Shown: piece by piece, positions 1 to 64,000 of the stretch
Layout: each line of letters opens with the position of its first letter
Numbering within the stretch: position 1 is the stretch's first letter
Assembly: GCF_038561935.1 (NCBI RefSeq)
Contig: NZ_CP102770.1
Location: 558,001 to 622,000 of the forward strand
Direction: 5' to 3'
Source of the DNA: Myxococcus stipitatus
Lineage (GTDB): Bacteria > Myxococcota > Myxococcia > Myxococcales > Myxococcaceae
Length of the DNA stretch: 64,000 nucleotides
The notes under the pieces: model-generated
Databases searched by the model: none
What the model was told of the DNA's origin: nothing
The model's input: only the letters and a program-made list of their open reading frames with translations
Made by a program: the position numbers and the translations under genes

Positions 1-476
1 ATCGAAGAAGGGATGAAGAGCGAGACCTTGTCGTCCTTCCGGTCTCCGCACGTGCGCCAGCCCTCGTAGCGGTCATGGCGCGTGATGAGCAGTTGGTAGC
101 TGCATGCGCCCACGGTGCCGGTGACCTGCTGGGGGCTGACCTGGAAGTTGGAGACCTGTCCGCCGAACGTCCCCACGGCGACGATGGTGTCCTCATGGTC
201 GGTCACCTTGAGGTTCACCGGCTTCTGTCCATAGGTGCCCTGGAGCACGTCGTCCTTCTCCGTGAGGTCGACGGGGCGGCCGAAGGCGTTGCCTCGCACG
301 GTGTCGTGCTTGAAGGCCAGCTGGACGTCGGAGCTGGAGAGGTTGTCGTCGGTGACACGCATGGAGAGCGAGCGGTCCCGCGTCTTCAAGGTGAGGTCCT
401 GGTTCGAGGAGGGAGGCGCGGCGAGAGCGGAGCCGCCAACGAGCAGGCCAAGGGCAGTGAGGAGCGAGGTCTTCAT
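1..476 (-). CDS. Secreted hypothetical protein (partial)
   Basis: The reading frame starts at an ATG at 476 and runs off the left window edge, leaving 158 codons visible. Residues 1-20 form a clear Sec signal peptide (hydrophobic core followed by ALA-A), so the protein is exported. The mature part is rich in short beta-type segments and has a repetitive feel (alternating xxVxLKVTD/xxLSMRVTD stretches), with a Cys in GACSY and another in RTCGD that could form a disulfide. I do not recognise a family. It is transcribed away from the Coa1-like gene that also reads leftward; the 35-base spacing suggests the two may be co-transcribed. The C-terminus is missing, so size and function cannot be judged. 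Confidence 0.75.
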   Translation of the reverse strand, partial: MKTSLLTALGLLVGGSALAAPPSSNQDLTLKTRDRSLSMRVTDDNLSSSDVQLAFKHDTVRGNAFGRPVDLTEKDDVLQGTYGQKPVNLKVTDHEDTIVAVGTFGGQVSNFQVSPQQVTGTVGACSYQLLITRHDRYEGWRTCGDRKDDKVSLFIPSS

Positions 477-511
477 GTCCTCAACGTAGGCAGCCTCCCG
501 CCCCGGTGAGT

Positions 512-958
512 TCAGTCAGGAGGCAGGGCGGGCGTGCTGCCTCCCGCCGGGATGGCCACGGAATCACCCGCCTCCGGGTGGAGCACCAGCTCGTGGAGCG
601 TCCAGGCCTCCTGCGTGTAGGCGACGTGGGCCTCCAGGATGCCGCGCCCGCGAGGTCCCTGCACGGAGAGGTCGAAGTCCACGCGTCCCCCGTGGGAGGT
701 GGCGCCGTCGTGGGCGCGTAGGGTGAGGAAGCTGCTGGTCAGCGGTGTGCCCAGCTGCTCGGTGACCCGAGGCATGGCTTCGGCGGTGCGCAGGACGAGG
801 CGGTGGACGTCGTTGCGGCGCAGCTCACGCTCGATGTCCTGGAAGAGCGAGCGTGTCACCCAGAGCACCCCGCCGGTGAAGCAGCCGAGTCCTCCGAGCA
901 CGAGCGCCGCCGCCACGGCCCAGCTCTGCCAGGGACTGTCGAGGGGGCTCGGGCGCAT
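512..958 (-). CDS. Coa1/Tim21-like membrane protein
   Basis: A 148-residue protein with one N-terminal membrane helix (about residues 13-36) and a small soluble C-terminal domain. The segment from about 65 to 130 (LGTPL, then a beta-rich stretch with FDLSVQGPRGRG and AYTQEAWTLHEL) has the pattern of the cytochrome oxidase assembly Coa1-like domain, a fold shared with Tim21. Family members are small membrane-anchored proteins; in bacteria their role is mostly unproven. No oxidase gene is visible nearby. The assignment rests on pattern similarity only; it could simply be a membrane-anchored protein of unknown role. Confidence 0.7.
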   Translation of the reverse strand: MRPSPLDSPWQSWAVAAALVLGGLGCFTGGVLWVTRSLFQDIERELRRNDVHRLVLRTAEAMPRVTEQLGTPLTSSFLTLRAHDGATSHGGRVDFDLSVQGPRGRGILEAHVAYTQEAWTLHELVLHPEAGDSVAIPAGGSTPALPPD

Positions 959-1119
959 GCGGGTCTCCAGGACCCCTCACTAACGAGCAGGGACGCGGGT
1001 TGCCGGGCAGGCGACGGGGGCGGCCATTATGCTCCGCCTCCCCTCGGTGTGTGTCCACCCGTTCGGAGGTCCTGTCCTTGGCGCGGTCGTCGGAAGGTAT
1101 TGAACAAGAGCAACGGCGG

Positions 1120-2292
1120 ATGCGCACGGGCCCGCCGCGCGTGCTGCGCTGGTTGATGTCCCTGGGCGGCATCCTCGCGTTGCTGGGCTCGCTGCATGCG
1201 TACCTGGCGATGCGCTTGTTCTCGAGCCCCGAGTGGCCCGCCCCGTGGGGCGGGGTGGGCGCGACGCTGGTGGCGCTGCTGTTCGTGTCGATACCCGTGG
1301 GGTTGATGGGTGGGTTCGGCCTGCCCTCGGCGGCGCGGCGTGTGCTGCAGTGGGTGTCCTTCGTGTGGCTCGGGAGCTTCGGCATCCTGCTCAGCGCGAT
1401 GGTGGTGGCGGACGTGGCGGGTGCGGTGGCGGGATGGACGGGCCTGGTGGCGGACCCGTTGTTGCTCGCGAAGTGGAAGGCCGTGGGCGTGGGCGCGGTG
1501 ACGGTGCCCGCGGTGCTCTACGCCTTCGTCACGGCGCGAGGCCGCGCGACGGTGGAGCGGGTGACGGTGCCGATGGCGGGGCTGGCGCCGGGGCTGGGGG
1601 GCCTGAGGGTGGTGCAGATTTCAGACGTCCACGTGGGGCCCACGCTGGATGGTCGGTGGCTGCGGCGCGTGGTGGAGCAGGTGAACGCGCTGAAGCCAGA
1701 CATCATCGCGGTGACGGGGGACCTGGTCGACGGAAGCGTGGAGGCGCTGCGTGAGGAGGTGCGCCCGCTCGCGGAGCTGCGCGCGTCGCTGGGCGTGTTC
1801 TACGTGACGGGCAATCACGAGTACTACCACGGGGGCCCCGCCTGGGAGGCGGAGGTGGCTCGGCTGGGGCTCACGGTGCTGCGCAACACGCATCGCGTGG
1901 TGGAGCGGGATGGGGCGCGGCTGGTCATCGCGGGCGTGACGGACCACGACGCGGGCCACATCGTCCCCGCGCACGCGAGCCGTCCCACCGCGGCGCTCGC
2001 GGAGGCCCCGAGCGACGTGCCGGTGGTGTTGCTGGCGCATCAGCCTCGCTCCGCGCTGCGCGTGGCCGAGGCCGGAGTGCGTGTGGATCTCCAGCTCTCC
2101 GGGCACACGCATGGCGGGCAGGTCTTCCCGTTCATGTTCTTCATCAAGCTGCAGCAGCCCGTGGTGAAGGGGCTCGCGACCGTGGCCGGCGTGCGCGTGT
2201 ACACGCACCGGGGCACGGGCTACTGGGGGCCTCCGCTGCGACTGGGGCCTTCCCCTGAGATCGCCGAGCTGACCCTGGTGCCCGCGAGCTGA
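1120..2292 (+). CDS. Membrane metallophosphoesterase (YkuE/YaeI-like)
   Basis: A 390-residue protein from the ATG at 1120; the frame is open further upstream from a TTG, but that extension has no membrane-protein or domain character. Residues 10-140 hold about four hydrophobic helices. The C-terminal half is a calcineurin-like phosphoesterase with all metal motifs: SDVH (D169, H171), GD (200-201), GNHE (231-234) and GHTHGG (H329, H331). This arrangement matches the YkuE/YaeI group, membrane phosphoesterases acting at or near the inner membrane, some on lipid substrates such as UDP-diacylglucosamine or phospholipids. The substrate here is unknown. It stands alone; the upstream neighbour is divergent. 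Confidence 0.88.
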   Translation: MRTGPPRVLRWLMSLGGILALLGSLHAYLAMRLFSSPEWPAPWGGVGATLVALLFVSIPVGLMGGFGLPSAARRVLQWVSFVWLGSFGILLSAMVVADVAGAVAGWTGLVADPLLLAKWKAVGVGAVTVPAVLYAFVTARGRATVERVTVPMAGLAPGLGGLRVVQISDVHVGPTLDGRWLRRVVEQVNALKPDIIAVTGDLVDGSVEALREEVRPLAELRASLGVFYVTGNHEYYHGGPAWEAEVARLGLTVLRNTHRVVERDGARLVIAGVTDHDAGHIVPAHASRPTAALAEAPSDVPVVLLAHQPRSALRVAEAGVRVDLQLSGHTHGGQVFPFMFFIKLQQPVVKGLATVAGVRVYTHRGTGYWGPPLRLGPSPEIAELTLVPAS

Positions 2293-2411
2293 ACGCGGGT
2301 CGAGGACGACCTGCTGAACGAAAAGACAGTCACCTTGTGCCCGCGCCGAGGGGGCTCTATCCGTGGCGAAGCCTGGCGTAGAGCGGACTACCCAGAAAAT
2401 TTAAGTGTAGC

Positions 2412-2440
2412 TTGATATTTCCGCTATTGCTGGCTACTGT
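2412..2440 (+). promoter_or_regulatory. Sigma70-like promoter, possibly giving a leaderless transcript
   Basis: TTGATA at 2412-2417 and TACTGT at 2435-2440 are separated by exactly 17 bases in an AT-richer patch. The expected start site (about 2447) coincides with the GTG proposed as the start codon of the following gene at 2448, so the mRNA may have no leader. Seen in sequence; promoter activity is inferred. Confidence 0.4.
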
Positions 2441-2447
2441 CCTATGT

Positions 2448-2930
2448 GTGCCATCCCTGACTATCGCCCCCTCGCGTCTGTTCGAGTCGGTCCCCGCGCC
2501 CCGCCTGAGGGAGGTCGTGGGGCGGAGCTCGGGTGGACCGGTGGTGATGGTGGTGTCCGAGTCTCCGCTGATGCGGCTGGCGATGGGGCGCGAGCTGGCG
2601 CCAGCCTACGGGTTGATTCACGCGCAGGGCGTCGCGTCGGCGGGGCGGCGGATGGAGCTGGGGGCGATGCCCGCGGCGGTGGTCGTGGACCTGGACTCGG
2701 TGGAGCGCGCGGGCTCGTACGCCTTCCTGGCGCGGTTGGTGGAGCGGGACTTCGCGGGGCCTCGGGTGTTGGTGTCCTCGCGCCTGAGTCCGGACCTGGC
2801 GGAGGCGTTTCGTGGCTCGTGCCGCACGCACTTCGCGCTCGCGCGGCCGTGGCGGCCCGGGGCGCTGCTCGCGCTGATGGAGTCGGTGCTGGGCGCGAGC
2901 GCGCCGCTTCGCGCGGCCGTGGGGCGCTGA
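2448..2930 (+). CDS. Degenerate receiver-like protein
   Basis: The frame is open from a TTG at 2412, but that codon is also the -35 of a good promoter match, so GTG 2448 is preferred (160 residues). The body looks like a response-regulator receiver fold: a beta1 VVMVVSESPLMRLAMGREL in place of the usual DD acidic pair, a beta3 AAVVVDLDS where the phospho-Asp would sit, then RVLVSSRLS and a C-terminal ALARPW loop resembling the conserved K-P. The acidic pair is replaced by SE and the conserved Lys by Arg, so it may not be phosphorylated normally. It ends 10 bases before the HExxH protein gene and is probably co-transcribed with it. Family assignment is inference from pattern. Confidence 0.6.
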   Translation: MPSLTIAPSRLFESVPAPRLREVVGRSSGGPVVMVVSESPLMRLAMGRELAPAYGLIHAQGVASAGRRMELGAMPAAVVVDLDSVERAGSYAFLARLVERDFAGPRVLVSSRLSPDLAEAFRGSCRTHFALARPWRPGALLALMESVLGASAPLRAAVGR

Positions 2931-2940
2931 GGCTGTCGAC

Positions 2941-3708
2941 ATGAGGTCGTCGTTTCCCGCCCGGATGGTGGACGCGGGGCGAGGGCTGCTCACGGGCGTC
3001 GTGAGTGCATCGCGTGGCGTGGCACATGGCCTCCGCGTGGTGCCCACGGAGGTGGCTCGCGGGCTGGTGTTGTGTGTTCGCGGGCGGGTTCACGAAGGGC
3101 GCTTCAGGCTCCGGCGCGGGTTGTGGCGACTGGCGCAGCTCCCCGCGGACGTGGTGCTGATGCTGCTGGGGCGCGTGGTGAGCGCGACGCAGGTGCTGTT
3201 GGGAGTGGAGCCTCCGGGGCGCGGGCTGACGGGCTTCGAGGTGGCACTCCTGCGGCCTATCTTCGGGACGAGCCTGGACTACGCGGCGGTGCGCTTGAAG
3301 GAAGGCCCGTTGGGTGTGCTGGGGATCTCGGGGCGTGCCTTTGTGCACGGAGACACGGTCTTCATCCCACCCAGGCTCCGCGCCACGGATATGGGTTTGC
3401 TTGTGCATGAGCTGACGCACGTGTGGCAGCACCAGCACGGGGGCACCGCATACATGAGCGCCGCGATTGCCGCGCAGCTCACGGGAGACGGGTACAACTG
3501 GCGCAATGCAGTGAAAAAGGGCCTGCGCTGGGAGGAACTCAATCCGGAGCAGCAGGCGCAGCTCATCGAGGACGCCGCGCGCTGCGACCTGATTCATCCG
3601 GGCCGCGCGCTGTCCTCTCACGCACGGTTGCGGGGATGGTCGGAGGCGGCGCTGCCGCTGCTCGAAGAGGCGCTCGCGAGTCTTCGCTCCGGTCGCGGCG
3701 CACCGTGA
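2941..3708 (+). CDS. HExxH zinc-protein, DUF4157-like ('Vgr-related')
   Basis: A 255-residue protein with an HELTHVWQHQHGG motif (H156, E157, H160), the classic zincin HExxH. This form of the motif and its position resemble the eCIS-core/DUF4157 type proteins that myxobacterial annotations label as Vgr-related. The N-terminal 100 residues carry amphipathic and hydrophobic stretches but no clear signal peptide. No other secretion-system or contractile-injection gene is in the window, so a toxin or effector role is unproven. It follows the receiver-like gene by 10 bases and converges on the ATP-grasp gene, with stop codons 6 bases apart. Confidence 0.7.
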   Translation: MRSSFPARMVDAGRGLLTGVVSASRGVAHGLRVVPTEVARGLVLCVRGRVHEGRFRLRRGLWRLAQLPADVVLMLLGRVVSATQVLLGVEPPGRGLTGFEVALLRPIFGTSLDYAAVRLKEGPLGVLGISGRAFVHGDTVFIPPRLRATDMGLLVHELTHVWQHQHGGTAYMSAAIAAQLTGDGYNWRNAVKKGLRWEELNPEQQAQLIEDAARCDLIHPGRALSSHARLRGWSEAALPLLEEALASLRSGRGAP

Positions 3709-3714
3709 AGGGCT

Positions 3715-4416
3715 TCAGATGTGTGAGGCCGCGGCGATGCATCGCGCGGCTTCGCTCGCATCGCAGCCATTGAGGCCCGCGCCCCACGCGGCATTGGCCT
3801 CCAGCAGCACCCAGCCCGAGCCCTCGACCCAGGCCGCATCCAGGACACAGGCGGGCGGAAGTCGCGTCTGTCGAGCCACGGTGTCGAGGAAGGACCGGGC
3901 CGTCGAGACATGGCCCTCCCCCTCGTAGAGGGCACACGTCACGACGTGGCCGTCCAGCACCCACGCGCGTGCCTCCGCGCGCAGGTCGACGACCTCCGAG
4001 GACAGGACGAGGGTCTTCGGGTCCAACCCCCGGCACTCCGCGAGGAGCGCCTCGGGTTCGTTCCACACGCGCGCGCGGAAGAGCTTGGGCACCTGGGGCT
4101 TGATGAAGCGCGGGAAGGGGCCGGTGACGACCTGCTCCAGCGTGGAGCCCAGGACCTCCCGACCCAGCCAGGACGCGTCCACGCTCAACAACAAGTCATC
4201 CACAGGGGACTCGAGCGTGAGGCCCAGCTTCTGGGCCAGGACGAGGCAGAACGTGTCGTTCCCATAGACGCGGGTCTTCGCGGGCTCCACCTCGGGAGGA
4301 CTCCAGAACCGGTCGACTCTCAGCACCGTGCCGCCCCCCACTTCCCAGGCGCGAGCGACCGCGTCGCGCTCCGGGTCGGCCTTTGCTGGTATCAACAACT
4401 GGAGCCCCTGGAACAT
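3715..4416 (-). CDS. ATP-grasp domain protein
   Basis: A 233-residue protein from ATG 4416; the frame is open to 4506 but the extra codons are Arg/Ser-rich low-complexity, typical of antisense sequence. The C-terminal LLEANAAWGAGLNGCD region matches the metal/ATP-binding end of the DUF4343-type ATP-grasp fold, and the central PRFIKPQVPKLFRARVW and TLVLSSEVV strands match the lid and beta-sheet of the same family. Such proteins ligate or phosphorylate small carboxylates or peptides; substrate unknown. It converges with the HExxH gene and lies just downstream of the YiaAB gene on the same strand (28-base gap), so the two may form an operon. Confidence 0.75.
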   Translation of the reverse strand: MFQGLQLLIPAKADPERDAVARAWEVGGGTVLRVDRFWSPPEVEPAKTRVYGNDTFCLVLAQKLGLTLESPVDDLLLSVDASWLGREVLGSTLEQVVTGPFPRFIKPQVPKLFRARVWNEPEALLAECRGLDPKTLVLSSEVVDLRAEARAWVLDGHVVTCALYEGEGHVSTARSFLDTVARQTRLPPACVLDAAWVEGSGWVLLEANAAWGAGLNGCDASEAARCIAAASHI

Positions 4417-4444
4417 CCTCGCGACGCTAGCGCACCTCGAGCGG

Positions 4445-4744
4445 CTAGAGCTTCGGCGGCGCGATGGGGTCGTGCTCGGAGAGCATCCTCGCCACGCGGG
4501 CCTCATCCAGCCGCGTGCCGAGCTGTTCCATCTCGTGCTGGTCTCGCACCGTCTTCGACAGGCTGAACGTCGAGCCCACCGTGAACAACATCCCCATCCC
4601 GAGGAACGCCTTCATCCATGCGTCCACGGGCAGGTGCCAGATGCCCAGGCTCATCACTCCCACCGAGAGGGCAAAGGACAGCCACGTCTGGATGACCCAC
4701 GCGGAGCTGTGGGGAACGATGACCTTCGGCGCGGAACGGGACAT
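4445..4744 (-). CDS. YiaA/YiaB-type two-helix inner membrane protein
   Basis: A 99-residue protein from ATG 4744; an in-frame upstream ATG at 4810 exists but the extension has no conserved character. Residues from AWVIQTWLSFALS to the second helix WMKAFLGMGMLFTVGSTFSLSKTVRD match the YiaAB two-helix domain closely (W/Q-T at the first helix, FTLSKTxRD after the second). Function of the family is unknown; it is an inner-membrane protein. The gene is divergent from the LysR regulator 108 bases away, which suggests, but does not show, that the regulator controls it. Confidence 0.82.
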   Translation of the reverse strand: MSRSAPKVIVPHSSAWVIQTWLSFALSVGVMSLGIWHLPVDAWMKAFLGMGMLFTVGSTFSLSKTVRDQHEMEQLGTRLDEARVARMLSEHDPIAPPKL

Positions 4745-4824
4745 ACGGCCTCCTCTGAATCGAGTCGCACTCGCTGACAGGGAGACACCATGCCCGGTTC
4801 CATCCTCCACCGCATGGAACTAAT

Positions 4825-4846
4825 CCAGGCTCCGTTGATAACCTGG
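4825..4846. promoter_or_regulatory. Inverted repeat, candidate LysR operator
   Basis: CCAGG at 4825-4829 and CCTGG at 4842-4846 form a dyad with a 12-base spacer, inside the 108-base region between the divergent YiaAB and LysR genes and ending 6 bases before the LysR start. Spacing is near the T-N11-A type of site bound by LysR regulators. Binding is inferred. Confidence 0.3.
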
Positions 4847-4851
4847 AGTGT

Positions 4852-5727
4852 ATGATTCAGCTCCAGCGACTCGAGGGATTCTACCGAGTGGCCCGCGCCG
4901 AAGGATACGCGCGAGCCGTGCGCTCCTTCCCGTACCCCATCACGCAGCCTGGCATCCATCAGCAGGTCAAGCGCCTGGAGGCCGAGGTGGGCGTCGCCCT
5001 CTTCGAGCGCGTGGGCAAGGACCGCGTGGTGCTCACCCCCGAAGGCCGCGCGCTGTATTCACACGTCGCGCCGTTCCTGGAGGGACTCGACGGGGTGGTG
5101 CAGTCGCTGCGCAAGGGGGAGGTCGGCGGCACCTTGCGCATCCACGCCTCCGGCCACGTCCTGCGCCACCTGCTGCCCGCGTGGCTGCGGCGGCTCCAGG
5201 CGCGACGCCCCGATATCGAGGTCGTCCTCTTCGAGGCGAAGGTGCCCGCCATCGACATCCTTCGCTCCGGCGACACGGACCTCGTCGTGGACCACCTGCC
5301 GGAGGTGCCCGAGGAAGTGGAGGTCCAGGTCGTCGGCAGGATTTCGCCCTTCCTCGTGCTGCCCTCGCATCACCCCCAGGCGAAGAGTCGCCAGGTGCGG
5401 CTCGCGGCGCTCCGGGACGACGCCTTCATCGCCTACAGCACGGACGCGTACCTGCGAGAGCTTCAGCTCGCGGAGCTCGCCCGCGCGGGGGTGACACCCA
5501 AGCGGCTCCACGCCGCGGACTCCTCCGAGACCATCCTGGGCTTCGTCGCCGCGGGCCTGGGCTACTCGCTCCTGGCCTCCCTGTTGCCCAAGGGGCCTCG
5601 AGAAGCAGGCGTGGTGGCGCGGCCACTTCCCGGCGCGGGCTCGGGCGAGGTCCACGCGGCCTGGCGGAAGTCGTCCGCGCGAAGCCCGCTCATCCAGGCC
5701 GCGCTGTCACTGGCTCCCAAGCCCTGA
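4852..5727 (+). CDS. LysR-family transcriptional regulator
   Basis: A 291-residue protein with an N-terminal winged helix-turn-helix (about residues 4-62; QPGIHQQVKRLEAEVGVALFERVG is the family hallmark) and a C-terminal periplasmic-binding-protein-like effector domain (about 88-288). Family length is about 300, so it is complete. The HTH is slightly unusual: the first helix reads RVARAEGYARAVRSFPYPITQPG, with an extended segment before the recognition helix. Effector unknown. It is divergent from the YiaAB gene and followed by a strong terminator, so it is probably monocistronic and autoregulated through the shared intergenic dyad. Confidence 0.92.
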   Translation: MIQLQRLEGFYRVARAEGYARAVRSFPYPITQPGIHQQVKRLEAEVGVALFERVGKDRVVLTPEGRALYSHVAPFLEGLDGVVQSLRKGEVGGTLRIHASGHVLRHLLPAWLRRLQARRPDIEVVLFEAKVPAIDILRSGDTDLVVDHLPEVPEEVEVQVVGRISPFLVLPSHHPQAKSRQVRLAALRDDAFIAYSTDAYLRELQLAELARAGVTPKRLHAADSSETILGFVAAGLGYSLLASLLPKGPREAGVVARPLPGAGSGEVHAAWRKSSARSPLIQAALSLAPKP

Positions 5728-5751
5728 CGCCGCGCACGCCCTGGACGTGAA

Positions 5752-5794
5752 ACGGGGCCTCGCTTCCACCGGGTGGGTGGAGGCGAAGCCCCGT
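5752..5794. terminator. Strong hairpin between convergent genes
   Basis: A near-perfect 19-base stem (ACGGGGCCTCGCTTCCACC against GGTGGAGGCGAAGCCCCGT, two non-Watson-Crick positions) with a short loop lies between the LysR gene and the convergent LysM gene, so it can end transcription from both sides. No U-run follows. Confidence 0.75.
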
Positions 5795-5822
5795 GAGTCC
5801 TTCGTCGAAGCTGTCTGCCTTC

Positions 5823-6518
5823 TCAGCCGCGGTACTGGTGAACCGCCATGATGGGGTAGTTCATGCTGCTGTAGCTGATGCGCTGCGAGCCGTCCGGGTT
5901 GACGTTGTTGGAGCCGATGAACTGGGGCTTGCCGTTCTTCCAGCCCGCGAACATCACCACGTGCTCGCCGCTGCCCACCTTCATGGAGACGACGTCGCCG
6001 GGCTTCGCGTCCTTCAGCGACACGCGCTTGAAGTTCGGGTCCGCGTCCAGCTTGCGCATCAGCCCCATCACGCTGTTGTCGTGCTGCTTGTTGGAGATCT
6101 GCCCGGCCTGCTCGAGCACCGCGGAGACGAAGTTGGCGCAGTTGACGTTGTTGGGGACCCAGTCCTCCATGTCCGCGCCCACGCCCGAGCCCTCCTTCTT
6201 CAGCGAGCCCGCGTTCTTGCCCAGGTGCGACTTCGCGATGTCGAACGGGCTGCCCTTGGGGCCCTTGGTGCCTTCACCCGACGAGTCCGGGCCCGAGACG
6301 GAGGACGGGTTCTCCATTCCACCCGTGAGGTTCGGCCCCTTGCGACCCGGCGCGGCGTCGAAGCCATCCTTCGCCCCCGGAATCTTCAGCGTGTCGCCCG
6401 TGTAGATGAGGTTCGCGTCCTTGATCTGCGGATTCGCCTCCATCAACGCGCTCACCGTGGTGCCGTAGCGCTTCGCGAGCGTGGACAGATTGTCGCCGGA
6501 CTTGACCGGGTGGATCAT
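5823..6518 (-). CDS. LysM + NlpC/CHAP-like cysteine amidase protein
   Basis: A 231-residue protein. Residues 2-47 are a LysM domain (VKSGDNLSTLAKRYGT, then GDTLKIPG), which binds peptidoglycan or chitin-like glycans. A low-complexity Gly/Pro/Ser linker follows, then a papain-like amidase region with NNVNCANFVSAVL (C127, helix start) and GEHVVMFAG (H186) as the catalytic pair, as in NlpC/P60 and CHAP domains. There is no signal peptide, so it either stays cytoplasmic, leaves by a non-Sec route (for example type VI or lysis) or has a misplaced start; upstream in-frame sequence offers none. A wall hydrolase role is likely but substrate is unproven. Confidence 0.85.
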   Translation of the reverse strand: MIHPVKSGDNLSTLAKRYGTTVSALMEANPQIKDANLIYTGDTLKIPGAKDGFDAAPGRKGPNLTGGMENPSSVSGPDSSGEGTKGPKGSPFDIAKSHLGKNAGSLKKEGSGVGADMEDWVPNNVNCANFVSAVLEQAGQISNKQHDNSVMGLMRKLDADPNFKRVSLKDAKPGDVVSMKVGSGEHVVMFAGWKNGKPQFIGSNNVNPDGSQRISYSSMNYPIMAVHQYRG

Positions 6519-6848
6519 GGGGGATGCTCCAGGAACGGGGGGTGGGAGCGAACCAGGGAGGTCGCGTGTGACTTGAGACTATTCTCGACGGATGAGACAT
6601 CGAGTTGCCTGCTGGCGCATTTCTTCGCGACTTTGAAGAATATCGGCCTGAAACTTCTCACTCCCAGACACAGAACGTTCGCTCACCTCGAGTCGGAGTC
6701 CCTCACGCCCTGCGTGGGAATTCCCCCGAGGACGCGGGGACTCGGCTCCTTGCGTCAGCGTCTCCGGGTGTGAGTCCGCACCTGCCCGCTATCCGACGGA
6801 AGCGGTGTGTGCGTGCCAAGTTCCTTGAACCAGGGAAGGCCCCCGCGC
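6519..6848. other. Intergenic region between divergent genes
   Basis: No gene is seen. It must hold the promoters of the LysM gene (leftward) and the TIGR00300 gene (rightward). I note a nested dyad: GAGTCCC 6696-6702 with GGGACTC 6737-6743, enclosing a small hairpin CACGC 6704-6708 / GCGTG 6712-6716. No convincing -35/-10 pair was found. Confidence 0.4.
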
Positions 6849-7967
6849 ATGGTGCCGCGCGTGAGCACCTCCATTCCTCATCCTGACTTCGCGGCCGAGC
6901 GGTTCACCCGGTGTCCGGACGCGCGCTTCCAGCCAGCGCCCGCGGACGGCGTGCTGCCCGACGGCTTCTTCACCACCACCAACCTGCCCACCTACGTGCG
7001 CATCGACGGCCAGTGGCGCATGCCGCGCGAGCCTCGCATGGACGGCGCGCTCGTGCTGGACGCGCAAGGGGCGCTGTGGATTCGCGAGGGCCGCCGCGTG
7101 CGAGCCGGAGAGCGGGTGGTGGTGGGCTTCGCGGAGGACGGCTCCGAGGGCGTCTACGTGAACACCGCGTACCTCGGCGGCGGCGGCGAGGGCGAGTTCA
7201 AGTTCATGACGAGCGAGGTGTCTCGCGAGAAGCCCATCGACTACGCGCAGATGGCGCGGGTGCTGGTGGACGAGCGCGAGCGCGGCGGCTACCCCATCTG
7301 GGTGACGGGGCCCGCGCTGGTCCACTCCCGGGCGCGCGCGGACATGACGTGGTTCATCGCCAACGGCTTCGTGGGCGCGCTGCTCGCGGGCAACGCCGTG
7401 GCGGTGCACGACATCGAGGCCTCCATCTTCGGCACCACCCTGGGCATGAGCGGCACCGGCGAGGCGACGTCCGGCGGCCACGGCCTGCACATGCGCGCCA
7501 TCAACAAGGTCCGCGCCGCGGGCTCCATCGCGAAGGCGGTGGAGGCGGGGGTCATCACCAACGGCATCATGCACGCGTGTGTCGTCCACAAGGTGCCCTT
7601 CGTCCTCACGGGCTCCATCCGGGATGACGGCCCGCTGCCGGACGTGGTGACGGACAACGTGGGCGGCCAGGACGCCATGCGCCGTCACGCGGTGAAGGCC
7701 ACCATGGCGGTGCTGGTCGCCACGGCGCTGCACGCCATCGCCACCGGCAACATGCTCCCGGCCTTCGTCACGGAGAAGGACGGCTCGCTGCGGGAGCTGC
7801 CCACCATCTGCGTGGACTCGTCCGAGTTCGTGGTGAGCAAGCTGAAGGACCGGGGCACGCACCAGGCGTTCGGCGTGGTGACGAACGCCCAGGACTTCAT
7901 GCACGTCCTGCGGCTGTACGTGGAGCGCGAGCTGTCCGCCCGCGCCTCCGCCGCGAAGCCCGCGTGA
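6849..7967 (+). CDS. TIGR00300 / LOR-SDH domain protein (ornithine cyclodeaminase-like)
   Basis: A 372-residue protein from ATG 6849, chosen because GGGAAGG lies about 10 bases upstream; GTG 6861 is a possible alternative. The whole chain fits the TIGR00300 family, the C-terminal module of lysine-ketoglutarate reductase/saccharopine-dehydrogenase-like proteins that in archaea and cyanobacteria acts as an NAD-dependent ornithine cyclodeaminase (ornithine to proline plus ammonia). Visible hallmarks are VTGPALVHSRARADMTWFI, NGFVGALLAGNAVAVHDIE, GHGLHMRAIN, and NGIMHACVVHKVPFVLTGSIRDDGPLPDV. The N-terminal arginine dihydrolase domain found in cyanobacterial ArgZ/AgrE is absent. Reaction is inferred from family. 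It is monocistronic and ends at a terminator. Confidence 0.8.
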   Translation: MVPRVSTSIPHPDFAAERFTRCPDARFQPAPADGVLPDGFFTTTNLPTYVRIDGQWRMPREPRMDGALVLDAQGALWIREGRRVRAGERVVVGFAEDGSEGVYVNTAYLGGGGEGEFKFMTSEVSREKPIDYAQMARVLVDERERGGYPIWVTGPALVHSRARADMTWFIANGFVGALLAGNAVAVHDIEASIFGTTLGMSGTGEATSGGHGLHMRAINKVRAAGSIAKAVEAGVITNGIMHACVVHKVPFVLTGSIRDDGPLPDVVTDNVGGQDAMRRHAVKATMAVLVATALHAIATGNMLPAFVTEKDGSLRELPTICVDSSEFVVSKLKDRGTHQAFGVVTNAQDFMHVLRLYVERELSARASAAKPA

Positions 7968-7981
7968 GCGACGCGGCCAGG

Positions 7982-8013
7982 CTCCCCAGCCGCCAGTGAT
8001 TGCGGCCGGGGAG
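7982..8013. terminator. Bidirectional terminator hairpin
   Basis: CTCCCCAGCCGC (7982-7993) pairs with GCGGCCGGGGAG (8002-8013) with one mismatch and an 8-base loop, between two convergent genes. Confidence 0.7.
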
Positions 8014-8030
8014 AGGCGTCCGTCAGCGGC

Positions 8031-9851
8031 TCAGTACGACTCCTCGGGGACCTCCAGCAGGTCCAGCGTGCCGGCCTCCACCATGCGCGCGGCGTGGGCG
8101 AGGCCGGGGAGGACCTCCGCGCAGTACCAGCGCGCGCTCGCGAACTTGCCCACGTAGAAGGCCTTGTCCGCGGGGTTGGTCTTCATCCGCTCCAGCGCCA
8201 CGCCCGCGTGCCGCACCAGCAGCCAGCCGATGACCACCTCGGCGACGGCGGCCAGCACGCGGTTGCCCTGCAGGCCCACGTGGTACACGGACTCGCCCAG
8301 CTTCCCCATCAGCGTGCCGAGCATCATCTCCAGGTCGCCCAGCGCCTTGCCCAGCGCGGCGCGCTCCGTCTGGAGCTCTCCGCCGCCCAGGTCGCCGTCG
8401 GCCGTCTCGCGAATCTGTGACAGCAGGCCCTGGAGCGTCGCGCCGCCATCCCGCGCCACCTTGCGCATGAGCAGGTCCAGCGCCTGGATGTGCGTGGTGC
8501 CCTCGTAGAGCGTGTCGATCTTCTGGTCCCGGATGTACTGCTCCACCGGGTAGTCCATCAGGTAGCCGGAGCCGCCGTGCACCTGGAGCGAGAGCGCGAG
8601 CAGCTCGTACACCTTCTCCGAGCAGTAGCCCTTCACCAGCGGCAGCAGCATGTCGTTGAGCGTGTCCAGCTCGCCGGCCTCGGTGGCGCGGTGGCCGCCC
8701 TTCATCTCCACGCCGTCCTGGACGGAGGCGGTGAAGAGACACAGCGCGCGCATGCCTTCCGAGTACGCCTTCTGCGCCATCAGCATGCGGCGCACGTCCG
8801 GGTGCTGGAAGATGGGCACGCGCGGCGCCGTCTTGTCGCGCGCCTTCATCAGGTCCGCGCCCTGGAGCCGGTCCTTCGAGAAGGCCAGCGCGCGCTGGTA
8901 GCCCGCGGACAGCGCGGACATGGACTTCACGCCCACCGCCATGCGGGCCTGCTCGATGATGTGGAACATCTGGCGGATGCCGTCGTGGACCTCGCCCAGG
9001 AGGATGCCGCGCGAGGGCTGGCCATCGCCGAACGTCAGCTCACAGGTGACGGAGCCCTTCAGCCCCATCTTCTTCTCCAGCTTGGTGCACACGACGCCGT
9101 TGCGCTCACCCAGGCTGCCGTCCTCGTTCACCCAGAACTTGGGCACCACGAAGAGGGACAGGCCCTTGGTGCCCGGCGGTGCGCCTTCCGGACGCGCGAG
9201 CACCATGTGGATGATGTTCTCGTTCATGTCCGAGTCGCCGTTGGTGATGAAGCGCTTGACGCCTTCAATCTCCCAGATGTCCCCGCCCACGGGACGCGCC
9301 TTGGTGCGCGCGGCGCCCACGTCGCTGCCGGCGTCCGGCTCCGTCAGCACCATGGACCCGCCCCAGCGACGGTCCACCATGTGCGGCAGGAAGCGGCGCT
9401 TCTGCGGCTCCGTGCCCAGCCGGTCGATGACTCGCGCGACCAGGTTGCCCAGCGTGTAGAAGGCCAGCGAGGCGTTGGAGCCGACAATCAGCTCGAAGGT
9501 GGCCCAGAACAGCGAGGGCGGCGCGCCCATGCCGCCCAGGTGCGTCGGCTGCTCCAGCAGGTGCATGCCGGCGTCGAAGTAGGCCGCCATCGACTTCTTG
9601 AGCCCCGGAGGCAACGTCACCTCGCCGTTCTCCAGCTTGGGCGGCGTGTGCTCGGACTCGTCGAAGGAGGGGGACAGCTCGGTCTTGCTCAGCAGCGCGA
9701 ACGTCTCCAGGAGCTGCCGCGCCGCCGTCTCATCCAGGTCGCCGAAGGGCGCGTGTCCCAACGAGGTGCGGCCGATATCGAGAAACTCGAAGAGGTTGAA
9801 CTCGATATCGCGAAGGTTGGGGACGTAGTGGTTCGTCGACGACGACATCAC
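8031..9851 (-). CDS. Acyl-CoA dehydrogenase, DmdC/AidB-like length class
   Basis: A 606-residue flavoenzyme (start ATG 9851 or the next codon). FAD/acyl-CoA motifs are present: MVLTEPDAGSDVGAARTKA, EIEGVKRFITNGD, and the catalytic glutamate in DTLYEGTTHIQALDL. The extra length (about 600 against the usual 380), the N-terminal segment with NLFEFLDIG and the C-terminal helical extension match the 3-methylmercaptopropionyl-CoA dehydrogenase-like group, a large-subunit acyl-CoA dehydrogenase class common in myxobacteria. It oxidises an acyl-CoA to the enoyl-CoA with electron transfer to ETF; the natural substrate is unclear (fatty acyl-CoA is as likely as the sulfur compound). No beta-oxidation partner is adjacent. 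Confidence 0.9.
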   Translation of the reverse strand: MMSSSTNHYVPNLRDIEFNLFEFLDIGRTSLGHAPFGDLDETAARQLLETFALLSKTELSPSFDESEHTPPKLENGEVTLPPGLKKSMAAYFDAGMHLLEQPTHLGGMGAPPSLFWATFELIVGSNASLAFYTLGNLVARVIDRLGTEPQKRRFLPHMVDRRWGGSMVLTEPDAGSDVGAARTKARPVGGDIWEIEGVKRFITNGDSDMNENIIHMVLARPEGAPPGTKGLSLFVVPKFWVNEDGSLGERNGVVCTKLEKKMGLKGSVTCELTFGDGQPSRGILLGEVHDGIRQMFHIIEQARMAVGVKSMSALSAGYQRALAFSKDRLQGADLMKARDKTAPRVPIFQHPDVRRMLMAQKAYSEGMRALCLFTASVQDGVEMKGGHRATEAGELDTLNDMLLPLVKGYCSEKVYELLALSLQVHGGSGYLMDYPVEQYIRDQKIDTLYEGTTHIQALDLLMRKVARDGGATLQGLLSQIRETADGDLGGGELQTERAALGKALGDLEMMLGTLMGKLGESVYHVGLQGNRVLAAVAEVVIGWLLVRHAGVALERMKTNPADKAFYVGKFASARWYCAEVLPGLAHAARMVEAGTLDLLEVPEESY

Positions 9852-9915
9852 GGACTCCTCGTGGGAACGAAAGCCCCGAAGGTAGCCGAGATTGATTTTC
9901 GAGTCAGCCGAACAG

Positions 9916-9950
9916 CCAGCACCCCGCGGGGTGGGTCCGCGGGGTGCTGG
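9916..9950 (-). terminator. Perfect terminator hairpin after the slipin gene
   Basis: CCAGCACCCCGCGG pairs perfectly with CCGCGGGGTGCTGG (14 bp, 7-base loop), 11 bases past the slipin stop codon on the minus strand and upstream of the acyl-CoA dehydrogenase, separating the two units. Confidence 0.8.
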
Positions 9951-9961
9951 TGGACACTGTC

Positions 9962-11050
9962 TCAGCCCTTGAGCTGGAGCGAGGGCACCGCGCCCTCGCC
10001 GAGCACCAGGTGGACCTGGCCGACCTTGGCGGCGAGGTCCTTGTACGCCTCGAGCTCCTTGAGGCGCACCAGCAGCGGGTTCTCCGCGAGCACCTTCGCC
10101 GTCTGCGCCAGGGAGCGCGTGGCGGCCGTCTCCTCGCGGCGCGTGATGACGTTGGCCTCGGCCTCCTTCTGGGCCTGGATGACGCGGTTGAGCAGGTTCT
10201 TCATCTCACCCGGGAGCACGATGTCCTTGATGCCGAAGTGCAGCACCTCCAGGCCCACCGACTCGGCGCGGCCCTTCACCTCGGAGAAGAGGCCCTCGGC
10301 GACAATCTCGCGCGAGGCGAGCAGCTCATCCAGCGTGCGGGCCGCCACCGCCTCGCGGGCCGCCAGCTGCATGGCCAGGTAGAGGATGTCGTCCGGCGTG
10401 CGCGCGACCACCGCGAGGCGGCGCGCATCCGCCACGCGGAAGGCCGTGGAGAGGTTGAGGCGCAGCGTCACGCGGTCCTTCGTCATCACCTCCTGGCCCG
10501 TCACGTGGAGCAGGCGCTCACGCAGGTCGATGACGGCGAGCTGGACCTTGCGCGCCACCGTCCACGCGGCATGGCGGCCCGCGGGAAGCACCGCGTCCAG
10601 CGCGCCGTCCACGTAGCGCAGCACCACGCTGCCGTCGGCGGACGTGGCCTCCACGTAGTCGTTGGCGGGCACCAGGGCGCGCACGTCGTCACGCAGCGGG
10701 GCCGTGGCCACGCCGGACGTGTCCACGCGCTCCACCTTCACGTTGTCCACCAGCCACACCTGGTGCTGGCCGCGGCCCAGCCACTTCGCGGGGCGGCCGC
10801 GGTGGTAGAGGACGGCGCGCTCGTCGGGGCCCAGGTCGATGACCTGGAGGTCCGACGGAGGCACGAGGGCGAGCAGCTCCGTGTCGAGGTTGGCGACGAG
10901 CGTGTTCGTGGGAACGCGGACGACGCGCACGCTGCGGAACGGATGGTTCAGGCGGTAGCGGCCCGGAGAGAGGTAGCGCTGGGGGACCTCGTCCACCAGG
11001 ACGAAGGCACGCTCGTTCTGCACCACATCCACACGCATGAAGAAGCTCAT
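9962..11050 (-). CDS. Slipin / SPFH-domain protein
   Basis: A 362-residue protein from ATG 11050, which has a strong GGAGG site about 6 bases upstream; the much longer open frame above it contains the antisense of the tRNA-like locus and is not coding. The SPFH (band 7) domain spans roughly residues 110-310, with the slipin pattern VQLAVIDLRERLLHVTGQEVMTKDRVTLRLNL and the tail VLHFGIKDIVLPGEMK, then a coiled helical region with ITRREETAATRSLAQTAKVL. Unlike classical slipins there is no N-terminal membrane hairpin; the first 100 residues instead hold two short repeated beta modules (YLSPGRYRL and WLGRGQHQVW). It probably scaffolds membrane microdomains or acts in envelope stress, but membrane attachment is unclear. 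Confidence 0.85.
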   Translation of the reverse strand: MSFFMRVDVVQNERAFVLVDEVPQRYLSPGRYRLNHPFRSVRVVRVPTNTLVANLDTELLALVPPSDLQVIDLGPDERAVLYHRGRPAKWLGRGQHQVWLVDNVKVERVDTSGVATAPLRDDVRALVPANDYVEATSADGSVVLRYVDGALDAVLPAGRHAAWTVARKVQLAVIDLRERLLHVTGQEVMTKDRVTLRLNLSTAFRVADARRLAVVARTPDDILYLAMQLAAREAVAARTLDELLASREIVAEGLFSEVKGRAESVGLEVLHFGIKDIVLPGEMKNLLNRVIQAQKEAEANVITRREETAATRSLAQTAKVLAENPLLVRLKELEAYKDLAAKVGQVHLVLGEGAVPSLQLKG

Positions 11051-11364
11051 CGCGCACCTCCTTTCCCCCGAAGGGGCACATGAAACCGGGGCGCGAAGGT
11101 GGCGCGAAGACGCGCGCGTCCCGGGACTGCTGGAAGCTGAAAAAGAGAAGGCTCCACCCTCCACGGGCGAAGCACGCCGACAACGTGTCCGGGGCTCATC
11201 CCCGCATCCCGCAATCACGGGCCGCACCGGGCGCGGACGGCGGCAGGTCATCCCGCGAGCAACACGGGAGGGGACTGTCGCCCTGGCGGACGGTGGGGCT
11301 TCGCGGTGGAGGAGGGGGGATGCGTGGGACCAGCGTGCTCGCCAGCTCGGAGTGGAGCCTCTTG
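11051..11364. other. Upstream region of the slipin gene, no gene seen
   Basis: About 310 bases between the slipin start and the tRNA-like locus. Apart from the slipin ribosome binding site I see no supported feature; the open frames crossing it in both directions lack conserved content. Confidence 0.35.
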
Positions 11365-11436
11365 CAGCGAACGAAGGATTCGAACCTTCAACCTCAAGAT
11401 TAGGAGTCTTGTGCTCTACCGTTGAGCTAGTTGTGA
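11365..11436 (-). tRNA. tRNA-Arg(CCU)-like locus with defective acceptor stem
   Basis: Read on the minus strand, the D arm (GCTC-loop-GAGC with GG in the loop), the anticodon arm (CAAGA / TCTTG around loop CTCCTAA, anticodon CCT) and the T arm (GAAGG-TTCGAAT-CCTTC) are all perfect. The acceptor stem is not: 5' TCACAAC against 3' GTTCGCT gives only the three pairs nearest the body (AAC/GTT); the outer four positions do not pair. No genomic CCA is encoded (CAA). It may be a pseudo-tRNA, a locus altered by a past integration event, or a real tRNA rescued by unusual processing. Another intact tRNA-Arg(CCU) elsewhere in the genome would support the pseudogene reading. Confidence 0.5.
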
Positions 11437-11684
11437 GAACCCACTCCCCCGAAGAGGAGCGTCTCGGTTTGGCTGTTGAGCGGCGGCCGGCCGGAAGCAT
11501 CCGATGTGAGGGAGCCACCGCGAACGATGGCCCCGAGGACACCCCGCCCGGTACGCGGCGCGCAGTGCGCACCCGCCCAGGCCAGGGAGCTCGGGGATAG
11601 AACCGTGGCACCTCTGAAGTGCTTCGGCGGCGAGTGACGCCAGGCCGTCAGTTCACCTGACAGCCTCTGCTCGAACGGCGCGGC
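11437..11684. other. Intergenic region between tRNA-like locus and methyltransferase gene
   Basis: No gene is seen. Any promoter for the tRNA-like locus must lie here, but I find no clear -35/-10 pair. Confidence 0.3.
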
Positions 11685-12335
11685 TCAGGGGCGCTCGACG
11701 CTCCACCAGCCGAACCACAAGGTCCGTTGTTCCGTGAGCTGCACCCAACCCGGCGCGTGCACATAGGCACGGGGTTGCAGTCCCGCGGTGCGCACCGCGC
11801 GGGCGGCCTCCTCGAACGAGTACAGGTGCAGCGTCACCGGGGGCCCGCCGGTGGGAATCTCACGCGTGGGGGCCTCATGGGCTTCATGTCCGGGGCGCCG
11901 CTCCAGCGCGGTGAAGAGGAGTCTTCCTCCGGGGGCGAGTGCCTCGGAGAGATGCGCGAGGACTCGGGGCAGGTCGTCACAGAAGTCGAGGCAGCCCACG
12001 GCGAGCGCCACGTCGAAGCGCCCCCACTCCGGAGGCAGCGGTTGGTAGTAGCTGTGGACGCGCCACTCCCCGGAGGGTCGGGCTTGGCGCGCGAGCGCGA
12101 GCATCTCCGGAGACAGGTCCGTGCCGAGCACGGACACGGAGGCGTCCAGGTCCCGGGTGTGGAGGCCCGGTCCGCAGCCGACGTCGAGCACGCGACACCC
12201 AGGCGTCACCGCCTCCGAGAGGAAGCGCTCCACGCGGTCGTCATACCGGCTCAGCACCGGGAAGAGCGCCTCGTAGGACGGGGCAATCTCCGTGTAGATG
12301 CTCCGGACCTCGTCTTCCTGCCAACCAGGCGTCAT
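11685..12335 (-). CDS. SAM-dependent class I methyltransferase
   Basis: A 216-residue protein from ATG 12335 (a GTG just before it is possible). Motif I is VLDVGCGPG (49-57), followed by the acidic end of beta2 in VLGTDLSPEML and motif post-I with FDVALAVGCLDFCDD, then LAPGGRLLFTALE, the normal order for the Methyltransf_11/25 fold. The N-terminal WQEDEVRSIYTEIAPSYEALFP helix is typical of small-molecule methyltransferases. Substrate unknown. It lies 44 bases downstream of the zinc-ribbon gene on the same strand and may be co-transcribed with it. Confidence 0.88.
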   Translation of the reverse strand: MTPGWQEDEVRSIYTEIAPSYEALFPVLSRYDDRVERFLSEAVTPGCRVLDVGCGPGLHTRDLDASVSVLGTDLSPEMLALARQARPSGEWRVHSYYQPLPPEWGRFDVALAVGCLDFCDDLPRVLAHLSEALAPGGRLLFTALERRPGHEAHEAPTREIPTGGPPVTLHLYSFEEAARAVRTAGLQPRAYVHAPGWVQLTEQRTLWFGWWSVERP

Positions 12336-12379
12336 CACGCGTCGCCCTCACCCACGGAGAAAGGGTGGGGCCCCGCGCC

Positions 12380-13018
12380 TCACCCACTCCGGGGTGAACC
12401 ACATTCCGGGCAGAACTTCGCGCTCGCCGGAATGTCGGTGCCGCACTTCCCACAGCTCAGCTTCTGGGCGGCGAGAGGCTTGCCGCATTCCGTGCAGAAC
12501 TTGCCACCGTCCACCTTCGCGGCGCAGTGCGGGCACGCCACCGTCCGCGTCTGTTTCATATCGAGCGTCGCGACGTGGTCCACCGTGCGTGCCTTCTCGC
12601 GCGCCTGCTCCACCGCGACGTGCGCCTGGATGGAGGCGGCCTCCTCCGCGAGGTCCGGCGCGCACGTCTCACACAGCCCGCGCCCCTCGTTCCAACACGA
12701 GCGCGGACACACCCACTTGCCGCAGCGGGTGCAGTTCTTGAAGTGCTGCTTCCCGGCGTCCACGGCCTCGGCGTAGGCGTCGTCCCAGCCCTGGCCTCGC
12801 AGTGCGTCCTTCAGGTGCGTGCCCGCGTGCGCCGCGCGGCCGATGGTTCCGCCGAAGAAGGAGCCCGCCGCCCGCAGGAGCCCGGTGGCGACGCCCACCT
12901 TGCTCGCGATGAAGGGTGACATGTGCCCGTTGCCGCACTTGTCACAAAAGAACTCGAACTGAAACCCGTAGTCGTTCGAGCGGTCCGTGTAATTGCGCGT
13001 GAACTGAATCATCGACAT
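12380..13018 (-). CDS. Zinc-ribbon protein with triple Cys clusters
   Basis: A 212-residue protein from ATG 13018. It starts with a treble-clef-like cluster (FFCDKCG, C25/C28), a hydrophobic/Gly-rich stretch, a Cys-rich centre (NCTRCGKWVCPRSC and LCETCAPD) and a C-terminal double zinc ribbon (ACPHCAAK...FCTECGKPL and SCGKCGTDI...FCPECGSP). Double zinc ribbons usually mediate protein or nucleic-acid contacts. A short helical/coiled region (about 135-160) separates the two halves. No catalytic domain. It may work with the unknown 422-residue protein encoded immediately upstream on the same strand (54-base gap). Confidence 0.82.
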   Translation of the reverse strand: MSMIQFTRNYTDRSNDYGFQFEFFCDKCGNGHMSPFIASKVGVATGLLRAAGSFFGGTIGRAAHAGTHLKDALRGQGWDDAYAEAVDAGKQHFKNCTRCGKWVCPRSCWNEGRGLCETCAPDLAEEAASIQAHVAVEQAREKARTVDHVATLDMKQTRTVACPHCAAKVDGGKFCTECGKPLAAQKLSCGKCGTDIPASAKFCPECGSPRSG

Positions 13019-13072
13019 GTCGTGCTGGCTCCTGCGGCAACACGACTTCAACCTACCACGGTCCGTGTGGGC

Positions 13073-14341
13073 TCACGCCGCGGTGGTGGCGTGGTCCAGC
13101 GAGCGCCACGTGCCCAGCGCCCAGTCCTCCTCCTCCGGGTCGTCGAAGCTCACCACGCACAGCGCTCGATGCGGCCCCGAGCTGCACACCGCCGTCAGCC
13201 GGCACTCTCCCGCCTCCTTGCGCAGCGACGCCCGGCCACTCACCCGCTGGCCGTGGTGCTCCAGCTCCATCATCGCGGGGTGCTCGGCCATCGAGGGCAG
13301 GGCGCCATCCTCCAGCGGCATGAAGCGCACCGTGCGCCGATGGTCCCGCGCCACCCACGTTCCATCCTCCAGGTGCGCCTCCGCCAGCGAGCCCGGGATG
13401 CGGATGGCCCAGCCCTCCGGCAGCGCCACGTGCACCGCGCCTCGGCGATAGCCCAGGGAGGGGCCGCGCGCGGGGTGGGTCTCCGCCTGCTGGTGGACGA
13501 ACTCCGCCAGCGTCCCGCCCACGCCCAGATAGCCCAGCACCTCCCGCCACTCGCGCCACGGATAGGTGAGGCTCGGGTCCTCCCGCCACGCCTGCTCCAG
13601 CGTGCGCGCCACCTTGCGCATCAACCGGCGCTCCTCGTCCAGCAGGGGAGGGCGCCACACCACCTCCGTCCACAGCCGGCACAGCGCCCGGCCCAGCCGC
13701 GCGTGTGCCCCCACGCCCTGCTTCCACCACGGGAACACATCCATGCCCAGCCGAGGGTCCTCGTACACGCGCCGCATCCACCGCTCATCCCGAGGCCCCA
13801 GCGGCGTCAGCAGCGCACCGGGGTGCTCGAAGACGTGGCCGAAGCGCATGGACATCGCGCAGCCCGCGGCGCCTCGGCTGCGCATGCGCAGCACCTGCCC
13901 CACCGACTCCTGGAGCCAGGCCAGCATGTAGACTTCCACGGGGCCCGCGTCGCCGGTGTGGAAGTAACCGGTCGGGTCTCCCACGCGCTCGGCTTCGTTC
14001 GCGTCCGCCCACTCGATGTCCAGGGCCTTCCCCAGCGCCTTGAACAAATCACACACGAAGATGTGGTAGCCCGGACCCACCGCGGACGTCTCCGCGGAGA
14101 CAATCATTCGCAGGTTGCTGGTCGCGAGAATGGAGATTTCTCCCGCGGCTGGATGCAATCGCAGCTTCAACACGGGCGCACCGAGCGGCCCGGTCTCCAT
14201 CCGGCTGCTCTCCAGCCATTCCTTCGCATGGTGCTGGAACCATTGCTCCACCAGCTCCAGCCAGGAACCCGAGCTCCAGGAGGGCGACAGAAGACAGACG
14301 TCCCCACCACGTCGTCCGGCCAGCAACACCTTCAAGCTCAT
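13073..14341 (-). CDS. Hypothetical protein, 422 residues
   Basis: Start ATG 14341 has GAGAGG nearby; a GTG-type extension upstream is not needed. No signal peptide or membrane helix is evident. The sequence is Trp-rich (WSSGSW, WFQHH, EWLESS, WWKQG, WREWREVLGYL) and mixed alpha/beta, ending with a beta-rich part that resembles an Ig- or lipocalin-like tail (VRFMPLEDG, HHGQRVSGRASL, ALCVVSFDD). I do not recognise a family and assign no function. It is followed by the zinc-ribbon and methyltransferase genes on the same strand, so the three may form one transcription unit. Confidence 0.7.
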   Translation of the reverse strand: MSLKVLLAGRRGGDVCLLSPSWSSGSWLELVEQWFQHHAKEWLESSRMETGPLGAPVLKLRLHPAAGEISILATSNLRMIVSAETSAVGPGYHIFVCDLFKALGKALDIEWADANEAERVGDPTGYFHTGDAGPVEVYMLAWLQESVGQVLRMRSRGAAGCAMSMRFGHVFEHPGALLTPLGPRDERWMRRVYEDPRLGMDVFPWWKQGVGAHARLGRALCRLWTEVVWRPPLLDEERRLMRKVARTLEQAWREDPSLTYPWREWREVLGYLGVGGTLAEFVHQQAETHPARGPSLGYRRGAVHVALPEGWAIRIPGSLAEAHLEDGTWVARDHRRTVRFMPLEDGALPSMAEHPAMMELEHHGQRVSGRASLRKEAGECRLTAVCSSGPHRALCVVSFDDPEEEDWALGTWRSLDHATTAA

Positions 14342-14583
14342 TTCGCCTCTCACGGTTCAGGACCCCCCCGCTTCGCCCTCGGATGAGGAGGTCTCCACGC
14401 TTTGGTCAGGAAAGCGCGGTTCACCCTGGAAGTGCCACTGACCGCGCGTGCCTGCGGGCCCGTGCGCCATGTGGCGCGGAGGCTTGAGCGGGTGGACGGG
14501 TGCTCGTCTGGATGGCTGCTCGAGGGAGGGGCCTTCACACCCCACCCCCGTGAGTCATTGAGCCTCGGCCGGTGAATGGCCTC

Positions 14584-15045
14584 TCAGTAAGCGGGGGCGG
14601 TCGCGGTGTCCTTGCTGGGGTCCTTGTTGGCGTTGGCGGTGACCTTCTCCGCGATGCGCGCCCAGCCCTCGTGTTGGCGCACGGCGTCGAGCGAGGGCTC
14701 GAGGTTCATCGTCTGGAGCGCGGCGAAGCCCTCGTCGGCGGCGCGGCCCAGCCAGATGAGGGACTCGTCGATGCTGCCGCCTCGGGCCGCGATGACGCCG
14801 GCGTAGTAGAGGCCGTCCGGGTGACGGAAGCCGTCGTTGTAGGCCTTGCGGTAGAGGAACAGCGCGTCCTCGTAGCGGCCGTCCTCGAGCAGCTTGTCCG
14901 CCTCGGCGCCCAGGCGGCGCGCCTCGCTGGCGTCCGGCGGAACAGGGCGGGGCGCGGGCCCCGAGGGCGTGCGCGGGTCGTTGGTGTGCGTCGTGGCGCA
15001 GGCAGTGAGCTGCAGGACAGCGAGGACCGTGAGAAGACGGCGCAT
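14584..15045 (-). CDS. Lipoprotein with TPR-like helices
   Basis: A 153-residue protein from ATG 15045. Residues 1-16 are a lipoprotein signal with lipobox LTAC (Cys16). After a Pro-rich spacer, about residues 45-140 form helix pairs with the TPR-like spacing: EARRLGAEADKLLEDGRYEDALFLYRKAY, then GLYYAGVIAARGGSIDESLIWLGRAAD, then ALQTMNLEPSLDAVRQHEGW. TPR-containing lipoproteins usually assemble envelope complexes. The long open frame upstream of 15045 is out of character and was not used. It lies 131 bases downstream of the Pro/Thr-rich lipoprotein gene on the same strand. Confidence 0.8.
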   Translation of the reverse strand: MRRLLTVLAVLQLTACATTHTNDPRTPSGPAPRPVPPDASEARRLGAEADKLLEDGRYEDALFLYRKAYNDGFRHPDGLYYAGVIAARGGSIDESLIWLGRAADEGFAALQTMNLEPSLDAVRQHEGWARIAEKVTANANKDPSKDTATAPAY

Positions 15046-15176
15046 GGCGTGGCGCTCCTGTGTGGAAAGCTGGAACACGGGACGCTGCCAAGGCCCAGCC
15101 CCCCAGGCAAGCGGGGGGCGGGCGACAGGATGATGTCTCACGGGGGGGCCGCCCCGGCTCGGGGTAACCCCCATCC

Positions 15177-15623
15177 CTAGGGATGGCCGTCGGGCCGCTC
15201 GGGGGACTCGTGGGAGTCGGGCGCGTACGGGTCCTCGCGATTGCTCGGGTCGGGCATCGGCAGGGCGTCGTCATCGCGCGGGGTGGGGCTGGGGTCCACG
15301 CTCGGGTCCGACGCGGGATTCCTCATGCCGGAGCCGCCCGTGCCTGGCGGCACCGTCGAGTCCGACTCCGTGGGAGGACTCACGATGGGGTCGTCCGGTG
15401 GGGGCGGAGTGGTGGGGAGGCCGCTGCCGCCCGTGTTCGAGTCCGGGGGCGGGGTCGTGGGGGGCGTGGTCGTGCCGGACTCCGTCGGCGTGGTCGATTG
15501 GTCCGTGGGGGGCGGCGTCTCCTCGCGCTTGGCGCCTGAGTCGGACTTGCACGCAACGCCCAACGTGAGTGCGCCCGCGACGAGCGCACCCAGGACACAC
15601 CGGGTTCTCGAGAAGGTCTTCAT
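15177..15623 (-). CDS. Pro/Thr-rich lipoprotein
   Basis: A 148-residue protein from ATG 15623 with a lipoprotein signal (lipobox LGVAC, Cys25). The rest is low-complexity: long runs of Pro, Thr, Ser, Asp and Gly with no secondary-structure signal, typical of a cell-surface spacer or stalk. It resembles in composition the lipoprotein at 17804-18229, so both may belong to one family of disordered lipoproteins. Function unknown. Orientation and spacing fit co-transcription with the TPR lipoprotein downstream. Confidence 0.75.
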   Translation of the reverse strand: MKTFSRTRCVLGALVAGALTLGVACKSDSGAKREETPPPTDQSTTPTESGTTTPPTTPPPDSNTGGSGLPTTPPPPDDPIVSPPTESDSTVPPGTGGSGMRNPASDPSVDPSPTPRDDDALPMPDPSNREDPYAPDSHESPERPDGHP

Positions 15624-15936
15624 GGTGAGCCTCTCCATGGGAAGGGGTGGATGGCCGCGAGTGGCGCGGCGAGTGGTTGTTGGCCAGAACGTGTGCAGCG
15701 AAGAGGGGACCCGCAGGGGCCGCTTCCCTGGCCGGCTGCTTCCCTGGGCGACGGTGGATATCGGATGCGGGTCCTCTTGCGGGCACGTGGTGGTCTTTCA
15801 GTGTTGGCTTCAGCCCGCGGGAGTGCCTGGCATTGCACTCCCGGCCGTGGCGTGGCTCTTCGATTCGTTGCAAATACGCCTCGCTCGAAATGTCGCGAAC
15901 CCTCTCGGGAGCCGCGGTTGACGAGGAGGGTTTGCG
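15624..15936. other. Divergent promoter region
   Basis: About 310 bases between the leftward lipoprotein gene and rightward kdd gene. An AT-richer patch TTGCAAATACG (about 15868-15880) is the only promoter-like spot; no -10 box at a good distance was found. The kdd ribosome binding site GAGGAGGG sits about 9 bases before ATG 15937. Confidence 0.35.
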
Positions 15937-17034
15937 ATGGATTCAGGGGTCGATGTCTATGGGTTGTCACGCGTCGTCGGTACGACAGGGCTCTTTCCCC
16001 AGAGAGCTGGCCGCCTCGATCCGTCGCTGCCCTGCCGGGCGTCGGAGCTTCTCGTCGACGTCGAGCGTCTCAACATCGACGCGGCCTCCTTCGAGCAGCT
16101 TGCTCGCGAGGCCGGTGACGACGACGCGCTCATCGCCGAGCGCGTGAAACACATCGTCAACGAGTGCGGGAAGATGCACAACCCGAGGACGGGCTCGGGG
16201 GGAATCTTCATCGGCCGGGTGCGGGAGGTGGGACCCCTGCATCCCTCGAGAGGTCAGCTCCTGGTGGGTGACAGGATTGCGTCGCTCGTCAGCCTCACGC
16301 TGACGCCGTTGGTCATCGAGGAGATTCTGGCCATTCGACGAGAGGCCCACCGGGTGGATGTGCGGGGCCACGCCATCCTCTTTGCCACGGGCAGCTACGC
16401 GAAGCTTCCCGAGGACCTGTCGGACACACTCGCCCTGGCCGCGCTGGACGTCTGTGGTGCACCGGCGCTCGTCGCGCGTCACCTCCGTCCGGGAATGACC
16501 GTCGCGGTGCTGGGCGCGGGGAAGGGAGGGGCGTTGTGTCTGGCTCAGGCGCGGCGGAGCGTGGGCGCTTCAGGGCGGCTGGTCGTCATCGACATCGACG
16601 AGGCCGCGCTCGCGGAGCTGCGAGAGGCCCGGCTCTGTGACGTAGCCCTGGCGCTGGATGCCACCCGGGCGGTGGAGGTGCAGGAACACGTCCGCCGCGC
16701 GACGAACGGCGCGCTCTGTGACCTGGTGGTCAATTGCGTGTCCGTCCAGGACACGGAGATGGCGACCATCCTGTGCGTCCGCGATGGGGGCATGGCCATC
16801 TTCTTCTCCATGGCCACCAGCTTCACCGCGGCCTCGCTCGGCGCCGACGGCGTGAGCCGCGACGTCACGCTGGTGATGGGCAATGGCTACGTCCCCGGGC
16901 ACGCGGACCTCACCCTGGGGTTGCTGCGTACCGAGCCTGGGCTGCGCCGGCTCTTCGAGCGCCGGTTCACCTGCGTTAGCCGTCCTGATTGGGCCCGACC
17001 AGCCGGGGCCGGTCATCCCCCGGCGTGCCCGTGA
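15937..17034 (+). CDS. kdd: L-erythro-3,5-diaminohexanoate dehydrogenase
   Basis: A 365-residue protein that matches Kdd, the NAD-dependent enzyme converting 3,5-diaminohexanoate to 5-amino-3-oxohexanoate plus ammonia in lysine fermentation. Hallmarks are GSGGIFIGRVREVG, GDRIASLVSLTLTPLVIEEI, DVRGHAILFATGSYAKLPEDL and DVCGAPALVARHL, followed by a Rossmann motif VAVLGAGKGGALCLAQA for NAD binding. Length is normal (about 345). In fermenters kdd sits with kamA/kamDE/kce/kal; none of these is in the window, so it is an orphan here. Possible roles are lysine breakdown or reuse of beta-lysine-type compounds. The last 59 bases overlap the 3' end of the convergent MOSC gene. Confidence 0.85.
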   Translation: MDSGVDVYGLSRVVGTTGLFPQRAGRLDPSLPCRASELLVDVERLNIDAASFEQLAREAGDDDALIAERVKHIVNECGKMHNPRTGSGGIFIGRVREVGPLHPSRGQLLVGDRIASLVSLTLTPLVIEEILAIRREAHRVDVRGHAILFATGSYAKLPEDLSDTLALAALDVCGAPALVARHLRPGMTVAVLGAGKGGALCLAQARRSVGASGRLVVIDIDEAALAELREARLCDVALALDATRAVEVQEHVRRATNGALCDLVVNCVSVQDTEMATILCVRDGGMAIFFSMATSFTAASLGADGVSRDVTLVMGNGYVPGHADLTLGLLRTEPGLRRLFERRFTCVSRPDWARPAGAGHPPACP

Positions 17035-17689
17035 CGCGGCGCTGGAGCGACTCCCTCCAGCGAGGTGTCAGCAGGGGACACTCGGCCAGGGCCGCCGCGT
17101 CCTCGGGGTGCTGCCCGTGCATGGCCTGGTTGGCGAACGCGATGGTGAAGCGAGGAAAGGGCCGCTCGACGAGCTCCAGCGCGTCACCCGCACGCACTTC
17201 GCCTTCCTCCAGCACGCGGTAGTACCAGCCGGTGCGGCCGGTCTGCTGGATGAGCAGCGACAGCTCCTTGTTCCCCCAGCGCCGCGCGGGCTTCCAGCAA
17301 GGCTGACGCGGCTGGGACACCTGCACGCGCGCGCCTCCCACCTTCAGCACATCTCCAATGCAGACGCTGTCCTCCGCGCCGCCGGAGAGCACCCAGTTCT
17401 CACCGAACGCTCCAGGCCCCAGGTCCTCGCGCCCCAGCCGCTCCCGCCAGAACGCATGGTGCGGCGAGGCATAGGCGAACACCGCCTTCTCCGGTCCGCC
17501 ATGCACGCGCAGGTCCGCCTGCCCATCACCCGCGAGCCCCGTTCGCGACAGCCACACGGGGCCCTGCACGGGCTCCTTGAAGATGCCGCTGGTCCAGGGG
17601 CGCTCGAGCGGGTGGGCCGCGCCGGGCGTGCCCAGCTCGCGCGGCTGGCCGATGTGGAGCGAGAGGATGCGGGGCGTCTGGGTCTCCAT
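16976..17689 (-). CDS. MOSC-domain protein, YiiM-like
   Basis: A 237-residue protein. The MOSC region (about 35-165) shows LSRTGLAGDGQADLRVHGGPEKAVFAYA, GAFGENWVLSGG and SVCIGDVLKVGGARVQVSQPRQPC, with the conserved Cys that binds the molybdenum sulfur ligand. A C-terminal 3-alpha domain follows (KELSLLIQQTGRTGWYYRVLEEG, then TIAFANQAMH). This architecture is that of YiiM, a molybdenum cofactor enzyme linked in E. coli to reduction of N-hydroxylated bases. Substrate here is inferred only. Its 3' end overlaps kdd on the opposite strand, and it is downstream of the lipoprotein/RND unit on the same strand but 114 bases away. Confidence 0.85.
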   Translation of the reverse strand: METQTPRILSLHIGQPRELGTPGAAHPLERPWTSGIFKEPVQGPVWLSRTGLAGDGQADLRVHGGPEKAVFAYASPHHAFWRERLGREDLGPGAFGENWVLSGGAEDSVCIGDVLKVGGARVQVSQPRQPCWKPARRWGNKELSLLIQQTGRTGWYYRVLEEGEVRAGDALELVERPFPRFTIAFANQAMHGQHPEDAAALAECPLLTPRWRESLQRRVTGTPGDDRPRLVGPNQDG

Positions 17690-17803
17690 CGCTCGCTCGA
17701 CAAAGCAGGCGCGCGCGCCCCTGTCCAGCGACGCGACGCCCCGGCTTCGACCGGTCCGCGGCGAGGCAAGGGCGTGGTGGAAGCCACGCCCCCGCCCCTT
17801 GCG

Positions 17804-18229
17804 TCAGTACGAGCCCGCGTCCAACACCGAGCCGCCCGAGGGCGGCTGGAACGTGCCGGAGGTGTCATCCGGGATGACGGGGGCCGGCACGACGCCAGAG
17901 CCGCCGACGCCCGCGTCCCCCGCGCCGCCGATGCCCGCGTCCCCCGAGAGCGAGGGGGGAGTCATCGGAGCGGAGCTCGTGGTGTCGCCCGGCATGGCGG
18001 GGTCACTGCCTGGGTTCTCCGTGGGTGTCGCGGGCACCGTGCCCGGCTGCTGCACCGAGGTGTCCGGCACCTGGCCGGAGGTCCCCGTGCCGCCCGTCCC
18101 GGGCTGTGTCGTCGTCGTGTCCGCCTGGGCCACCAGGACCTTGGACTCCGTGGAGCTGCACGCCGTGCCCAGTGCCAGGGTTCCCGCCATGGCCCCCGCC
18201 CACAACCAACGCTTCATGTGCTTCGCCAT
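17804..18229 (-). CDS. Thr/Gly/Pro-rich lipoprotein downstream of RND exporter
   Basis: A 141-residue protein from ATG 18229 with a strong AGGAGGAAG site upstream. The lipoprotein signal ends at lipobox LGTAC (Cys24). The rest is disordered (Thr, Gly, Pro, Ser, Asp; repeated DAG/GGAGDAG units). It starts 36 bases after the RND exporter gene and is surely co-transcribed. A lipoprotein in this position could tether or gate the exporter, but no structured domain supports this. Confidence 0.78.
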   Translation of the reverse strand: MAKHMKRWLWAGAMAGTLALGTACSSTESKVLVAQADTTTTQPGTGGTGTSGQVPDTSVQQPGTVPATPTENPGSDPAMPGDTTSSAPMTPPSLSGDAGIGGAGDAGVGGSGVVPAPVIPDDTSGTFQPPSGGSVLDAGSY

Positions 18230-18264
18230 TGCTTCCTCCTTCCGTGGGTGTGCGTTACTGCGGC

Positions 18265-20793
18265 TCACGGAGAGGGCAGCTCGGGCTCCGACGGCCCCGC
18301 CGCTGTCCGCTCCTTCACTTCCGAATCCATGCGCTCGCGTTGTCGCTTCCTGCGCCGCTCCGTCAGCACCAGCAGCAGCGCGGGGAAGGCCACCAGCATG
18401 ACGAGCAGGTTGGTGGCGAAGCCCAGCGTGGCGAGCACTCCCACGGAGTTGAGGCCGGGGTGCCTGGCCAGGAAGAGGGCGCCGAAGCCCATCGCGCTCG
18501 TCAGCAGGCCGCCGGCAATCGCGCGCCCCGTCTCCGAGTACACCGCCACGAAGTCGCTGCCCGGTGACACCAGTCGCGTCAGCAGATGCACGCCCGCGTC
18601 CACCGTCGTCCCGATGAGCACGGGGATGATGAGGATGTTGAGGTAGTTGAACTCCATCCCGATGAGCGGCATCAGCCCGATGAGGGACAGGAGCGACACC
18701 ACCGTCGGCGCCAGACACAGCACCGCCATCTTCAGTCCCCCCAGCGTCATCCACATGGCCAGGAGCACCACCAGCGTCGTGCCCCCGAGGATGAGCGGCG
18801 CCTCGTGCGTGACGAGGTCGAGGATGTCCGCCATCACCATGGCCTCGCCGGCCGCGGACACCTGGCCTCCTCCGGGAGGCGCGACCCCCCGCACCTCGCG
18901 CGCCAGCGCGCGCACGGCCTGGCCATCCGACTGATTCACCGCGGGGTAGACGAGCACGAAGCTGCCCGGTGTCCCCTGTCGCCCCATGAACTGCTGGCGC
19001 ACGCTCGTGGGCAGGTCCTCCATCGTGAAGGGCCGGGCGTGGGTCTGCTTTCGCAGCTCCGTGAGCTGCTCGCGCTGTCGCGGATTCAGTCGCTCCAGCG
19101 GCACCTCGTCGAGGAGGCGGGAGATGTCCCGCAGCACGGCCTGCTTGCGCACCTGGTCCGAAGGCACGAGCGACGACAGGGAGGCCACGAAGTCGATGGT
19201 GGAGCTTTCGCCCCGCTCGCGCTGACGCTGGGTGAGCGCGGAGGCCATCGCGTGTTCTTCCTGGGTGTCGCGCGTGAGCACCACCACCGGCGTCTGGGAA
19301 TAGCCGATGATTCGATTGACCTGCTGGTCGAGGATGAACGAGGGCAGGTCCTGGTCCTCGAGCGTGCCGAAGTCGTAGTCGAAGCGCACGCGGCGCACCT
19401 GCGTGAGCAGCCCCACCACCAGCACCACGGAGATGGCGGTGACGATGGAGGCATGCCGCACCAGCATGCGCCCCGCGGGAGACTCGCGCGAAGTCACCGC
19501 CGCCCGCCGGGCCTTCCAGCCCCAGCGCGCCGTCAGCCCCAGCAGCGCGGGCAGCACCATCACGTACGCGGCGATGAGCACCAGCATGCCGATGCCCGCG
19601 ATGACACCGAACTCGCGGAACGCTCGCAGGCGCGAGGTGCCCAGCACGAAGAAGGTGAGCGCCGCCACCAGCGCGGACACCAGCGCCGCGCCACCGGTGT
19701 GGGTGAAGGACTCGCGGGTGGCCTGCTCGGACGACTCGCCATCCGAGCGCAGATGCAGGTAGCGGCCCACCAGGTGGATGCCGTGCTCCACGCCCAGGCC
19801 GCCGAGGATGGCCCCCAGGAAGCCTGTGAGCAGGTTCACCTGTCCGTAGACGACGGCCACCAGTCCATACGTCCACGCGAGGCCCACGCCCACGGGCGTC
19901 AGCACCAGGCCCACGGCCAGGGCGCCTCGGAAGTGGAAGACGAGGTAGAGCAGCATCAGCACCGTGGCCACCGCCGACGAGACGGCGATGTCGCGGACAA
20001 TCTGCTTCTGCTGGTCCAGCTTCTTCTGGAAGGTGCCGGTGAGGTGCACCTGGAAGCCCGGGCCGTACTTCGACAGGTCCTGCGCGTCGAGCAGCGCTTC
20101 CACCTCGTCCACGATTCTGCGCGAGTACGACAGGTCCGCGGACGTCATCTCCGGCTTGACGAGCACGACGACGCGGCCCGCGTCCGCGTCCAGGTAGTAG
20201 TCGTCCGACGAGGCCGACAGCTTGTGGCCTCCGGCGCCGAGGTACCTGGCCTCCAGGTCGGAGAAGTCGAGCGGCGGAGGGGGCTCGTCCACCAGGTTCA
20301 CGTACAGCGGGTTGGCCTGCTGCTTCTCCCAGGCGATGCGCGCGTCGAGCCGCCGGTAGACCTCCCGCAGGTCCTCCTCCGACAGGAAGTAGAGCGCCTT
20401 GTCGCGGAAGAACGCGCCCGTGCGCTCCTTCTCCACGAAGCGGACCCCGGGCAGCTTCTCGAGCTGGGGCGTGAGGTCATCGGCGAAGCGACGGAGCGAG
20501 GCGGCGTCTCCTCCCTCGCCCACCACCGCCACCCAGCCGAGCGCGCCGAAGCGGGTCTCCAGCTCACCCAGGGCCTGCACGCTCGCGAAGGAGCGCGGAA
20601 GCAGGTCGACCAGGTTGGCGTTGAGGCGGAGATTGAGCGACAGGACTCCCCCCACCGCGGCCAGCGCCAGCGCGAGGCCCAGCGCGAGCAGCGGATGGCG
20701 ATGGCCACACGCGGCCAGGCTGCCCAGGCCTTGCTCCACGCGCCGCATCCAGCGGCGTTCCGACTGCGTCGAGGTGGTGGGTTCCGAGTCCAT
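18265..20793 (-). CDS. MMPL/RND-superfamily exporter (paralogue A)
   Basis: An 842-residue protein with the twofold RND architecture: helix 1 near residues 35-53, a large periplasmic loop (about 54-255), a helix bundle including NLLTGFLGAILGGLGVEHGIHLVGRY, a second periplasmic loop and a second bundle with LNILIIPVLIGTTVDAGVHLL. These match the MMPL family close to hopanoid-transport HpnN and other lipid exporters. The TM4 region lacks the Asp pair of drug-type RND pumps, which fits lipid transport. It lies head to head with a close paralogue at 21196, with whole stretches alignable (GPGFxVxxTGTFxKKxDQQ, YGxVNLLTGF). Substrate unknown; lipid or lipopeptide is likely. Confidence 0.9.
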   Translation of the reverse strand: MDSEPTTSTQSERRWMRRVEQGLGSLAACGHRHPLLALGLALALAAVGGVLSLNLRLNANLVDLLPRSFASVQALGELETRFGALGWVAVVGEGGDAASLRRFADDLTPQLEKLPGVRFVEKERTGAFFRDKALYFLSEEDLREVYRRLDARIAWEKQQANPLYVNLVDEPPPPLDFSDLEARYLGAGGHKLSASSDDYYLDADAGRVVVLVKPEMTSADLSYSRRIVDEVEALLDAQDLSKYGPGFQVHLTGTFQKKLDQQKQIVRDIAVSSAVATVLMLLYLVFHFRGALAVGLVLTPVGVGLAWTYGLVAVVYGQVNLLTGFLGAILGGLGVEHGIHLVGRYLHLRSDGESSEQATRESFTHTGGAALVSALVAALTFFVLGTSRLRAFREFGVIAGIGMLVLIAAYVMVLPALLGLTARWGWKARRAAVTSRESPAGRMLVRHASIVTAISVVLVVGLLTQVRRVRFDYDFGTLEDQDLPSFILDQQVNRIIGYSQTPVVVLTRDTQEEHAMASALTQRQRERGESSTIDFVASLSSLVPSDQVRKQAVLRDISRLLDEVPLERLNPRQREQLTELRKQTHARPFTMEDLPTSVRQQFMGRQGTPGSFVLVYPAVNQSDGQAVRALAREVRGVAPPGGGQVSAAGEAMVMADILDLVTHEAPLILGGTTLVVLLAMWMTLGGLKMAVLCLAPTVVSLLSLIGLMPLIGMEFNYLNILIIPVLIGTTVDAGVHLLTRLVSPGSDFVAVYSETGRAIAGGLLTSAMGFGALFLARHPGLNSVGVLATLGFATNLLVMLVAFPALLLVLTERRRKRQRERMDSEVKERTAAGPSEPELPSP

Positions 20794-21195
20794 CCGTCGC
20801 GGTGGCGGGCCGTCCCGGGCCTCCGGTCCTTCCGGGGGCGTGGGGACGGCACGGCTTCCCCTCCGTCGGGGTGCCGCGCGAGCGGCCCCATGTGGGCAGG
20901 AACGTGGGGACTCAGCGGGGTGGGTGCAGTCGCGGGCCGCCCGGCTGTTCGTCCTCCGGGAGGCCAGCGGACCCTCTGTCTCGAGCCCGGAGGCCGCCTG
21001 TCACCAGGCGAGCCCCACCCCTGAAAGCAGTCGAGCGGACAGATGGGCGGACCCATCGGGAGGCTGTTAGAGAACGCCAGGTCATTCGGGTCCTGACTAT
21101 CTGTTTCACGGCATAAAACGCGTTGACTCGCCGAAGGGCGCGTGCGCAAGGTGGGCCGCTGGTCGGCCCGCTAACAACACAGCAGGTGTCACACG
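20794..21195. other. 402-bp divergent control region of the two RND genes
   Basis: No gene is seen. It must drive both exporters. The only AT-rich patch is TTCACGGCATAAAACGCGTTGACTC (about 21107-21131); I could not place a -35 and -10 at a good spacing for either direction. Long antisense frames crossing this region are composition artefacts. Confidence 0.4.
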
Positions 21196-23664
21196 ATGGG
21201 TGAGAAGCGTTGGTCGGAGCGGTTCGAGGGGGCGATGGGCCAACTCGCCGCGCGGAGCCACCGGCGTCCGGTGCATGCGCTGGTGGTGGCGGTGGTGCTG
21301 ACGCTGCTCGGGGCTTACTTCGCGAGGAACCTGACGCTCAGCGCGGACTTCGTGGGCCTGCTGCCCAAGGCGTTCCCCAGCGTCCAGGACATCGAGAAGC
21401 TGCGCAAGCGCTTCGGCGGACAGGGCAACGTCGTGGTGGTGGGCATGGGCGCGGAGCCCGAGGCGCTCAAGCGCTTCGCGGACGACATGGCGCCGAAGCT
21501 CGCGATGCTGTCGGAGATTCGCTACGTCAACTTCCAGCGCCCGCGCGCCTTCTTCGACGAGCACTCGCTCTACTACGTCGACCTGGAGGACCTGAAGACC
21601 ATCCAGGGCCGCATCGACGCGCGCATCGCCTGGGAGAAGGAGCAGGCCAACCCGCTCTTCGTGCGGCTGGATGAGGCGGAGCCGCCGTCGGTGGACTTCT
21701 CCGACATCGAGCAGAAGTACACCGGCCGCGCCAACCAGCGCCTGTCGGGGCAGGGCGACCTGTACTACCTGAACCCCACCGAGGGCATGGTGGTGCTGAT
21801 GGCGAAGCCGCGGGGCAGCGCCGCGGACCTGGGCTACTCCAAGAAGGTCGTCACGCAGGTGGAGGAGTTCCTCGCGCAGCAGGACCTGTCCAAGTACGGG
21901 CCCGGCTTCAAGACGGCGGTGACGGGGACCTTCAAGAAGAAGATCGACCAGCAGCGCGTCATCGTCGGCGACCTGGCGCGGGCGTCCACGCTGGCCATGG
22001 TGATGCTGCTCGTCTACCTGGCCTTCCACTTCCGCAGCGCGCTGTCGGTGGGCTTCACCATGCTGCCGGTGGTCGCGGGCCTGGGGTGGACGTATGGCTT
22101 CGTGGGCCTGGTGTACGGGCAGGTGAACCTGCTCACGGGCTTCCTCGCGGCGGTGCTGGGCGGCCTGGGCGTGGAGCACGGCATCCACCTGCTGGGGCGC
22201 TACGGCACGCTGCGCACGGAAGGGATGGACTCCGAGTCCGCCGTGAATGAGTCCTTCCGCCACACGGGCTTCTCCGCGCTCATCGCGGCGCTGGTGGCGG
22301 CGCTCACCTTCCTGAGCCTCGCCATGTCCGAGTTCAGGGCGTTCCGCGAGTTCGGCATCATCGCGGCGGTGGGCATGCTGGTGAGCATCTTCTCGTACCT
22401 GCTCATCCTGCCCGCGCTGTTGGGGCTGGCGTCGCGGTTCGGCTGGTCGCCTCGGGTGCACCAGTCGAGCTCCGGGCCCATGGCGCTGCTGGGGCGGTGG
22501 CTGCCGCGCTCCTACCGGGGCGTCGCGGTGGGCGTGGGCGTGGCGGTGGTGGCGCTCATCTCCCAGGCGTACCGCATCTCGTTCAACTACGACTCGCGCA
22601 CGCTGGAGGACTACAAGCAGGCGTCGGCCGTGCTGGACCAGAAGGTCAACGACATCCTGGGCTACTCGCAGACGCCCGTGGTGGTGCTGACGGACTCGCG
22701 GGAGATGGAGCGCGAGGTGGTGCGCCAGTTGGAGGCGCGCAAGACGGCGCGCGGCAAGGACTCCACCATCGACTTCGTGGGCGCGCTGGAGGACCTGGTG
22801 CCTCGGCAGCAGACGGAGAAGAAGGCGGTGCTGGAGGCGATTCACGCGAAGCTGGGCAAGCTGGACCCGGAGCGGCTGCCGGAGGACACGCGCGCGGTGC
22901 TGACGCGGGCGCTGAACATGTCCAAGGCCCAGCCCTTCACGCAGGAGGACCTGCCCACCAGCGTGCGCCACCAGTTCGAGAGCCTGGATGGGAGCACGGG
23001 CGGCGTGGTGCTGGTGTACGCGGGCGGCGGCGTGAGCCTGTCGGACGGCGAGGGCACCCGGCGCTTCTCCAAGGAGGTGCGCGGGCTGCAGATGCCGGAT
23101 GGCAGCCAGGTGTCGGCCGCGGGCGAGGCGCTCATCCTGGCGGACATCCTGGACATGGTGTCCCGCGAGGGGCCGCGCATCCTGGCGGCGGCGGTGCTGA
23201 GCGTGCTGGGCGCGATGTGGCTGACGCTGGGCCGGCTGCGCACGGCGCTCATCTGCATGGTGCCGACGCTGCTGTCGGTGGCGGGGCTCGTCGGGTTGAT
23301 GGCGCTGTTGGATTTGCAATTCAACTACCTGAACATCATGGTGCTCCCGGTGCTCGTGGGCACCACGGTGGACGCGGGCGTGCACCTGGTGCAGCGCTTG
23401 GGTGAGCCGGGCGCGGACTTCATCTCCGTGTATGCGGAGACGGGCCGGGCGATTACGGGCGGCCTGTTGACGAGCGCCATCGGCTTCGTGGCGCTGGTGC
23501 TCGCGAAGCACCCGGGGCTGAACTCCATCGGCGACCTGGCGAACCTGGGGTTCGGGTTGAACCTCATCATCGTGCTGCTGGGCTTCCCCGCGCTGCTGCT
23601 GCTGGTGGAGCGCTGGCGCCGCAAGCACGGGGCCGCGTCTGACGAGCCCGCGCAAGAGGCGTGA
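21196..23664 (+). CDS. MMPL/RND-superfamily exporter (paralogue B)
   Basis: An 822-residue protein, paralogous to the divergent exporter at 18265-20793 and sharing all of its landmarks: LSADFVGLLPKAFPSVQ (versus LNANLVDLLPRSFASVQ), KYGPGFKTAVTGTFKKKIDQQ, TYGFVGLVYGQVNLLTGFLAAVLGGLGVEHGIHLLGRY, EFRAFREFGII and NYLNIMVLPVLVGTTVDAGVHL. Two bundles of helices and two periplasmic loops are intact, so it is a complete pump. Such proteins move lipids or lipidated metabolites from the inner membrane using the proton-motive force. The following small lipoprotein gene is 30 bases away and co-oriented. Substrate unknown. Confidence 0.9.
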   Translation: MGEKRWSERFEGAMGQLAARSHRRPVHALVVAVVLTLLGAYFARNLTLSADFVGLLPKAFPSVQDIEKLRKRFGGQGNVVVVGMGAEPEALKRFADDMAPKLAMLSEIRYVNFQRPRAFFDEHSLYYVDLEDLKTIQGRIDARIAWEKEQANPLFVRLDEAEPPSVDFSDIEQKYTGRANQRLSGQGDLYYLNPTEGMVVLMAKPRGSAADLGYSKKVVTQVEEFLAQQDLSKYGPGFKTAVTGTFKKKIDQQRVIVGDLARASTLAMVMLLVYLAFHFRSALSVGFTMLPVVAGLGWTYGFVGLVYGQVNLLTGFLAAVLGGLGVEHGIHLLGRYGTLRTEGMDSESAVNESFRHTGFSALIAALVAALTFLSLAMSEFRAFREFGIIAAVGMLVSIFSYLLILPALLGLASRFGWSPRVHQSSSGPMALLGRWLPRSYRGVAVGVGVAVVALISQAYRISFNYDSRTLEDYKQASAVLDQKVNDILGYSQTPVVVLTDSREMEREVVRQLEARKTARGKDSTIDFVGALEDLVPRQQTEKKAVLEAIHAKLGKLDPERLPEDTRAVLTRALNMSKAQPFTQEDLPTSVRHQFESLDGSTGGVVLVYAGGGVSLSDGEGTRRFSKEVRGLQMPDGSQVSAAGEALILADILDMVSREGPRILAAAVLSVLGAMWLTLGRLRTALICMVPTLLSVAGLVGLMALLDLQFNYLNIMVLPVLVGTTVDAGVHLVQRLGEPGADFISVYAETGRAITGGLLTSAIGFVALVLAKHPGLNSIGDLANLGFGLNLIIVLLGFPALLLLVERWRRKHGAASDEPAQEA

Positions 23665-23694
23665 CGTCTCTTCCGAAGCCAGGAGGGTGAGGCC

Positions 23695-23970
23695 ATGAAG
23701 CGAGGATGGATGTCGAAGGGCGCGCGGGGCCTTCTCGCCGCGGCGACGGTGGGGGTGGCCTTGTCGGGTTGCAGCCACGGGGACAAGCGCGACGAGAAGA
23801 AGGGTGACACGCGGTGCGCGGAGTCTCGCGACCTCACGTGTGTCACGGGCACGGAGTGCTCCATCGACCGGGACCGCGGCTGCGAGGTCTGCCGCTGCTC
23901 TCCCGCCGACGCGCTCACGCCCACGGACAAGCGCCGTCCCGAGGCGATGGACCCGCAGCGGCGCTGGTAG
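23695..23970 (+). CDS. Small Cys-rich lipoprotein
   Basis: A 91-residue protein with AGGAGG upstream of its ATG. The signal ends with lipobox LSGC (Cys26). The mature part has six cysteines within about 35 residues (TRC, TC, EC, GCEVCRC), a pattern of disulfide-bonded knot-like surface proteins. It follows the rightward RND gene by 30 bases, mirroring the lipoprotein gene after the leftward RND paralogue. Function unknown. It converges on the phosphatase gene with a 3-base gap. Confidence 0.78.
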   Translation: MKRGWMSKGARGLLAAATVGVALSGCSHGDKRDEKKGDTRCAESRDLTCVTGTECSIDRDRGCEVCRCSPADALTPTDKRRPEAMDPQRRW

Positions 23971-23973
23971 TGG

Positions 23974-24555
23974 CTACGCCGCCTGCCCCGGGCTTCGCGC
24001 CGTCCACGCGGCGACGAAGTCCGCGAGGCCGCCGAGCTGCCGGTCATTCAGCGTGCACTGCCATCGGGCCCGGCGCACCTCGCGGTATGCCCCGGTGGCC
24101 TCCCAGCCTCGCGCCACCATCACCGCCAGGCCCATCAGCGGGCCTCGCCCCACGCCGTGCTCGCAGTGCGCGTAGAGGTGTCCGCCCTTCGCCAGGCGGG
24201 GCAGGGCCCACTCGACGCCCTGCATGAGCTGCTCGACGGTGGGCGGGTAGCGGTCCGTCACCGGCAGGCTCAACAGCTCGATGCCCAGCGCGGCCAGGGC
24301 CTTCGCGTCGTCCACGCGCTCGGCGCGCAAATCAATCACGTGGGTGATGCCGCGGGCCTTCAGCTCCGCGTAGCGCGAGGGTGGCACCGCGCCGCCCACG
24401 TGCAGCCAGTCATTCACGCGCGACACGTTGAGGCCGCGCCCCGGCAGCTTCGTGGTCCACTCCACGCAGCGCGCCACCGAGCGCAGCACCTGCTTGCGCA
24501 CCCAGCCGCGCACTCCGGGGACATGGTGCACGTCGCGCAGCAGCGAGACGTTCAC
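23974..24555 (-). CDS. Dual-specificity phosphatase, candidate PI-phosphate phosphatase
   Basis: A 193-residue cysteine phosphatase starting at GTG 24555, whose GTGA overlaps the preceding gene's TGA. The catalytic loop is HCEHGVGRGP (C131, R137) and the general acid is D101 in LPVTDRYPP. The preceding strand THVIDLRAER and the helix pattern are of the PTPMT1/DSP group. In mitochondria PTPMT1 dephosphorylates phosphatidylglycerol phosphate; the neighbours here (inositol phosphate synthase, CDP-alcohol phosphotransferase) make removal of the inositol phosphate from phosphatidylinositol phosphate the better guess. This is inference by context. It is the last gene of a five-gene overlapping operon. 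Confidence 0.85.
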   Translation of the reverse strand: MNVSLLRDVHHVPGVRGWVRKQVLRSVARCVEWTTKLPGRGLNVSRVNDWLHVGGAVPPSRYAELKARGITHVIDLRAERVDDAKALAALGIELLSLPVTDRYPPTVEQLMQGVEWALPRLAKGGHLYAHCEHGVGRGPLMGLAVMVARGWEATGAYREVRRARWQCTLNDRQLGGLADFVAAWTARSPGQAA

Positions 24556-25538
24556 GGCTCTCCCTCGAGCGTCACTTCCATCAGCCCCGCCACGGGCGTC
24601 TTCCCCTCGCGCTCCAGCACGGCCCGGTGCAGGTACGTCACCGGCGAGCCCACCACGGGCTTCACCAGGCCGCCCAGCACCCCCAGGCCCTCCACGGGCG
24701 CGCTGCGCTGGAGCAGCGACGTGGAGCGCAGCACCATGGCCTTTGCCCCATCCCCGCCAAAGACATCCACCGTCCAGGCGCTCTTCTCCTTCGCGCCCTG
24801 GCGGCTGAGGGTGAAGGACTCCATGCGGTGGGGCGAGTTGCCCTCCGCCCACGAGTACACGGGGCCGAACTCACCGTCCTGTCCCTCGCGCGCCAGCAGC
24901 ACCAGCCGGTCCTCGCCGCGCAGGGCGCGGAAGCGCACCCACCGGCGGGCCAGCTTCGCGGGGGCGATGGTGGAGCGCGTGTGGTCCGCGTAGCCGCCTC
25001 CGGCCTGCGCCACCGACGTGCTCTTGGGCGGCTGCACCGTGGCCTTCAGTGGGCTGAACGCCAGCGTCACCTCGTGACGGTAGCGCGCGGTGCCCACCTC
25101 CACCTCGGAGCCCTCCGGCGACTGGGGCGCCACCTGCGCGGCGTACTCCAGCTCCACGCGGCCGCCCTCGAGCACCGCCTCCACCTTCGTCACTCCGCCC
25201 GCGGAGCGCGCCGAGCACGCCCCGACGCGCAACGTGCTGGTGGCCGCCTCGTAGCCCCACTCCTTCGAGCCGACCTTCTTCTGGGGTGTCCACGGCCGCT
25301 GTCCGGGCCGCAGCACCGTCGCGCGGCAGATGCCCGTGCCCGTGCCGGGGCCGATGTTCGTCACCGATAACTGCACGAGCACGAAGGTGCCGTCCTCCAG
25401 GTCCCCGATGAAGGTGAAGCTCTCCCCGTAGTGGTCGCTGGGGGAAGGCGTGGGCTCCAGCGCCGCTCCCGCCGCCACGGTGGGCAGCGCGAGCGACAGG
25501 AGGAGGCCCAGGACCTGGAGACGCGCCTCACGCCGCAT
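24552..25538 (-). CDS. Secreted Svf1/AttH/CrtC-like lipocalin candidate
   Basis: A 328-residue protein with a Sec signal (residues 8-26). Two regions fit the tandem lipocalin-like pattern of Svf1, AttH and carotenoid CrtC proteins: GESFTFIGDLEDGTFVLVQLSVTNIGPG at 38-65, like the DGTxxxVQxxxSNxG strand of Svf1, and GYADHTRSTIAPAKLARRWVRFRAL at about 183-207, like the GYxDHxxG...RW signature. Yeast Svf1 carries ceramides between membranes. The gene overlaps both neighbours in an operon that appears to make inositol phospholipids, so a lipid-carrier role in the periplasm is a reasonable guess. The family match is from patterns alone and could be wrong. Confidence 0.65.
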   Translation of the reverse strand: MRREARLQVLGLLLSLALPTVAAGAALEPTPSPSDHYGESFTFIGDLEDGTFVLVQLSVTNIGPGTGTGICRATVLRPGQRPWTPQKKVGSKEWGYEAATSTLRVGACSARSAGGVTKVEAVLEGGRVELEYAAQVAPQSPEGSEVEVGTARYRHEVTLAFSPLKATVQPPKSTSVAQAGGGYADHTRSTIAPAKLARRWVRFRALRGEDRLVLLAREGQDGEFGPVYSWAEGNSPHRMESFTLSRQGAKEKSAWTVDVFGGDGAKAMVLRSTSLLQRSAPVEGLGVLGGLVKPVVGSPVTYLHRAVLEREGKTPVAGLMEVTLEGEP

Positions 25539-26775
25539 GGGGGCGCTGCTCCAGCAGCGTGTCGTTGTTCGACGTGGTGTCGTTGAACACGTAGTCGCGC
25601 TGGAGCGGCAGGTTCCACGCGAAGTACACCACCCCGCGCACCAGCCACCAGCCCAACGTGTAGGCCAGTTGCGGATGCAACGTGAGCAGCGCCACGCCGC
25701 CCGCGTTCAGGAGCGCGCTGGTGCCGCTCACCACCGCGTAGCGCACCATCTGCCGGCCCACCGCGGCGGTGCTGCGGAAGGTGAGCACCCGGTTGATGGA
25801 GTAGTTCACCACCGCGCCCAAGAGCGCGCCCAGCACCGTGGCCCACGCGGGCAGCAGGTTCATCCACTCCACGAGCGCCAGCACCAGCGCGAAGTCCACC
25901 GCCGTGGCGATGGCGCCCGCCGCCGCGTTGAGGCCGACGATGGCCTTCTCCGAGCGCGCCTCCTGCCGCTTGGGCGCCAGCGCCTTCACGAGGTTGCGGA
26001 AGCGGGAGATGGCCGTGAGGTTGCTCATGATGGCCACGAAGACCAGGCCCACCACCGCCAGCCAGTGCATGGGGTGCTTCTCCTCGGGCCAGAAGACGGC
26101 CTCGAGGATGGGGGAGAGCGCCGTGCCCACGCCCAGGAAGAGCACCCGCTCCAGCCGCTGCATGGCGCCGTCGCGCACGCTGACGCCCAGGCCCTCGCCC
26201 TTCGCGCGGACGTACGGCACCAGCGACGAGCCGAGCAGCGCGCCCAGCGCGGGCAGGAGCACCCACGTGTCCCGGTAGTACCAGGCCAGGCCCATCAACA
26301 TCGCCGAGTCCACGTACCGGTCCAGCACCGAGTCCAGCGCCGCGCCTGCGGGGTTGGCTTCCTTGCGCGTGCGGGCGATGCGGCCGTCCATGACGTCCAG
26401 GATGCCCGCGGCGAGGAACAACCAGCCGCCCAGCGCGAAGCGCCCCGCCGCCACCGCCACGCCGGAGGAGATGCCGAGCAGGCCCGACAGCATGGACAGC
26501 GCGTTGGCCGGCAGCCCCGAGCGCAGAATCACCGCCCACAGGGGCTGGATGACCCAGAAGAAGTAGTGCCGCAGGAAGAAGCCCACGAGCACGGTGCTGC
26601 CGCGCTTGAGGGTCTCCTCGTCGCGCGGCACGCCCTTGAAGGCACAGCGGATACAGAAGATGACCAGCCCGCCCAGGAAGTAGGCACAGGCGAGGATGGC
26701 CGGGGCCAGCGCGGTCCAGATGCGGGCCGACGGAGACAGGTTTCCGGTCAGCCAGGCGACCAGGTTCTCAAGCAC
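25528..26775 (-). CDS. CDP-alcohol phosphatidyltransferase fused to GtrA domain
   Basis: A 415-residue membrane protein from GTG 26775, which overlaps the preceding stop by 8 bases. Residues 85-250 contain a perfect CDP-alcohol phosphotransferase motif, D(x2)DG(x2)AR(x8)G(x3)D(x3)D: D127, D130-G131, A134-R135, G144, D148, D152. Several helices follow. From about 275 to 400 a GtrA-type four-helix domain is fused, with the signature NYSINRVLTFRS. In its operon the first half fits phosphatidylinositol-phosphate synthase, joining inositol phosphate to CDP-diacylglycerol. GtrA proteins are often linked to lipid or polyprenol-sugar flipping, so the fusion may couple synthesis to translocation. That last step is speculative. 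Confidence 0.88.
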   Translation of the reverse strand: MLENLVAWLTGNLSPSARIWTALAPAILACAYFLGGLVIFCIRCAFKGVPRDEETLKRGSTVLVGFFLRHYFFWVIQPLWAVILRSGLPANALSMLSGLLGISSGVAVAAGRFALGGWLFLAAGILDVMDGRIARTRKEANPAGAALDSVLDRYVDSAMLMGLAWYYRDTWVLLPALGALLGSSLVPYVRAKGEGLGVSVRDGAMQRLERVLFLGVGTALSPILEAVFWPEEKHPMHWLAVVGLVFVAIMSNLTAISRFRNLVKALAPKRQEARSEKAIVGLNAAAGAIATAVDFALVLALVEWMNLLPAWATVLGALLGAVVNYSINRVLTFRSTAAVGRQMVRYAVVSGTSALLNAGGVALLTLHPQLAYTLGWWLVRGVVYFAWNLPLQRDYVFNDTTSNNDTLLEQRPHAA

Positions 26776-27703
26776 GGGTGTCCCCTCCAGGAGTCAGCGG
26801 TATGGACACAGCAGGCAGCGGTGCGCTCTTGCGGACCCGCGCGAAGGCGAGCTCCACCGCCAGGTAGGCGGCAAGCGCGGCCGTCAGGCCCGCGAGCACG
26901 TCCAGGATGTAGTGGTGCGTCAGGTAGACGGCGGAAAAGGCCACGAGCAGCGCGAACGTCCCGGTGACGACGCGCCAGGTGGTGCCGTTGCGCCACACGA
27001 TGAGCATCACCAGGAAGGGGTAGGCCGCGTGCAGCGACGGCATGGCCCCGAAGACGTTGGGATTGCGCGAGTAGAAGCTCGCGAAGTAGCTGATGCCCAA
27101 CAGCGCATCGAAGCGCGCGGTGCCCGCGGGACTGGGCAGCGCGGCCAGGTTCGCCGGACCCGGGCCGTACTGGAGGATGTACCAGGGCGGCGCGGCCGGA
27201 TAGAGCATGTAGACGACGACGCCCAGCGCGTTCACCGCGAGGAAGGCCCAGCACAGGCGTTGGAAGCGGTCGTCCTTCTTCACGAAGAAGAAGATGGCCA
27301 CGAGAAAGACTTCGTAAAGGTAGGCGGCATAGGCAAAGCCGCACAGCAGGTCCAGCACGGGGTGCGAGCGCGTGCTCCACCATTCGGGCCAGTTGACACC
27401 TCCGGGGGCGGGGAACCAGAGGCGCTCGCGCGCCCATAAGTCGCCCGTGTGGATTTCGCCCCGGAGCGACAGCCAGAGCCCTTGGCTGTCCAGCAGCATA
27501 CCGGTCAGCCACAAGGGGAAGCCGCCGAGCAGGAAGCGCCGCGTGCGGGGGCCCGCCCAGGCCACCCCCACGAGCAGCGCGTCCGCCACGACGTGCTCCC
27601 ACCGCAGCCGACCGGTGGCCAGCACCAGCATCAAGTGGCCCGCCCCCATGAAGGTGACGAGCCACGTGAAGGCCGGCGTCTTATCGCGCGAGCGGGAGGT
27701 CAT
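26768..27703 (-). CDS. Aur1-like PAP2 protein, candidate inositol phosphorylceramide synthase
   Basis: A 311-residue polytopic protein starting at ATG 27703, overlapping the upstream gene by 23 bases. The PAP2 catalytic signature is present: a YPAAPPWY loop (168-175), MPSLHAAYP (P222, S223, H225) and YLTHHYILDVLAG (H264, D268). The SLHA/HxxxD form is of the inositolphosphotransferase (Aur1/IPT1-like, PAP2_3) type rather than the SGHxxxSxxD of ordinary phosphatases. It would transfer phosphoinositol from phosphatidylinositol to ceramide, giving inositol phosphorylceramide plus diacylglycerol. The operon context supports this strongly. It could instead be a generic lipid phosphatase. Confidence 0.85.
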   Translation of the reverse strand: MTSRSRDKTPAFTWLVTFMGAGHLMLVLATGRLRWEHVVADALLVGVAWAGPRTRRFLLGGFPLWLTGMLLDSQGLWLSLRGEIHTGDLWARERLWFPAPGGVNWPEWWSTRSHPVLDLLCGFAYAAYLYEVFLVAIFFFVKKDDRFQRLCWAFLAVNALGVVVYMLYPAAPPWYILQYGPGPANLAALPSPAGTARFDALLGISYFASFYSRNPNVFGAMPSLHAAYPFLVMLIVWRNGTTWRVVTGTFALLVAFSAVYLTHHYILDVLAGLTAALAAYLAVELAFARVRKSAPLPAVSIPLTPGGDTRA

Positions 27704-29015
27704 CCCCGTAGTAGTCGAGTCCGAGGTGGGTGATGGGCTCCTCGCCCGCCACGACGCGCAGCGTGTTCTTCAGCTTGGTGAGCTGGATGAACAGGTCGTG
27801 CTCCACGGGGAGGCCCGGCATCGCCATGGGGCTCTTGAAGTAGAAGGACATCCACTCCTGGATGCCCCGCCACTCCAGCCGCTTGGCCAGGTCCAGGAAC
27901 AGCGCGATGTCCAGCACCAGCGGCGCGGCCAGGATGGAGTCGCGGCAGAGGAAGTTGACCTTGATCTGCATCGGGTAGCCCAGCCACCCGGTGATGTCGA
28001 TGTTGTCCCAGCCCTCCTTCGCGTCGCCGCGGGGCGGGTAGTAGTGGATGGACACCTTGTGGGAGTACTTGCTGTACAGCTCGGGGTAGACCTCCGGCTG
28101 CAGGATGGTGTCCAGCACGCTCGACTTGGTGACCTCCTTGGCCTTGAAGGCCGCGGGGTCGTCCAGCACTTCACCGTCCCGGTTGCCCAGGATGTTGGTG
28201 GAGAACCAGCCGTCCAGGCCCAGCATGCGGGCCTTCAGCGCGGGGGCGATGACCGTCTTCATCATCGTCTGGCCGCTCTTGAGGTCGCGGCCGGCGACGG
28301 GCACGCCCTCCAGCTTCGCCAGCTCCTGCAGCGCGGGCGTGTCCACGCTCGCGTTGGGGGTGGCGTTGGCGAAGGGCACGCCCTCCTTCAGGGCCGCGTA
28401 GGTGTAGAGCGCGGTGGGGTTGATGTCCGTGCTGTTCTCGTCCAGCGCCTTCTCGAAGGCGGCCAGCGTCTTGAACGCCTCCGGCATGGGACGGAAGGTC
28501 TCCACGCTGCTGCACACGACCATCACCGCGCGCTTGGCGTTGAGCTCCTTCTTGAAGTCGCGGATGTCCTGGCGCAGCGCCTCGATGCTCTCGCGGTGCG
28601 TCTTGGTGGCCTTGGTGTGATTGGCCTCGATGCGGCGGACGAACTCCGCGTCGTGCACGCCCTTCTTGGGCTTGATGCCCTGGAGGAACGGCTTCACCGC
28701 CTCCAGGTGCTTGTCGTGCAGCACGCCGGAGCGCACCGCGACCTGGTACGCGTCCTCGCTGATGATGTCCCAGGCGCCGAAGACGACGTCCGTCAGGTTC
28801 GCCAGGGGAACCAGCTCACCGAGCTTCACGGTGCGCCCCTCGGTGCGCTTGCCCAGCCGCGCCGTGCCCATCTGCGTCAGGGAGCCGATGGGGGCCCCCT
28901 TGCCCTGCCGCGCGAGCTCCACGCCCGCCATCAGCGTCGTGGACACCGCGCCGAGCCCCGGCACCAGCACCGCCAGCCTGCCCTCGGGCTTCGAGACCGA
29001 CTTCTTGTTCTCCAT
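27681..29015 (-). CDS. myo-inositol-3-phosphate synthase
   Basis: A 444-residue enzyme from ATG 29015, with AAGGAAG upstream; extra upstream codons are not conserved. It converts glucose 6-phosphate to myo-inositol 3-phosphate in an NAD-dependent cycle. Motifs visible are the N-terminal Rossmann VLVPGLGAVSTTLMAG, TPNASVD, the DLKSGQTMMK segment that binds the cofactor, STNILGNRDG (the LGNxDG loop) and KSSVLD with a catalytic Lys. Sequence style is the compact bacterial type, shorter than eukaryotic Ino1 (about 510 residues). It is the first gene of a five-gene operon whose genes all overlap, 115 bases downstream of a sigma70-like promoter. Confidence 0.93.
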   Translation of the reverse strand: MENKKSVSKPEGRLAVLVPGLGAVSTTLMAGVELARQGKGAPIGSLTQMGTARLGKRTEGRTVKLGELVPLANLTDVVFGAWDIISEDAYQVAVRSGVLHDKHLEAVKPFLQGIKPKKGVHDAEFVRRIEANHTKATKTHRESIEALRQDIRDFKKELNAKRAVMVVCSSVETFRPMPEAFKTLAAFEKALDENSTDINPTALYTYAALKEGVPFANATPNASVDTPALQELAKLEGVPVAGRDLKSGQTMMKTVIAPALKARMLGLDGWFSTNILGNRDGEVLDDPAAFKAKEVTKSSVLDTILQPEVYPELYSKYSHKVSIHYYPPRGDAKEGWDNIDITGWLGYPMQIKVNFLCRDSILAAPLVLDIALFLDLAKRLEWRGIQEWMSFYFKSPMAMPGLPVEHDLFIQLTKLKNTLRVVAGEEPITHLGLDYYGDDLPLAR

Positions 29016-29130
29016 CGTGGCTTCCTTACGAAGGACGGGGGACCCGCCCTGGGTTGAGGCTTCTTCAGGCTTCCCGCCGCGCACCGACTCACTTGCCGTG
29101 GGGTATGCGGAAAATCCTGAATGCGGATGG

Positions 29131-29159
29131 TTGATACTCTAAACCGTTGGTGACTTCAA
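29131..29159 (-). promoter_or_regulatory. Sigma70-like promoter for the inositol lipid operon
   Basis: On the minus strand TTGAAG (29159-29154) and TATCAA (29136-29131) are exactly 17 bases apart in a locally AT-rich patch (GGTTTAGAG), about 115 bases before the inositol phosphate synthase start. Seen in sequence; activity inferred. Confidence 0.5.
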
Positions 29160-29199
29160 TGTGATGTGGGGGCGCCCGTTGGCGGCCCATCGGCGGGAC

Positions 29200-29260
29200 T
29201 GATGGCTCTCCCCAGGCCCGCGTACAAGGAGGAGCGCAGGCACCTGTCCGGGAGCCATCA
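29200..29260. repeat. Inverted repeat upstream of the inositol operon promoter
   Basis: TGATGGCTC (29200-29208) is repeated exactly as GAGCCATCA (29252-29260), a 9-bp dyad with a 43-base interval. It could be a structured RNA stem in the 3' region of the oxidase-like gene, or an operator arm upstream of the promoter at 29131-29159. The rest of the 432 gene-free bases (29016-29447) shows no supported feature apart from that promoter. Confidence 0.35.
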
Positions 29261-29447
29261 CGGCGCGAGCGAACTGAGACCCACCTGACCTTTCATAGGC
29301 ACGAAGGGTGGGAGGGTTCCAGTTGACTCATGCTGCGGAAAATGACGACGGCGGGAGGTCGGCCTCCAGGGGCGAGGGGATGTCCGGAACCGGGATGCCC
29401 ATTGCGGGCCTCTATTGGTGCCGCTCGCATCCTGGCGCAACCCTAAG

Positions 29448-29918
29448 TCACGAGAATGTGAGATGGGAGGCGTTCGCGTCGGGGCCGGAGGTGCCCAGAG
29501 TGGGGGTGTCCCAGTACTCCGCGCGCTGCACGCTCACGCGCAGCAGGGCGAGCTCTGGATCATCCAGGCCCTGGGGGAACCACGCCTCCAGCGCGGGGCT
29601 CCACATGTCGCGCATGCGCCGGGGGTCCTTCTCGAGCTGGCAGCGGCCGCTGACGGAGACGTAGCGCTCGCGAGCGGGGTCGGCGAAGGAGATGTTCACG
29701 TGGTGGTCCTCCTCCAGCTCCTCCACCTTGTGGGAGTGGGCGCGGGTGAAGAACCAGAGGTCCCCGTCGAAGTCATGGTCCTGGGTCCACATGGGCCTGC
29801 TGTGCAGGGTTCCGTCGGCGTCCACGGTGGTCATCATCGCGACCTTGATGCCGTGGATGAGGGTGCTCAGGTGCTCGATGGCGTCGCGGGTGGCTTGCTC
29901 GGGTGTCTGGGTTCTCAT
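29448..29918 (-). CDS. Pyridoxamine-5'-phosphate-oxidase-like stress protein
   Basis: A 156-residue protein from ATG 29918 with AGGAGAGAG upstream. It fits the small flavin-reductase-like split barrel of general stress protein 26: KVAMMTTVDADGTLHSRPM (strands 2-3), GDLWFFTRAHSHKVEELEEDHHVNISFADP, RYVSVSGRCQLEKDPRRMRDMW and SVQRAEYWDTP. These proteins bind FMN, FAD or F420 and often respond to oxidative or salt stress. Substrate unknown. It is monocistronic; the nearest upstream gene is divergent. Confidence 0.9.
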   Translation of the reverse strand: MRTQTPEQATRDAIEHLSTLIHGIKVAMMTTVDADGTLHSRPMWTQDHDFDGDLWFFTRAHSHKVEELEEDHHVNISFADPARERYVSVSGRCQLEKDPRRMRDMWSPALEAWFPQGLDDPELALLRVSVQRAEYWDTPTLGTSGPDANASHLTFS

Positions 29919-30099
29919 GCCTCTCTCCTGGCCCCTTGAAACGTAGGCAGCGCGCGGGGGCACGCGCAGACAGGAGGCGTGGGATGGCGCCAGGGCGGGC
30001 GAGGGGTGTGGTAGGTGGCGGGGGCTCTCTCGGCGGGGGGGAGGGGAGGCGCGATGGCTCCGCGAGGTTGGGCTCCGGAGAAGGAAAGCGAGTGCGACG

Positions 30100-30594
30100 A
30101 TGCTGAAGACCGCGTGGAACGAGTGGTGCCTGAAGGCGCTCCAAATCGAGACGGCCCTGCTGGTGCTGGAGGAGATTGAGCTGCCCGAGGAGATGCATGG
30201 GCAGCAGGACGCGGCGGAGGAGAAGCTCCTGGAGCTGGCGCGGACCTGGAAGGGCCGCCAGCCGGTGAAGGACGGGCGCCGGTGGGAGCGGCAGACGCAG
30301 CCGGGTGGCACGCCCAGCGACGCGGAGCTCCTGGAGATGGTGAGCGACTTCCGCGCGGACGGGAAGACGTGGACCCTGCTGCGGGCGGTGAGCGACCAGC
30401 GCGAGGTGGTGGAGACGCTGGTGGCGGAGGGCCGGGCGTGCATGGCCGTGGAGGGCTCGTACTACCTGGGCCAGTGGGACGAGAAGGACGAGGTCCTGGA
30501 GGTCGGCCGCGACGATGACGCGGGCGAGCCCGGCACGGGCGTGGTGCTCTCCGCGACGGGAGAGGTCCAGTACACCCCGGACCCGGAGCTGTAA
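30100..30594 (+). CDS. Hypothetical protein, 164 residues
   Basis: A soluble acidic protein with no signal peptide or membrane helix. Helices dominate the first 65 residues (IETALLVLEEIELPEE, AAEEKLLELARTWKGRQP); the rest is mixed alpha/beta, including TLLRAVSDQREVVETLVAEGRACMAVEG. I do not recognise the family and assign no function. The frame choice is supported by GC bias and by a terminator just after the stop codon. Confidence 0.6.
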   Translation: MLKTAWNEWCLKALQIETALLVLEEIELPEEMHGQQDAAEEKLLELARTWKGRQPVKDGRRWERQTQPGGTPSDAELLEMVSDFRADGKTWTLLRAVSDQREVVETLVAEGRACMAVEGSYYLGQWDEKDEVLEVGRDDDAGEPGTGVVLSATGEVQYTPDPEL

Positions 30595-30600
30595 CCGCAC

Positions 30601-30624
30601 GGGGACCCGGGGGCTGGGGTCCCC
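30601..30624 (+). terminator. Hairpin after the 164-residue hypothetical gene
   Basis: GGGGACCC (30601-30608) and GGGTCCCC (30617-30624) form an 8-bp stem with an 8-base loop, 7 bases past the stop codon. No U-run follows. Confidence 0.5.
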
Positions 30625-30789
30625 AGCCTTCCCGAGTGTCGAGACGCGCGGGTGACACGAATTCGTGGGGCCGGTGTTCCCTTCCGCGAAAGGGGGCGCT
30701 GCTGCCCCCGCGAAGCAACCCGCCGCCGGTGCCCGCGCTCGCGTGGGAGAGGGCGGCTCCTCTCGACAACAACTCAGGAAGGTTCTGCG

Positions 30790-32298
30790 ATGAAGCGCAA
30801 GGTCTCGGTGTGTGCGGGCGTCATGGCGGCGATGGTGGCGATGTCCGCTGGCGCCGAGGAGTCGAAGGGAGCCGAGCAGGCGTCCGTGCCCGCGGTGGGC
30901 ACCGACGGTGGGGCGGCGGAGGCCTCTCCGGCGGTGGAAGGCCCCGGGGTGGAGCGGGCGATGGCGGCGCCTCCGCTGGTGGAGGCGGCGGCGGTGGGCA
31001 ACACGAGCGCGGGGACGGCGACGGCGGATGCGCCCACGGCGGTGCAGGCCCAGGCGAAGCCGGAGGCGGAGGAGGTCCACGTCCCCTTCAGCTTCACGGT
31101 GGTGCCGGGGCTGAGCACCTCGGGCTTCTCGCAGCGCAACCAGGTGCATGACGTCTCCATCGGCCTGATTGCCACGCAGGCCAGGCGCATCCGCGCGCTG
31201 GGCTTGTCGCTGGGCGGCAACTTCGTGGGCGAGGGCGGCACCAGCGGCGTGCTGGCCACCACGGGCATCAACGTGTCGCAGGGCCCGGTGAACGGCTCGC
31301 TCTTCGCGGTGGGCGCCAACATCGCGACGAAGGACGCCGAGGGCCTGCTGGCCTCGGTGGGCGCCAACATCGTGCGCGGCAACACGACGGGCGTCCTGGC
31401 CACGGTGGGCGCCAACGTGGTGACGGGCACGGTGGATGGCTCGCAGCTGAGCGTGGGCGCCAACATGGCGACGGGCAAGGTGCTGGGCGCGCAGCTGAGC
31501 GTGGGTGGCAACCTGGCGGGCGAGTCGCTCAATGGCTTGCAGATGGCGGTGGGCGCCAACGTGGCGCGGGGCGCCTCGCGCGGCGTGCAGATGGCGGCGG
31601 GCGTCAATGTGGCCCCGGACCTGACGGGCCTCCAGATGTCGTCCGGCGTCAGCTACGCGGGCAAGCTGTCCGGCGCGCAGGTGTCCATCATCAACGTGGG
31701 TGGCTCGGTGGAGGGCGCGCAGGTGGGCCTGGTCAACGTGGCCAGCCGCGTCGACGGCGCGCAGGTGGGCATCATCAACGTGGCGGGCGAGACGGAGGGC
31801 GAGTCGGTGGGCCTGCTGAGCTTCGTGGGCAACGGCCAGGCGAACGTGCAGGTGTGGGCCAGCGACATCGCGCTGACGAACGTGAGCCTGAAGCTGGGCG
31901 GGCGGCACCTCTACACGGTGCTCAACGTGGGACTGACGCCGCCGATGGATGGGGACCGCCGCCGCTACACGACGGGCGTGGGCGTGGGGGGGCACATCCC
32001 GCTGGGGCGCTTCTTCGTGGACATGGACCTGATGGGCTCCAGCGTGCACGCCCACCGCCTCTTCGACTTCGACGACGACACGAACCACGTGCTGGGGCAG
32101 CTGCGGTTGATGGCGGGCTGGCAGGTGGCGCGCCGCTTCGCGGTGTTCGGCGGCGTGAGCGCGAACACGCTGGTGACGTGGAACGGCAGCGACCCGTGGA
32201 AGGAGCTGGGCATCGGGCCGGAGTGGAAGGAGACCTCCGACAGCGGCCGCACCGTCGTGCGCACCTGGCCGGGCATCCTCGCGGGCATCCAGATTTGA
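30790..32298 (+). CDS. LA_2272-type surface repeat (beta-solenoid) protein
   Basis: A 502-residue protein from ATG 30790 (signal peptide 1-22, cleaved after ...SAGAEE; the open frame reaching back to 30652 is not used). Residues 23-100 are a low-complexity Ala/Pro/Glu spacer. From about 165 to 345 there are head-to-tail short repeats with the pattern SVGANxxxGxxxGxxL (16 residues), then 14-residue units (SIINVGGSVEGAQV, GLVNVASRVDGAQV, GIINVAGETEGESV). Such units build a beta-solenoid. The C-terminal half is beta-barrel-like, ending ...GIQI, and may be an outer-membrane anchor. It matches the LA_2272 surface-repeat family; function unknown, probably cell-surface contact. Confidence 0.8.
   Translation: MKRKVSVCAGVMAAMVAMSAGAEESKGAEQASVPAVGTDGGAAEASPAVEGPGVERAMAAPPLVEAAAVGNTSAGTATADAPTAVQAQAKPEAEEVHVPFSFTVVPGLSTSGFSQRNQVHDVSIGLIATQARRIRALGLSLGGNFVGEGGTSGVLATTGINVSQGPVNGSLFAVGANIATKDAEGLLASVGANIVRGNTTGVLATVGANVVTGTVDGSQLSVGANMATGKVLGAQLSVGGNLAGESLNGLQMAVGANVARGASRGVQMAAGVNVAPDLTGLQMSSGVSYAGKLSGAQVSIINVGGSVEGAQVGLVNVASRVDGAQVGIINVAGETEGESVGLLSFVGNGQANVQVWASDIALTNVSLKLGGRHLYTVLNVGLTPPMDGDRRRYTTGVGVGGHIPLGRFFVDMDLMGSSVHAHRLFDFDDDTNHVLGQLRLMAGWQVARRFAVFGGVSANTLVTWNGSDPWKELGIGPEWKETSDSGRTVVRTWPGILAGIQI
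31297..31656 (+). repeat. 48-bp tandem repeats inside the surface protein gene
   Basis: GTGGGCGCCAAC or a one- to three-base variant recurs at 31309, 31357, 31405, 31453, 31501, 31549 and 31597, a strict 48-bp period encoding 16-residue units. The near identity at DNA level makes unit gain or loss by recombination possible. Confidence 0.85.
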
Positions 32299-32403
32299 GT
32301 CCCGGGGTGGGCGCTTCCCCTGAAGCGAGGTGCCCCCCAAGTTCCCTTCGAGCGCCGCGAGTCCACCGAGGCGGCGCAAGGGAGCGACCCCATGGACGGC
32401 ACC

Positions 32404-33393
32404 ATGCGTGTGATGGTTCTCCACGCACCCGGGCGACCGCTTCGAGAGGAGCGGTGGCCCGTTCCTCGTCCGGGGCCCCAGGAGGTGCTGCTGCGGGGGC
32501 ATGCATGCGCGGTGTGCCGCACGGACCTGCACCTGGTGGAGGGAGAGCTGCCCAGGCCCAAGCTGCCCGTGGTGCCGGGCCATGAAGTGGTGGCCACCGT
32601 CGTCGAGGCGGGCGCCGAGGTGATGGGGCTGGAGGTGGGCACCCGTGTGGGCGTGCCCTGGCTCGGGTGGACGTGCGGCCAGTGCCGCTTCTGCGTCTCC
32701 GGCCGGGAGAACCTCTGCGACTACGCCCGCTTCACCGGTTACCAGGTGGATGGCGGTTACGCCGAGTACACCGTGGCGCACCACCGCTTCTGCTTCCCGC
32801 TGCCGGCGAGCTTCCCGGACTTCCACGCCGCGCCGTTGATGTGCGCGGGGCTCATCGGCTTTCGCAGCCTGCGCATGGCGGGAGACGGTGAGCGGCTGGG
32901 GATGTATGGCTTTGGCGCCGCCGCGCACGTGCTCATCCAGGTGGCGCGATATCGAGGCCGGCGCGTGTTTGCCTTCACGCGGCCGGGGGACGAGGCGGGG
33001 CAGCACTTCGCGCGGGAGCTGGGCGCGGTGTGGGCGGGGGGCTCGGATGCCCTGCCGCCCGAGCGCTTGGACGCGGCCATCCTCTTCGCGCCCGTGGGGG
33101 CGCTGGTGCCCGCCGCGCTGCGCGCCGTGGACAAGGGCGGCGTGGTGGTGTGTGGCGGCATCCACATGAGCGATGTCCCGTCGTTCCCCTATGCGCTGCT
33201 CTGGGAGGAGCGCGTGGTGCGCTCGGTGGCGAACCTGACGCGGGCGGATGCGCTGGACTTCCTGGTGCTCGCGCCGTCGGTGCCCGTGCGCACCGAGGTG
33301 AAGGTGTTCCCGCTCTCCGCCGCGAACGAGGCGCTCACCGCGCTGCGCGAGGGACAGGTGCGCGGCGCGGCCGTGCTGGACCCGCGCGCGTAG
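32404..33393 (+). CDS. Zinc-dependent alcohol dehydrogenase (MDR family)
   Basis: A 329-residue enzyme from ATG 32404. Catalytic zinc ligands C38 and the GHE loop (H60, E61) are present, and the structural zinc cluster CGQCRFCVSGRENLC (C91, C94, C97, C105) is intact. The Rossmann fingerprint is weak but present (GMYGFGAAAHVLIQVA). It oxidises or reduces a short-chain alcohol or aldehyde with NAD(P). The sequence style is of the zinc-binding alcohol dehydrogenase group (AdhA/YhdH-like cousins); substrate unknown. It is flanked by the surface protein and the hibernation factor, co-oriented. Confidence 0.9.
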   Translation: MRVMVLHAPGRPLREERWPVPRPGPQEVLLRGHACAVCRTDLHLVEGELPRPKLPVVPGHEVVATVVEAGAEVMGLEVGTRVGVPWLGWTCGQCRFCVSGRENLCDYARFTGYQVDGGYAEYTVAHHRFCFPLPASFPDFHAAPLMCAGLIGFRSLRMAGDGERLGMYGFGAAAHVLIQVARYRGRRVFAFTRPGDEAGQHFARELGAVWAGGSDALPPERLDAAILFAPVGALVPAALRAVDKGGVVVCGGIHMSDVPSFPYALLWEERVVRSVANLTRADALDFLVLAPSVPVRTEVKVFPLSAANEALTALREGQVRGAAVLDPRA

Positions 33394-33578
33394 CCTTCCG
33401 AGGCGCGCCGTGGCGAATCGCCCCGCAGGGACTGCGTCCTGCTCCGTTTCGCCGCAAAGGCTGCGGAGGTGACGGGCGCGAGGGCTGACATTCCGAGGGG
33501 TTGGCGTTGGCCGGCCGGATGCAATGGGAAGGCTTGCAACCCGACCCCACGCGGATGGGGCCAGACCCGAGGCCAACG

Positions 33579-33917
33579 ATGAAGCGAGCGTTGCAGATCA
33601 CCTACCGGGGCATGCCGACGAGCGAGGCGCTCAACGAGCACATTCGAGACCACGCGGCGAAGCTGGAGCACTTCTTCGATGGCATCGTGGGCTGCCATGT
33701 CGTGGTGGACGAGCCGCACCGGCATCAGCACCACGGCCACCAGTTCCGCGTGCGCGTGGACCTGCACGTGCCCGGCAAGGACATCAGCGCGGGCCGCACC
33801 GCGGCGGAGCATGCCGCGCATGAGGACCCCTACCAGGCCGTGACGGAGGCGTTCGAGGCCGCGCGCCGACAGCTCCAGCACTACACGCAGGCGCACCACG
33901 AGCAGTATCGGCACTGA
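33579..33917 (+). CDS. Ribosome hibernation promoting factor, short HPF/RaiA type
   Basis: A 112-residue protein from ATG 33579. The alpha/beta fold of HPF/RaiA is visible: ALQITYRGMPTSEALNEHIRDHAAKLEHFF, then GCHVVVDEPH, FRVRVDLHVPGKDISAGR and DPYQAVTEAFEAARRQLQHY. It binds the 30S subunit in stationary phase or during development. The loop between strands 2 and 3 carries six His residues in ten (HRHQHHGHQ), richer than usual. The C-terminal extension of long HPFs, used for ribosome dimers, is missing, so it acts as a short form. Upstream ATGs in frame are not supported. Confidence 0.85.
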   Translation: MKRALQITYRGMPTSEALNEHIRDHAAKLEHFFDGIVGCHVVVDEPHRHQHHGHQFRVRVDLHVPGKDISAGRTAAEHAAHEDPYQAVTEAFEAARRQLQHYTQAHHEQYRH

Positions 33918-34032
33918 GGGGAAGGGCGGGGCCGCCGCCACCCGGGGGCCTGTTGGGGATGGAAGGACGTGAGCGAGTGGGTTAGACGGGGCGGCTCATC
34001 GCCGTGGCCGCACCCGCGTGGCGCACTCGCTC

Positions 34033-35478
34033 ATGACGTCCTCCACTCCCGACGCCCCTTCGCACGGGCGGCTTCGCCTCTGGCTGGGGCACCTGGCGCT
34101 GCCCCTCGTCGTGCTGGCCTGGGGGCTGTTCGTCGTCGCCCCCACGTGGGCCCAGGCCGCGCGTGCCTGCTTTCCGAACTTCGACCTGGGCATCTACACC
34201 CAGGCCTTCGCGCGCCTCTCGTTCGCGGACCCCAATCCCTGGCTGAGCGGGCGGCAGATCTTCATCTTCAACGACCACTTCGACCCCATCCTGTGGCTGG
34301 TGCAGCCCCTGACGGAGGTGCTGCCGGCGATGTGGGCGGGGCTGGTGGCCGAGTCCCTCCTGGTGCTGCTGTCGCTCGTGCCATTGGGGTGGCTGCACGC
34401 GCGGGGGCTCATGAGCCGCGAGTCCACGGTGCTGGCCGCGGGGCTCCTGCTGATGTCGGTGGGCGCCGTGGATGCGCTGCGATTTCCCATCCATCCCACG
34501 ACGTGGTCCGTGCTGCCGTGGGTGCTGGCGGGGGTGGCCTTCCACTTCCGCCGCAACGGGCTCCTGCTGGTGGCGCTGGTGCTGCTGTTCTCCTGCAAGG
34601 AGGAGTTCGCCTTCGTGGGCATCATGCTCGCGGTGGCGCTGTGGTTACGGGGAGACAGGCGTCACGCGGTGGCAACCCTGGTGTTGTCCGTCGCGTGGGT
34701 CGCGTGGGTCTACGGGGTGCGGCCCCGGCTCTGGGGGCACACGCAGGACCACGTCGAGCGGCTCGAGCGAGGGCTGGAGGAGGGCTGGCTGCACTACCTC
34801 TGGCTTCGCGTGCATCCCTCGCAGCTCGCGCGCGTGGGCACCTTGATGGTGGCCCTGGTGCCGCTCCTCTTCTGGACGTGGCGCGAGCGCCTGAAGCCGG
34901 ACTGGACCTGGATGCTGGTGCTGCTGCCCTTGTTGGGCATCCGCTTCCTGGGCATGGCCTGGCGCTTCCACTACGTCGCGCCGCTGATGGCCGCGGCGCT
35001 GATGAGCTTTCTTCCCGTCCTGCGCGCCCGCAGGCCCCCGGCCTGGGTGCTGGTGAGCACCTTCGTGCTGCTCATCACCACCAACGAGAACAACCTGCGC
35101 GCCGCGTGGCGGACGCTGGTGACGCCGCTCGAGTTCCCGGCCCGCTGCCCGGACGACCCGGCGCGGCTGGCCAGCATCTCCCGGGGCGTGGAGCTGCTCA
35201 CGCGCGAGCAGCAGCGCCCCGCGCTGCTGGGGGGCAACTTCGTGCCACTGCTCGCGCACCGGGATGAAATCTTCGCGTTGGGAGGGCCCTATCCGCCCGA
35301 GGGCCGCGCGTTCGAATGGGTGCTGGTGGAGAAGCCTCCGCGCGGGGAGATATGGCTCCTCTCCGCCGAGCGCATCCAGGAGCTCATCTCCCTCTGGCGA
35401 CAGGACGCGAACACCCAGGTCCTCATCGACGACCCGCACGTGTTCATGGCGAAGGGGCGCTTCACCCAATACCAGTGA
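34033..35478 (+). CDS. DUF2079 polytopic membrane protein
   Basis: A 481-residue protein, start ATG 34033 (GTG 34018 possible). About nine hydrophobic helices are visible, with the DUF2079 landmarks FPNFDLGIYTQAFARLSF, FNDHFDPILWLVQPL, RFPIHPTTWSVLPWV, LFSCKEEFAFVGIM and AWRFHYVAPLMAA. The family resembles GT-C-type membrane glycosyltransferases in topology. Function is unproven. It is followed by a terminator-like hairpin and by the red operon after 175 bases. Confidence 0.85.
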   Translation: MTSSTPDAPSHGRLRLWLGHLALPLVVLAWGLFVVAPTWAQAARACFPNFDLGIYTQAFARLSFADPNPWLSGRQIFIFNDHFDPILWLVQPLTEVLPAMWAGLVAESLLVLLSLVPLGWLHARGLMSRESTVLAAGLLLMSVGAVDALRFPIHPTTWSVLPWVLAGVAFHFRRNGLLLVALVLLFSCKEEFAFVGIMLAVALWLRGDRRHAVATLVLSVAWVAWVYGVRPRLWGHTQDHVERLERGLEEGWLHYLWLRVHPSQLARVGTLMVALVPLLFWTWRERLKPDWTWMLVLLPLLGIRFLGMAWRFHYVAPLMAAALMSFLPVLRARRPPAWVLVSTFVLLITTNENNLRAAWRTLVTPLEFPARCPDDPARLASISRGVELLTREQQRPALLGGNFVPLLAHRDEIFALGGPYPPEGRAFEWVLVEKPPRGEIWLLSAERIQELISLWRQDANTQVLIDDPHVFMAKGRFTQYQ

Positions 35479-35516
35479 GCCCGCGCTCGCGGCCCAGGGC
35501 CACCAGGCGAGCGGGC
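35479..35516 (+). terminator. Hairpin after the DUF2079 gene
   Basis: GCCCGCGCTCGC (35479-35490) pairs with GCGAGCGGGC (35507-35516) with a two-base bulge, starting right after the TGA. It separates this gene from the red operon. Confidence 0.5.
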
Positions 35517-35653
35517 CCCCGAGTGCGCGCTGGCGTGTGTAGGTGCTCGCCCTCTAGCGCGGAGGTGCTGGAGGGCCAGTGATTGGCGAACAGTCCTCCA
35601 CATCCCCTCACGCTTCGGCGGGAGGGGCGTTATCCTCGGGCCCTGTCCCCGCC

Positions 35654-36091
35654 ATGAATGCCCCGCGGCTCCAGGTGCTGCTGGTGGACGACGAGGCGCC
35701 GGTCCTCGCCACCACCGCGGCCGTGCTCTCCGAGGACTTCGACGTCCAGACCGCGCGCGACGCGCATGCCGCGCGGGTGCTGCTGGCGCGGAGCCGCTTC
35801 GACGTGCTGTGCACGGACCTCCACATGCCCGGGCCCAGCGGCATCCTGCTCCTGCGCGAGGCCGTCACGCAGGACCCGCACCTGGCGGGGGTGCTGGTGA
35901 CGGGCTGTCGCGAGTACCTCGACTGGAGGGACCGGTTGGATGCGCAGGGCCTCTTCTACCTGGTGCTCAAGCCGTACCAGCCCGCGGACCTCATCGCGAT
36001 GATCCACCGCGCCGCGGCCTCCGCGCGACTCAAGCGCGAGATGAGCCGGCTCACGTCGGGGCTGGCCGAGCACAAGTGGGGTCCTCGATGA
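35654..36091 (+). CDS. Response regulator, first gene of the red operon
   Basis: A 145-residue single receiver protein from ATG 35654. Acidic pocket D12-D13, phospho-acceptor D55 in LCTDLHMPGPSG, and K106 in LVLKPYQP are all present, so it should be phosphorylatable. The C-terminal tail is a short helix with no output domain. Its stop codon overlaps the start of redB by 4 bases (ATGA). By position it would be redA, but I recall only the names redB to redF with confidence. It likely works in the same phosphorelay or acts as a stand-alone adaptor. Confidence 0.85.
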   Translation: MNAPRLQVLLVDDEAPVLATTAAVLSEDFDVQTARDAHAARVLLARSRFDVLCTDLHMPGPSGILLLREAVTQDPHLAGVLVTGCREYLDWRDRLDAQGLFYLVLKPYQPADLIAMIHRAAASARLKREMSRLTSGLAEHKWGPR

Positions 36092-36717
36092 AGCGTCCCG
36101 CGTTCGCGCGGGGGATGTGGGTGGCGTTGGGGGTGCTGTGGCTCGCCGCCATGGGCGTGGGCTTCTCGCTCCTGACCCGACATTCCCTCACCCCTGGCGA
36201 TAGACAGGAGGCGCCGTCGCGCTGGCCCGAGGAGGCGCGTCCGCCGCGCGTCGAGGGGCGGCCCACGCTGGTGATGCTGGCGCACCCGCGCTGTCCCTGC
36301 ACGCGCGCGAGCCTGGGGGAGCTGGCGGTGGTGATGGAGCACGCCCGGGGCCGGCTGGATGCGCGCGTGCTGTTCCTCCGTCCGGAGGGGACGACCGGCG
36401 ACTGGACTCAAGGGGCCCTGTGGCGCGCCGCCGCCGGGATTCCGGGCGTCCGCGTGCTCGCGGATGAAGGTGGGACACAAGCCCGTTTGTTCGGAGCCGT
36501 CACTTCTGGACATTCCTTGCTCTATGATGCGGAAGGTCGGCTGCGCTTCAGTGGTGGGCTCACCGCGGCGCGAGGACACCGAGGAGACAATCCGGGGCGG
36601 GACGCCGTGGAGGCGCTGCTTCGGGATTCAGGTGGGTCGGGCGGGACGTCAGAGCACGGGGTCTACGGTTGCGCACTGGAGGAACCGCCCGGGGTCCGGG
36701 CCACGAACACCCCATGA
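36088..36717 (+). CDS. redB: RedB, membrane-anchored thioredoxin-like protein
   Basis: A 209-residue protein starting with an ATGA overlap to the upstream receiver gene. One N-terminal membrane helix (10-30), then a thioredoxin-like domain with a CPC motif (C69, C71) in HPRCPCTRASLGEL, followed by LDARVLFLRPEG and GHSLLYDAEGRLRFSGG. The CxC active site, in place of CxxC, is unusual for a redox protein and hints at thiol sensing or metal binding. Orientation puts the domain in the periplasm. In Myxococcus genomes the protein in this place is called RedB; I infer a sensing or maturation role for the kinase RedC. It overlaps redC by 4 bases. Confidence 0.75.
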   Translation: MKRPAFARGMWVALGVLWLAAMGVGFSLLTRHSLTPGDRQEAPSRWPEEARPPRVEGRPTLVMLAHPRCPCTRASLGELAVVMEHARGRLDARVLFLRPEGTTGDWTQGALWRAAAGIPGVRVLADEGGTQARLFGAVTSGHSLLYDAEGRLRFSGGLTAARGHRGDNPGRDAVEALLRDSGGSGGTSEHGVYGCALEEPPGVRATNTP

Positions 36718-38135
36718 AGCTCTCGGAGGACGTCAGCGGCCCGACGGTGGCATTGAAGGAGCGCGCCGTCCTGTTGTTCCGGGAGCACCTGGGCGCCGTG
36801 CGCCGCCGCACCGACCGCCTCTTCGCGGGGCTGATGCTGGCGCAGTGGGCCTTCGGCATCCTCGTGGCGCTCTTCGTCGCGCCCTACGGATGGGGAGGCA
36901 AGGATGGCGCGCCCCACGCGCATGTGTATGCCGCCCTCTTCCTGGGCGCGGCGCTCACCGTGTTCCCCATCGCGCTGGCGCGGTGGCGCCCGGGAGACGC
37001 GGCCACGCGGCACGGGGTGGCGCTGGCGCAGATGCTGTGGTCCTCGCTGCTCATCCACCTGACGGGTGGGCGCGTGGAGACACACTTCCACGTCTTCGTC
37101 TCGCTGGCCTTCCTCGCGCTGTACAGAGACCCGTGGGTGCTCCTGTCGGCGACGTGCGCCACCATCGCGGACCACATCATCCGAGGCTTCCTCTGGCCGG
37201 AGTCCGTGTATGGCGTCGTGGACCCGGAGTGGTGGCGCTTCCTGGAGCATGGCTTCTGGGTCGGCATCCTGGACATGGTGCTGCTGCACGCCGGACGCGG
37301 GATGCGGCGGGAGATGCGCGAGGTCGCGGTGCGGCGCGCGGAGCTGGAGCTGGCGCGCGAGCGCGAGGAGGAGAAGTCCGCCGCGTTGGACCGCGCGCTG
37401 CGTGAGCTGAGCGGCTTCCAGGAGCACCTCATCCGCGTGGAGAAGCTCGCCGCGGTGGGTCAGCTCGCCGCCAGCGTGGGTCATGAACTGCGCAATCCCC
37501 TGGCCGCCGTGCGCAACGCCCACGCCTACCTCTCCCGACGACTGAGTCGGGATGTGATTGGGGCGGCGGATGACCCACGGGTCCCCCAGTTCCTGGGGGT
37601 CATGGAGCGTGAACTGGGCGCGTGCGCCAAGATCATCTCCGACCTGTTGGACTTCGCGCGGGAGCGTCCCCCCGCGCTCCAGCCGTGTCCGTTGCGACCT
37701 CTGGTGGACGAGGCCATTGGCGTCGTGCCGCCGCGCGACGGAGTGCGCATCATCAATGAAGTCCCCGAGTCTCTCCCCGTGCCCAGTCTGGACAAGGAAC
37801 AGTTCCGTCAGGTCCTGGTGAACCTGGTGCAGAACGCGGTAGAGGCGATGCCAACGGGAAGGACGGGACAGGTTTCAGTGCTGGCGGAAGGACAAGACGC
37901 GGGGCCCTGGGCCATTCGCGTGATAGATGACGGGGCGGGCATCCCACCGGACGTGCTGCCCAAGATTTTCGAACCGCTTTTCACAACCAAGACGCGTGGG
38001 ACGGGCTTGGGACTGGCGATTGTGGCGAACATGGTGCAACGTCACGGAGGCACAATCTCTGTGCGAAGCGAAGCCGGCCGGGGTAGTGAATTCCATATTC
38101 ACCTTCCGGCAACCGCGGCGGCGCAGGCCGCATGA
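36714..38135 (+). CDS. redC: RedC, membrane sensor histidine kinase
   Basis: A 473-residue kinase from ATG 36714. Five to six membrane helices (about 36-195) form the input, with no periplasmic domain. A coiled linker (200-245) leads to the HisKA box ASVGHELRNPLAAVRNAH (H257), then the N box VLVNLVQNAVEAMP, G1 DDGAGIPPDVL, F and G2 boxes PLFTTKTRGTGLGLAIV. All catalytic elements are present. In M. xanthus RedC controls the timing of development; the literature describes RedC phosphorylating RedF, with RedD and RedE acting in a four-component relay. The membrane-embedded input suggests it senses a membrane signal or RedB. Confidence 0.92.
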   Translation: MKLSEDVSGPTVALKERAVLLFREHLGAVRRRTDRLFAGLMLAQWAFGILVALFVAPYGWGGKDGAPHAHVYAALFLGAALTVFPIALARWRPGDAATRHGVALAQMLWSSLLIHLTGGRVETHFHVFVSLAFLALYRDPWVLLSATCATIADHIIRGFLWPESVYGVVDPEWWRFLEHGFWVGILDMVLLHAGRGMRREMREVAVRRAELELAREREEEKSAALDRALRELSGFQEHLIRVEKLAAVGQLAASVGHELRNPLAAVRNAHAYLSRRLSRDVIGAADDPRVPQFLGVMERELGACAKIISDLLDFARERPPALQPCPLRPLVDEAIGVVPPRDGVRIINEVPESLPVPSLDKEQFRQVLVNLVQNAVEAMPTGRTGQVSVLAEGQDAGPWAIRVIDDGAGIPPDVLPKIFEPLFTTKTRGTGLGLAIVANMVQRHGGTISVRSEAGRGSEFHIHLPATAAAQAA

Positions 38136-38911
38136 TGGAGGACGTGGCTTTGGGCCCCGCTCGCATCCTTTTGGTCGACGACGAGGAGGGGCTGCGCATC
38201 ACGCTCGCGGCGAACCTGGAGTTGGAGGGCCACACCGTCCTGGAGGCCGCCAACGGCGAGGAAGCGCTGCGCCTCCTGGGAGAGCACACGGTGGACGTGG
38301 TGCTCAGCGACATGCGCATGCCGGGCTTGCACGGCGTGGACCTGTTGCGCCGCATCAAGCAGGCGCGCCCGGACATGCCCGTGGTGTTGATGACGGCCTT
38401 CACGGCGGAGGAGCTGGTGGAGGACGCGCTCGCCGAAGGGGCCTTCACCGTGTTGCCCAAGCCCTTCGACGTGGCGCACGCGCTGGACACCATCCTCCGC
38501 GCGGCGCGGGCGCCGCAGGTGTTGGTGGTGGACGACACGGAGCCGGTGGCGCGCGCCATGGTGCGCGCGCTGAGCACGGTGGGCCTGCGTGCGCGCGCCG
38601 TGTACAGCGGCGAAGAGGCGTTGACGTGGCTGCGTTCCGGCGACTTCGACGTGTGTGTGTTGGACCTGGTGATGCCAGAAATGAGCGGTCCTGAGCTGGT
38701 GGCCAAGGTGAAGGCGGCGGATTTGTCGGTGGCCGTTATTGCCATGTCCGGCCACGTGGTGCCGGAGCTGCTCCGGAAGGTGGCTGCGCAAGGCGCGGTG
38801 GTGTGTATGACGAAGCCGGTGCCTCTGCGGGAACTGGTGCAAGCCATTGCTCGGGTGCGCGGACAGCCTCGGGTGCAGGGGCCCGTCGGGCCTCCGGGTG
38901 TGAGGAATTGA
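38132..38911 (+). CDS. redD: RedD, dual-receiver response regulator
   Basis: A 259-residue protein made of two receivers and nothing else. Receiver 1 has D16-D17, phospho-acceptor D60 in VVLSDMRMPG and K110 in VLPKPF. Receiver 2 has D134-D135 in LVVDDTEPVARA, D178 in VCVLDLVMPEMSG and K228 in VCMTKPVP. Both are intact. It has no output domain, so it works as a phosphate relay between kinases, as reported for RedD. The gene overlaps redC by 4 bases (ATGA) and is followed by redE after 3 bases. Confidence 0.92.
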   Translation: MMEDVALGPARILLVDDEEGLRITLAANLELEGHTVLEAANGEEALRLLGEHTVDVVLSDMRMPGLHGVDLLRRIKQARPDMPVVLMTAFTAEELVEDALAEGAFTVLPKPFDVAHALDTILRAARAPQVLVVDDTEPVARAMVRALSTVGLRARAVYSGEEALTWLRSGDFDVCVLDLVMPEMSGPELVAKVKAADLSVAVIAMSGHVVPELLRKVAAQGAVVCMTKPVPLRELVQAIARVRGQPRVQGPVGPPGVRN

Positions 38912-38914
38912 CGG

Positions 38915-39664
38915 ATGGGCGTGCGTGCAGACCTCCAGGCGCGGGAACGGGCCGCGGTGGCGGATGTCGTGGCCTCCACGCTGCGGCATGACCTCCGCAA
39001 CAAGCTGGCCAGTGTCCGCAATGCGTCGTTCTACCTGATGCGGAAGATGCAGAAGACCGACGCCTGGAGTTCCGATGCCCGGGTGGAGGCCTTCTTCCAG
39101 TTGATCGACCGGGAGCTGGCGGCGGCGGAGGAGGTGCTGACGCGCAGGGCGCCGGTGGCCAGCAGTGAGCGGCCGCTGTGCCATGCGGGCGAGGCGGCGG
39201 AGCGCGCGCTGCTGGAGGCGCGGGTGCCGGAGCACGTGAAGGTGGAGCGCGACTTCCGGGCGCGTGGCTCGGTGCCGCTGGACGTGGAGGACCTGGCGCT
39301 CCTGATGCGCTGTCTGGTGGACAACGCGGTGGAGTCCATGCCGCGCGGGGGTCTGCTCACGGTGCGGACCTGGGACGTTGAAGAAGGGGAGGGAGGCGTC
39401 TCCCTCCGCGTCGAGGATGTGGGAGAGGGGCTGGCGCCAGAGGCCTATTCGCGCGCCTTCGAGCCCTTCTATTCAACACGACCCGGCCATGCGGGGCTGG
39501 GATTGAACATCGTGCAGCGGTTGGTGCTGCGCAATGGGGGGAAGGTGGCATTGGACGGAGGCCCTTCCGGGGGCACTCACGTCGAGATCCACTTCCCCAA
39601 CCGCCCGGAGGCGGGGGGGCGGAAGCGGACCGCGGTGCAGGAAGAGATATGGGGGAGCAAGTGA
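38915..39664 (+). CDS. redE: RedE, soluble histidine kinase
   Basis: A 249-residue cytoplasmic protein with no sensor domain. The H box is STLRHDLRNKLASVRNASF (H25), the N box LLMRCLVDNAVESMPRG, and the ATP lid VEDVGEGLAPEAYSRAFEPFYSTRPGHAGLGLNIV, so it is a minimal HisKA/HATPase. The H box begins almost at the N-terminus, so input must come from another protein. In M. xanthus RedE is described as receiving phosphate from RedD and acting on RedF. It is read with redF through overlapping TGATG. Confidence 0.9.
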   Translation: MGVRADLQARERAAVADVVASTLRHDLRNKLASVRNASFYLMRKMQKTDAWSSDARVEAFFQLIDRELAAAEEVLTRRAPVASSERPLCHAGEAAERALLEARVPEHVKVERDFRARGSVPLDVEDLALLMRCLVDNAVESMPRGGLLTVRTWDVEEGEGGVSLRVEDVGEGLAPEAYSRAFEPFYSTRPGHAGLGLNIVQRLVLRNGGKVALDGGPSGGTHVEIHFPNRPEAGGRKRTAVQEEIWGSK

Positions 39665-40074
39665 TGGAGACGAGCTGGACCTTCGGGCGATGCCTGCTGC
39701 TGGTGGAAGATGACCCGTCCAACCGGATGACGCTCGCGGCGCTGCTGGAGGAAGCGGGCTTCGCGGTCGTCACAGCGGGTTCGTATTCAGAAGCGGAGAA
39801 GTGGCTCAACCACCCCAGACCCATCGACGCGGTGCTGCTGGATCAGAGCCTGGGTGATGGCTTTGGAACGGGGTTGATTCCGTTGGTGCGTCACCACATG
39901 CCCGGGGCGAAGGTCGTGTTCGTCACCGGCGCGGACAGTGCCATCGACATGCCGGTGGATGCGGTCTTCCGGAAGGGAGACCACTTCGAGGCGTTGTTGG
40001 CGTTCCTGTTCAAGCTGTTGCCCCAGCGGCCGCTGGGGATGTCGTCGGCGGCGCAGGGTCCTCGCAGGCCCTGA
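39664..40074 (+). CDS. redF: RedF, single-receiver response regulator
   Basis: A 136-residue receiver from ATG 39664 (overlap with the redE stop; an ATG 39649 upstream is possible). E15-D16-D17, phospho-acceptor D60 in AVLLDQSLG and K104 in VFRKGDHF are present; the usual conserved Thr position is T88 in FVTGAD. No output domain, so it acts by protein contact. It is the last gene of the operon and converges with the SnoaL-like gene 5 bases later. In M. xanthus phosphorylated RedF is the regulated output that restrains development. Confidence 0.9.
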   Translation: METSWTFGRCLLLVEDDPSNRMTLAALLEEAGFAVVTAGSYSEAEKWLNHPRPIDAVLLDQSLGDGFGTGLIPLVRHHMPGAKVVFVTGADSAIDMPVDAVFRKGDHFEALLAFLFKLLPQRPLGMSSAAQGPRRP

Positions 40075-40079
40075 GCGTC

Positions 40080-40493
40080 TCAAGCCGGAGGGGAGGGGGC
40101 CGGCTCGGGGGTGGTGATGCTGTGGGCGAGGACAACCCACCAGCGCCCCTCACGACGCTGGCAGACGTCGGCGAACTCGCTGATGTCGTTGATGACGGTG
40201 CCATCCGACAAGCGGACCCGCGCGAGCTGAGTGCCTGTCAGGATTCCCGTCTCACCAAAAACGTGCGCTCGTACGTTCTGGGTCTCCAGCGAGAGGATGT
40301 CTGCCTCGAGCGTGGAGACGGAGTCGAGGAACGCGGCCCTGTCTGACTCCACGGCGCCCGCGCCGCGAAAGACAAAGTCTTCCGCCATGAAGTTCTTCAG
40401 CGACTGCGTATCGCGCGTGTGGATGGCGCGGACAATCGCTTGTTCCAAGGACAGCAGGGCCTGGACATCCTCGACGCTCCGGGGGTTGCGCAC
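40080..40493 (-). CDS. SnoaL-like/DUF4440 nuclear transport factor 2 fold protein
   Basis: A 137-residue protein from GTG 40493; the longer frame above it lacks conserved content. The NTF2 cone fold is visible: SLEQAIVRAIHTRDTQSLKNFMAEDFVFRGAGAVESDRAAFLDSV, then ILSLETQNVRAHVFGETGILTGTQLARVRLSDGT and RREGRWWVVLAHSI. Such proteins are small enzymes, immunity proteins or ligand-binding subunits; the DUF4440 subgroup is mostly of unknown use. It is convergent with redF and divergent from the AgmX-like gene. Confidence 0.85.
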   Translation of the reverse strand: MRNPRSVEDVQALLSLEQAIVRAIHTRDTQSLKNFMAEDFVFRGAGAVESDRAAFLDSVSTLEADILSLETQNVRAHVFGETGILTGTQLARVRLSDGTVINDISEFADVCQRREGRWWVVLAHSITTPEPAPSPPA

Positions 40494-40542
40494 GGACGTG
40501 AGTCTATGTGCCGGGTTGGATAGCGGACAACGATAGGGGCGT

Positions 40543-40617
40543 ACGGGGAACCCCCGTGAAAGCCCGTGGGACAGCGGACATCCGCCCCGCGCGAGGACGC
40601 GCGAGTGTCCGGGGCGG
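40543..40617. promoter_or_regulatory. Two inverted repeats in the SnoaL/AgmX intergenic region
   Basis: ACGGGG-AAC-CCCCGT (40543-40557) is one dyad. CCGCCCC (40582-40588) and GGGGCGG (40611-40617) form a second, enclosing a third small dyad GCGCG/CGCGC. They sit in the 208 bases between divergent genes and could be operators or an attenuator. Also a repeated AGCGGACA at about 40522 and 40573. Inference only. Confidence 0.3.
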
Positions 40618-40701
40618 GACAGTCGGACTGGCACCAACAGAACCCATCCCTAGGTTGCTTGCCCTGGAGCGGGAACGGCCACGCGGTCGAGGGGAGGGTG
40701 G

Positions 40702-42183
40702 ATGGGCGGGTTTCTGTCGGGAGGCGAAGAAGGGCTTCGCGCACGAGGGGAGGACACTCCCGCTCCGGAGTCAGGGGACGCGACCTGCCTGAGTGTCCTG
40801 GAGGCGCTGGACGCGGACCTCGACGCGTATCTGGACCGGGAGCTGGTCGACGAGGACGCGTCCGAGGAGGACTCGGAGGTGGAGGCGGAGGACGGGGAGG
40901 ACCTGCGTGCGCTGCTGACGTTGGCGGAGGAGGAGATTCGCTGGCTCGCGCGGTCGCCGGAGACGGCGTTCGCGGATGCGGAGCGCGCGGGGGCGCCGGT
41001 GCTGATTCCCGCGTGGATGCGGGAGAACCCGTCGGTCGCGGTGGCGGAGCCCGTGCGTCCGGCCTGGGCTCACGCGCAGGTGCCGAGTCCTCCCGCCGCA
41101 TCGCGGAGCCTCCCGTGGAGCCAGCGGGCCTCCGCCGCGCCCGCGCGGCCCAATCTCCAGGAGCGGCCCTGGGGCGTGCCGATGATGTGGGAAGGCCCCC
41201 CGCGGACGCCGCACCGAGGCTTGGACATCGTGTCGGGCGTCCTGCTCGGCGTCGCGGTGGTGGGGGCGCTCGCGGCCGGGATGCTCGTGGTCGCGAGCGT
41301 GCGCCTCTGGGAGGTCGGCACCTTCCGGCAGGTGGAGGTCGCGGAGCTGCGTGCGGGCGTGCAGCGGCCAGCACTTGGCGACATCCATGCCCCCGTGGAA
41401 TCCGTGGGCGTGGGGACTCCCGTGGCGCAGCCGGCGGAGGCGCGAGACATTCCTCCGCCCGTCATGGGAGCGGTTCCCTCCGTGCCGTCGTCAACGCGTG
41501 TGAGTGATATCGCCAGCGCGATTCAAGCTCCGCCAGCGGAGGCTTCTCCGGCGGCGCCCGTGGCACTCGCGACGACGGAGGCCACCGAAGCACTCGCCCG
41601 GCGGGACACCCTCGCTGTCACGTCTCACGTGAGGCGCACCGAGGAGGCTCCTCGGTCCGAGCAGGACGCGTCACGGGCTCCGGTCCAGGAGCTGACCTTC
41701 GAAGAGGACGCCCCCGCCGAGGACTCCGCCGAGGCTTCGTTGGAAGAGGCCGCCGTGGAGGAGGAGGCCTCCCCGGAGTCGGAGCTCGACGAGGCGTTCG
41801 CTCGGGAGCTGGGCTTCACGGAGGAGGCCGCCCCCGAGTCGTCGGAGTCCACCGCCGCCCGGACCGTGTACGTCCCTCCCGAGCTGGGAGCGAAGGAGCA
41901 CCTCACGGCGGACGACATCCAGCAGGTGGTGGTGGCGAACCAGCCCGCTGTCGCCGAGTGCCTGCACCGGCACGCCGCGGAGTCCCTGTTGGAGAAGGGC
42001 GGCCACTTCGTGGTGAGCTGGTCCGTGCAACCCGGTGGCGAGACGACGGACGTGGCCATGGACACGCCCGCGCTGCGCTCCACGCCCGTCGCCAGCTGCA
42101 TCGAGGGCGTGGTGCGCGGCTGGAAGTTCCCGATGCACGCGGTCCGCATGCCCGCGCCCATCCACTTCCCGTTCGTCTTCTAA
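40702..42183 (+). CDS. AgmX/PglI C-terminal-domain membrane protein
   Basis: A 493-residue protein. A long acidic N-terminal region (1-95) precedes one membrane helix (about 175-201, GLDIVSGVLLGVAVVGALAAGMLVVAS). A disordered acidic stretch (Ala/Glu/Pro-rich) follows, and the last 95 residues are the AgmX/PglI C-terminal domain with LTADDIQQVVVANQPAVAECLHRHA, GGHFVVSWSVQPGGETTDVAM and PVASCIEGVVRGWKFP; the two Cys are a family hallmark. In Myxococcus, proteins with this domain join the gliding/energy machinery with TonB-like behaviour. The role here is inferred. Confidence 0.85.
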   Translation: MGGFLSGGEEGLRARGEDTPAPESGDATCLSVLEALDADLDAYLDRELVDEDASEEDSEVEAEDGEDLRALLTLAEEEIRWLARSPETAFADAERAGAPVLIPAWMRENPSVAVAEPVRPAWAHAQVPSPPAASRSLPWSQRASAAPARPNLQERPWGVPMMWEGPPRTPHRGLDIVSGVLLGVAVVGALAAGMLVVASVRLWEVGTFRQVEVAELRAGVQRPALGDIHAPVESVGVGTPVAQPAEARDIPPPVMGAVPSVPSSTRVSDIASAIQAPPAEASPAAPVALATTEATEALARRDTLAVTSHVRRTEEAPRSEQDASRAPVQELTFEEDAPAEDSAEASLEEAAVEEEASPESELDEAFARELGFTEEAAPESSESTAARTVYVPPELGAKEHLTADDIQQVVVANQPAVAECLHRHAAESLLEKGGHFVVSWSVQPGGETTDVAMDTPALRSTPVASCIEGVVRGWKFPMHAVRMPAPIHFPFVF

Positions 42184-43608
42184 TCAGGCCTCGCCCGTCT
42201 CGTGGCCGAACATCTCACCGGGGTTGGGCGCGGCGGGGCCGTTGGGGGCGTTCTTGAGCAGCGGCTTCTGCCACCGGCCGGAGAAGTAGTAGGCCATGCT
42301 CACCGCCAGCGACACCGCGAAGCTCAGGGCCATGGCAAGCCACACGCCCTTCACGTTGTCCATGCGGCGTGACAGCCAGTACGCCACCGGGACACGCACC
42401 ACCCAGAGGCTCACCAGCGAGAACACCGTCGTCATCATCGTGCGGCCCGCGCCGTTGATGACGCCGTTGCTGACGAAGATGAGCGCGAAGAGGACGTAGG
42501 TGCCGCCCACGATGTGCAGGTACTCGACGCCCGGCGCGAGGACGGCCGGGTCCGAGACGAACATGCTCAGCAGGGCCTCGGGGAAGGTCACCGCCATCGC
42601 GGAGATGAGCAGGGTGACGCCGCCGCTGAAGATGCACCCCCACTTGAAGACCTCCTGCACGCGGTCATACCGGCCCGCGCCCAGGTTCTGTCCCGCCAGC
42701 GTGGAGACGGCCATGCCGAACGTCATCGCCGGCATGAACGCAATCTGGTCGATGCGCGAGGCCGCGCCGAAGGCCGCCGTGGCCACCTCGCCGAAGCCGT
42801 TGACGATGCCGGTGACGAACACCATGCCGATGGACACGAGCGACTGCTGCACCGCGGCCGGCACGCCGATGCGCAGCGTCTTCAGCGTGGTGGGCCCCAG
42901 GTGGTCCAGCCGGGGCAGGCGAGGCGCGACGGGCGCCTGCTTGATGCGCAGGTACGTCAAGAGCGTGATGAGCGCCAGCAGCTGCGCGACCACCGTGGCC
43001 CACGCGGTTCCGTTCAGCCCCAGCTTGGGCAGCCCCAGCCAGCCGAACATCAGCACGGGGTCCAGCGCGATGGTGAACAGCACCGAGCCCGCCTGGAAAT
43101 ACAGCGGCGTCTTCGAGTCACCCACGCCCTGCAGCAGGCTGCGCGTGAGGAAGAGTCCGAAGCCCAGCGGCATCGACAGCAGGAAGACGCGCAGGTAGCT
43201 GACGGACTCCGCGAAAATCTCCGGCGGCGTGTCCATCAACCGGAGGATGGACGGCGCCAGCCACTCGCCCAGCGCGGTGAGCACCAGGCCCAGCGAGTAG
43301 ATGAGCACCGTCGAGCTGTCGACGACCTTGCGCAGCTCGTCCATGCGCTTGGCGCCGTAGTTCTGCGACACCAGGATGCTGGTCGCCATCGTGAGGCCCA
43401 TGCCGATGGAGAACAGGACGAAGACGACGGGGAAGCTCACCGTCACCGCCGCCAGCGCCTCGGTGCCCAGGAACCGCCCCACCCAGATGGCGTTGATGAA
43501 GCTGTACGCCGTCTGCAGGAAGCTCCCCAGCAGCATGGGGATGGAGAAGGCGACCATGTGGCGCGGAATGCTGCCCGTGGTCAGGTCTCGGCCGAGCGGT
43601 GCCTTCAT
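42184..43608 (-). CDS. MATE-family multidrug/organic cation exporter
   Basis: A 474-residue polytopic protein with about 12 helices arranged in two related bundles of six. Family landmarks are GSIPRHMVAFSIPMLLGSFLQTAYSFINAIWVGRFLG, MATSILVSQNYGAKR, and in the second bundle LAGQNLGAGRYDRVQEVFKWG. Such exporters use Na+ or H+ to expel cationic drugs or metabolites. Substrate unknown. The stop codon touches that of the convergent AgmX-like gene (1-base boundary). Confidence 0.92.
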   Translation of the reverse strand: MKAPLGRDLTTGSIPRHMVAFSIPMLLGSFLQTAYSFINAIWVGRFLGTEALAAVTVSFPVVFVLFSIGMGLTMATSILVSQNYGAKRMDELRKVVDSSTVLIYSLGLVLTALGEWLAPSILRLMDTPPEIFAESVSYLRVFLLSMPLGFGLFLTRSLLQGVGDSKTPLYFQAGSVLFTIALDPVLMFGWLGLPKLGLNGTAWATVVAQLLALITLLTYLRIKQAPVAPRLPRLDHLGPTTLKTLRIGVPAAVQQSLVSIGMVFVTGIVNGFGEVATAAFGAASRIDQIAFMPAMTFGMAVSTLAGQNLGAGRYDRVQEVFKWGCIFSGGVTLLISAMAVTFPEALLSMFVSDPAVLAPGVEYLHIVGGTYVLFALIFVSNGVINGAGRTMMTTVFSLVSLWVVRVPVAYWLSRRMDNVKGVWLAMALSFAVSLAVSMAYYFSGRWQKPLLKNAPNGPAAPNPGEMFGHETGEA

Positions 43609-43888
43609 GAGCCGCGGCCCTCGTTCAGGGATGCCATTGAAAATTCCTCGATGCCGGCCCCACCCGTGTCTGGGCCCTGAAAGGAATTCGCCTGGAGCCT
43701 GAATGGAAGCGCGGTTCCGGGTGAGGGTGACGTCGTCTTTCCGGGTGTGGGTGCCCCTCGGAACCCACGTCCAGCTTATGGAGACGACTCACGGCCGCAA
43801 GCCCTTTGTCGACACCCGGAGGGCGAGCGGCCAGGCACCTGCGCTGAAGCGTCAACAGGGGCGGGTCCCGGCCTTATGCTCATGGACG

Positions 43889-44221
43889 ATGCCCACGCCA
43901 CTTCCACCCGAGGCCGCTCCTGGCACCCAGCCGACGGAGCTGCACGTCTGTCACAACTGCCTCGTGAAGGTGGACTCGAGCCTGGGCGGCGTGGACCTGC
44001 CGCGTCGAATCCGAGAGGCCCTGGCCGCGCGAGGCCTCGCGCCGACGTCGCGCGTGTTCTCTTCCGGCTGTCTCGGCGAGTGCCCTGTCGGCAAGGTCAC
44101 CGTGCTGGTGATTCCCGCGAGCGGCGTCGGCTGTCACTCCCGGCTCATCGACCCGGAGAAGGACGGCGAGGACCTCGCCGAGCACCTCGTGCGGCGGGCC
44201 GCGCGAGCTGAGCGGCCTTGA
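43889..44221 (+). CDS. (2Fe-2S) thioredoxin-like ferredoxin
   Basis: A 110-residue protein from ATG 43889; earlier codons in this frame are not conserved. Cys residues C21, C24, C61 and C65 in HVCHNCLVKV and SSGCLGECPVG resemble the Cys arrangement of shethna-type/NuoE-like [2Fe-2S] ferredoxins with a thioredoxin fold. It likely moves electrons or donates a cluster. The 3' end overlaps the last 77 bases of the convergent pdxA gene. Confidence 0.82.
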   Translation: MPTPLPPEAAPGTQPTELHVCHNCLVKVDSSLGGVDLPRRIREALAARGLAPTSRVFSSGCLGECPVGKVTVLVIPASGVGCHSRLIDPEKDGEDLAEHLVRRAARAERP

Positions 44222-45167
44222 GCAGCGCCTCCACCATGGGCACGCAGTTGGCCTGCCCCTTCCCGGCGATGGCGTAGGCGGTGCCGTGGTCCGGCGACGT
44301 GCGCGGCACGGGCAGCCCCAGCGTCACGTTGACGGTGCGCTCGAAGTCCAGCGCCTTGGCGGGGATGAGTCCCTGGTCGTGATACATGGCCAGCACCGCG
44401 TCGTACTTCGCGCCCGCCGCGTCGGGCTTCGCGAAGAGGCCGTCCGCGGGGAAGGGCCCCTGGGCATCCACCTTCGCCGCGCGCGCCTTGCGGATGGCGG
44501 GGCCGATGACCTCCACCTCCTCGCGGCCCAAGAGGCCCCCTTCGCCCGCGTGAGGGTTCAGCCCCAGCACGGCGATGCGCGGCTTGCGTCCGACGACGGG
44601 CGTGAGCGCGCGTGAGAGCAGCTTGAGCTGTGCGGTGAGCCCGTCCACGGTGAGCAGCGAGGACAGCGCGGAGAGCGGGACGTGGTTGGTGGCCAGGGCG
44701 ATGCGCATGCGCGGCCCGTCCATCATCATCATCACCTCCACGCCGAAGGCCTCCGCCAGCACCTCCGTGTGGCCCATGAAGGGGATGCCCGCGCGCGAAA
44801 TCTGCTCCTTGGACACGGGCGCGGTGCACAGTGCGTCGACGTGTCCGGCGCGCATGGCGTCGATGGCGCGCGTGACGTAGGCGTACTGCGCGCGGCCTCC
44901 CTCGAGCGAGGGGCGGCCCGGGACGCGCTCCTTCGCGGGGAGCTTCGTCACCTCCACCACGGTGGGGGACTCCACGCGGCCCAGGGCGCTGGACTCCACG
45001 CGGGCGTAGCGGCGGAAGAGGGGGAAGCGCTCCAGCGAGGGCCCATCCCCGAAGACGACGGGGATGAGCGCGCGGCGCACGGTGGGCCGCGCCAGGGCCG
45101 CGGCCGTCACCTCCGGCCCGATGCCCGACACGTCACCCAGGGAGATACCGACAAGGGGGAGGCTCAT
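44145..45167 (-). CDS. pdxA: 4-hydroxythreonine-4-phosphate dehydrogenase
   Basis: A 340-residue enzyme of pyridoxal 5'-phosphate synthesis, from ATG 45167 (GTG 45176 possible). It oxidises 4-phosphohydroxy-L-threonine, giving the precursor condensed by PdxJ. Motifs are GISLGDVSGIGPEV, TAPVSKEQI, PFMGHTEVLAE, GLNPHAGEGG, MYHDQGLIPAKALDFERTVNVTLGLP and SPDHGTAY, which hold the metal and substrate ligands. It lies downstream of three parvulin chaperone genes on the same strand, so co-transcription with surA, as in enterobacteria, is likely. The C-terminal tail is Arg/Pro-rich and overlaps the ferredoxin gene. Confidence 0.92.
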   Translation of the reverse strand: MSLPLVGISLGDVSGIGPEVTAAALARPTVRRALIPVVFGDGPSLERFPLFRRYARVESSALGRVESPTVVEVTKLPAKERVPGRPSLEGGRAQYAYVTRAIDAMRAGHVDALCTAPVSKEQISRAGIPFMGHTEVLAEAFGVEVMMMMDGPRMRIALATNHVPLSALSSLLTVDGLTAQLKLLSRALTPVVGRKPRIAVLGLNPHAGEGGLLGREEVEVIGPAIRKARAAKVDAQGPFPADGLFAKPDAAGAKYDAVLAMYHDQGLIPAKALDFERTVNVTLGLPVPRTSPDHGTAYAIAGKGQANCVPMVEALLKAAQLARPAARGARRGPRRPSPGR

Positions 45168-45208
45168 GAGGCTCACGCCCCGAGCATCCCCCTTGCGCGG
45201 GCCTTGGG

Positions 45209-46177
45209 CTACATCTTCACGTCGATGCTGGCCTTCTGCCGCAGCTCCTGCACGTACTGCTCGAGGAACTTCTCCGTCTTCTGCTCGATGAGCTTGCCCT
45301 CGAGCTTGGGACGCATCTCCTCGTAGGGCGCGGCGGCCACGGAGCGGCGCTCCTCCACCTTCAGCACGTGCCAGCCGAAGTTGGTGCGCACCGGCTCGCT
45401 GACCTCGCCCTCCTTGAGGTTGAAGGCCGCCTTCTCGAACGCGGCCACCATGACGCCGCGCTTGAACCAGCCCAGGTCTCCGCCGTCCGCGGCGCTGGGG
45501 CCCTCGCTGCGGGCGCGCGCCAGGGCGGAGAAGTCCATGCCCTCACGGCGCGCCTCCTGGGCGATGCCCTCCGCCTTCTTGCGCGCCGCGGCCACCTGCT
45601 CCTCGGTGGCCTTCGGGTCCACCGACACCAGGATGTGGCGCGCGTGGACCTCCGAGTCCTCGCCCTCCGCGCGGGCGTACTGGTTGTAGGCGGCCTTCAG
45701 GTCCTCCTCGGTGACCTTCACCTTGGGGCCCACCTTGGCGCGCAGGAGCTGGTCCCGGAGGATCTTCTTGCGCAGGATGTCGCGGTACTTGGCCAGCGTG
45801 AGGCCCTCGGCGGCGAGCGCCTGCTCGAACTGCGCCTGGTCCATGTTGTCGTTCTGCCGGCGCACGTCGTTGACCAGCTCGTCCACCTGGCCCTCGGTCG
45901 CGGTGATGCCCAGCTCCGCGATTTGGGCCTCCATCAGCTTCTCGCCGATGAGGGTGTCCAGCCCGGTCTTCATCAGCTGGGCGCGCAGCTCCGCGCGCTT
46001 GGCCGGGTCCCCGGCGTTGATGCGGGCCAGCTCCGGCGCCACCCGCTGCTGGACCTCCGACAGGGTGATGATGTCGCGGTTCACCACCGCGGCCACCTTG
46101 TCCACCATCTCCGCGCGCGCCGCCGGGGCGCCCCCCAGGAGCGCCGCGACCGCGACGAATGCCACCCGCTTCATCAT
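45209..46177 (-). CDS. SurA-like periplasmic peptidyl-prolyl isomerase/chaperone
   Basis: A 322-residue protein from ATG 46177 (GGAAGG upstream). A Sec signal peptide ends near residue 22 (ARAE). The SurA N domain (about 25-170) and one parvulin domain (about 173-275; HARHILVS, then GGDLGWFKRGVMVAAFEKAAF, FGWHVLKVEE) are present, followed by a C-terminal helix. It would help fold outer membrane proteins. The parvulin domain has the catalytic His and the LGWF loop. Only one parvulin domain, against two in E. coli SurA. Together with the two lipoprotein parvulins upstream it forms a chaperone cluster. Confidence 0.88.
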   Translation of the reverse strand: MMKRVAFVAVAALLGGAPAARAEMVDKVAAVVNRDIITLSEVQQRVAPELARINAGDPAKRAELRAQLMKTGLDTLIGEKLMEAQIAELGITATEGQVDELVNDVRRQNDNMDQAQFEQALAAEGLTLAKYRDILRKKILRDQLLRAKVGPKVKVTEEDLKAAYNQYARAEGEDSEVHARHILVSVDPKATEEQVAAARKKAEGIAQEARREGMDFSALARARSEGPSAADGGDLGWFKRGVMVAAFEKAAFNLKEGEVSEPVRTNFGWHVLKVEERRSVAAAPYEEMRPKLEGKLIEQKTEKFLEQYVQELRQKASIDVKM

Positions 46178-46242
46178 TCCGTGCATCCTTCCGCACCACC
46201 TCGGGCCCGTCCAACCGTCCGCCGGGCCGTCGCTGAATCTCG

Positions 46243-47232
46243 TCACTTCGCCGCCTGCGGGACCACCGCGGGCTGTCCGCGGATGGCCTGCAGCGTGGCC
46301 TCATTCACCTGCACCTGCGCCTTGTCCCTCAGCTCCTTCACGAACGCGTCCTGCGCCTGCGCCCGCTTCTCCTCCAGGAGCTTGGATTCCACCCACTGCC
46401 GCGCCTCGGCGAAGTCGCGCTTGCGCGCGGGCTTGCGCTCCAGCACCTTGAACAGGTGGTAGCCGTACTCGGTGGACACCACGTCCGAAACCTGCCCGAC
46501 CCCGAGCTTGAATACCACCTCGTCGAAGGCGGGCGGCATCTGTCCTCGGGGGAAGAACCCCAGGTCGCCCCCCACCTTGGCGTCCGCGCTCAGCGAGTAC
46601 CTGCGCGCCAGGTCCGCGAACTTCTTGCCTGACTTGAGCTGCGCCTGGACGCGCCGCGCCTCGTCCAGCCCCTTCACCACGATCTGGGCGGCGTGGACCT
46701 GCTCCGCCTCGTGCAGCTCCGCCTCGTGCACCGCGTAGTAGGCCCGCAGCTCCTCCTCCGTCAGGGCCACCCGCGAGTAGACATGGTGGGAGAAGAGCTT
46801 CTCGATGGTGAGCCGGCTGGCCTCGCGCGCCCGCAGCTCCGCGAGGGACAGCTGTCCCTGGGCCAGCACCTCGTTGAAGTTGCCCGCGGGGTAGTCGCCC
46901 GACAGGCGCAGCACGCCCCGGTCCACCTCCTCCGGGGTGACGGTGATGTTGTTCTTGCGCGCCGCCTGGAGCAGCAGCATCCGCTGGATGTACGTGTCCA
47001 GGAGCGTGCGCTTGAAGGGTTCAATCTCCTCGGGCGTGCGCTGCGCGGCCTCCGTGGAGGCGAGCTCCCGGCCCAGCTCCTGCTCGAAGTCGGCGCGCGA
47101 GAGCGCCTCGCCATTCACGGTGGCGACCACCGTGGGGTCCGGCGTCGACTTGGGCGGCGTGTTGCAACCCGAGCCCACCGCGAGGGTGAGCACCAGGGAC
47201 AGCAGGGGAGCGCGGGTAGGAGAAAGGCGCAT
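46243..47232 (-). CDS. Parvulin-type PPIase lipoprotein
   Basis: A 329-residue protein from ATG 47232 with lipobox VGSGC (Cys23), so it is anchored in an envelope membrane. The N-terminal helical chaperone domain (LSRADFEQELGRELAST, LLDTYIQRMLLLQAA) is followed by a parvulin domain with HAAQIVV, GGDLGFFPRGQMPPAFDEVVFKLG and YGYHLFKVLERK. It is a paralogue of the proteins encoded just upstream and downstream. It likely assists secreted or outer membrane proteins. The gene sits 65 bases after the next start in the cluster and shares its direction. Confidence 0.87.
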   Translation of the reverse strand: MRLSPTRAPLLSLVLTLAVGSGCNTPPKSTPDPTVVATVNGEALSRADFEQELGRELASTEAAQRTPEEIEPFKRTLLDTYIQRMLLLQAARKNNITVTPEEVDRGVLRLSGDYPAGNFNEVLAQGQLSLAELRAREASRLTIEKLFSHHVYSRVALTEEELRAYYAVHEAELHEAEQVHAAQIVVKGLDEARRVQAQLKSGKKFADLARRYSLSADAKVGGDLGFFPRGQMPPAFDEVVFKLGVGQVSDVVSTEYGYHLFKVLERKPARKRDFAEARQWVESKLLEEKRAQAQDAFVKELRDKAQVQVNEATLQAIRGQPAVVPQAAK

Positions 47233-47306
47233 GCGCGAGGTCCTGGGGGAAGGGTGGGGGCGGCCACCGAAGGTGGGGATGGCCCACCAGGCTGGCAAGC
47301 GGGCCC

Positions 47307-48314
47307 TCATGGGGCGGGCACCGTGCCGGGCATCACGCCCGTGTGCGCGCGCATGGGCGCCTGGACATCCACGGGCACCCGCCCCAGGGCGTCCAGGTCC
47401 ACGGAGAGCGAGAGCTGCTTCTCCACGCGCGCCAGGTAGTCGGCCCAGGCGCGCGTGCGCTTCTCGCCTTCCAGCCGCACGCGCAACTCCTCGCGCACGT
47501 CGTCCAGCGAGAGGTGCTGCGCGGGCTGACGCGCGCGCAGCTTCAGCACGTGCAGGCCCTTGTCCGTGCGCACCACGTCGCTCAGCGCGCCCTCGTCCGC
47601 GAGCGCCCCGGCCGCCTGGGCCAGCTCCGGGCCGAACTCGTGCGACAGGGCGTCGAGCGGGAGGAAGCGGAGGTCTCCGTCGAGCGGCGCGGTGCGAGGC
47701 TCCTGGCTGTGCTCGCGCGCCAGCTGTCCGAAGCCGGCGAAGTCACTCGCGCGCAGCGCCCGCGCCTGGGCGAGGAGGGCCTGGGCCTTGCTCCGCGCGG
47801 TGGCCTCGGCCGCGGCGTCTCCGCGAGGGGCCGCGAGGAAGACATGGGACAGCCGCACCCTCTCCGGCCGCACGAAGTCGTCGCGGCGCGCGGCGTAGGC
47901 CTCCGCCAGCTCCGCGTCGGTGATGGTGACGGGGGCCTCCTCCAGCCGCGAGCGCATCAGCCGCGCCACCAGCGCGCGCCGGGTGGCCTCCACCACCTCC
48001 GCGTCGTCCTGGAGTCCCTGGGCCAGGGCCTCGCGCACCAGCAGGTCGAAGCGGGCCAGCGACTCCACGTAGTCGCGCCGGGAGCCCAGGTCGACGTAGC
48101 GCTCGCGCAGCGCGGGGCTCATCTCCTGGAAGCGCCGGGTGAGCTCCTCCGCCGTCACCGAGTCACCGCTCCAGCGCGCCACGGCCTGCCCACCCGGCGG
48201 ACGGGTGTGGCGCAGGTCCATCACCGCCTGGCCGGGGGGGGCCTCGGCTGGCGTCTTCCCGCACGCGGCGGGTGCCAGCAGGGCGAGGGTGAGGAGGCGC
48301 GAGGACAGACTCAT
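47307..48314 (-). CDS. Parvulin-like PPIase lipoprotein (divergent paralogue)
   Basis: A 335-residue protein from ATG 48314. Lipobox APAAC (Cys18). The chaperone domain (SVTAEELTRRFQEMSPALRER, LARFDLLVREALAQGL) and parvulin domain (RLSHVFLA, DGDLRFLPLDALSHEF, KGLHVLKLRAR) are recognisable. The parvulin loop reads LRFLPLDALS in place of LGFFPRGxMxP, so isomerase activity may be weak or lost and a pure chaperone role is possible. It is the first gene of the parvulin-pdxA cluster. Confidence 0.83.
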   Translation of the reverse strand: MSLSSRLLTLALLAPAACGKTPAEAPPGQAVMDLRHTRPPGGQAVARWSGDSVTAEELTRRFQEMSPALRERYVDLGSRRDYVESLARFDLLVREALAQGLQDDAEVVEATRRALVARLMRSRLEEAPVTITDAELAEAYAARRDDFVRPERVRLSHVFLAAPRGDAAAEATARSKAQALLAQARALRASDFAGFGQLAREHSQEPRTAPLDGDLRFLPLDALSHEFGPELAQAAGALADEGALSDVVRTDKGLHVLKLRARQPAQHLSLDDVREELRVRLEGEKRTRAWADYLARVEKQLSLSVDLDALGRVPVDVQAPMRAHTGVMPGTVPAP

Positions 48315-48384
48315 GGAGGAGGGCTTCCGGCTAGCACGGAGGGAGGGCCCGGACAACCGGGAGCCCCCGGCCTCGTTGGCCGGC

Positions 48385-49437
48385 TCACGGCCGGGTGGCG
48401 TGCGCGGAGAGGAACGCCTCCACCAGGGGGAAGATTTCGTCCGGCGCGCGGCGGCCCAGCACCAGGTCCGCGTGCCCGTAGTCCTCCCCGAAGCCATGCC
48501 CCCGCCCGGCCACGAGGAACTTCACCGGGCCTCCCAGGGCCTCCTTCGCCCGCGCCACCGACATGGGAGGGGCCAGGAGGTCCTTGCTCCCCGCGAGCAG
48601 GAGGAAGGGGATGCGCACCTGCGCCAGCGCCTCGCGGTAGTCGACGCCGCCGTCGTACGAGGTGAAGCGGTTGGTGGATATCCACCGGGCGAACTGGCGC
48701 GCCACGCCGCCGGAGATGTTGGCGGGCACGTTGGCCAGCGCGCGCCGCACGACGTCCGGCTCCATGTTGTCCGCCAGCATCATGTACCGGCTCAGCGGGC
48801 CCGGCGGCGCGCCCAGGAGGGCGATGCTGGTGACGCGGCCGGTGGGGATGACCTTGAGCCGCAACAGCGGCTCCACGCGCTGGATGAAGGTGCGCAGTCC
48901 CGGTTGCACCGCGAAGGTGAAGGGGCTGCCCAGGATGGCCGCGGCCCGCACGGGCGCTTGCGGGTTCTTCGCCAGGTGGGCGTAGAGCGTCAGGCCGCCC
49001 TTGGAGTGCCCCACCCAGAGCACTTCCTTGGCTCCGGTGGAGACCACGGTGCGCAGCGCGGTGCGCACGTCGTGCTCCGCCTGGTCGTCGAACGTGAAGT
49101 CGGACGCGTCGCCCGCGAGCCCCCGCCCGCGCAGCTCCAGCACCCACGTCTCGAAGCCCGCCCGCGCCAGGTAGCGCGCCAGGCTGTAGTGCTCGTCGAA
49201 GTCCAGGTGGAAGCGGTTGGCGCCCAGTCCATGGCAGAGGATGACGGGCTCGGCGTGCCGACGCTCGCCTCGCGCGTGGTAACGCCCCAGTGCGATGGCC
49301 GCGCCGTCGTCCGTGGGCACTCGATAAAGTTCATCCGGACGGAACGTCAGCGTCAGCAAGCCCTCGGTTCCGCGATTCATCGTCCGCGAGAAGAGGTCCG
49401 CCATCCGCCCCAGCCGCGCCACCTGTCGCCGTGTCAC
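48385..49437 (-). CDS. Alpha/beta hydrolase
   Basis: A 350-residue protein; start GTG 49437 is used, ATG 49401 is equally possible. The fold is visible: HGLGANRFHLD (oxyanion loop), VLELRGRGLA, nucleophile in VLWVGHSKGGLTL (GxSxG), and the late GHGFGEDYGHADLVLG that supplies His. It probably hydrolyses a lipid or ester. In family terms it resembles poly(3-hydroxyalkanoate)-synthase/lipase-like hydrolases. No signal peptide, so it is likely cytoplasmic or membrane-associated. It ends 70 bases before the parvulin cluster and is co-oriented. Confidence 0.88.
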   Translation of the reverse strand: MTRRQVARLGRMADLFSRTMNRGTEGLLTLTFRPDELYRVPTDDGAAIALGRYHARGERRHAEPVILCHGLGANRFHLDFDEHYSLARYLARAGFETWVLELRGRGLAGDASDFTFDDQAEHDVRTALRTVVSTGAKEVLWVGHSKGGLTLYAHLAKNPQAPVRAAAILGSPFTFAVQPGLRTFIQRVEPLLRLKVIPTGRVTSIALLGAPPGPLSRYMMLADNMEPDVVRRALANVPANISGGVARQFARWISTNRFTSYDGGVDYREALAQVRIPFLLLAGSKDLLAPPMSVARAKEALGGPVKFLVAGRGHGFGEDYGHADLVLGRRAPDEIFPLVEAFLSAHATRP

Positions 49438-49550
49438 CCCCCCACTCTAAGCCGGTCCGAGGCCTGTTGCCGCGTCCAATGGAGGGCACCCACCCCCGTC
49501 GGCAGGGCCGTTGCATCACCCCGGCGCCATCTGGGTCCGGAGGCCACGGG

Positions 49551-49871
49551 ATGGAGCGGAACAGGGCAATCAAGGAAGCATGGTCGTCCTTCATCGCCAC
49601 CGTTTTTCCTACAGACACCCTCCTGCGAGCCCTGCGGGAGATGGAGCGGCACCAGGTGCGGCTCCTGGGGGTGGTCGAAGAGAGTGGCGGGTTGCTCGGG
49701 TTGGTGAGTGAGGCGCACATCCTGGCGGCCTGGCGGGGAGACCCGCTCGCGCCGGTGTCGGACGTCATGGCGTGGGTCGACCCGGCGGGAGGGGGCCGCA
49801 GGCGCACCGTCCGTGCACTCGGCTCCCCCGCGACGGGACGGGCGCGGCGCCAAGGACATCCGTCCACCTGA
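49551..49871 (+). CDS. Single CBS-domain-like protein
   Basis: A 106-residue protein from ATG 49551. The first 75 residues match a CBS-type motif (TVFPTDTLLRALREMERHQVRLLGVVEESGGLLGLVSEAHILAAW). CBS domains usually come in pairs that bind adenine nucleotides; here one is present, so it would need to dimerise. The tail is a short basic, disordered stretch. Function unknown. The frame is open upstream to 49290, but only the ATG 49551 part has CBS character. Confidence 0.7.
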   Translation: MERNRAIKEAWSSFIATVFPTDTLLRALREMERHQVRLLGVVEESGGLLGLVSEAHILAAWRGDPLAPVSDVMAWVDPAGGGRRRTVRALGSPATGRARRQGHPST

Positions 49872-49902
49872 CGCGAGGCGGGCGCGCTACAGTGGCGCCG
49901 TC

Positions 49903-50190
49903 GTGCCGGACGAATCCCCCCGCTGGACGGTCTACATGCTGCGCTGCCGGGATGGTTCGCTCTACACCGGCGCCACGAACAACCTGGAGCGTCGGGTGGC
50001 CACCCATGGACGTGGGCGTGGCGCGGCGTACACGCGAGCGCGGCTGCCCGTCACCCTCGTCTGGAGCGAGTCCGCCGAGGACCGGAGCGCGGCCCTGCGG
50101 CGCGAGGCCGCCATCAAGCGGCTGACCCGAAGCGACAAGTTGCTGCTGGTCTCCTCCGCGGTCCGGAAGCGAGGGCGCGGTGGGCGCTGA
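49903..50190 (+). CDS. GIY-YIG nuclease domain protein (UPF0213-like)
   Basis: A 95-residue protein from GTG 49903. The fold is visible: VYMLRCRDGSLYTGATNNLERRVATH contains the GIY-YIG-like strand (YM...YTG), with the conserved Arg, and SAALRREAAIKRLTR supplies the catalytic Glu helix. It is a small endonuclease of the UPF0213/YhbQ type, possibly in DNA repair. It starts 31 bases after the CBS gene and is co-oriented. Confidence 0.88.
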   Translation: MPDESPRWTVYMLRCRDGSLYTGATNNLERRVATHGRGRGAAYTRARLPVTLVWSESAEDRSAALRREAAIKRLTRSDKLLLVSSAVRKRGRGGR

Positions 50191-50341
50191 GCGCACGGGC
50201 GTGGAGCGGATGGTGAATGGGCGACCCTTGGCGCGCCCATGTGTCGTCATCCAGGAATCCCAGGCCTGGCCGAGTGCTCTGCCGATACCCGGCCGAGCGC
50301 TCAAGCGTTACCGTGGAACCACTCTTCACAGGGGGCAGTTC

Positions 50342-50710
50342 ATGCAGCGGTTGTTTTCAGGAGTCTTCGCGACGCTGGTCGTCCTGGCCTCGGCCTGTGG
50401 TGGGGAGCCGAACCATCCGCCCCGGGTCACGAACGGGCCGACCCCGTCCCCGAAGACGGTGGCGCCTGGCGGAGTCGTGGAGATCGTCTTCGAGGTGAAG
50501 GACCAGGACGGGGACCCGATTGTCTACAACTGGGTCCAGGTGCCGGCGGAGCCGGCGGGCCATTTCAGCGACCCCCACACCCGCGCGCCCACGTGGACGG
50601 CCCCGGAGGTGGCGGAGCCCACGCGCTTCATGCTGCAGGTCAACGCGATGGACGACGAGGGGGGCGGCCTGCTGGGCACCACGCCTTCCATCCTGGTTCG
50701 GACGCCGTAA
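50342..50710 (+). CDS. Lipoprotein with PKD/Ig-like domain
   Basis: A 122-residue protein from ATG 50342. Lipobox ASAC (Cys19). Residues 30-115 form one Ig-like PKD/cadherin-type module (PKTVAPGGVVEIVFEVKDQDGDPIVYNWVQVP, then APTWTAPEVAEPTRFMLQVNAMDDEGG). Such modules bind carbohydrate or protein at the surface. Function unknown. It converges on the small membrane protein gene at 50723. Confidence 0.78.
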   Translation: MQRLFSGVFATLVVLASACGGEPNHPPRVTNGPTPSPKTVAPGGVVEIVFEVKDQDGDPIVYNWVQVPAEPAGHFSDPHTRAPTWTAPEVAEPTRFMLQVNAMDDEGGGLLGTTPSILVRTP

Positions 50711-50722
50711 CCGCCCGGCGGC

Positions 50723-51040
50723 TCAGGGCGCGGGCTGGGACGTGGCCGGAGGAGGAGGCGTGTGCGTGCCCTCCCGCTGCGCCTTCCGGTTGGCGCGCAC
50801 GCTGAAGAGGATTCCCAGCACCAGGAAGACGACCGCGCCGATGCCGGCTCCCACCATCTGCCAGGTGAGGAGCGTGGACGTCACCTCGTGGACGACCTTG
50901 GGCAGGTTGCACATCGTCTGGGTCGCCAGGGGCGTCTCGTTGTACCAGCCGATGAAGTGAGGGCCGGCCCAGGATGCGACGAGGACGCCGAGCAGGGTCC
51001 CCGACAGGACGAAGTTGAGCAGCGTCTTGGCGGCATTCAT
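50723..51040 (-). CDS. Small two-helix membrane protein
   Basis: A 105-residue protein from ATG 51040. Two membrane helices at about 9-28 and 60-80, a short periplasmic loop with YNETPLATQTMCNLPKVVHEVTSTLL, and a Pro-rich cytoplasmic tail. I do not recognise the family. It is divergent from the 95-residue membrane protein gene 83 bases away. Confidence 0.68.
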   Translation of the reverse strand: MNAAKTLLNFVLSGTLLGVLVASWAGPHFIGWYNETPLATQTMCNLPKVVHEVTSTLLTWQMVGAGIGAVVFLVLGILFSVRANRKAQREGTHTPPPPATSQPAP

Positions 51041-51122
51041 TCGCAAGCACCTCGGCGGGAGGACGACGGGCCGTGCTTAGTATGTGCACGGCATCCTGGC
51101 CAGAGGTGGAACGTGCTAAGGG

Positions 51123-51410
51123 GTGGGCGTGCCGCTGCTTCCGCTCGCCATCTTGTTCAGCCTGGTCGCCCTGGTGTGCGCCGCCTTCCTCGTCATCCAT
51201 GCCTTCCGCCGCAGCGTGGGCACGGGCGTGATGGTGCTGCTCATCCCCTGCTACGTGCTCTTCTACGCATTCAGCCAGTTCGAGCACCGGCGCAAGGGCC
51301 TCATCGTCGCGGGCTTCATGTCGTGCACCGTGCTGGCGGCGGTGTTCCTGGGGTTGAGTGTGCATGCCCTGACGGCGGCGACGGCGCACGTGCCCCCTCC
51401 CGGGTTCTAG
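51123..51410 (+). CDS. Small three-helix membrane protein
   Basis: A 95-residue protein; start GTG 51123 or 51129. Three hydrophobic helices (about 4-24, 33-50, 60-82) with few charged residues apart from FEHRRKG. Family unknown. It starts just downstream of the divergent small membrane protein and is followed by the B-box-type membrane protein gene on the same strand after 55 bases. Confidence 0.66.
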   Translation: MGVPLLPLAILFSLVALVCAAFLVIHAFRRSVGTGVMVLLIPCYVLFYAFSQFEHRRKGLIVAGFMSCTVLAAVFLGLSVHALTAATAHVPPPGF

Positions 51411-51465
51411 GCCGCCGGGCGCTCTGTCAGACTCGCCTCGTGAAGAGCGAAGGGAGTCGTCGCCC

Positions 51466-51984
51466 ATGAGGCAGGGTCTGGAGGCGCGTTGCGCGAGTCA
51501 CGCTCAAGCCACGGCGGTGGCCACCTGCGCGCGCTGCGGGGGCTTCCTGTGTGGGGAGTGCCTGGAGGTCGATGACGCCGCGCCCTACTGCGAGCCGTGT
51601 CTGGCCTGGCGGCGCAAGAACGAGCGGGCGTCGGGGCTGGCCTGGGCGGTGATGGTGCTGGGGAGCCTGGCGGCGCTGATGGTGGTGCTGCTGGTGCCGG
51701 TGGCGGGCTCCTTCTTCCTCGGTGGCGACGCCGGGTGGAACCGGGAGGTCGGCTTCCAGCTCATCGTGCTGCTGACGTTGCTGCTGGGCGCGGCGAGCGT
51801 GCCCTCCCTGGTGCTCGGGCTCTGGGAGGGCTGGCGCATCCGTCAGCGGAAGAGTCCGCGAGGAGGCCAGCGCTTCGTGCGGCTGGGGACGAAGCTCGGC
51901 GGCGCGGGCCTGGCCGTCTTCGTCTGCGAGGCGCTCTACGCCGTCTACGTGGCCTGGGCCGTCATGTCCGCGAACCTGGACTGA
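51466..51984 (+). CDS. B-box-type zinc-finger membrane protein
   Basis: A 172-residue protein. A compact N-terminal zinc-binding motif (about residues 9-46, C/H pattern in RCASHAQATAVATCARCGGFLCGECLEV and YCEPC) resembles a B-box/ZZ-like finger. It is followed by three to four membrane helices (about 58-170). Proteins of this design are common in myxobacteria and have unknown function. The stop is 4 bases from that of the convergent queE gene. Confidence 0.75.
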   Translation: MRQGLEARCASHAQATAVATCARCGGFLCGECLEVDDAAPYCEPCLAWRRKNERASGLAWAVMVLGSLAALMVVLLVPVAGSFFLGGDAGWNREVGFQLIVLLTLLLGAASVPSLVLGLWEGWRIRQRKSPRGGQRFVRLGTKLGGAGLAVFVCEALYAVYVAWAVMSANLD

Positions 51985-51988
51985 CGCC

Positions 51989-52681
51989 TCACACGCCGCG
52001 CGCGTTCGGGTCCCAGAGGTACTTGTGCATCTGGAGCTGGAAGCGGACGGGGAGCCGGTCCTCGACGGTCCACTCGGCGAGCTCGCGCGGGTGGAGCTTG
52101 TCGAACACGGTGGAGAACAGCAGCGCGAAGGGCTTCTCGGCCAGCCGGTGCTCGGCGATGAGCGCCTTGCTCCACTCGTAGTCCTCGCGCGAGCCGATGA
52201 CGAACTTCAGCTCGTCGCGCGCGTTCATCGACGCGAAGTTGCGCAAGTCATTGCGCGACGACTCGCCCGAGGAAGGCGTCTTCATGTCGACGATTTTGTG
52301 GACGTCCGCGGGCACCAGCCGCACGTCGATGGCGCCGCTGGTCTCCAGCAGCACCGTGTAGCCCTCGTCGAGCAGCGACTGCATCAGCGGATAGACGCCG
52401 GGCTGGAGCAGCGGCTCGCCGCCGGTGATTTCCACGCGAGGCGTGCGCAGGGCCTTCACCTCCTCGAGAATCTCCGCGTTCTTCCTGCGCTTGCCGCCGT
52501 GGAAGGCGAACTCGCTGTCGCAGTAGGTGCAGCGCAGGTGGCAGCCGGTGAGGCGGATGAACGCGCACAGCAGGCCGGCGTGCGAGGACTCGCCCTGGAG
52601 TGAGAGGTAGATCTCCTTCACCACCACGGAATCCGCGGAGGGGACGAGACGGGGCTCGATGTGAGGACGCGCGACGGGCAT
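51989..52681 (-). CDS. queE: 7-carboxy-7-deazaguanine synthase
   Basis: A 230-residue radical SAM enzyme from ATG 52681 (a TTG at 52714 is in frame but unlikely). It turns carboxy-tetrahydropterin into 7-carboxy-7-deazaguanine in queuosine/preQ0 synthesis. Visible are EIYLSLQGESSHAGLLCAF, the radical SAM cluster CHLRCTYC (C47, C51, C54; C-x3-C-x2-C), EITGGEPLLQ and HKIVDMKTPSSG. No other que genes are in the window. Confidence 0.9.
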   Translation of the reverse strand: MPVARPHIEPRLVPSADSVVVKEIYLSLQGESSHAGLLCAFIRLTGCHLRCTYCDSEFAFHGGKRRKNAEILEEVKALRTPRVEITGGEPLLQPGVYPLMQSLLDEGYTVLLETSGAIDVRLVPADVHKIVDMKTPSSGESSRNDLRNFASMNARDELKFVIGSREDYEWSKALIAEHRLAEKPFALLFSTVFDKLHPRELAEWTVEDRLPVRFQLQMHKYLWDPNARGV

Positions 52682-52895
52682 GGCTTCTTCGTGAAACAGG
52701 GAGCGGCGCTTCAACCCCAGTCAGCCCGGCAGGTCAAGCCGCGACCCCGTCTTGAAACAAACGCTTGGGCGAAGGCCGGGGATTCCTCGGAGCGAGGCGC
52801 GGGGAAGTCCGTGGAATCTGGCGCACTTGCGACGGGGCCCGGGCCAGCTTGCACGGGGCCGCTGGGGCCGCCGCCTGGGGGCCTGCTTGGGCCGG

Positions 52896-53828
52896 CTAGG
52901 TGCCGCTGCTGCCCTGGGCCTTCCTCCCGGGCACCTCCGCGTCCTTCACCGGGGAGACGGCGTGGACGGGACAGCCCTTGGGGAAGGTGCCCAGGTGCTC
53001 GACCTGGTAGCCCTGGGGATAGCTGCGCACGTTGGGGCGTGAGCGTCCGAAATAGGGCTCCTGGCGAGGGGACAGGAAGTAGCGGACGAACTTCCCTCGG
53101 AGCTGGAGCGCGGAGCGGAACACCTTCCGGCTGAGCGCGGAGGGGCGCTCGTAGTGGAACGCGTCCAGCAGGGCGTCCTCCATGAGCGTGCGCGCGAAGA
53201 GGTGCACCAGCTTCCTGGGCGCCAGGTGCGTGGGCGGGAAGGTGGTGAGCAGCTCGAGCGTGGCATCGGCGACGGCACGGCTTCGCTCGTCGAAGGCGAA
53301 GTGCCGGGCCTCGTAGTCATCCAGGTAGGTCTCGAACGCGTCGTACGTCTCCGGGATGTCCCGGATGCCCATGTGGCGGCCCACCTCGCGGTAGTTGCGC
53401 GTCCACGCCGCGCGCTCGTGAGGAGTGAAGGGGCGCCAGCCGAACTCGGCGACCCAGCGCACGGGGGTCACCACGAAGGTGGAGAGCACGTAGCGCATGT
53501 CATCGTTGGAGATGTCATAGGCGCCGTGCATCTGGTTCATGCGACGGAAGGCGCCCTTGCCCTCGGGACTGTGCATGCCGTGCTCGAGGATGGTGTCGAG
53601 GATGAGCACGGTGTCGTCGTAGCGCTTCTGGGTGCGCTGGGTGAACTCACCCGTCTGGTGCAGGAGCACGCCGATGCTGGGCACCGCGTAGGTGCGGAAC
53701 AGCGCGAAGCTGAGGGCCTGCTCGATGTCCCAGGGGAACTCCTGGGTGGAGAGGATGCGGACGATGTCCTCGTACTGGGTCTCGGCGTCGAGTCGGTCGG
53801 TGCGGTCTCTCAGCGCGAAGCGGTCCAT
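52896..53828 (-). CDS. MpaB/LcpA-like oxygenase (DUF2236)
   Basis: A 310-residue protein of the DUF2236 family (latex-clearing and MpaB-type oxygenase relatives). Pattern: RRMNQMHGAYDISNDDMRYVLSTFVVTPVRWVAEFGWRPFTPHERAAWTRNYREVGRHMGI, with His and Asp pairs consistent with heme binding. No signal peptide is seen, so it is probably cytoplasmic, unlike secreted Lcp enzymes. Substrate unknown. It precedes queE by 214 bases, which hold no supported feature. Confidence 0.85.
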   Translation of the reverse strand: MDRFALRDRTDRLDAETQYEDIVRILSTQEFPWDIEQALSFALFRTYAVPSIGVLLHQTGEFTQRTQKRYDDTVLILDTILEHGMHSPEGKGAFRRMNQMHGAYDISNDDMRYVLSTFVVTPVRWVAEFGWRPFTPHERAAWTRNYREVGRHMGIRDIPETYDAFETYLDDYEARHFAFDERSRAVADATLELLTTFPPTHLAPRKLVHLFARTLMEDALLDAFHYERPSALSRKVFRSALQLRGKFVRYFLSPRQEPYFGRSRPNVRSYPQGYQVEHLGTFPKGCPVHAVSPVKDAEVPGRKAQGSSGT

Positions 53829-53912
53829 CCGGTGCTCCCTTCAGCGGTCCGGGCAGCCTACCCGATGGGGCAGGGGGGCGCGCGGCGCGGGCCCCCGGGG
53901 ACGCGGCGGCCG

Positions 53913-54740
53913 TCAGCTTCGAGACGGTGAGCCCTTCACGCGCTCGACGAAGGCGTCGATGAGGTGGCGGGCGATGCTCAGCCTCGGCGGGATGCGCGGC
54001 AGGTGGTCGGGGTGGAACCAGCCCGCCTCGGCAATCTCCTTGCCGTCGACGCGCACGTCGCCTCCCGCGTACTCGGCGGTGAAGCCCACCATGAGCGAGC
54101 GTCCGAAGGGCCACGGCTGCGAGCCGAAGTAGCGGATGTTCTTCACCTCGACGTTGACCTCTTCGCGCACCTCGCGGGCGACACACTCCTCCAGGGACTC
54201 GCCCGCGTCGACGAAGCCCGCCAGGGTGCTGAACATGGGCTCGGGCAGCGCGGGGTTTCGCGCGAGCAGCATCGTGTCGCCCCGGGTGACGAGCACAATC
54301 ATCGCGGGGGAGATGCGCGGGTAGAAGGGCGTCTTGTCCACGGGGCAGCGGCGGGCGCGCTCTCCTCGGACGAGCTCGGTGGGCTGGCCGCAGCGCCCAC
54401 AGAAGCGGTGCTGCACGTCCCACTCCGCGATGGCGAGCGCCCGGCCCGCCACCGCGAAGCGCGCTTCGTCCAGCCGCTTGTAGAGAGAGCGGGCGGGGAC
54501 CAGTGACGTGCCCTCGGGAGGGGTGAAGTCCCGGGGCAGCGGGGCGCAGTAGCAGTCCTCTCCGTCGAGCGCGCCCAGGTAGTGGGCGGAGGCGGTGAGC
54601 TCCGGGAACGTGGAGCCCGTGGGAACGGTGACGGTGCCCGCGTGCTCGTGGATGAGCACGTCCATGCCTCGCGTGAGGAAGAGCATCGCGCCGTCGCGAG
54701 GACGGTCGGGCGGTTCGTAGCCGGGGAGGAAGGAGGTCAC
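53913..54740 (-). CDS. nudC: NudC-like NAD(H) pyrophosphatase (Nudix)
   Basis: A 275-residue protein with the full NudC layout: an N-terminal beta domain, a zinc ribbon, the Nudix box (175-197: G, E181, REVREE 189-194) and the NADH-specific SQPWPF motif (207-212). It splits NAD(H) into NMN(H) and AMP and, in some species, removes NAD caps from RNA. The zinc ribbon has C114, C117 and C132 but the fourth ligand position reads D135, not Cys, so zinc binding may be altered or lost. It is co-oriented with the DUF2236 gene. Confidence 0.9.
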   Translation of the reverse strand: MTSFLPGYEPPDRPRDGAMLFLTRGMDVLIHEHAGTVTVPTGSTFPELTASAHYLGALDGEDCYCAPLPRDFTPPEGTSLVPARSLYKRLDEARFAVAGRALAIAEWDVQHRFCGRCGQPTELVRGERARRCPVDKTPFYPRISPAMIVLVTRGDTMLLARNPALPEPMFSTLAGFVDAGESLEECVAREVREEVNVEVKNIRYFGSQPWPFGRSLMVGFTAEYAGGDVRVDGKEIAEAGWFHPDHLPRIPPRLSIARHLIDAFVERVKGSPSRS

Positions 54741-54795
54741 CTTCCCACCTTAACGGCTTGGCCCGGTGGACGCAGGTCTCGTTGAGCGCGGGGGC

Positions 54796-55182
54796 TCAGC
54801 TGCCCTGCTCGATGAGCTCCACGCGGTAGCCGTCCGGGTCCTCGACGAAGGCGATGACGGTGGTGCCGTGCTTCATGGGGCCCGGCTCTCGGACCACCTT
54901 GCCGCCCGCCTGGCGAATCGCATCACACGTGGCGCGGATGTCCTTCACACCCAGGGCCACGTGGCCATAGGCCGTGCCCAGCTCGTACTTCTCCACGCCC
55001 CAGTTGTACGTCAGCTCCAGCGCGGGGTGCGTGTCCTCGGGGCCGAAGCCGACGAAGGCGAGGGTGAACTTCCCGTCGGGATACTCGTGGCGGCGCAGCA
55101 GCTTCATGCCGATGACCCGCGTGTAGAAGTCGAGCGACTTCTCCAGGTCCCCAACGCGCAACATGGTGTGCAGGATTCGCAT
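54796..55182 (-). CDS. gloA: Lactoylglutathione lyase (glyoxalase I)
   Basis: A 128-residue enzyme of normal family length that converts the methylglyoxal-glutathione adduct to S-lactoylglutathione. Metal ligands are present: H5 (RILHTMLRV), Glu in ALELTYNWG, His in GHVALGV and Glu in [33 protein letters not shown] is the family start. It is co-oriented with nudC (55-base gap) and may share its message. Confidence 0.93.
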
Positions 55183-55237
55183 GCGCGCTTCATAACCCCA
55201 TCGAGCCCGTGCGTCTCGCGGCGCGAGGGCCGCGTGA

Positions 55238-57553
55238 CTACGGGTTCACGGAAGACTCGTTGGCGGGGACCTTCCGTGGAACGGTGAACGCCCCCACGGG
55301 CACCCGACCGTCGGGAAGCAGGGGGACCTCCGCCGAGCGCGGCGCCACGCGGGACTGGTCGCCTCCCGAGTGCCACAGGCCCACGAGCACCTTCCACTCG
55401 CCGGGCGGCAGGCCGCGCGTGGAGACGGAGAAGGCGTCGCGCAGCAGGGTGTCCCGAGGCGCCTCGGAGAAGAACCAGGTGCCCCCCACCACCTCGTGGT
55501 CCGCGCCCAGCCGCAGGCCCTCGGCGGAGACCACGTGCACGAAGATGCCCACGGAGCGAGGCAGCGGCCCCGTCACGCGCCAGTACAGCACCAGGGACGC
55601 GATGCCCTCGGCGTCGGGCTCCGCGGGTATCTCCGAGGCGACCAGCTCCACGGGCAAGTCGAAGCGCGCGTTGACGGGGTGCGCTTCGGGCGGAAGCCGC
55701 GGCACTGTCAGCGGCGTCCCGTTCGCGTTGCGCGGGTCGGGCAGGGCCACGGGCTCGGGCCAGAGCGCGAAGAGCAGGCCCCACGTCACCAGCGGCACGG
55801 CCGTGACACCGAGCGCGGCGGGAGGGGACAGCCGCTGGCCTCGGCGCTCACGCCACGCGAGGAAGCCCAGCGCGGCCCAGGCGAGCGCGGACACGCCCAG
55901 GCCGCCCAGGCCCGAGCGAGGCAGGAAGCTCAGCACCACCTGCTGCTTGCCCGCGGGCAGCTGGACCCCGAGCAGGCCGTCGCGCGAGATGACCTCGCCT
56001 TGCGCGGACTTCCAGCCGGGGTGCCAGTTCTGGTTCACGAGCAGCACGGTGGGCCGCGTGGCGTCCACGTCGAGGGTGAGGCGGTTGGGCGTCCACTCCA
56101 CGCGTCGCGCGGTGCCGGAGCCGGGGTCCTCGAGGTACTCCTCCTGACCCAGGTCCCCGCGCAGCCGGGGGGACATGGGGACGGGCCACGCCTCGAAGCA
56201 GGCGATGGAGCCTCGGTTGAGCGCGAGCAGGTGTCCCTGCGACCAGCGATTGCCTCGCGCCTGCGCGAAGGGCTGCTCCTTCTCGACGGGCATGGGAATC
56301 ATCTGCGCCCAGCGCGTGAGGTTGTCGAAGGCGCGCACGTGCAGGTCCCAGCTCGCGAGCGTCACCGCGCACGCGGCCACCGCGGCCCACGTCCATCTGG
56401 CGGGGGCACGCCACGAGCGCGCGAGCAGCACGGCGAGCCCGAGCGCGGCCAGCTCCGCGAGGAAGAACGCGGTGGGGATGAGGAAGCGCTCGGGGTAGCG
56501 GAACGTGCCGAAGATGGGGAGCTGGCGCAGGCCGGCGAACAGCGAGGGCGTGACGGTGTAGCCCGCGGCCATCCACGCGGACAGCACGGCGACGATGGCG
56601 GGGAACGCGGCGCGGCGCCGCGCGAAGGCGAGCGCGGGGAGGACCAGCGCCAGGGCCACGGGGGCGAAGTAGAAGTTGCCCGGGTCGCTGTAGCCGTTCC
56701 GCGCGGGAAGCTGGAGCAGCATCTCGACGAGCAGGCCCAGGGGCTTGCCCGGAGTGCCCGCCATGATGCGCGGCGCCGAGCGCATCGTCTCCACGAGCGG
56801 CCAGAGCCGGAATGCGCACGCGGCCAGGGTGAAGCACGCGGTGAGCGCCAGCGACCACAGCGCCCGGCGACGTCGAGGCATGCCGCGCAGCGCAAGGAGG
56901 GAGCGGCCCGTCTCCAGCGCCACGTAGAGCGCGTACATGGGAACGGGGTACGTGCCGCCGAAGCCGAGCAGCAGCGCGAAGACGCCGCCGACCATCGCCG
57001 CGCCGGACAGCCTCCCGCGTGTGGCCAGGGAGGTGCCGTGCAGGAGCCACGGCAGCAGCAGGAAGCCCGCGAAGTTGAGCCAGCCGATGGACCAGGACAG
57101 CGCGGTGAAGCTGATGAGTCCGAAGAGGGGCGCGCCCCCGAGGGCGCCCAGCGCCGAGCCCACGCGTCGGCGGGCGTAGCGGAAGAAGCCCTCCATGCCG
57201 AGCACGAGGAAGGTCCACAGCAGCAGCGGCTCCGCGCGTCGCGCGCCGACGAGCGAGGACAGGATGAGGGTGGGCGCGAAGGAGCGCGTCTGGGGACTGC
57301 CCAGCGCGTACTGGCCACCGCAGGACCACGGGTTCCACAGGGGCAGCTGCCCGTAGTCCGTCACGCTGCGCGTGCTCGCGTCCTCGTAGGAGTCGAGCAG
57401 GTGGGCGTCGCGGAAGTCGTTCAGCCCTCCCGCCTGCGACAGGGCATGCCAGCACGCGCCGAGCGCGAGCGCACCGAAGAGGGCCAGGCGCACCCCCGTG
57501 AGCGAGGCGGCGCGGTGGGCGGCGCGAAGCAGTCCGTGGGTCGAGGTCTTCAT
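55238..57553 (-). CDS. YfhO-like polytopic membrane protein
   Basis: A 771-residue protein with about 12-13 helices in the first 430 residues and a soluble beta-rich C-terminal part. It matches the YfhO/GT-C-like membrane proteins seen in envelope polysaccharide and lipoteichoic acid work: [78 protein letters not shown]. The catalytic Asp of GT-C enzymes may be in [11 protein letters not shown] beta-sandwich tail ([25 protein letters not shown]) may bind carbohydrate. Function inferred. Confidence 0.8.
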
Positions 57554-57665
57554 GCGGAGGCCGGAGCGCGGGGGGAGGCGGAGGAGGGAGGTGGGACGGA
57601 CCGTCGTCGCGGAGGGGCGGCCATGCGCCCGGGACTCCCCGACGCGAGGGCTCGCGCGCCGTTCA

Positions 57666-58076
57666 TCAGTCGTAGAACGGCCGGGGCTTGCACGGACTGG
57701 CGTTGGCCTTGCGCGGAGGAAGGAGGGGGGCGGAGGCGCGCAGCTCGGTGTCGATGGCGTCGAACACCTCCGTCACGGGCACGTCCCGCCGCCTCGCCTC
57801 CTGCATCACCCAGCCGCGCTCGGAGGCGCCGAAGTCATCGTCCTGGGACCAGGAGTCTCCCGGGAACGAGTGCAGGGAGCGCCTGCGCCAGTGGGGCTCC
57901 GCCTGCGCGGCGGCCCGGCCCAGCATGAGGTGCTCCTCGGCGGACAGCCTTCGGGAGGGCGTGCGCACCTCGGACGCGAGCGCGCGCGCCACCGCCACGC
58001 CACCGCACAGCGCCAGCACGAGCCAGCCCGAGAGTGCCACGTGCCGCCAGCGCGTCCGCGTCGTTGTCTTGGTCAT
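57666..58076 (-). CDS. Hypothetical secreted protein, 136 residues
   Basis: From ATG 58076. One N-terminal hydrophobic helix (about 16-34) serves as signal anchor. The mature part is charged and mostly helical, with several Trp and Arg residues (HWRRRSLHSFPG, RGWVMQEARRRDVPVTEVF). I do not recognise the family. It is upstream of and co-oriented with the YfhO-like gene (112-base gap), so a shared pathway is possible. Confidence 0.6.
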   Translation of the reverse strand: MTKTTTRTRWRHVALSGWLVLALCGGVAVARALASEVRTPSRRLSAEEHLMLGRAAAQAEPHWRRRSLHSFPGDSWSQDDDFGASERGWVMQEARRRDVPVTEVFDAIDTELRASAPLLPPRKANASPCKPRPFYD

Positions 58077-58170
58077 GGAGCCCATCCCGCTGGAGGGTTC
58101 CTACTCCAACTCCCTCGGAGACTTCACCCCATTCGAGGAATCCGGGATGGGGTGCGCCGGGCCGCTCGAC

Positions 58171-59373
58171 TCAGGAGCGGTCGTTCTCGTCGGTGTCCGA
58201 CTCCAGCTCGTAGGGATTGGCGAGCAGCCGGTGCGCGCCCTCCATCATCTCCACCACGATTTGCCCCGCGGGCAGCACGCTCTCGATGCGGGCCATGCTG
58301 GAGCCGCTCGCGGGCAGCGCCATCTCCTCCAGGTCGCCCTTCGTGTCCGGCGTGGGCACGAAGGCGCTGAAGCGAGGCAGGGCGTAGAGCGCGTCTCCGC
58401 CCGCGAGCCCCGGGTAGAGCCGCGTCGTCCCGATGGAGTCGGAGGGGTTCGACGGCGCGCGAGCCTCTCGGCCCGCCCACTCGCGCACCACGCGGTTTCT
58501 CAGCACGCGCTGCCGGGCGCCCGCCCACTCGGGGCCGAAGAGCGTGGTGAAGTCGGAGTCACGCGCGTCGCCGTCCACCACGCGCTGCTTGTAGCCGGGG
58601 TGCGCGTAGGCCTCGACGGAGGCGACCATGCGGGTGCCCACCCAGACGCCATCCGCGCCATGGTAGAGCGCGCGCGCCGCGCTGAGGCCATCCGCGATGC
58701 CGCCGGCGGCCAGCACGGGCAGCGTGCCGGTCAGGGCGCGCAGCTCCCGCACGAGCTGGAGCGTGGGGAGGGTGCCTCGGTTGTGTCCAGCCGCCTGCCG
58801 GCCCTGGGCGATGAGCCCATCCACCCCCAGCGCCAGCGCGTCGCGCGCGAACTCCACGGAGCTCGTCTGCACCCAGACCTTGGTGCCCGCGGCCTTCAAG
58901 GCCTTCACCCAGTCGGCGGGCGGCAGGCCCCAGTGGAACGAGACGACGGGGACCTTCTCCGCGATGCACGTGTCGATGTGCTCGCGCGTGGTGAAGTCGC
59001 CCGCTCGCGTGTGCTCGATGATGAAGTTCACGCCGAAGGGCCGCTGCGTGCCCGCGCGAATGGCGTGGATGCGCGCGCGCAGGAAGGGGGCGGGCTCGGG
59101 CGCGGAGCCCAGCATGCCGATGCCTCCCGCCTCCGACACGGCGATGACCAGCGGCGGCAGCGCCACGAAGGCCATGCCCGCGCTGACGAACGGGTAGTGC
59201 ACGCCCAGCTCTCGCGTCAGGCGCGTGTGGAGGGTGTTGTCCTCGAGGACATGGATGGGAGGGCGCCGTGGAGCGCGCGGCTCCTCACCGTCCAGCTCGC
59301 CCTCTCCCGGAGCACTCGAGGGGCCCGCGGCGTGAGAAGGGGGCGCGGCGCGTCCGTCGTTCGTTCCGTTCAT
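58171..59373 (-). CDS. Nitronate monooxygenase family protein
   Basis: A 400-residue protein from ATG 59373 (GGAGA upstream). Core features are the TIM barrel start YPFVSAGMAFVALPPLVIAVSEAGGIGMLGS, GQRPFGVNFI-type strands, VVSFHWGLP, GVDGLIAQGRQAAGHNRGT and VLAAGGIADGLSAARALYHGADGVWVGTRMVAS, which bind FMN. The AGGI/GGIADG and GTRMVAS phosphate loops are complete. The long N-terminal tail (1-45, Ala/Pro/Glu) is disordered and unlike the family. It oxidises alkyl nitronates such as propionate 3-nitronate; exact substrate unproven. Confidence 0.87.
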   Translation of the reverse strand: MNGTNDGRAAPPSHAAGPSSAPGEGELDGEEPRAPRRPPIHVLEDNTLHTRLTRELGVHYPFVSAGMAFVALPPLVIAVSEAGGIGMLGSAPEPAPFLRARIHAIRAGTQRPFGVNFIIEHTRAGDFTTREHIDTCIAEKVPVVSFHWGLPPADWVKALKAAGTKVWVQTSSVEFARDALALGVDGLIAQGRQAAGHNRGTLPTLQLVRELRALTGTLPVLAAGGIADGLSAARALYHGADGVWVGTRMVASVEAYAHPGYKQRVVDGDARDSDFTTLFGPEWAGARQRVLRNRVVREWAGREARAPSNPSDSIGTTRLYPGLAGGDALYALPRFSAFVPTPDTKGDLEEMALPASGSSMARIESVLPAGQIVVEMMEGAHRLLANPYELESDTDENDRS

Positions 59374-59523
59374 CGTGTCTCCTCGATGTCGCTGGCCCGC
59401 TGACGTCTCACGAAAGGTTACCAGCATCCCCCCTCCGTTGAGGTCAGGGGACGGAGGAGCGAAGGGCAGCCTGGGTGCTCTTGAACGTGCGCCGGTGTCG
59501 GGTGGTGAGCACCCGCCCCGGGC

Positions 59524-59973
59524 CTACGTCCCGAGTGACTTCCGCATGTGCCGGTGCGGAAGTCCCACGTCGATGAAAGGCTCCGCGTACACGGAATAGC
59601 CCAGCCGTTCGTAGAAGGGGACGACCGTCTGCCGGGCGTGAAGGTGGACGTGGGTGAAGCCGCGTCGCAGCAGCTCCGCCTCCAGCGCCTGGACCAGGCG
59701 GGCGCCCAGCCGCTGACCTTGAAGCCGGGGTGTCACGGCCATCTGGAAGAGGCGCCCGCCGTGGGCGTCCTCGGGGTGGAAGAGGACACACCCCAGCGCC
59801 TCCTCGCCGCGGTGGGCGACCAGGTGGAGGCTCTGTGCCTCGAAGGGAAACAGCACCTGCTCACGGGTGTGGCCCAGCGGCTCGCGCAGCACGCGGAAGC
59901 GCAGCTCCAGCTCCGCGGGGTAGAGCGCGTGGCCGGGCTGGATGAAGGAGAGCTCGAGGTCCGCGGTGCCCAT
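59524..59973 (-). CDS. GNAT-family acetyltransferase
   Basis: A 149-residue protein of the GNAT fold. The acetyl-CoA loop is VTPRLQGQRLGARLVQALE (Q/R-x-x-G-x-G/A type) and the C-terminal strands TVVPFYERLGYSVYAEPFIDVGLPHRHM are typical. Many members of this subfamily acetylate amino sugars, amino acids or proteins; substrate unknown. It is 3 bases downstream of the TonB receptor gene and shares its strand, so the two are probably one operon. Confidence 0.9.
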   Translation of the reverse strand: MGTADLELSFIQPGHALYPAELELRFRVLREPLGHTREQVLFPFEAQSLHLVAHRGEEALGCVLFHPEDAHGGRLFQMAVTPRLQGQRLGARLVQALEAELLRRGFTHVHLHARQTVVPFYERLGYSVYAEPFIDVGLPHRHMRKSLGT

Positions 59974-59976
59974 CGC

Positions 59977-62826
59977 TCAGAAGGTTCCGGTGAGCTGGAG
60001 CGTGAAGGTGCGGCCGTACTGGGGCACCGGCGCGATGGAGTTCTCGTCCGAGACGGGAATCCGGTAGTTGGAGTCGAGCAGGTTGTGGACGCCCGCGAAG
60101 TAGCGCAGGGGGCCGTAGTCGCCGGAGAGGCCGAAGCCGATGAGCAGCGCCTCGCCGCTGTCGGCGCCGCCCGCTCCGGTGGGACGCGCGCTCTGGTACG
60201 TGGCCTGGGTCGCGAAGCGCATGTCTCCATTGCCAATGGGCATCAGCAGGCGCCCGGAGACCAGGTGCGCGGGCGCGGCGGAGGCCACGTCGTCCGAGGC
60301 GTTGCGCAGCTTCACGTAGGAGTAGCTCATGTCCACCAGCAGGTAGCGCCCGGGCTGCCAGTGCACGCCCGCCTCGGCGCCCCACGCCAGCGTGGTGCCG
60401 CTGTCGTTGGCGAAGACGAGGCACGCCGCGGAGCCGCACTCGCCCGAGGGCGTCGCCTCCGGGCCGAGCTGCACCAGCTTGGAGATGCGGTTGTGGTAGC
60501 CGGCCACGGTGAGGCGCAGCTCGTCCGTCAGGTCGTGCGAGTGCTCCAGCTCGAAGGTGGTGATGGTCTCCGGGTCCAGCTTCTCCGGCGCGGCCTGGGT
60601 GATGCCGTCGGCGTAGAACAGCTCGTAGACGTTGGGGGCGCGGAAGGCGTTGCCGGCCACCAGCTTGGTGAGGCCCGCGTCGTAGGGCCGGGCGATGAGG
60701 GCCAGTCGCGGGGTGATGGGCGTGGTGTCCAGGTCCAGGTACTTGTCCAGGCGCACGCCGGCGGAGACGCTCAGCCTCGGGTGCAGCTGCCACTCATCGA
60801 GCAGGTAGGCCGACAACAGGGTGCGCGCCTTGGTCTCCAGCGGCGTCCTTCCGGCGGTCTGCCACACGCGAAGCTGGCCCTGGGCCTCCATGCCCAGCGT
60901 GAGCCGGTTGTTCTTGAAGATGCCCACGCGCGCGCGCAGCTCACCGCTGACCCAGTCCGCGTCACCGCCCTCCTCGCGAGGTCCACCGGCTGCTTCCGGG
61001 TACACGTAGACGCCGTCGTAGCGGCTGAGGTCGAAGGCGGTGCGCGCGGAGAGGCTGAGGCGCTCGGAGAACTCCCGCTCGTAGCGGGCCTCGAGGAAGA
61101 AGCGCAGGTCCTTCACCTTGTTGCCCTCGGTGCCGGGCAGGGTGTTGTAGGGCGCCGTGGGCAGCTCCTTGGTGCGGACGTTGAGGAGGCCCTGGAAGGA
61201 GAAGTCACCCACGCGGGCGCGCAGCGTGCCGGAGGCGGCGCGCTCCGAGTCCAGGCCCTTCACCAGGTGCTCCTGGTTCTGGTCCGTGAGCAGCCGGGTG
61301 GTGTCCGCGCCGGACGCGGTGAGGGCCGCGGCGCTCACCAGCACGGAGCGGTCGCCGCGCTCCCAGGACGCGGTGGCGTGCGCGCGCGTGGTGCCCAGCG
61401 CGCCCACCGCGCCCGTGACCTCCAGGTGCTTGTCCTGTCCCAGCGACTCGCGAGGCACCACGTTGATGACGGCGAAGAAGGCGCCGGTGCCGTAGAGCGA
61501 GCTGCCCGGACCACGCACCACTTCGATGCGCTCGATTTCGAGCAGGTCCACGTTGAAGTCGTGCGCGGCGAAGCCCTGGCCGGCCCACACGTCGTTCATC
61601 GAGTGGCCGTCCCAGAGGATGCTGACGCGGGTGTTGAGGTCGCCCGGAGGCGAGAAGCCGCGCACGCCCAGATAGGTGTACGTGCGGTCGTCGGTGAGGA
61701 AGAAGCCGCGCACGCCGGCGAGCGCCTCGGCGAGGGTGCGCCAGCCGAACGCGCGCAGCTCCTCCTGCGTGAGCACCGTGGTGGAGGCGGGCGCGTCGTC
61801 GACGGCGACCAGGTTCTTGGACGCGGCGCGGACGGGCGGGGGCGCATAGCGCAGCTCCGCGTGGACCTTCACTTCCTCGTCCGCGACGACGGTGACCTTC
61901 TGGCGCAGCGGGCGCACCTCGCGGCTCTCGACCTCCAGCTCGTGCTCACCTTCGGGGAGGGTGACGACGGTGGGGGTGAAGCCCGCGGGCTTGCCGTCCA
62001 CGCGCACGGTGGAGCCATCGCGGTTGGCGGTGACGACGAGTCGGCCCGAGGGCCGGTCCTGGACGCGCAGCGACACCACGAGCGGCACGCTGCCATCGGC
62101 GGGCACGTCCACCACGTACTGGCCGGGGGCATAGCCGGGGGCGCGCACGTAGAGGATGCGCTGGCCGGGAGGCAGGCGGGCGCGGCCGGGGAGCCGGGCG
62201 ATGACGGGGCCGTTGGGAGCATCGCGGACCTCGGCGCCCTCGGGGGTGCCGGTGAGCTCCACGCCGCCGGTGATGAGGAACAGGTCGAAGGTCTGCTCGG
62301 TCTCCTTGCCGCGCGCCAGGGTGATGGTGGCCTCGGTGGGACGGTAGCCGTCCTTCTTCACCATGATTTTGTGACGTCCGGGGGACAGCGCGAGCGTCTG
62401 CGGAGAGCGGCCCCGGCTGCCCAGGTCCATGCGGTCGACGTAGACGTCCGCGCCCTTCGGCACGGTGGTGACCTTGACGAGCGCGACCTTGGGACGCAGC
62501 CGGTCCAGGGAGCGTGAGACCTCCGCGGCGTCCTCGGTGGGCAGGTCCTCCGTCAGCAGGTCGTTGTAGTAGCGGTACGCCTCGTTGAACTTGCCCAGCG
62601 CCTCGAAGCAGCGGGCGATGTTGAAGAGGACGTTGCGGTTGGGCACCAGCCGGTAGCTCGTGAAGTACGAGCGGAGGGCCTCGGTGTACTGGCCCTTGGC
62701 GTAGGCGTCATTGCCCAGCTCGAAGGCGATGTCGGCCTCGTCCGCGTTGTTGTCCGCGTGCGCGGGCGCGGACACGGCCAGGAGGAGCAGCAGGAGGACG
62801 AGGAGGCCAGAGCGAAAAGGAAGCAT
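59977..62826 (-). CDS. TPR-PEGA-TonB-dependent receptor fusion
   Basis: A 949-residue outer membrane protein from ATG 62826 (signal peptide 1-24). Order of parts: TPR-like helices (about 30-130; ADEADIAFELGNDAYAKGQYTEALRSYFTSY, NVLFNIARCFEALGKFNEAYRYYNDLL), a PEGA-type module (about 135-205; GADVYVDRMDLGSRGRSPQTL, LSPGRHKIMVKKDGYRP), a second and third PEGA-like module (about 225-345; GSTVRVDGKPAGFTPTVVTLPEGEHELEVE), then the TonB plug (about 355-465; ASTTVLTQEELRAFGWRTLAEALAG, then VEVVRGPGSSLYGTGAFF) and a 22-strand barrel ending in Phe. Ligand unknown. TPR and PEGA parts in front of a TonB plug are unusual. Confidence 0.88.
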   Translation of the reverse strand: MLPFRSGLLVLLLLLLAVSAPAHADNNADEADIAFELGNDAYAKGQYTEALRSYFTSYRLVPNRNVLFNIARCFEALGKFNEAYRYYNDLLTEDLPTEDAAEVSRSLDRLRPKVALVKVTTVPKGADVYVDRMDLGSRGRSPQTLALSPGRHKIMVKKDGYRPTEATITLARGKETEQTFDLFLITGGVELTGTPEGAEVRDAPNGPVIARLPGRARLPPGQRILYVRAPGYAPGQYVVDVPADGSVPLVVSLRVQDRPSGRLVVTANRDGSTVRVDGKPAGFTPTVVTLPEGEHELEVESREVRPLRQKVTVVADEEVKVHAELRYAPPPVRAASKNLVAVDDAPASTTVLTQEELRAFGWRTLAEALAGVRGFFLTDDRTYTYLGVRGFSPPGDLNTRVSILWDGHSMNDVWAGQGFAAHDFNVDLLEIERIEVVRGPGSSLYGTGAFFAVINVVPRESLGQDKHLEVTGAVGALGTTRAHATASWERGDRSVLVSAAALTASGADTTRLLTDQNQEHLVKGLDSERAASGTLRARVGDFSFQGLLNVRTKELPTAPYNTLPGTEGNKVKDLRFFLEARYEREFSERLSLSARTAFDLSRYDGVYVYPEAAGGPREEGGDADWVSGELRARVGIFKNNRLTLGMEAQGQLRVWQTAGRTPLETKARTLLSAYLLDEWQLHPRLSVSAGVRLDKYLDLDTTPITPRLALIARPYDAGLTKLVAGNAFRAPNVYELFYADGITQAAPEKLDPETITTFELEHSHDLTDELRLTVAGYHNRISKLVQLGPEATPSGECGSAACLVFANDSGTTLAWGAEAGVHWQPGRYLLVDMSYSYVKLRNASDDVASAAPAHLVSGRLLMPIGNGDMRFATQATYQSARPTGAGGADSGEALLIGFGLSGDYGPLRYFAGVHNLLDSNYRIPVSDENSIAPVPQYGRTFTLQLTGTF

Positions 62827-63012
62827 GGGACGGTGACATTCTTCCTTCTCTGGAATGGTAGGTCCATGGGGGCCTTTGGGTGGGCCGTTCCATGTCAGAC
62901 CCTGGGGGTAGGAAGAAGTGGACACGCGGTAGAGGGTGGGGTTCCACTTCGGGGAGGCGGCGGGATGTGGGGGACAGGGGATTGGGACGTCGGAGCAGAG
63001 AGGAGCAAGGCC

Positions 63013-63600
63013 GTGGGAGAGGGACCGAAGCGCCCGGCGACATACGAGGACCTGCTCGCACTGCCGGAGCACGTGGTCGGGCAGCTCATCGATGGGGAGC
63101 TCATCGTGATGCCGAGACCGGCCGGTCCTCATGTGAGAGCCCACTCCCACTTGTACGGGGAGCTCTATGGTCCGTTCGGGAGAGGCCGAGGAGGTCCGGG
63201 AGGGTGGCAGTTCTTGATGGAGCCGGAGCTCCACGTCGGTCAGGACGTGCTGGTCCCCGACCTGGCGGGCTGGCGCTGGGGGCGGCTGCTTCCGGAGATG
63301 GCGGACGCGCCGTACTTCACGCTGGCTCCCGACTGGGTCTGCGAGGTGCTGTCCCCCTCCACCGAGGCCGTCGACCGGGTGAAGAAGAAGCGCATCTACG
63401 CCCGGGAAGGCGTGGGCCACATCTGGCTGATAGACCCGAGGGAGCGGATGCTGGAGGTGTTCTGCCTGGCTGGCGGCCAGTGGCTGGAGCTCGGCACGTA
63501 CCACGGAGATGCGCGGGTGCGTGCCGAGCCCTTCGAGGCGCTGGAGTTGGAGCTGGGCGTCTTGTGGCTGTTGCTGGAGCAGCAGCCGAAGACGCCCTGA
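63013..63600 (+). CDS. Uma2-family endonuclease
   Basis: A 195-residue protein from GTG 63013, chosen for length (family about 190) and the GAGGAG upstream; ATG 62965 is possible. It fits the Uma2 PD-(D/E)xK fold: RPATYEDLLALPEHVVGQLIDGELIVMPRPAGPHV, then VLVPDLAGWRWGRLLPE (catalytic Asp), CEVLSPSTEAVDRVKKKRIYAREGVGHIWLIDP (E...K pair). These are small restriction-endonuclease-like proteins of unknown biological role, often in many copies per genome. It is divergent from the TonB receptor gene. Confidence 0.88.
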   Translation: MGEGPKRPATYEDLLALPEHVVGQLIDGELIVMPRPAGPHVRAHSHLYGELYGPFGRGRGGPGGWQFLMEPELHVGQDVLVPDLAGWRWGRLLPEMADAPYFTLAPDWVCEVLSPSTEAVDRVKKKRIYAREGVGHIWLIDPRERMLEVFCLAGGQWLELGTYHGDARVRAEPFEALELELGVLWLLLEQQPKTP

Positions 63601-63609
63601 GTCTCCCCG

Positions 63610-64000
63610 TCAGTGCATGACGCGTGGCTTGGATGCGTCCGTGCCCTGGGGAGGCGCTGCCTGACGCATGAGCAGGTCTCCCACGGTCTGGAGGACCTGG
63701 GTGGTGGCGCCCTCCGGGTCCCTGAAGAAGTGCGGCGTCCAGAGCCGCACGAGCTTCCAGCCCTGTCCCTCCAGCACGGCGGAGCGGAACAGGTCCCACT
63801 CCACGCGGTCCACGGCCTTCGGGTAGCGCGTGCCGTCGCACAGCAGGCCCACGGTGACGTCACCGGGGGAGGTGGGGTGCTGCAGGGCGACATCCACGCA
63901 GAACCCGTCGTTGCCCCAGTGGACATCGGACGAGAGCTGGTGCCGCCGGGCGAGGTGGGTGGCCAGCGCGCGGGCGAACGTGGAGCCCGCCTCGGTCTCC
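63610..64000 (-). CDS. C-terminal nuclease domain of a large helicase (partial)
   Basis: The frame enters from the right edge and ends at 63610, giving 129 visible codons. The visible part has a PD-(D/E)xK-type nuclease layout (SSDVHWGNDGFCVDVALQHP, then VGLLCDGTRYPKAVDRVEWDLFRSAVLEGQGWKLVRLWTPHFFRDPEG), typical of the MTES_1575-type restriction-endonuclease domain at the end of DUF4011 superfamily 1 helicases. Catalytic Asp in FCVDVA and Asp/Lys in LLCDGTRYPK are seen. The helicase part lies outside the window, so it is inferred. Confidence 0.7.
   Translation of the reverse strand, partial: ETEAGSTFARALATHLARRHQLSSDVHWGNDGFCVDVALQHPTSPGDVTVGLLCDGTRYPKAVDRVEWDLFRSAVLEGQGWKLVRLWTPHFFRDPEGATTQVLQTVGDLLMRQAAPPQGTDASKPRVMH

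What the first reader, a model, noticed from the sequence alone, without database searches (positions are those of the whole stretch)
59977..62826. TonB-dependent receptor with N-terminal TPR and PEGA modules
One chain holds a signal peptide, TPR-like helices, two or three PEGA-like units, a TonB plug and a barrel ending in Phe. TPR and PEGA parts would hang in the periplasm before the plug and might bind peptidoglycan, TonB partners or a ligand carrier. Fusion order is seen in sequence. I know of no standard receptor class with this order; related proteins may exist in myxobacteria.
Basis: partly seen in the sequence, partly recalled or inferred. Interest (0 to 1): 0.55.

Follow-up and report, generated by a model that had tools for sequence, protein, structure and literature searches.

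The report
Outer-membrane receptor paired with a kinase
A myxobacterial outer-membrane receptor has an extra arm of TPR and PEGA domains in the periplasm and has been inherited, across much of its phylum, together with one inner-membrane protein kinase, which suggests that the two carry a signal across the cell envelope.

Summary
Window 59977-62826 (-) encodes a 949-residue TonB-dependent receptor (TBDR): signal peptide, TPR unit, three PEGA beta-sandwiches, plug, and a barrel ending in Phe. It is no mis-join: 108 of 195 Myxococcota genomes hold a relative, nearly full-length in most. The decisive clue lies outside the window. In distant relatives the upstream neighbour is a Ser/Thr protein kinase with a hydrophobic helix, Pro-rich linker, usually a PEGA domain, and a C-terminal tail ending IKxxR. 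In 60 of 60 genomes with both matches on one contig, the kinase is upstream on the same strand (14 within 1.7 kb, 46 at 34-88 kb); here it is 47.5 kb away. A tailed kinase was read in 98 of 105 genomes whose receptor has, or is taken to have, the arm. None was seen in three genomes with armless relatives, nor among 24 readable kinase ends from 14 related genomes counted as lacking the receptor. Best reading: the outer-membrane half of a trans-envelope receptor/kinase pair, working like FecA/FpvA but with a Hanks-type kinase. AlphaFold2 did not dock the tail on the TPR, so the contact is unproven.

The parts
59977..62826 (-). TPR-PEGA TonB-dependent receptor gene, 949 aa
62755..62826 (-). signal peptide, residues 1-24
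   Evidence: read from the sequence; no signal-peptide program was run
62491..62736 (-). TPR region, residues 31-112 (five helices), with highly conserved residues around RLxPNrNVxfNIAR
   Evidence: Pfam; conservation; model
62284..62484 (-). PEGA 1, residues 115-181
62071..62268 (-). PEGA 2, residues 187-252 (weak to Pfam in this protein)
   Evidence: model; relatives with three Pfam PEGA stretches
61858..62049 (-). PEGA 3, residues 260-323
61819..61842 (-). TonB-box slot, residues 329-336 PPPVRAAS, directly after PEGA 3
   Evidence: the VIA-align range starts at model residue 305 (= residue 329) opposite BtuB residue 6; [VIT]xAAS in 34 of 42 aligned rows
61474..61803 (-). plug domain, residues 342-451
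   Evidence: Pfam
59980..61425 (-). beta-barrel, about residues 468-949, ending in Phe
   Evidence: Pfam; model; best solved match BtuB
59524..59973 (-). GNAT-like acetyltransferase ORF, 3 bp after the receptor's stop; a neighbour in near relatives only, not part of the proposed pair
   Evidence: gene calls by my own script; the GNAT name is from recall, no Pfam run

Best explanation
The gene encodes the outer-membrane half of a two-protein trans-envelope system. The other half is an inner-membrane Hanks-type Ser/Thr kinase with a periplasmic PEGA domain and a conserved C-terminal tail (in this genome G000:C1:668328-669953, minus strand, 47.5 kb upstream on the same strand, outside the window). 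SHOWN: domain anatomy of both proteins, adjacency and order in distant relatives, co-occurrence, and conservation of the tail. INFERRED: membrane topology of the kinase (read from sequence, no topology program run); that the TPR-PEGA arm reaches down from the plug and contacts the kinase's PEGA and/or its IKxxR tail (the TPR groove is the natural candidate for a C-terminal peptide); and that ligand binding or TonB-driven movement at the plug changes that contact and so kinase activity, as FecA/FpvA signal to FecR. My odds: the two proteins work together 0.75; signal runs receptor to kinase rather than the reverse 0.5; TPR binds the tail 0.35. The ligand is unknown.
For: (1) Over 195 Myxococcota genomes, at the thresholds used (receptor E<=1e-60, kinase E<=1e-118): both 94, receptor only 14, kinase only 0, neither 87 (the kinase hit of one of the 94, G107, is doubtful). 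Within family f1 (96 genomes) 84/3/0/9, Fisher p 1.7e-10; with G107 and the receptor fragment of G142 counted against, 83/5/0/8, p 9.7e-9. Neither is corrected for phylogeny. (2) 60 of 60 genomes with both on one contig: same strand, kinase upstream. (3) In gene-called loci of distant relatives, a kinase is directly upstream on the same strand for 11 of 19 TBDR-like genes against 1 of 172 other genes; seven crown-family loci, where the genes lie apart, were left out of this count. (4) Tail, in kinases collected by homology or adjacency and not by their ends: 74 distinct readable ends, R at -1 in 74, I at -5 in 72, K at -4 in 71, behind a linker of high entropy (one non-orthologous neighbour kinase, in L139, was excluded). 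It matches 0 of 21 other distinct kinases of this genome with a readable end (29 of 52 other kinase hits were fetched), and 0 of 24 readable ends in 14 genomes counted as lacking the receptor. (5) The kinase ortholog here is 53% identical over its whole length, E 4.7e-155, next hit 1.6e-110; Pfam gives Pkinase and PEGA, and it ends NLGIKTGR. (6) Co-duplication: paralogous pairs in G103 and G099 are 52.5% (receptor) and 53.6% (kinase) alike, against 32% and 45% between the two pairs of G103. (7) A second TPR-TBDR of this genome, without PEGA, has its own upstream PEGA kinase with another conserved tail, FKDNPY-like, in 27 of 27 kinases readable in 30 loci of near relatives.
Against: AlphaFold2 of a natural read-through chain (kinase tail, stop read as Gly, receptor signal peptide, TPR-PEGA; locus L226) left residues 1-35, the whole kinase part, below pLDDT 50. 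The test is weak: few tail rows, no free C-terminus, and the signal peptide may compete. In 46 of the 60 genomes the genes are 34-88 kb apart, so they are not one operon there. Exceptions: G060 (99% complete) has the receptor but no kinase at E<=1e-85; G026, G139 and G152 (88, 86 and 85% complete) showed none with a tail. Receptor copies without such a kinase beside them: L131, both of L133, L138, L237, L238, L239. The NIAR-type TPR motif also occurs in the second TBDR, so it is no specific signature. Co-occurrence is partly shared ancestry, and the E-value thresholds depend on distance from the query. Four closed second-rank kinases in genomes that have a tailed one lack the tail.
Confidence: 0.55

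Rival explanations
1. An ordinary TonB-energised importer. The TPR-PEGA arm is a structural spacer, peptidoglycan anchor or docking site for TonB or a periplasmic carrier; the kinase is merely co-regulated or regulates uptake from the cytoplasm without touching the arm.
For: Plug and barrel are canonical and closest to BtuB (3rgn: Z 40.5, rmsd 2.4, 530 aligned), and the TonB-box slot is occupied at the position of BtuB's. PEGA is common in this genome, 35 matches.
Against: It does not explain why arm and tailed kinase come and go together, nor the highly conserved TPR.
Confidence: 0.25
2. Reverse control: the kinase senses something in the periplasm (PEGA) and, through its tail, gates or positions the receptor in the outer membrane.
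For: Same comparative data as the best explanation; the direction cannot be read from sequence.
Against: The known precedent (FecA, FpvA) runs from receptor to inner membrane (passages of PMC11658791).
Confidence: 0.12
3. An exporter like Oar, which secretes the protease PopC in M. xanthus; the arm would hold a protein substrate.
For: Oar is a myxobacterial TBDR with an N-terminal CarboxypepD_reg domain (PMC6434023 passages); PF13620 also scores here, 37.7 bits against a cut-off of 32.3.
Against: I saw no candidate substrate gene kept beside it in the gene calls (not tested systematically), and no TPR is mentioned for Oar in the passages seen.
Confidence: 0.05

Closest known systems
FecA/FpvA/FoxA class of signalling TBDRs
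   Same: TBDR with an extra periplasmic N-terminal domain before the TonB box and, for FecA, an inner-membrane partner (PMC11658791 passages)
   Different: No STN domain found; arm is TPR plus three PEGA; proposed partner is a Ser/Thr kinase, not a FecR anti-sigma factor
Oar subclass of TBDRs (M. xanthus MXAN_1450)
   Same: Myxobacterial TBDR with a CarboxypepD_reg N-terminal extension (PMC6434023 passages)
   Different: Oar lies with exbB/exbD/tonB genes and has one such domain; here there are TPR plus three PEGA, and the partner gene is a kinase
BtuB, CirA, PqqU (solved TBDRs)
   Same: Plug and barrel fold
   Different: No TPR-PEGA arm in these structures (alignments start at model residues 303-317, or 296 for the BtuB:TonB complex); 18-21% identity; ligand cannot be inferred
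MXAN0518, TBDR detected in the M. xanthus outer-membrane fraction by one peptide
   Same: Possibly the M. xanthus ortholog, guessed from chromosome position only
   Different: Not tested; no annotated M. xanthus genome was available (PMC3222651 passages)
Hanks-type membrane Ser/Thr kinases (PknB-like)
   Same: Kinase domain, one hydrophobic helix, extracytoplasmic domain
   Different: Extracytoplasmic part is PEGA plus the C-terminal tail; PASTA domains of PknB are from recall

Membership tests
TonB-dependent receptors | Plug PF07715 and barrel PF00593 over the curated cut-offs | tested here: met
   69.2 and 95.9 bits
TonB-dependent receptors | Barrel ends in an aromatic residue; signal peptide present | tested here: met
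   Read from the sequence, (final TGTF); no signal-peptide program run
TonB-dependent receptors | TonB box | tested here: inconclusive
   Slot opposite BtuB residue 6 onward holds PPPVRAAS; [VIT]xAAS in 34 of 42 rows, which is not the usual sequence
FecA/FpvA signalling TBDRs | STN signalling domain PF07660 | tested here: not met
   No STN among 17 Pfam families at E<=1
FecA/FpvA signalling TBDRs | FecR/FecI genes beside the receptor | not tested
   No Pfam run on the neighbours as a set; gene calls show a Ser/Thr kinase in that place in distant relatives
Oar/SusC-type TBDRs | CarboxypepD_reg N-terminal extension | tested here: inconclusive
   PF13620 37.7 bits over cut-off 32.3, overlapping the higher-scoring PEGA
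TPR | TPR repeat over curated cut-off and TPR fold | tested here: met
   TPR_2 28.0 vs 27 bits; Foldseek to 1na3 TMt 0.84, rmsd 1.9, with the ortholog model
PEGA | PF08308 over cut-off; transthyretin-like sandwich | tested here: met
   106.6 vs 20.8 bits; Foldseek to 5aq0, TMt 0.59, with the ortholog model
Hanks-type kinases (the partner) | Pkinase domain with HRD and DFG motifs | tested here: met
   PF00069 120.7 bits; HRDVSPQN and DFGVAKA; activity not testable here

The most novel reading that the evidence does not exclude
A class of trans-envelope signalling in which a TonB-dependent receptor regulates a Hanks-type Ser/Thr kinase: a TPR-PEGA arm on the receptor recognises the kinase's C-terminal IKxxR tail, with a second receptor/kinase pair in the same cells using another tail (FKDNPY-like) as its address.
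Probability: 0.33. Interest if true: 0.82.

Novelty: new variant of a known kind. Interest (0 to 1): 0.62.

Why it matters
Signalling from a TonB-dependent receptor to the cytoplasm is described in the review passages I saw through FecR-type regulators (PMC11658791; the word kinase does not occur in its main text). Myxobacteria hold a very large set of Ser/Thr kinases whose inputs are mostly unknown (from recall); this genome gave 53 kinase hits in one search. If this pair is real, it gives one kinase a receptor, gives PEGA and TPR domains a job in the envelope, and offers a short conserved C-terminal tail as a handle for direct tests. Both genes were found in 84 of 96 genomes of the family at the thresholds used, one of them doubtful, a family that includes the model organism M. 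xanthus, so the tests are practical.

Tried and rejected
Mis-assembly: rejected, since long single frames occur in many genomes. A separate TPR/PEGA gene beside TBDRs of this genome: the PEGA hits next to two TBDRs proved to belong to a kinase (L101) and to a protein with an N-terminal hydrophobic helix behind a kinase (L102), not to a split version of this gene. General excess of kinases near all 20 TBDRs of the genome: looked at by eye; no clear excess within 10 kb beyond these cases. GNAT as functional partner: set aside, because it was seen next to the gene in near relatives only. Tail docking by AlphaFold2: negative, counted against. Tail-only and kinase-PEGA rows were misaligned by MAFFT, so those alignments were dropped and the second structure job went to the full-length receptor. 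No ligand was guessed from fold matches: many TBDRs match alike. A first count of the second kinase's tails used filters that found none and was redone. Rows left out or doubtful: 6 of 36 kinase hits were not fetched; G107's kinase hit looks like a different kinase, cut by the contig end; the tails of G067 and G133 are cut by contig ends; four closed second-rank kinases in G103 (2), G112 and G072 lack the tail, but those genomes have a tailed one; the kinase beside the receptor in L139 (no tail, not the ortholog) was excluded; one kinase of this genome was fetched twice, so the 22 control rows are 21 kinases. One genome counted as lacking the receptor, G142, holds a fragment of it. My gene caller gave no genes for L120 and L121 and missed the receptor in L131. 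Literature: searches returned no paper; one search returned one, PMC9023288, on an iron-starvation sigma factor by its title, seen as a listing only; this covers open-licence PMC text only.

Full report
CHECK. Pfam finds TPR_2, PEGA, Plug and the TBDR barrel in that order. AlphaFold2 on the mature window protein with 40 relatives gives mean pLDDT 89.4 and pTM 0.73: five helices, strands read as three PEGA sandwiches, plug and barrel. Foldseek and VIA-align place plug and barrel nearest BtuB. With the N-terminal part of an ortholog, Foldseek ranks strings of beta-sandwiches in surface proteins and pilins first by E-value (TM at most 0.34); single domains match TPR and transthyretin-like structures. 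No STN domain was found.

NOT A MIS-JOIN. In 195 Myxococcota genomes, 108 hold a relative at E<=1e-60, including all 27 of the genus counted with this one, and most matches cover nearly the whole length in one open frame. The named-genome scan, which uses six peptide patterns, returned seven loci, all from myxobacteria, among them Myxococcus xanthus AM003, Citreicoccus, Hyalangium and Pyxidicoccus. Three distant relatives (G010, G166, G173) match only the plug and barrel and have no TPR or PEGA by Pfam. Other phyla were not searched beyond.

THE NEIGHBOUR. Gene calls by my own script in loci of distant relatives show a Ser/Thr kinase directly upstream on the same strand in most of them. Counted mechanically, this is 11 of 19 TBDR-like genes against 1 of 172 other genes in the same loci; two of the 19 (L122, L125_8) are not of the TPR-PEGA type, and the seven crown-family loci L014-L018, L020 and L139, where no tailed kinase is adjacent, were left out. 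The kinases share a kinase domain, one hydrophobic helix and a Pro-rich stretch (read from sequence) and a conserved C-terminal tail. Pfam finds PEGA in six of the seven of this type that were scanned, L123 being the exception. Comparing, 94 genomes have both genes, 14 the receptor only, none the kinase only, 87 neither. In 60 of 60 genomes with both on one contig the kinase is upstream on the same strand; 14 lie within 1.7 kb and 46 at 34 to 88 kb. In this genome the ortholog is at G000:C1:668328-669953 (minus), 47.5 kb from the receptor and outside the window. It has Pkinase and PEGA and ends NLGIKTGR. The ancestral state is most simply adjacency, with a later separation in crown Myxococcaceae; this is inference.

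THE TAIL. Kinases were collected by homology or by adjacency to the receptor, not by their ends. In the unfiltered set, 74 distinct readable ends have R at the last position in 74, I at -5 in 72 and K at -4 in 71, after a linker of high entropy; the two without I end FKTKxxR and belong to one paralogous pair type. After further fetching, 100 distinct ends pass the tail pattern and four closed kinases do not; those four are second-rank hits in three genomes that have a tailed kinase. A tail I(K/A/R)xxR was read in 98 genomes (99 labels, one genome labelled twice). Of the 108 receptor genomes, 98 have such a kinase; three (G067, G133, G107) are cut by contig ends, G107 probably being another kinase; four (G026, G060, G139, G152) showed none; and three (G010, G166, G173) have receptors without the arm, with no tailed kinase among hits at E<=1e-85. 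Of the four, G060 is 99% complete and is a real exception. Controls: 0 of 21 other distinct kinases of this genome with a readable end carry the tail, from 29 of 52 other kinase hits fetched. Of 36 kinase hits in 14 genomes counted as lacking the receptor, 30 were read, 24 had a readable end, and 0 of 24 carry it; one of these genomes, G142, holds a receptor fragment. Within family f1 the association is 84/3/0/9 (p 1.7e-10), or 83/5/0/8 (p 9.7e-9) with G107 and G142 counted against it; relatedness is not corrected for.

CO-DUPLICATION AND A SECOND PAIR. Paralogous receptor/kinase pairs in G103 and G099 resemble each other (52.5% and 53.6%) more than the two pairs inside G103 do (32% and 45%). 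Elsewhere in this genome another TBDR (L101, 827 aa) has a TPR but no PEGA and sits directly behind a kinase with PEGA. It is found in 86 of 96 family genomes. In 27 of 27 kinases readable in 30 loci of near relatives, the upstream kinase ends in a different conserved tail, [FY]K[DE][DN]PY plus at most one residue; its conservation there could in part be recent ancestry.

MECHANISM. Shown: anatomy, adjacency in distant relatives, co-occurrence and tail conservation. Inferred: the arm contacts the kinase's periplasmic part and passes ligand or TonB state of the plug to the kinase. The TPR groove is the natural seat for a C-terminal peptide, as in chaperone TPR domains (from recall). AlphaFold2 did not show this: in a natural read-through chain the kinase part stayed below pLDDT 50. 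The TonB-box slot (PPPVRAAS) follows PEGA 3 directly; in FpvA the signalling domain pairs with the TonB-box strand (passages of PMC11658791), so a similar lock is conceivable here.

KNOWN AND NEW. As a receptor it belongs to the TBDRs. It works perhaps like FecA/FpvA but fails their defining STN domain. Papers seen: passages of PMC6434023 (Oar), PMC8546572, PMC3222651 (M. xanthus outer-membrane proteins, MXAN0518), PMC6791715 (nothing useful), PMC11658791, PMC9738627; other papers only as listings. Searches combining TonB-dependent with PEGA, TPR or kinase terms returned no paper or one that I did not open, within open-licence PMC text. Verdict: real, conserved, a new variant of signalling-type TBDRs, with the kinase link as the main point.

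Noticed in passing
window 59524-59973 (-): A GNAT-like acetyltransferase ORF starts 3 bp after the receptor's stop; it follows the receptor in the six loci L014-L018 and L020, but was not seen there in L139, L019 or the more distant loci.
   Followed up: partly
L101:7501-11585 (G000:C1:8347500-8351584): Second receptor/kinase pair: PEGA kinase ending KFKDNPY directly before a TPR-TBDR without PEGA that has a canonical-looking TonB box (ERVVTAS).
   Followed up: yes
L102:5979-10379: Third arrangement: kinase, a PEGA protein with an N-terminal hydrophobic helix, then a TBDR without TPR by Pfam.
   Followed up: no
L238 (G060): The near-complete genome with the receptor but no tailed kinase also has a changed TonB-box slot and plug start (AAATGRPTPMDALAAS), as if constraint were relaxed.
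   Followed up: partly
L133:3817-9450 (G112): Two TPR-PEGA receptors in tandem with no kinase beside them.
   Followed up: no
window 63217-63600 (+): Uma2-like ORF (name from recall) divergent from the receptor, and a 1478-aa gene beyond it (helicase-like by recall); some relatives lack one or both at this place.
   Followed up: no
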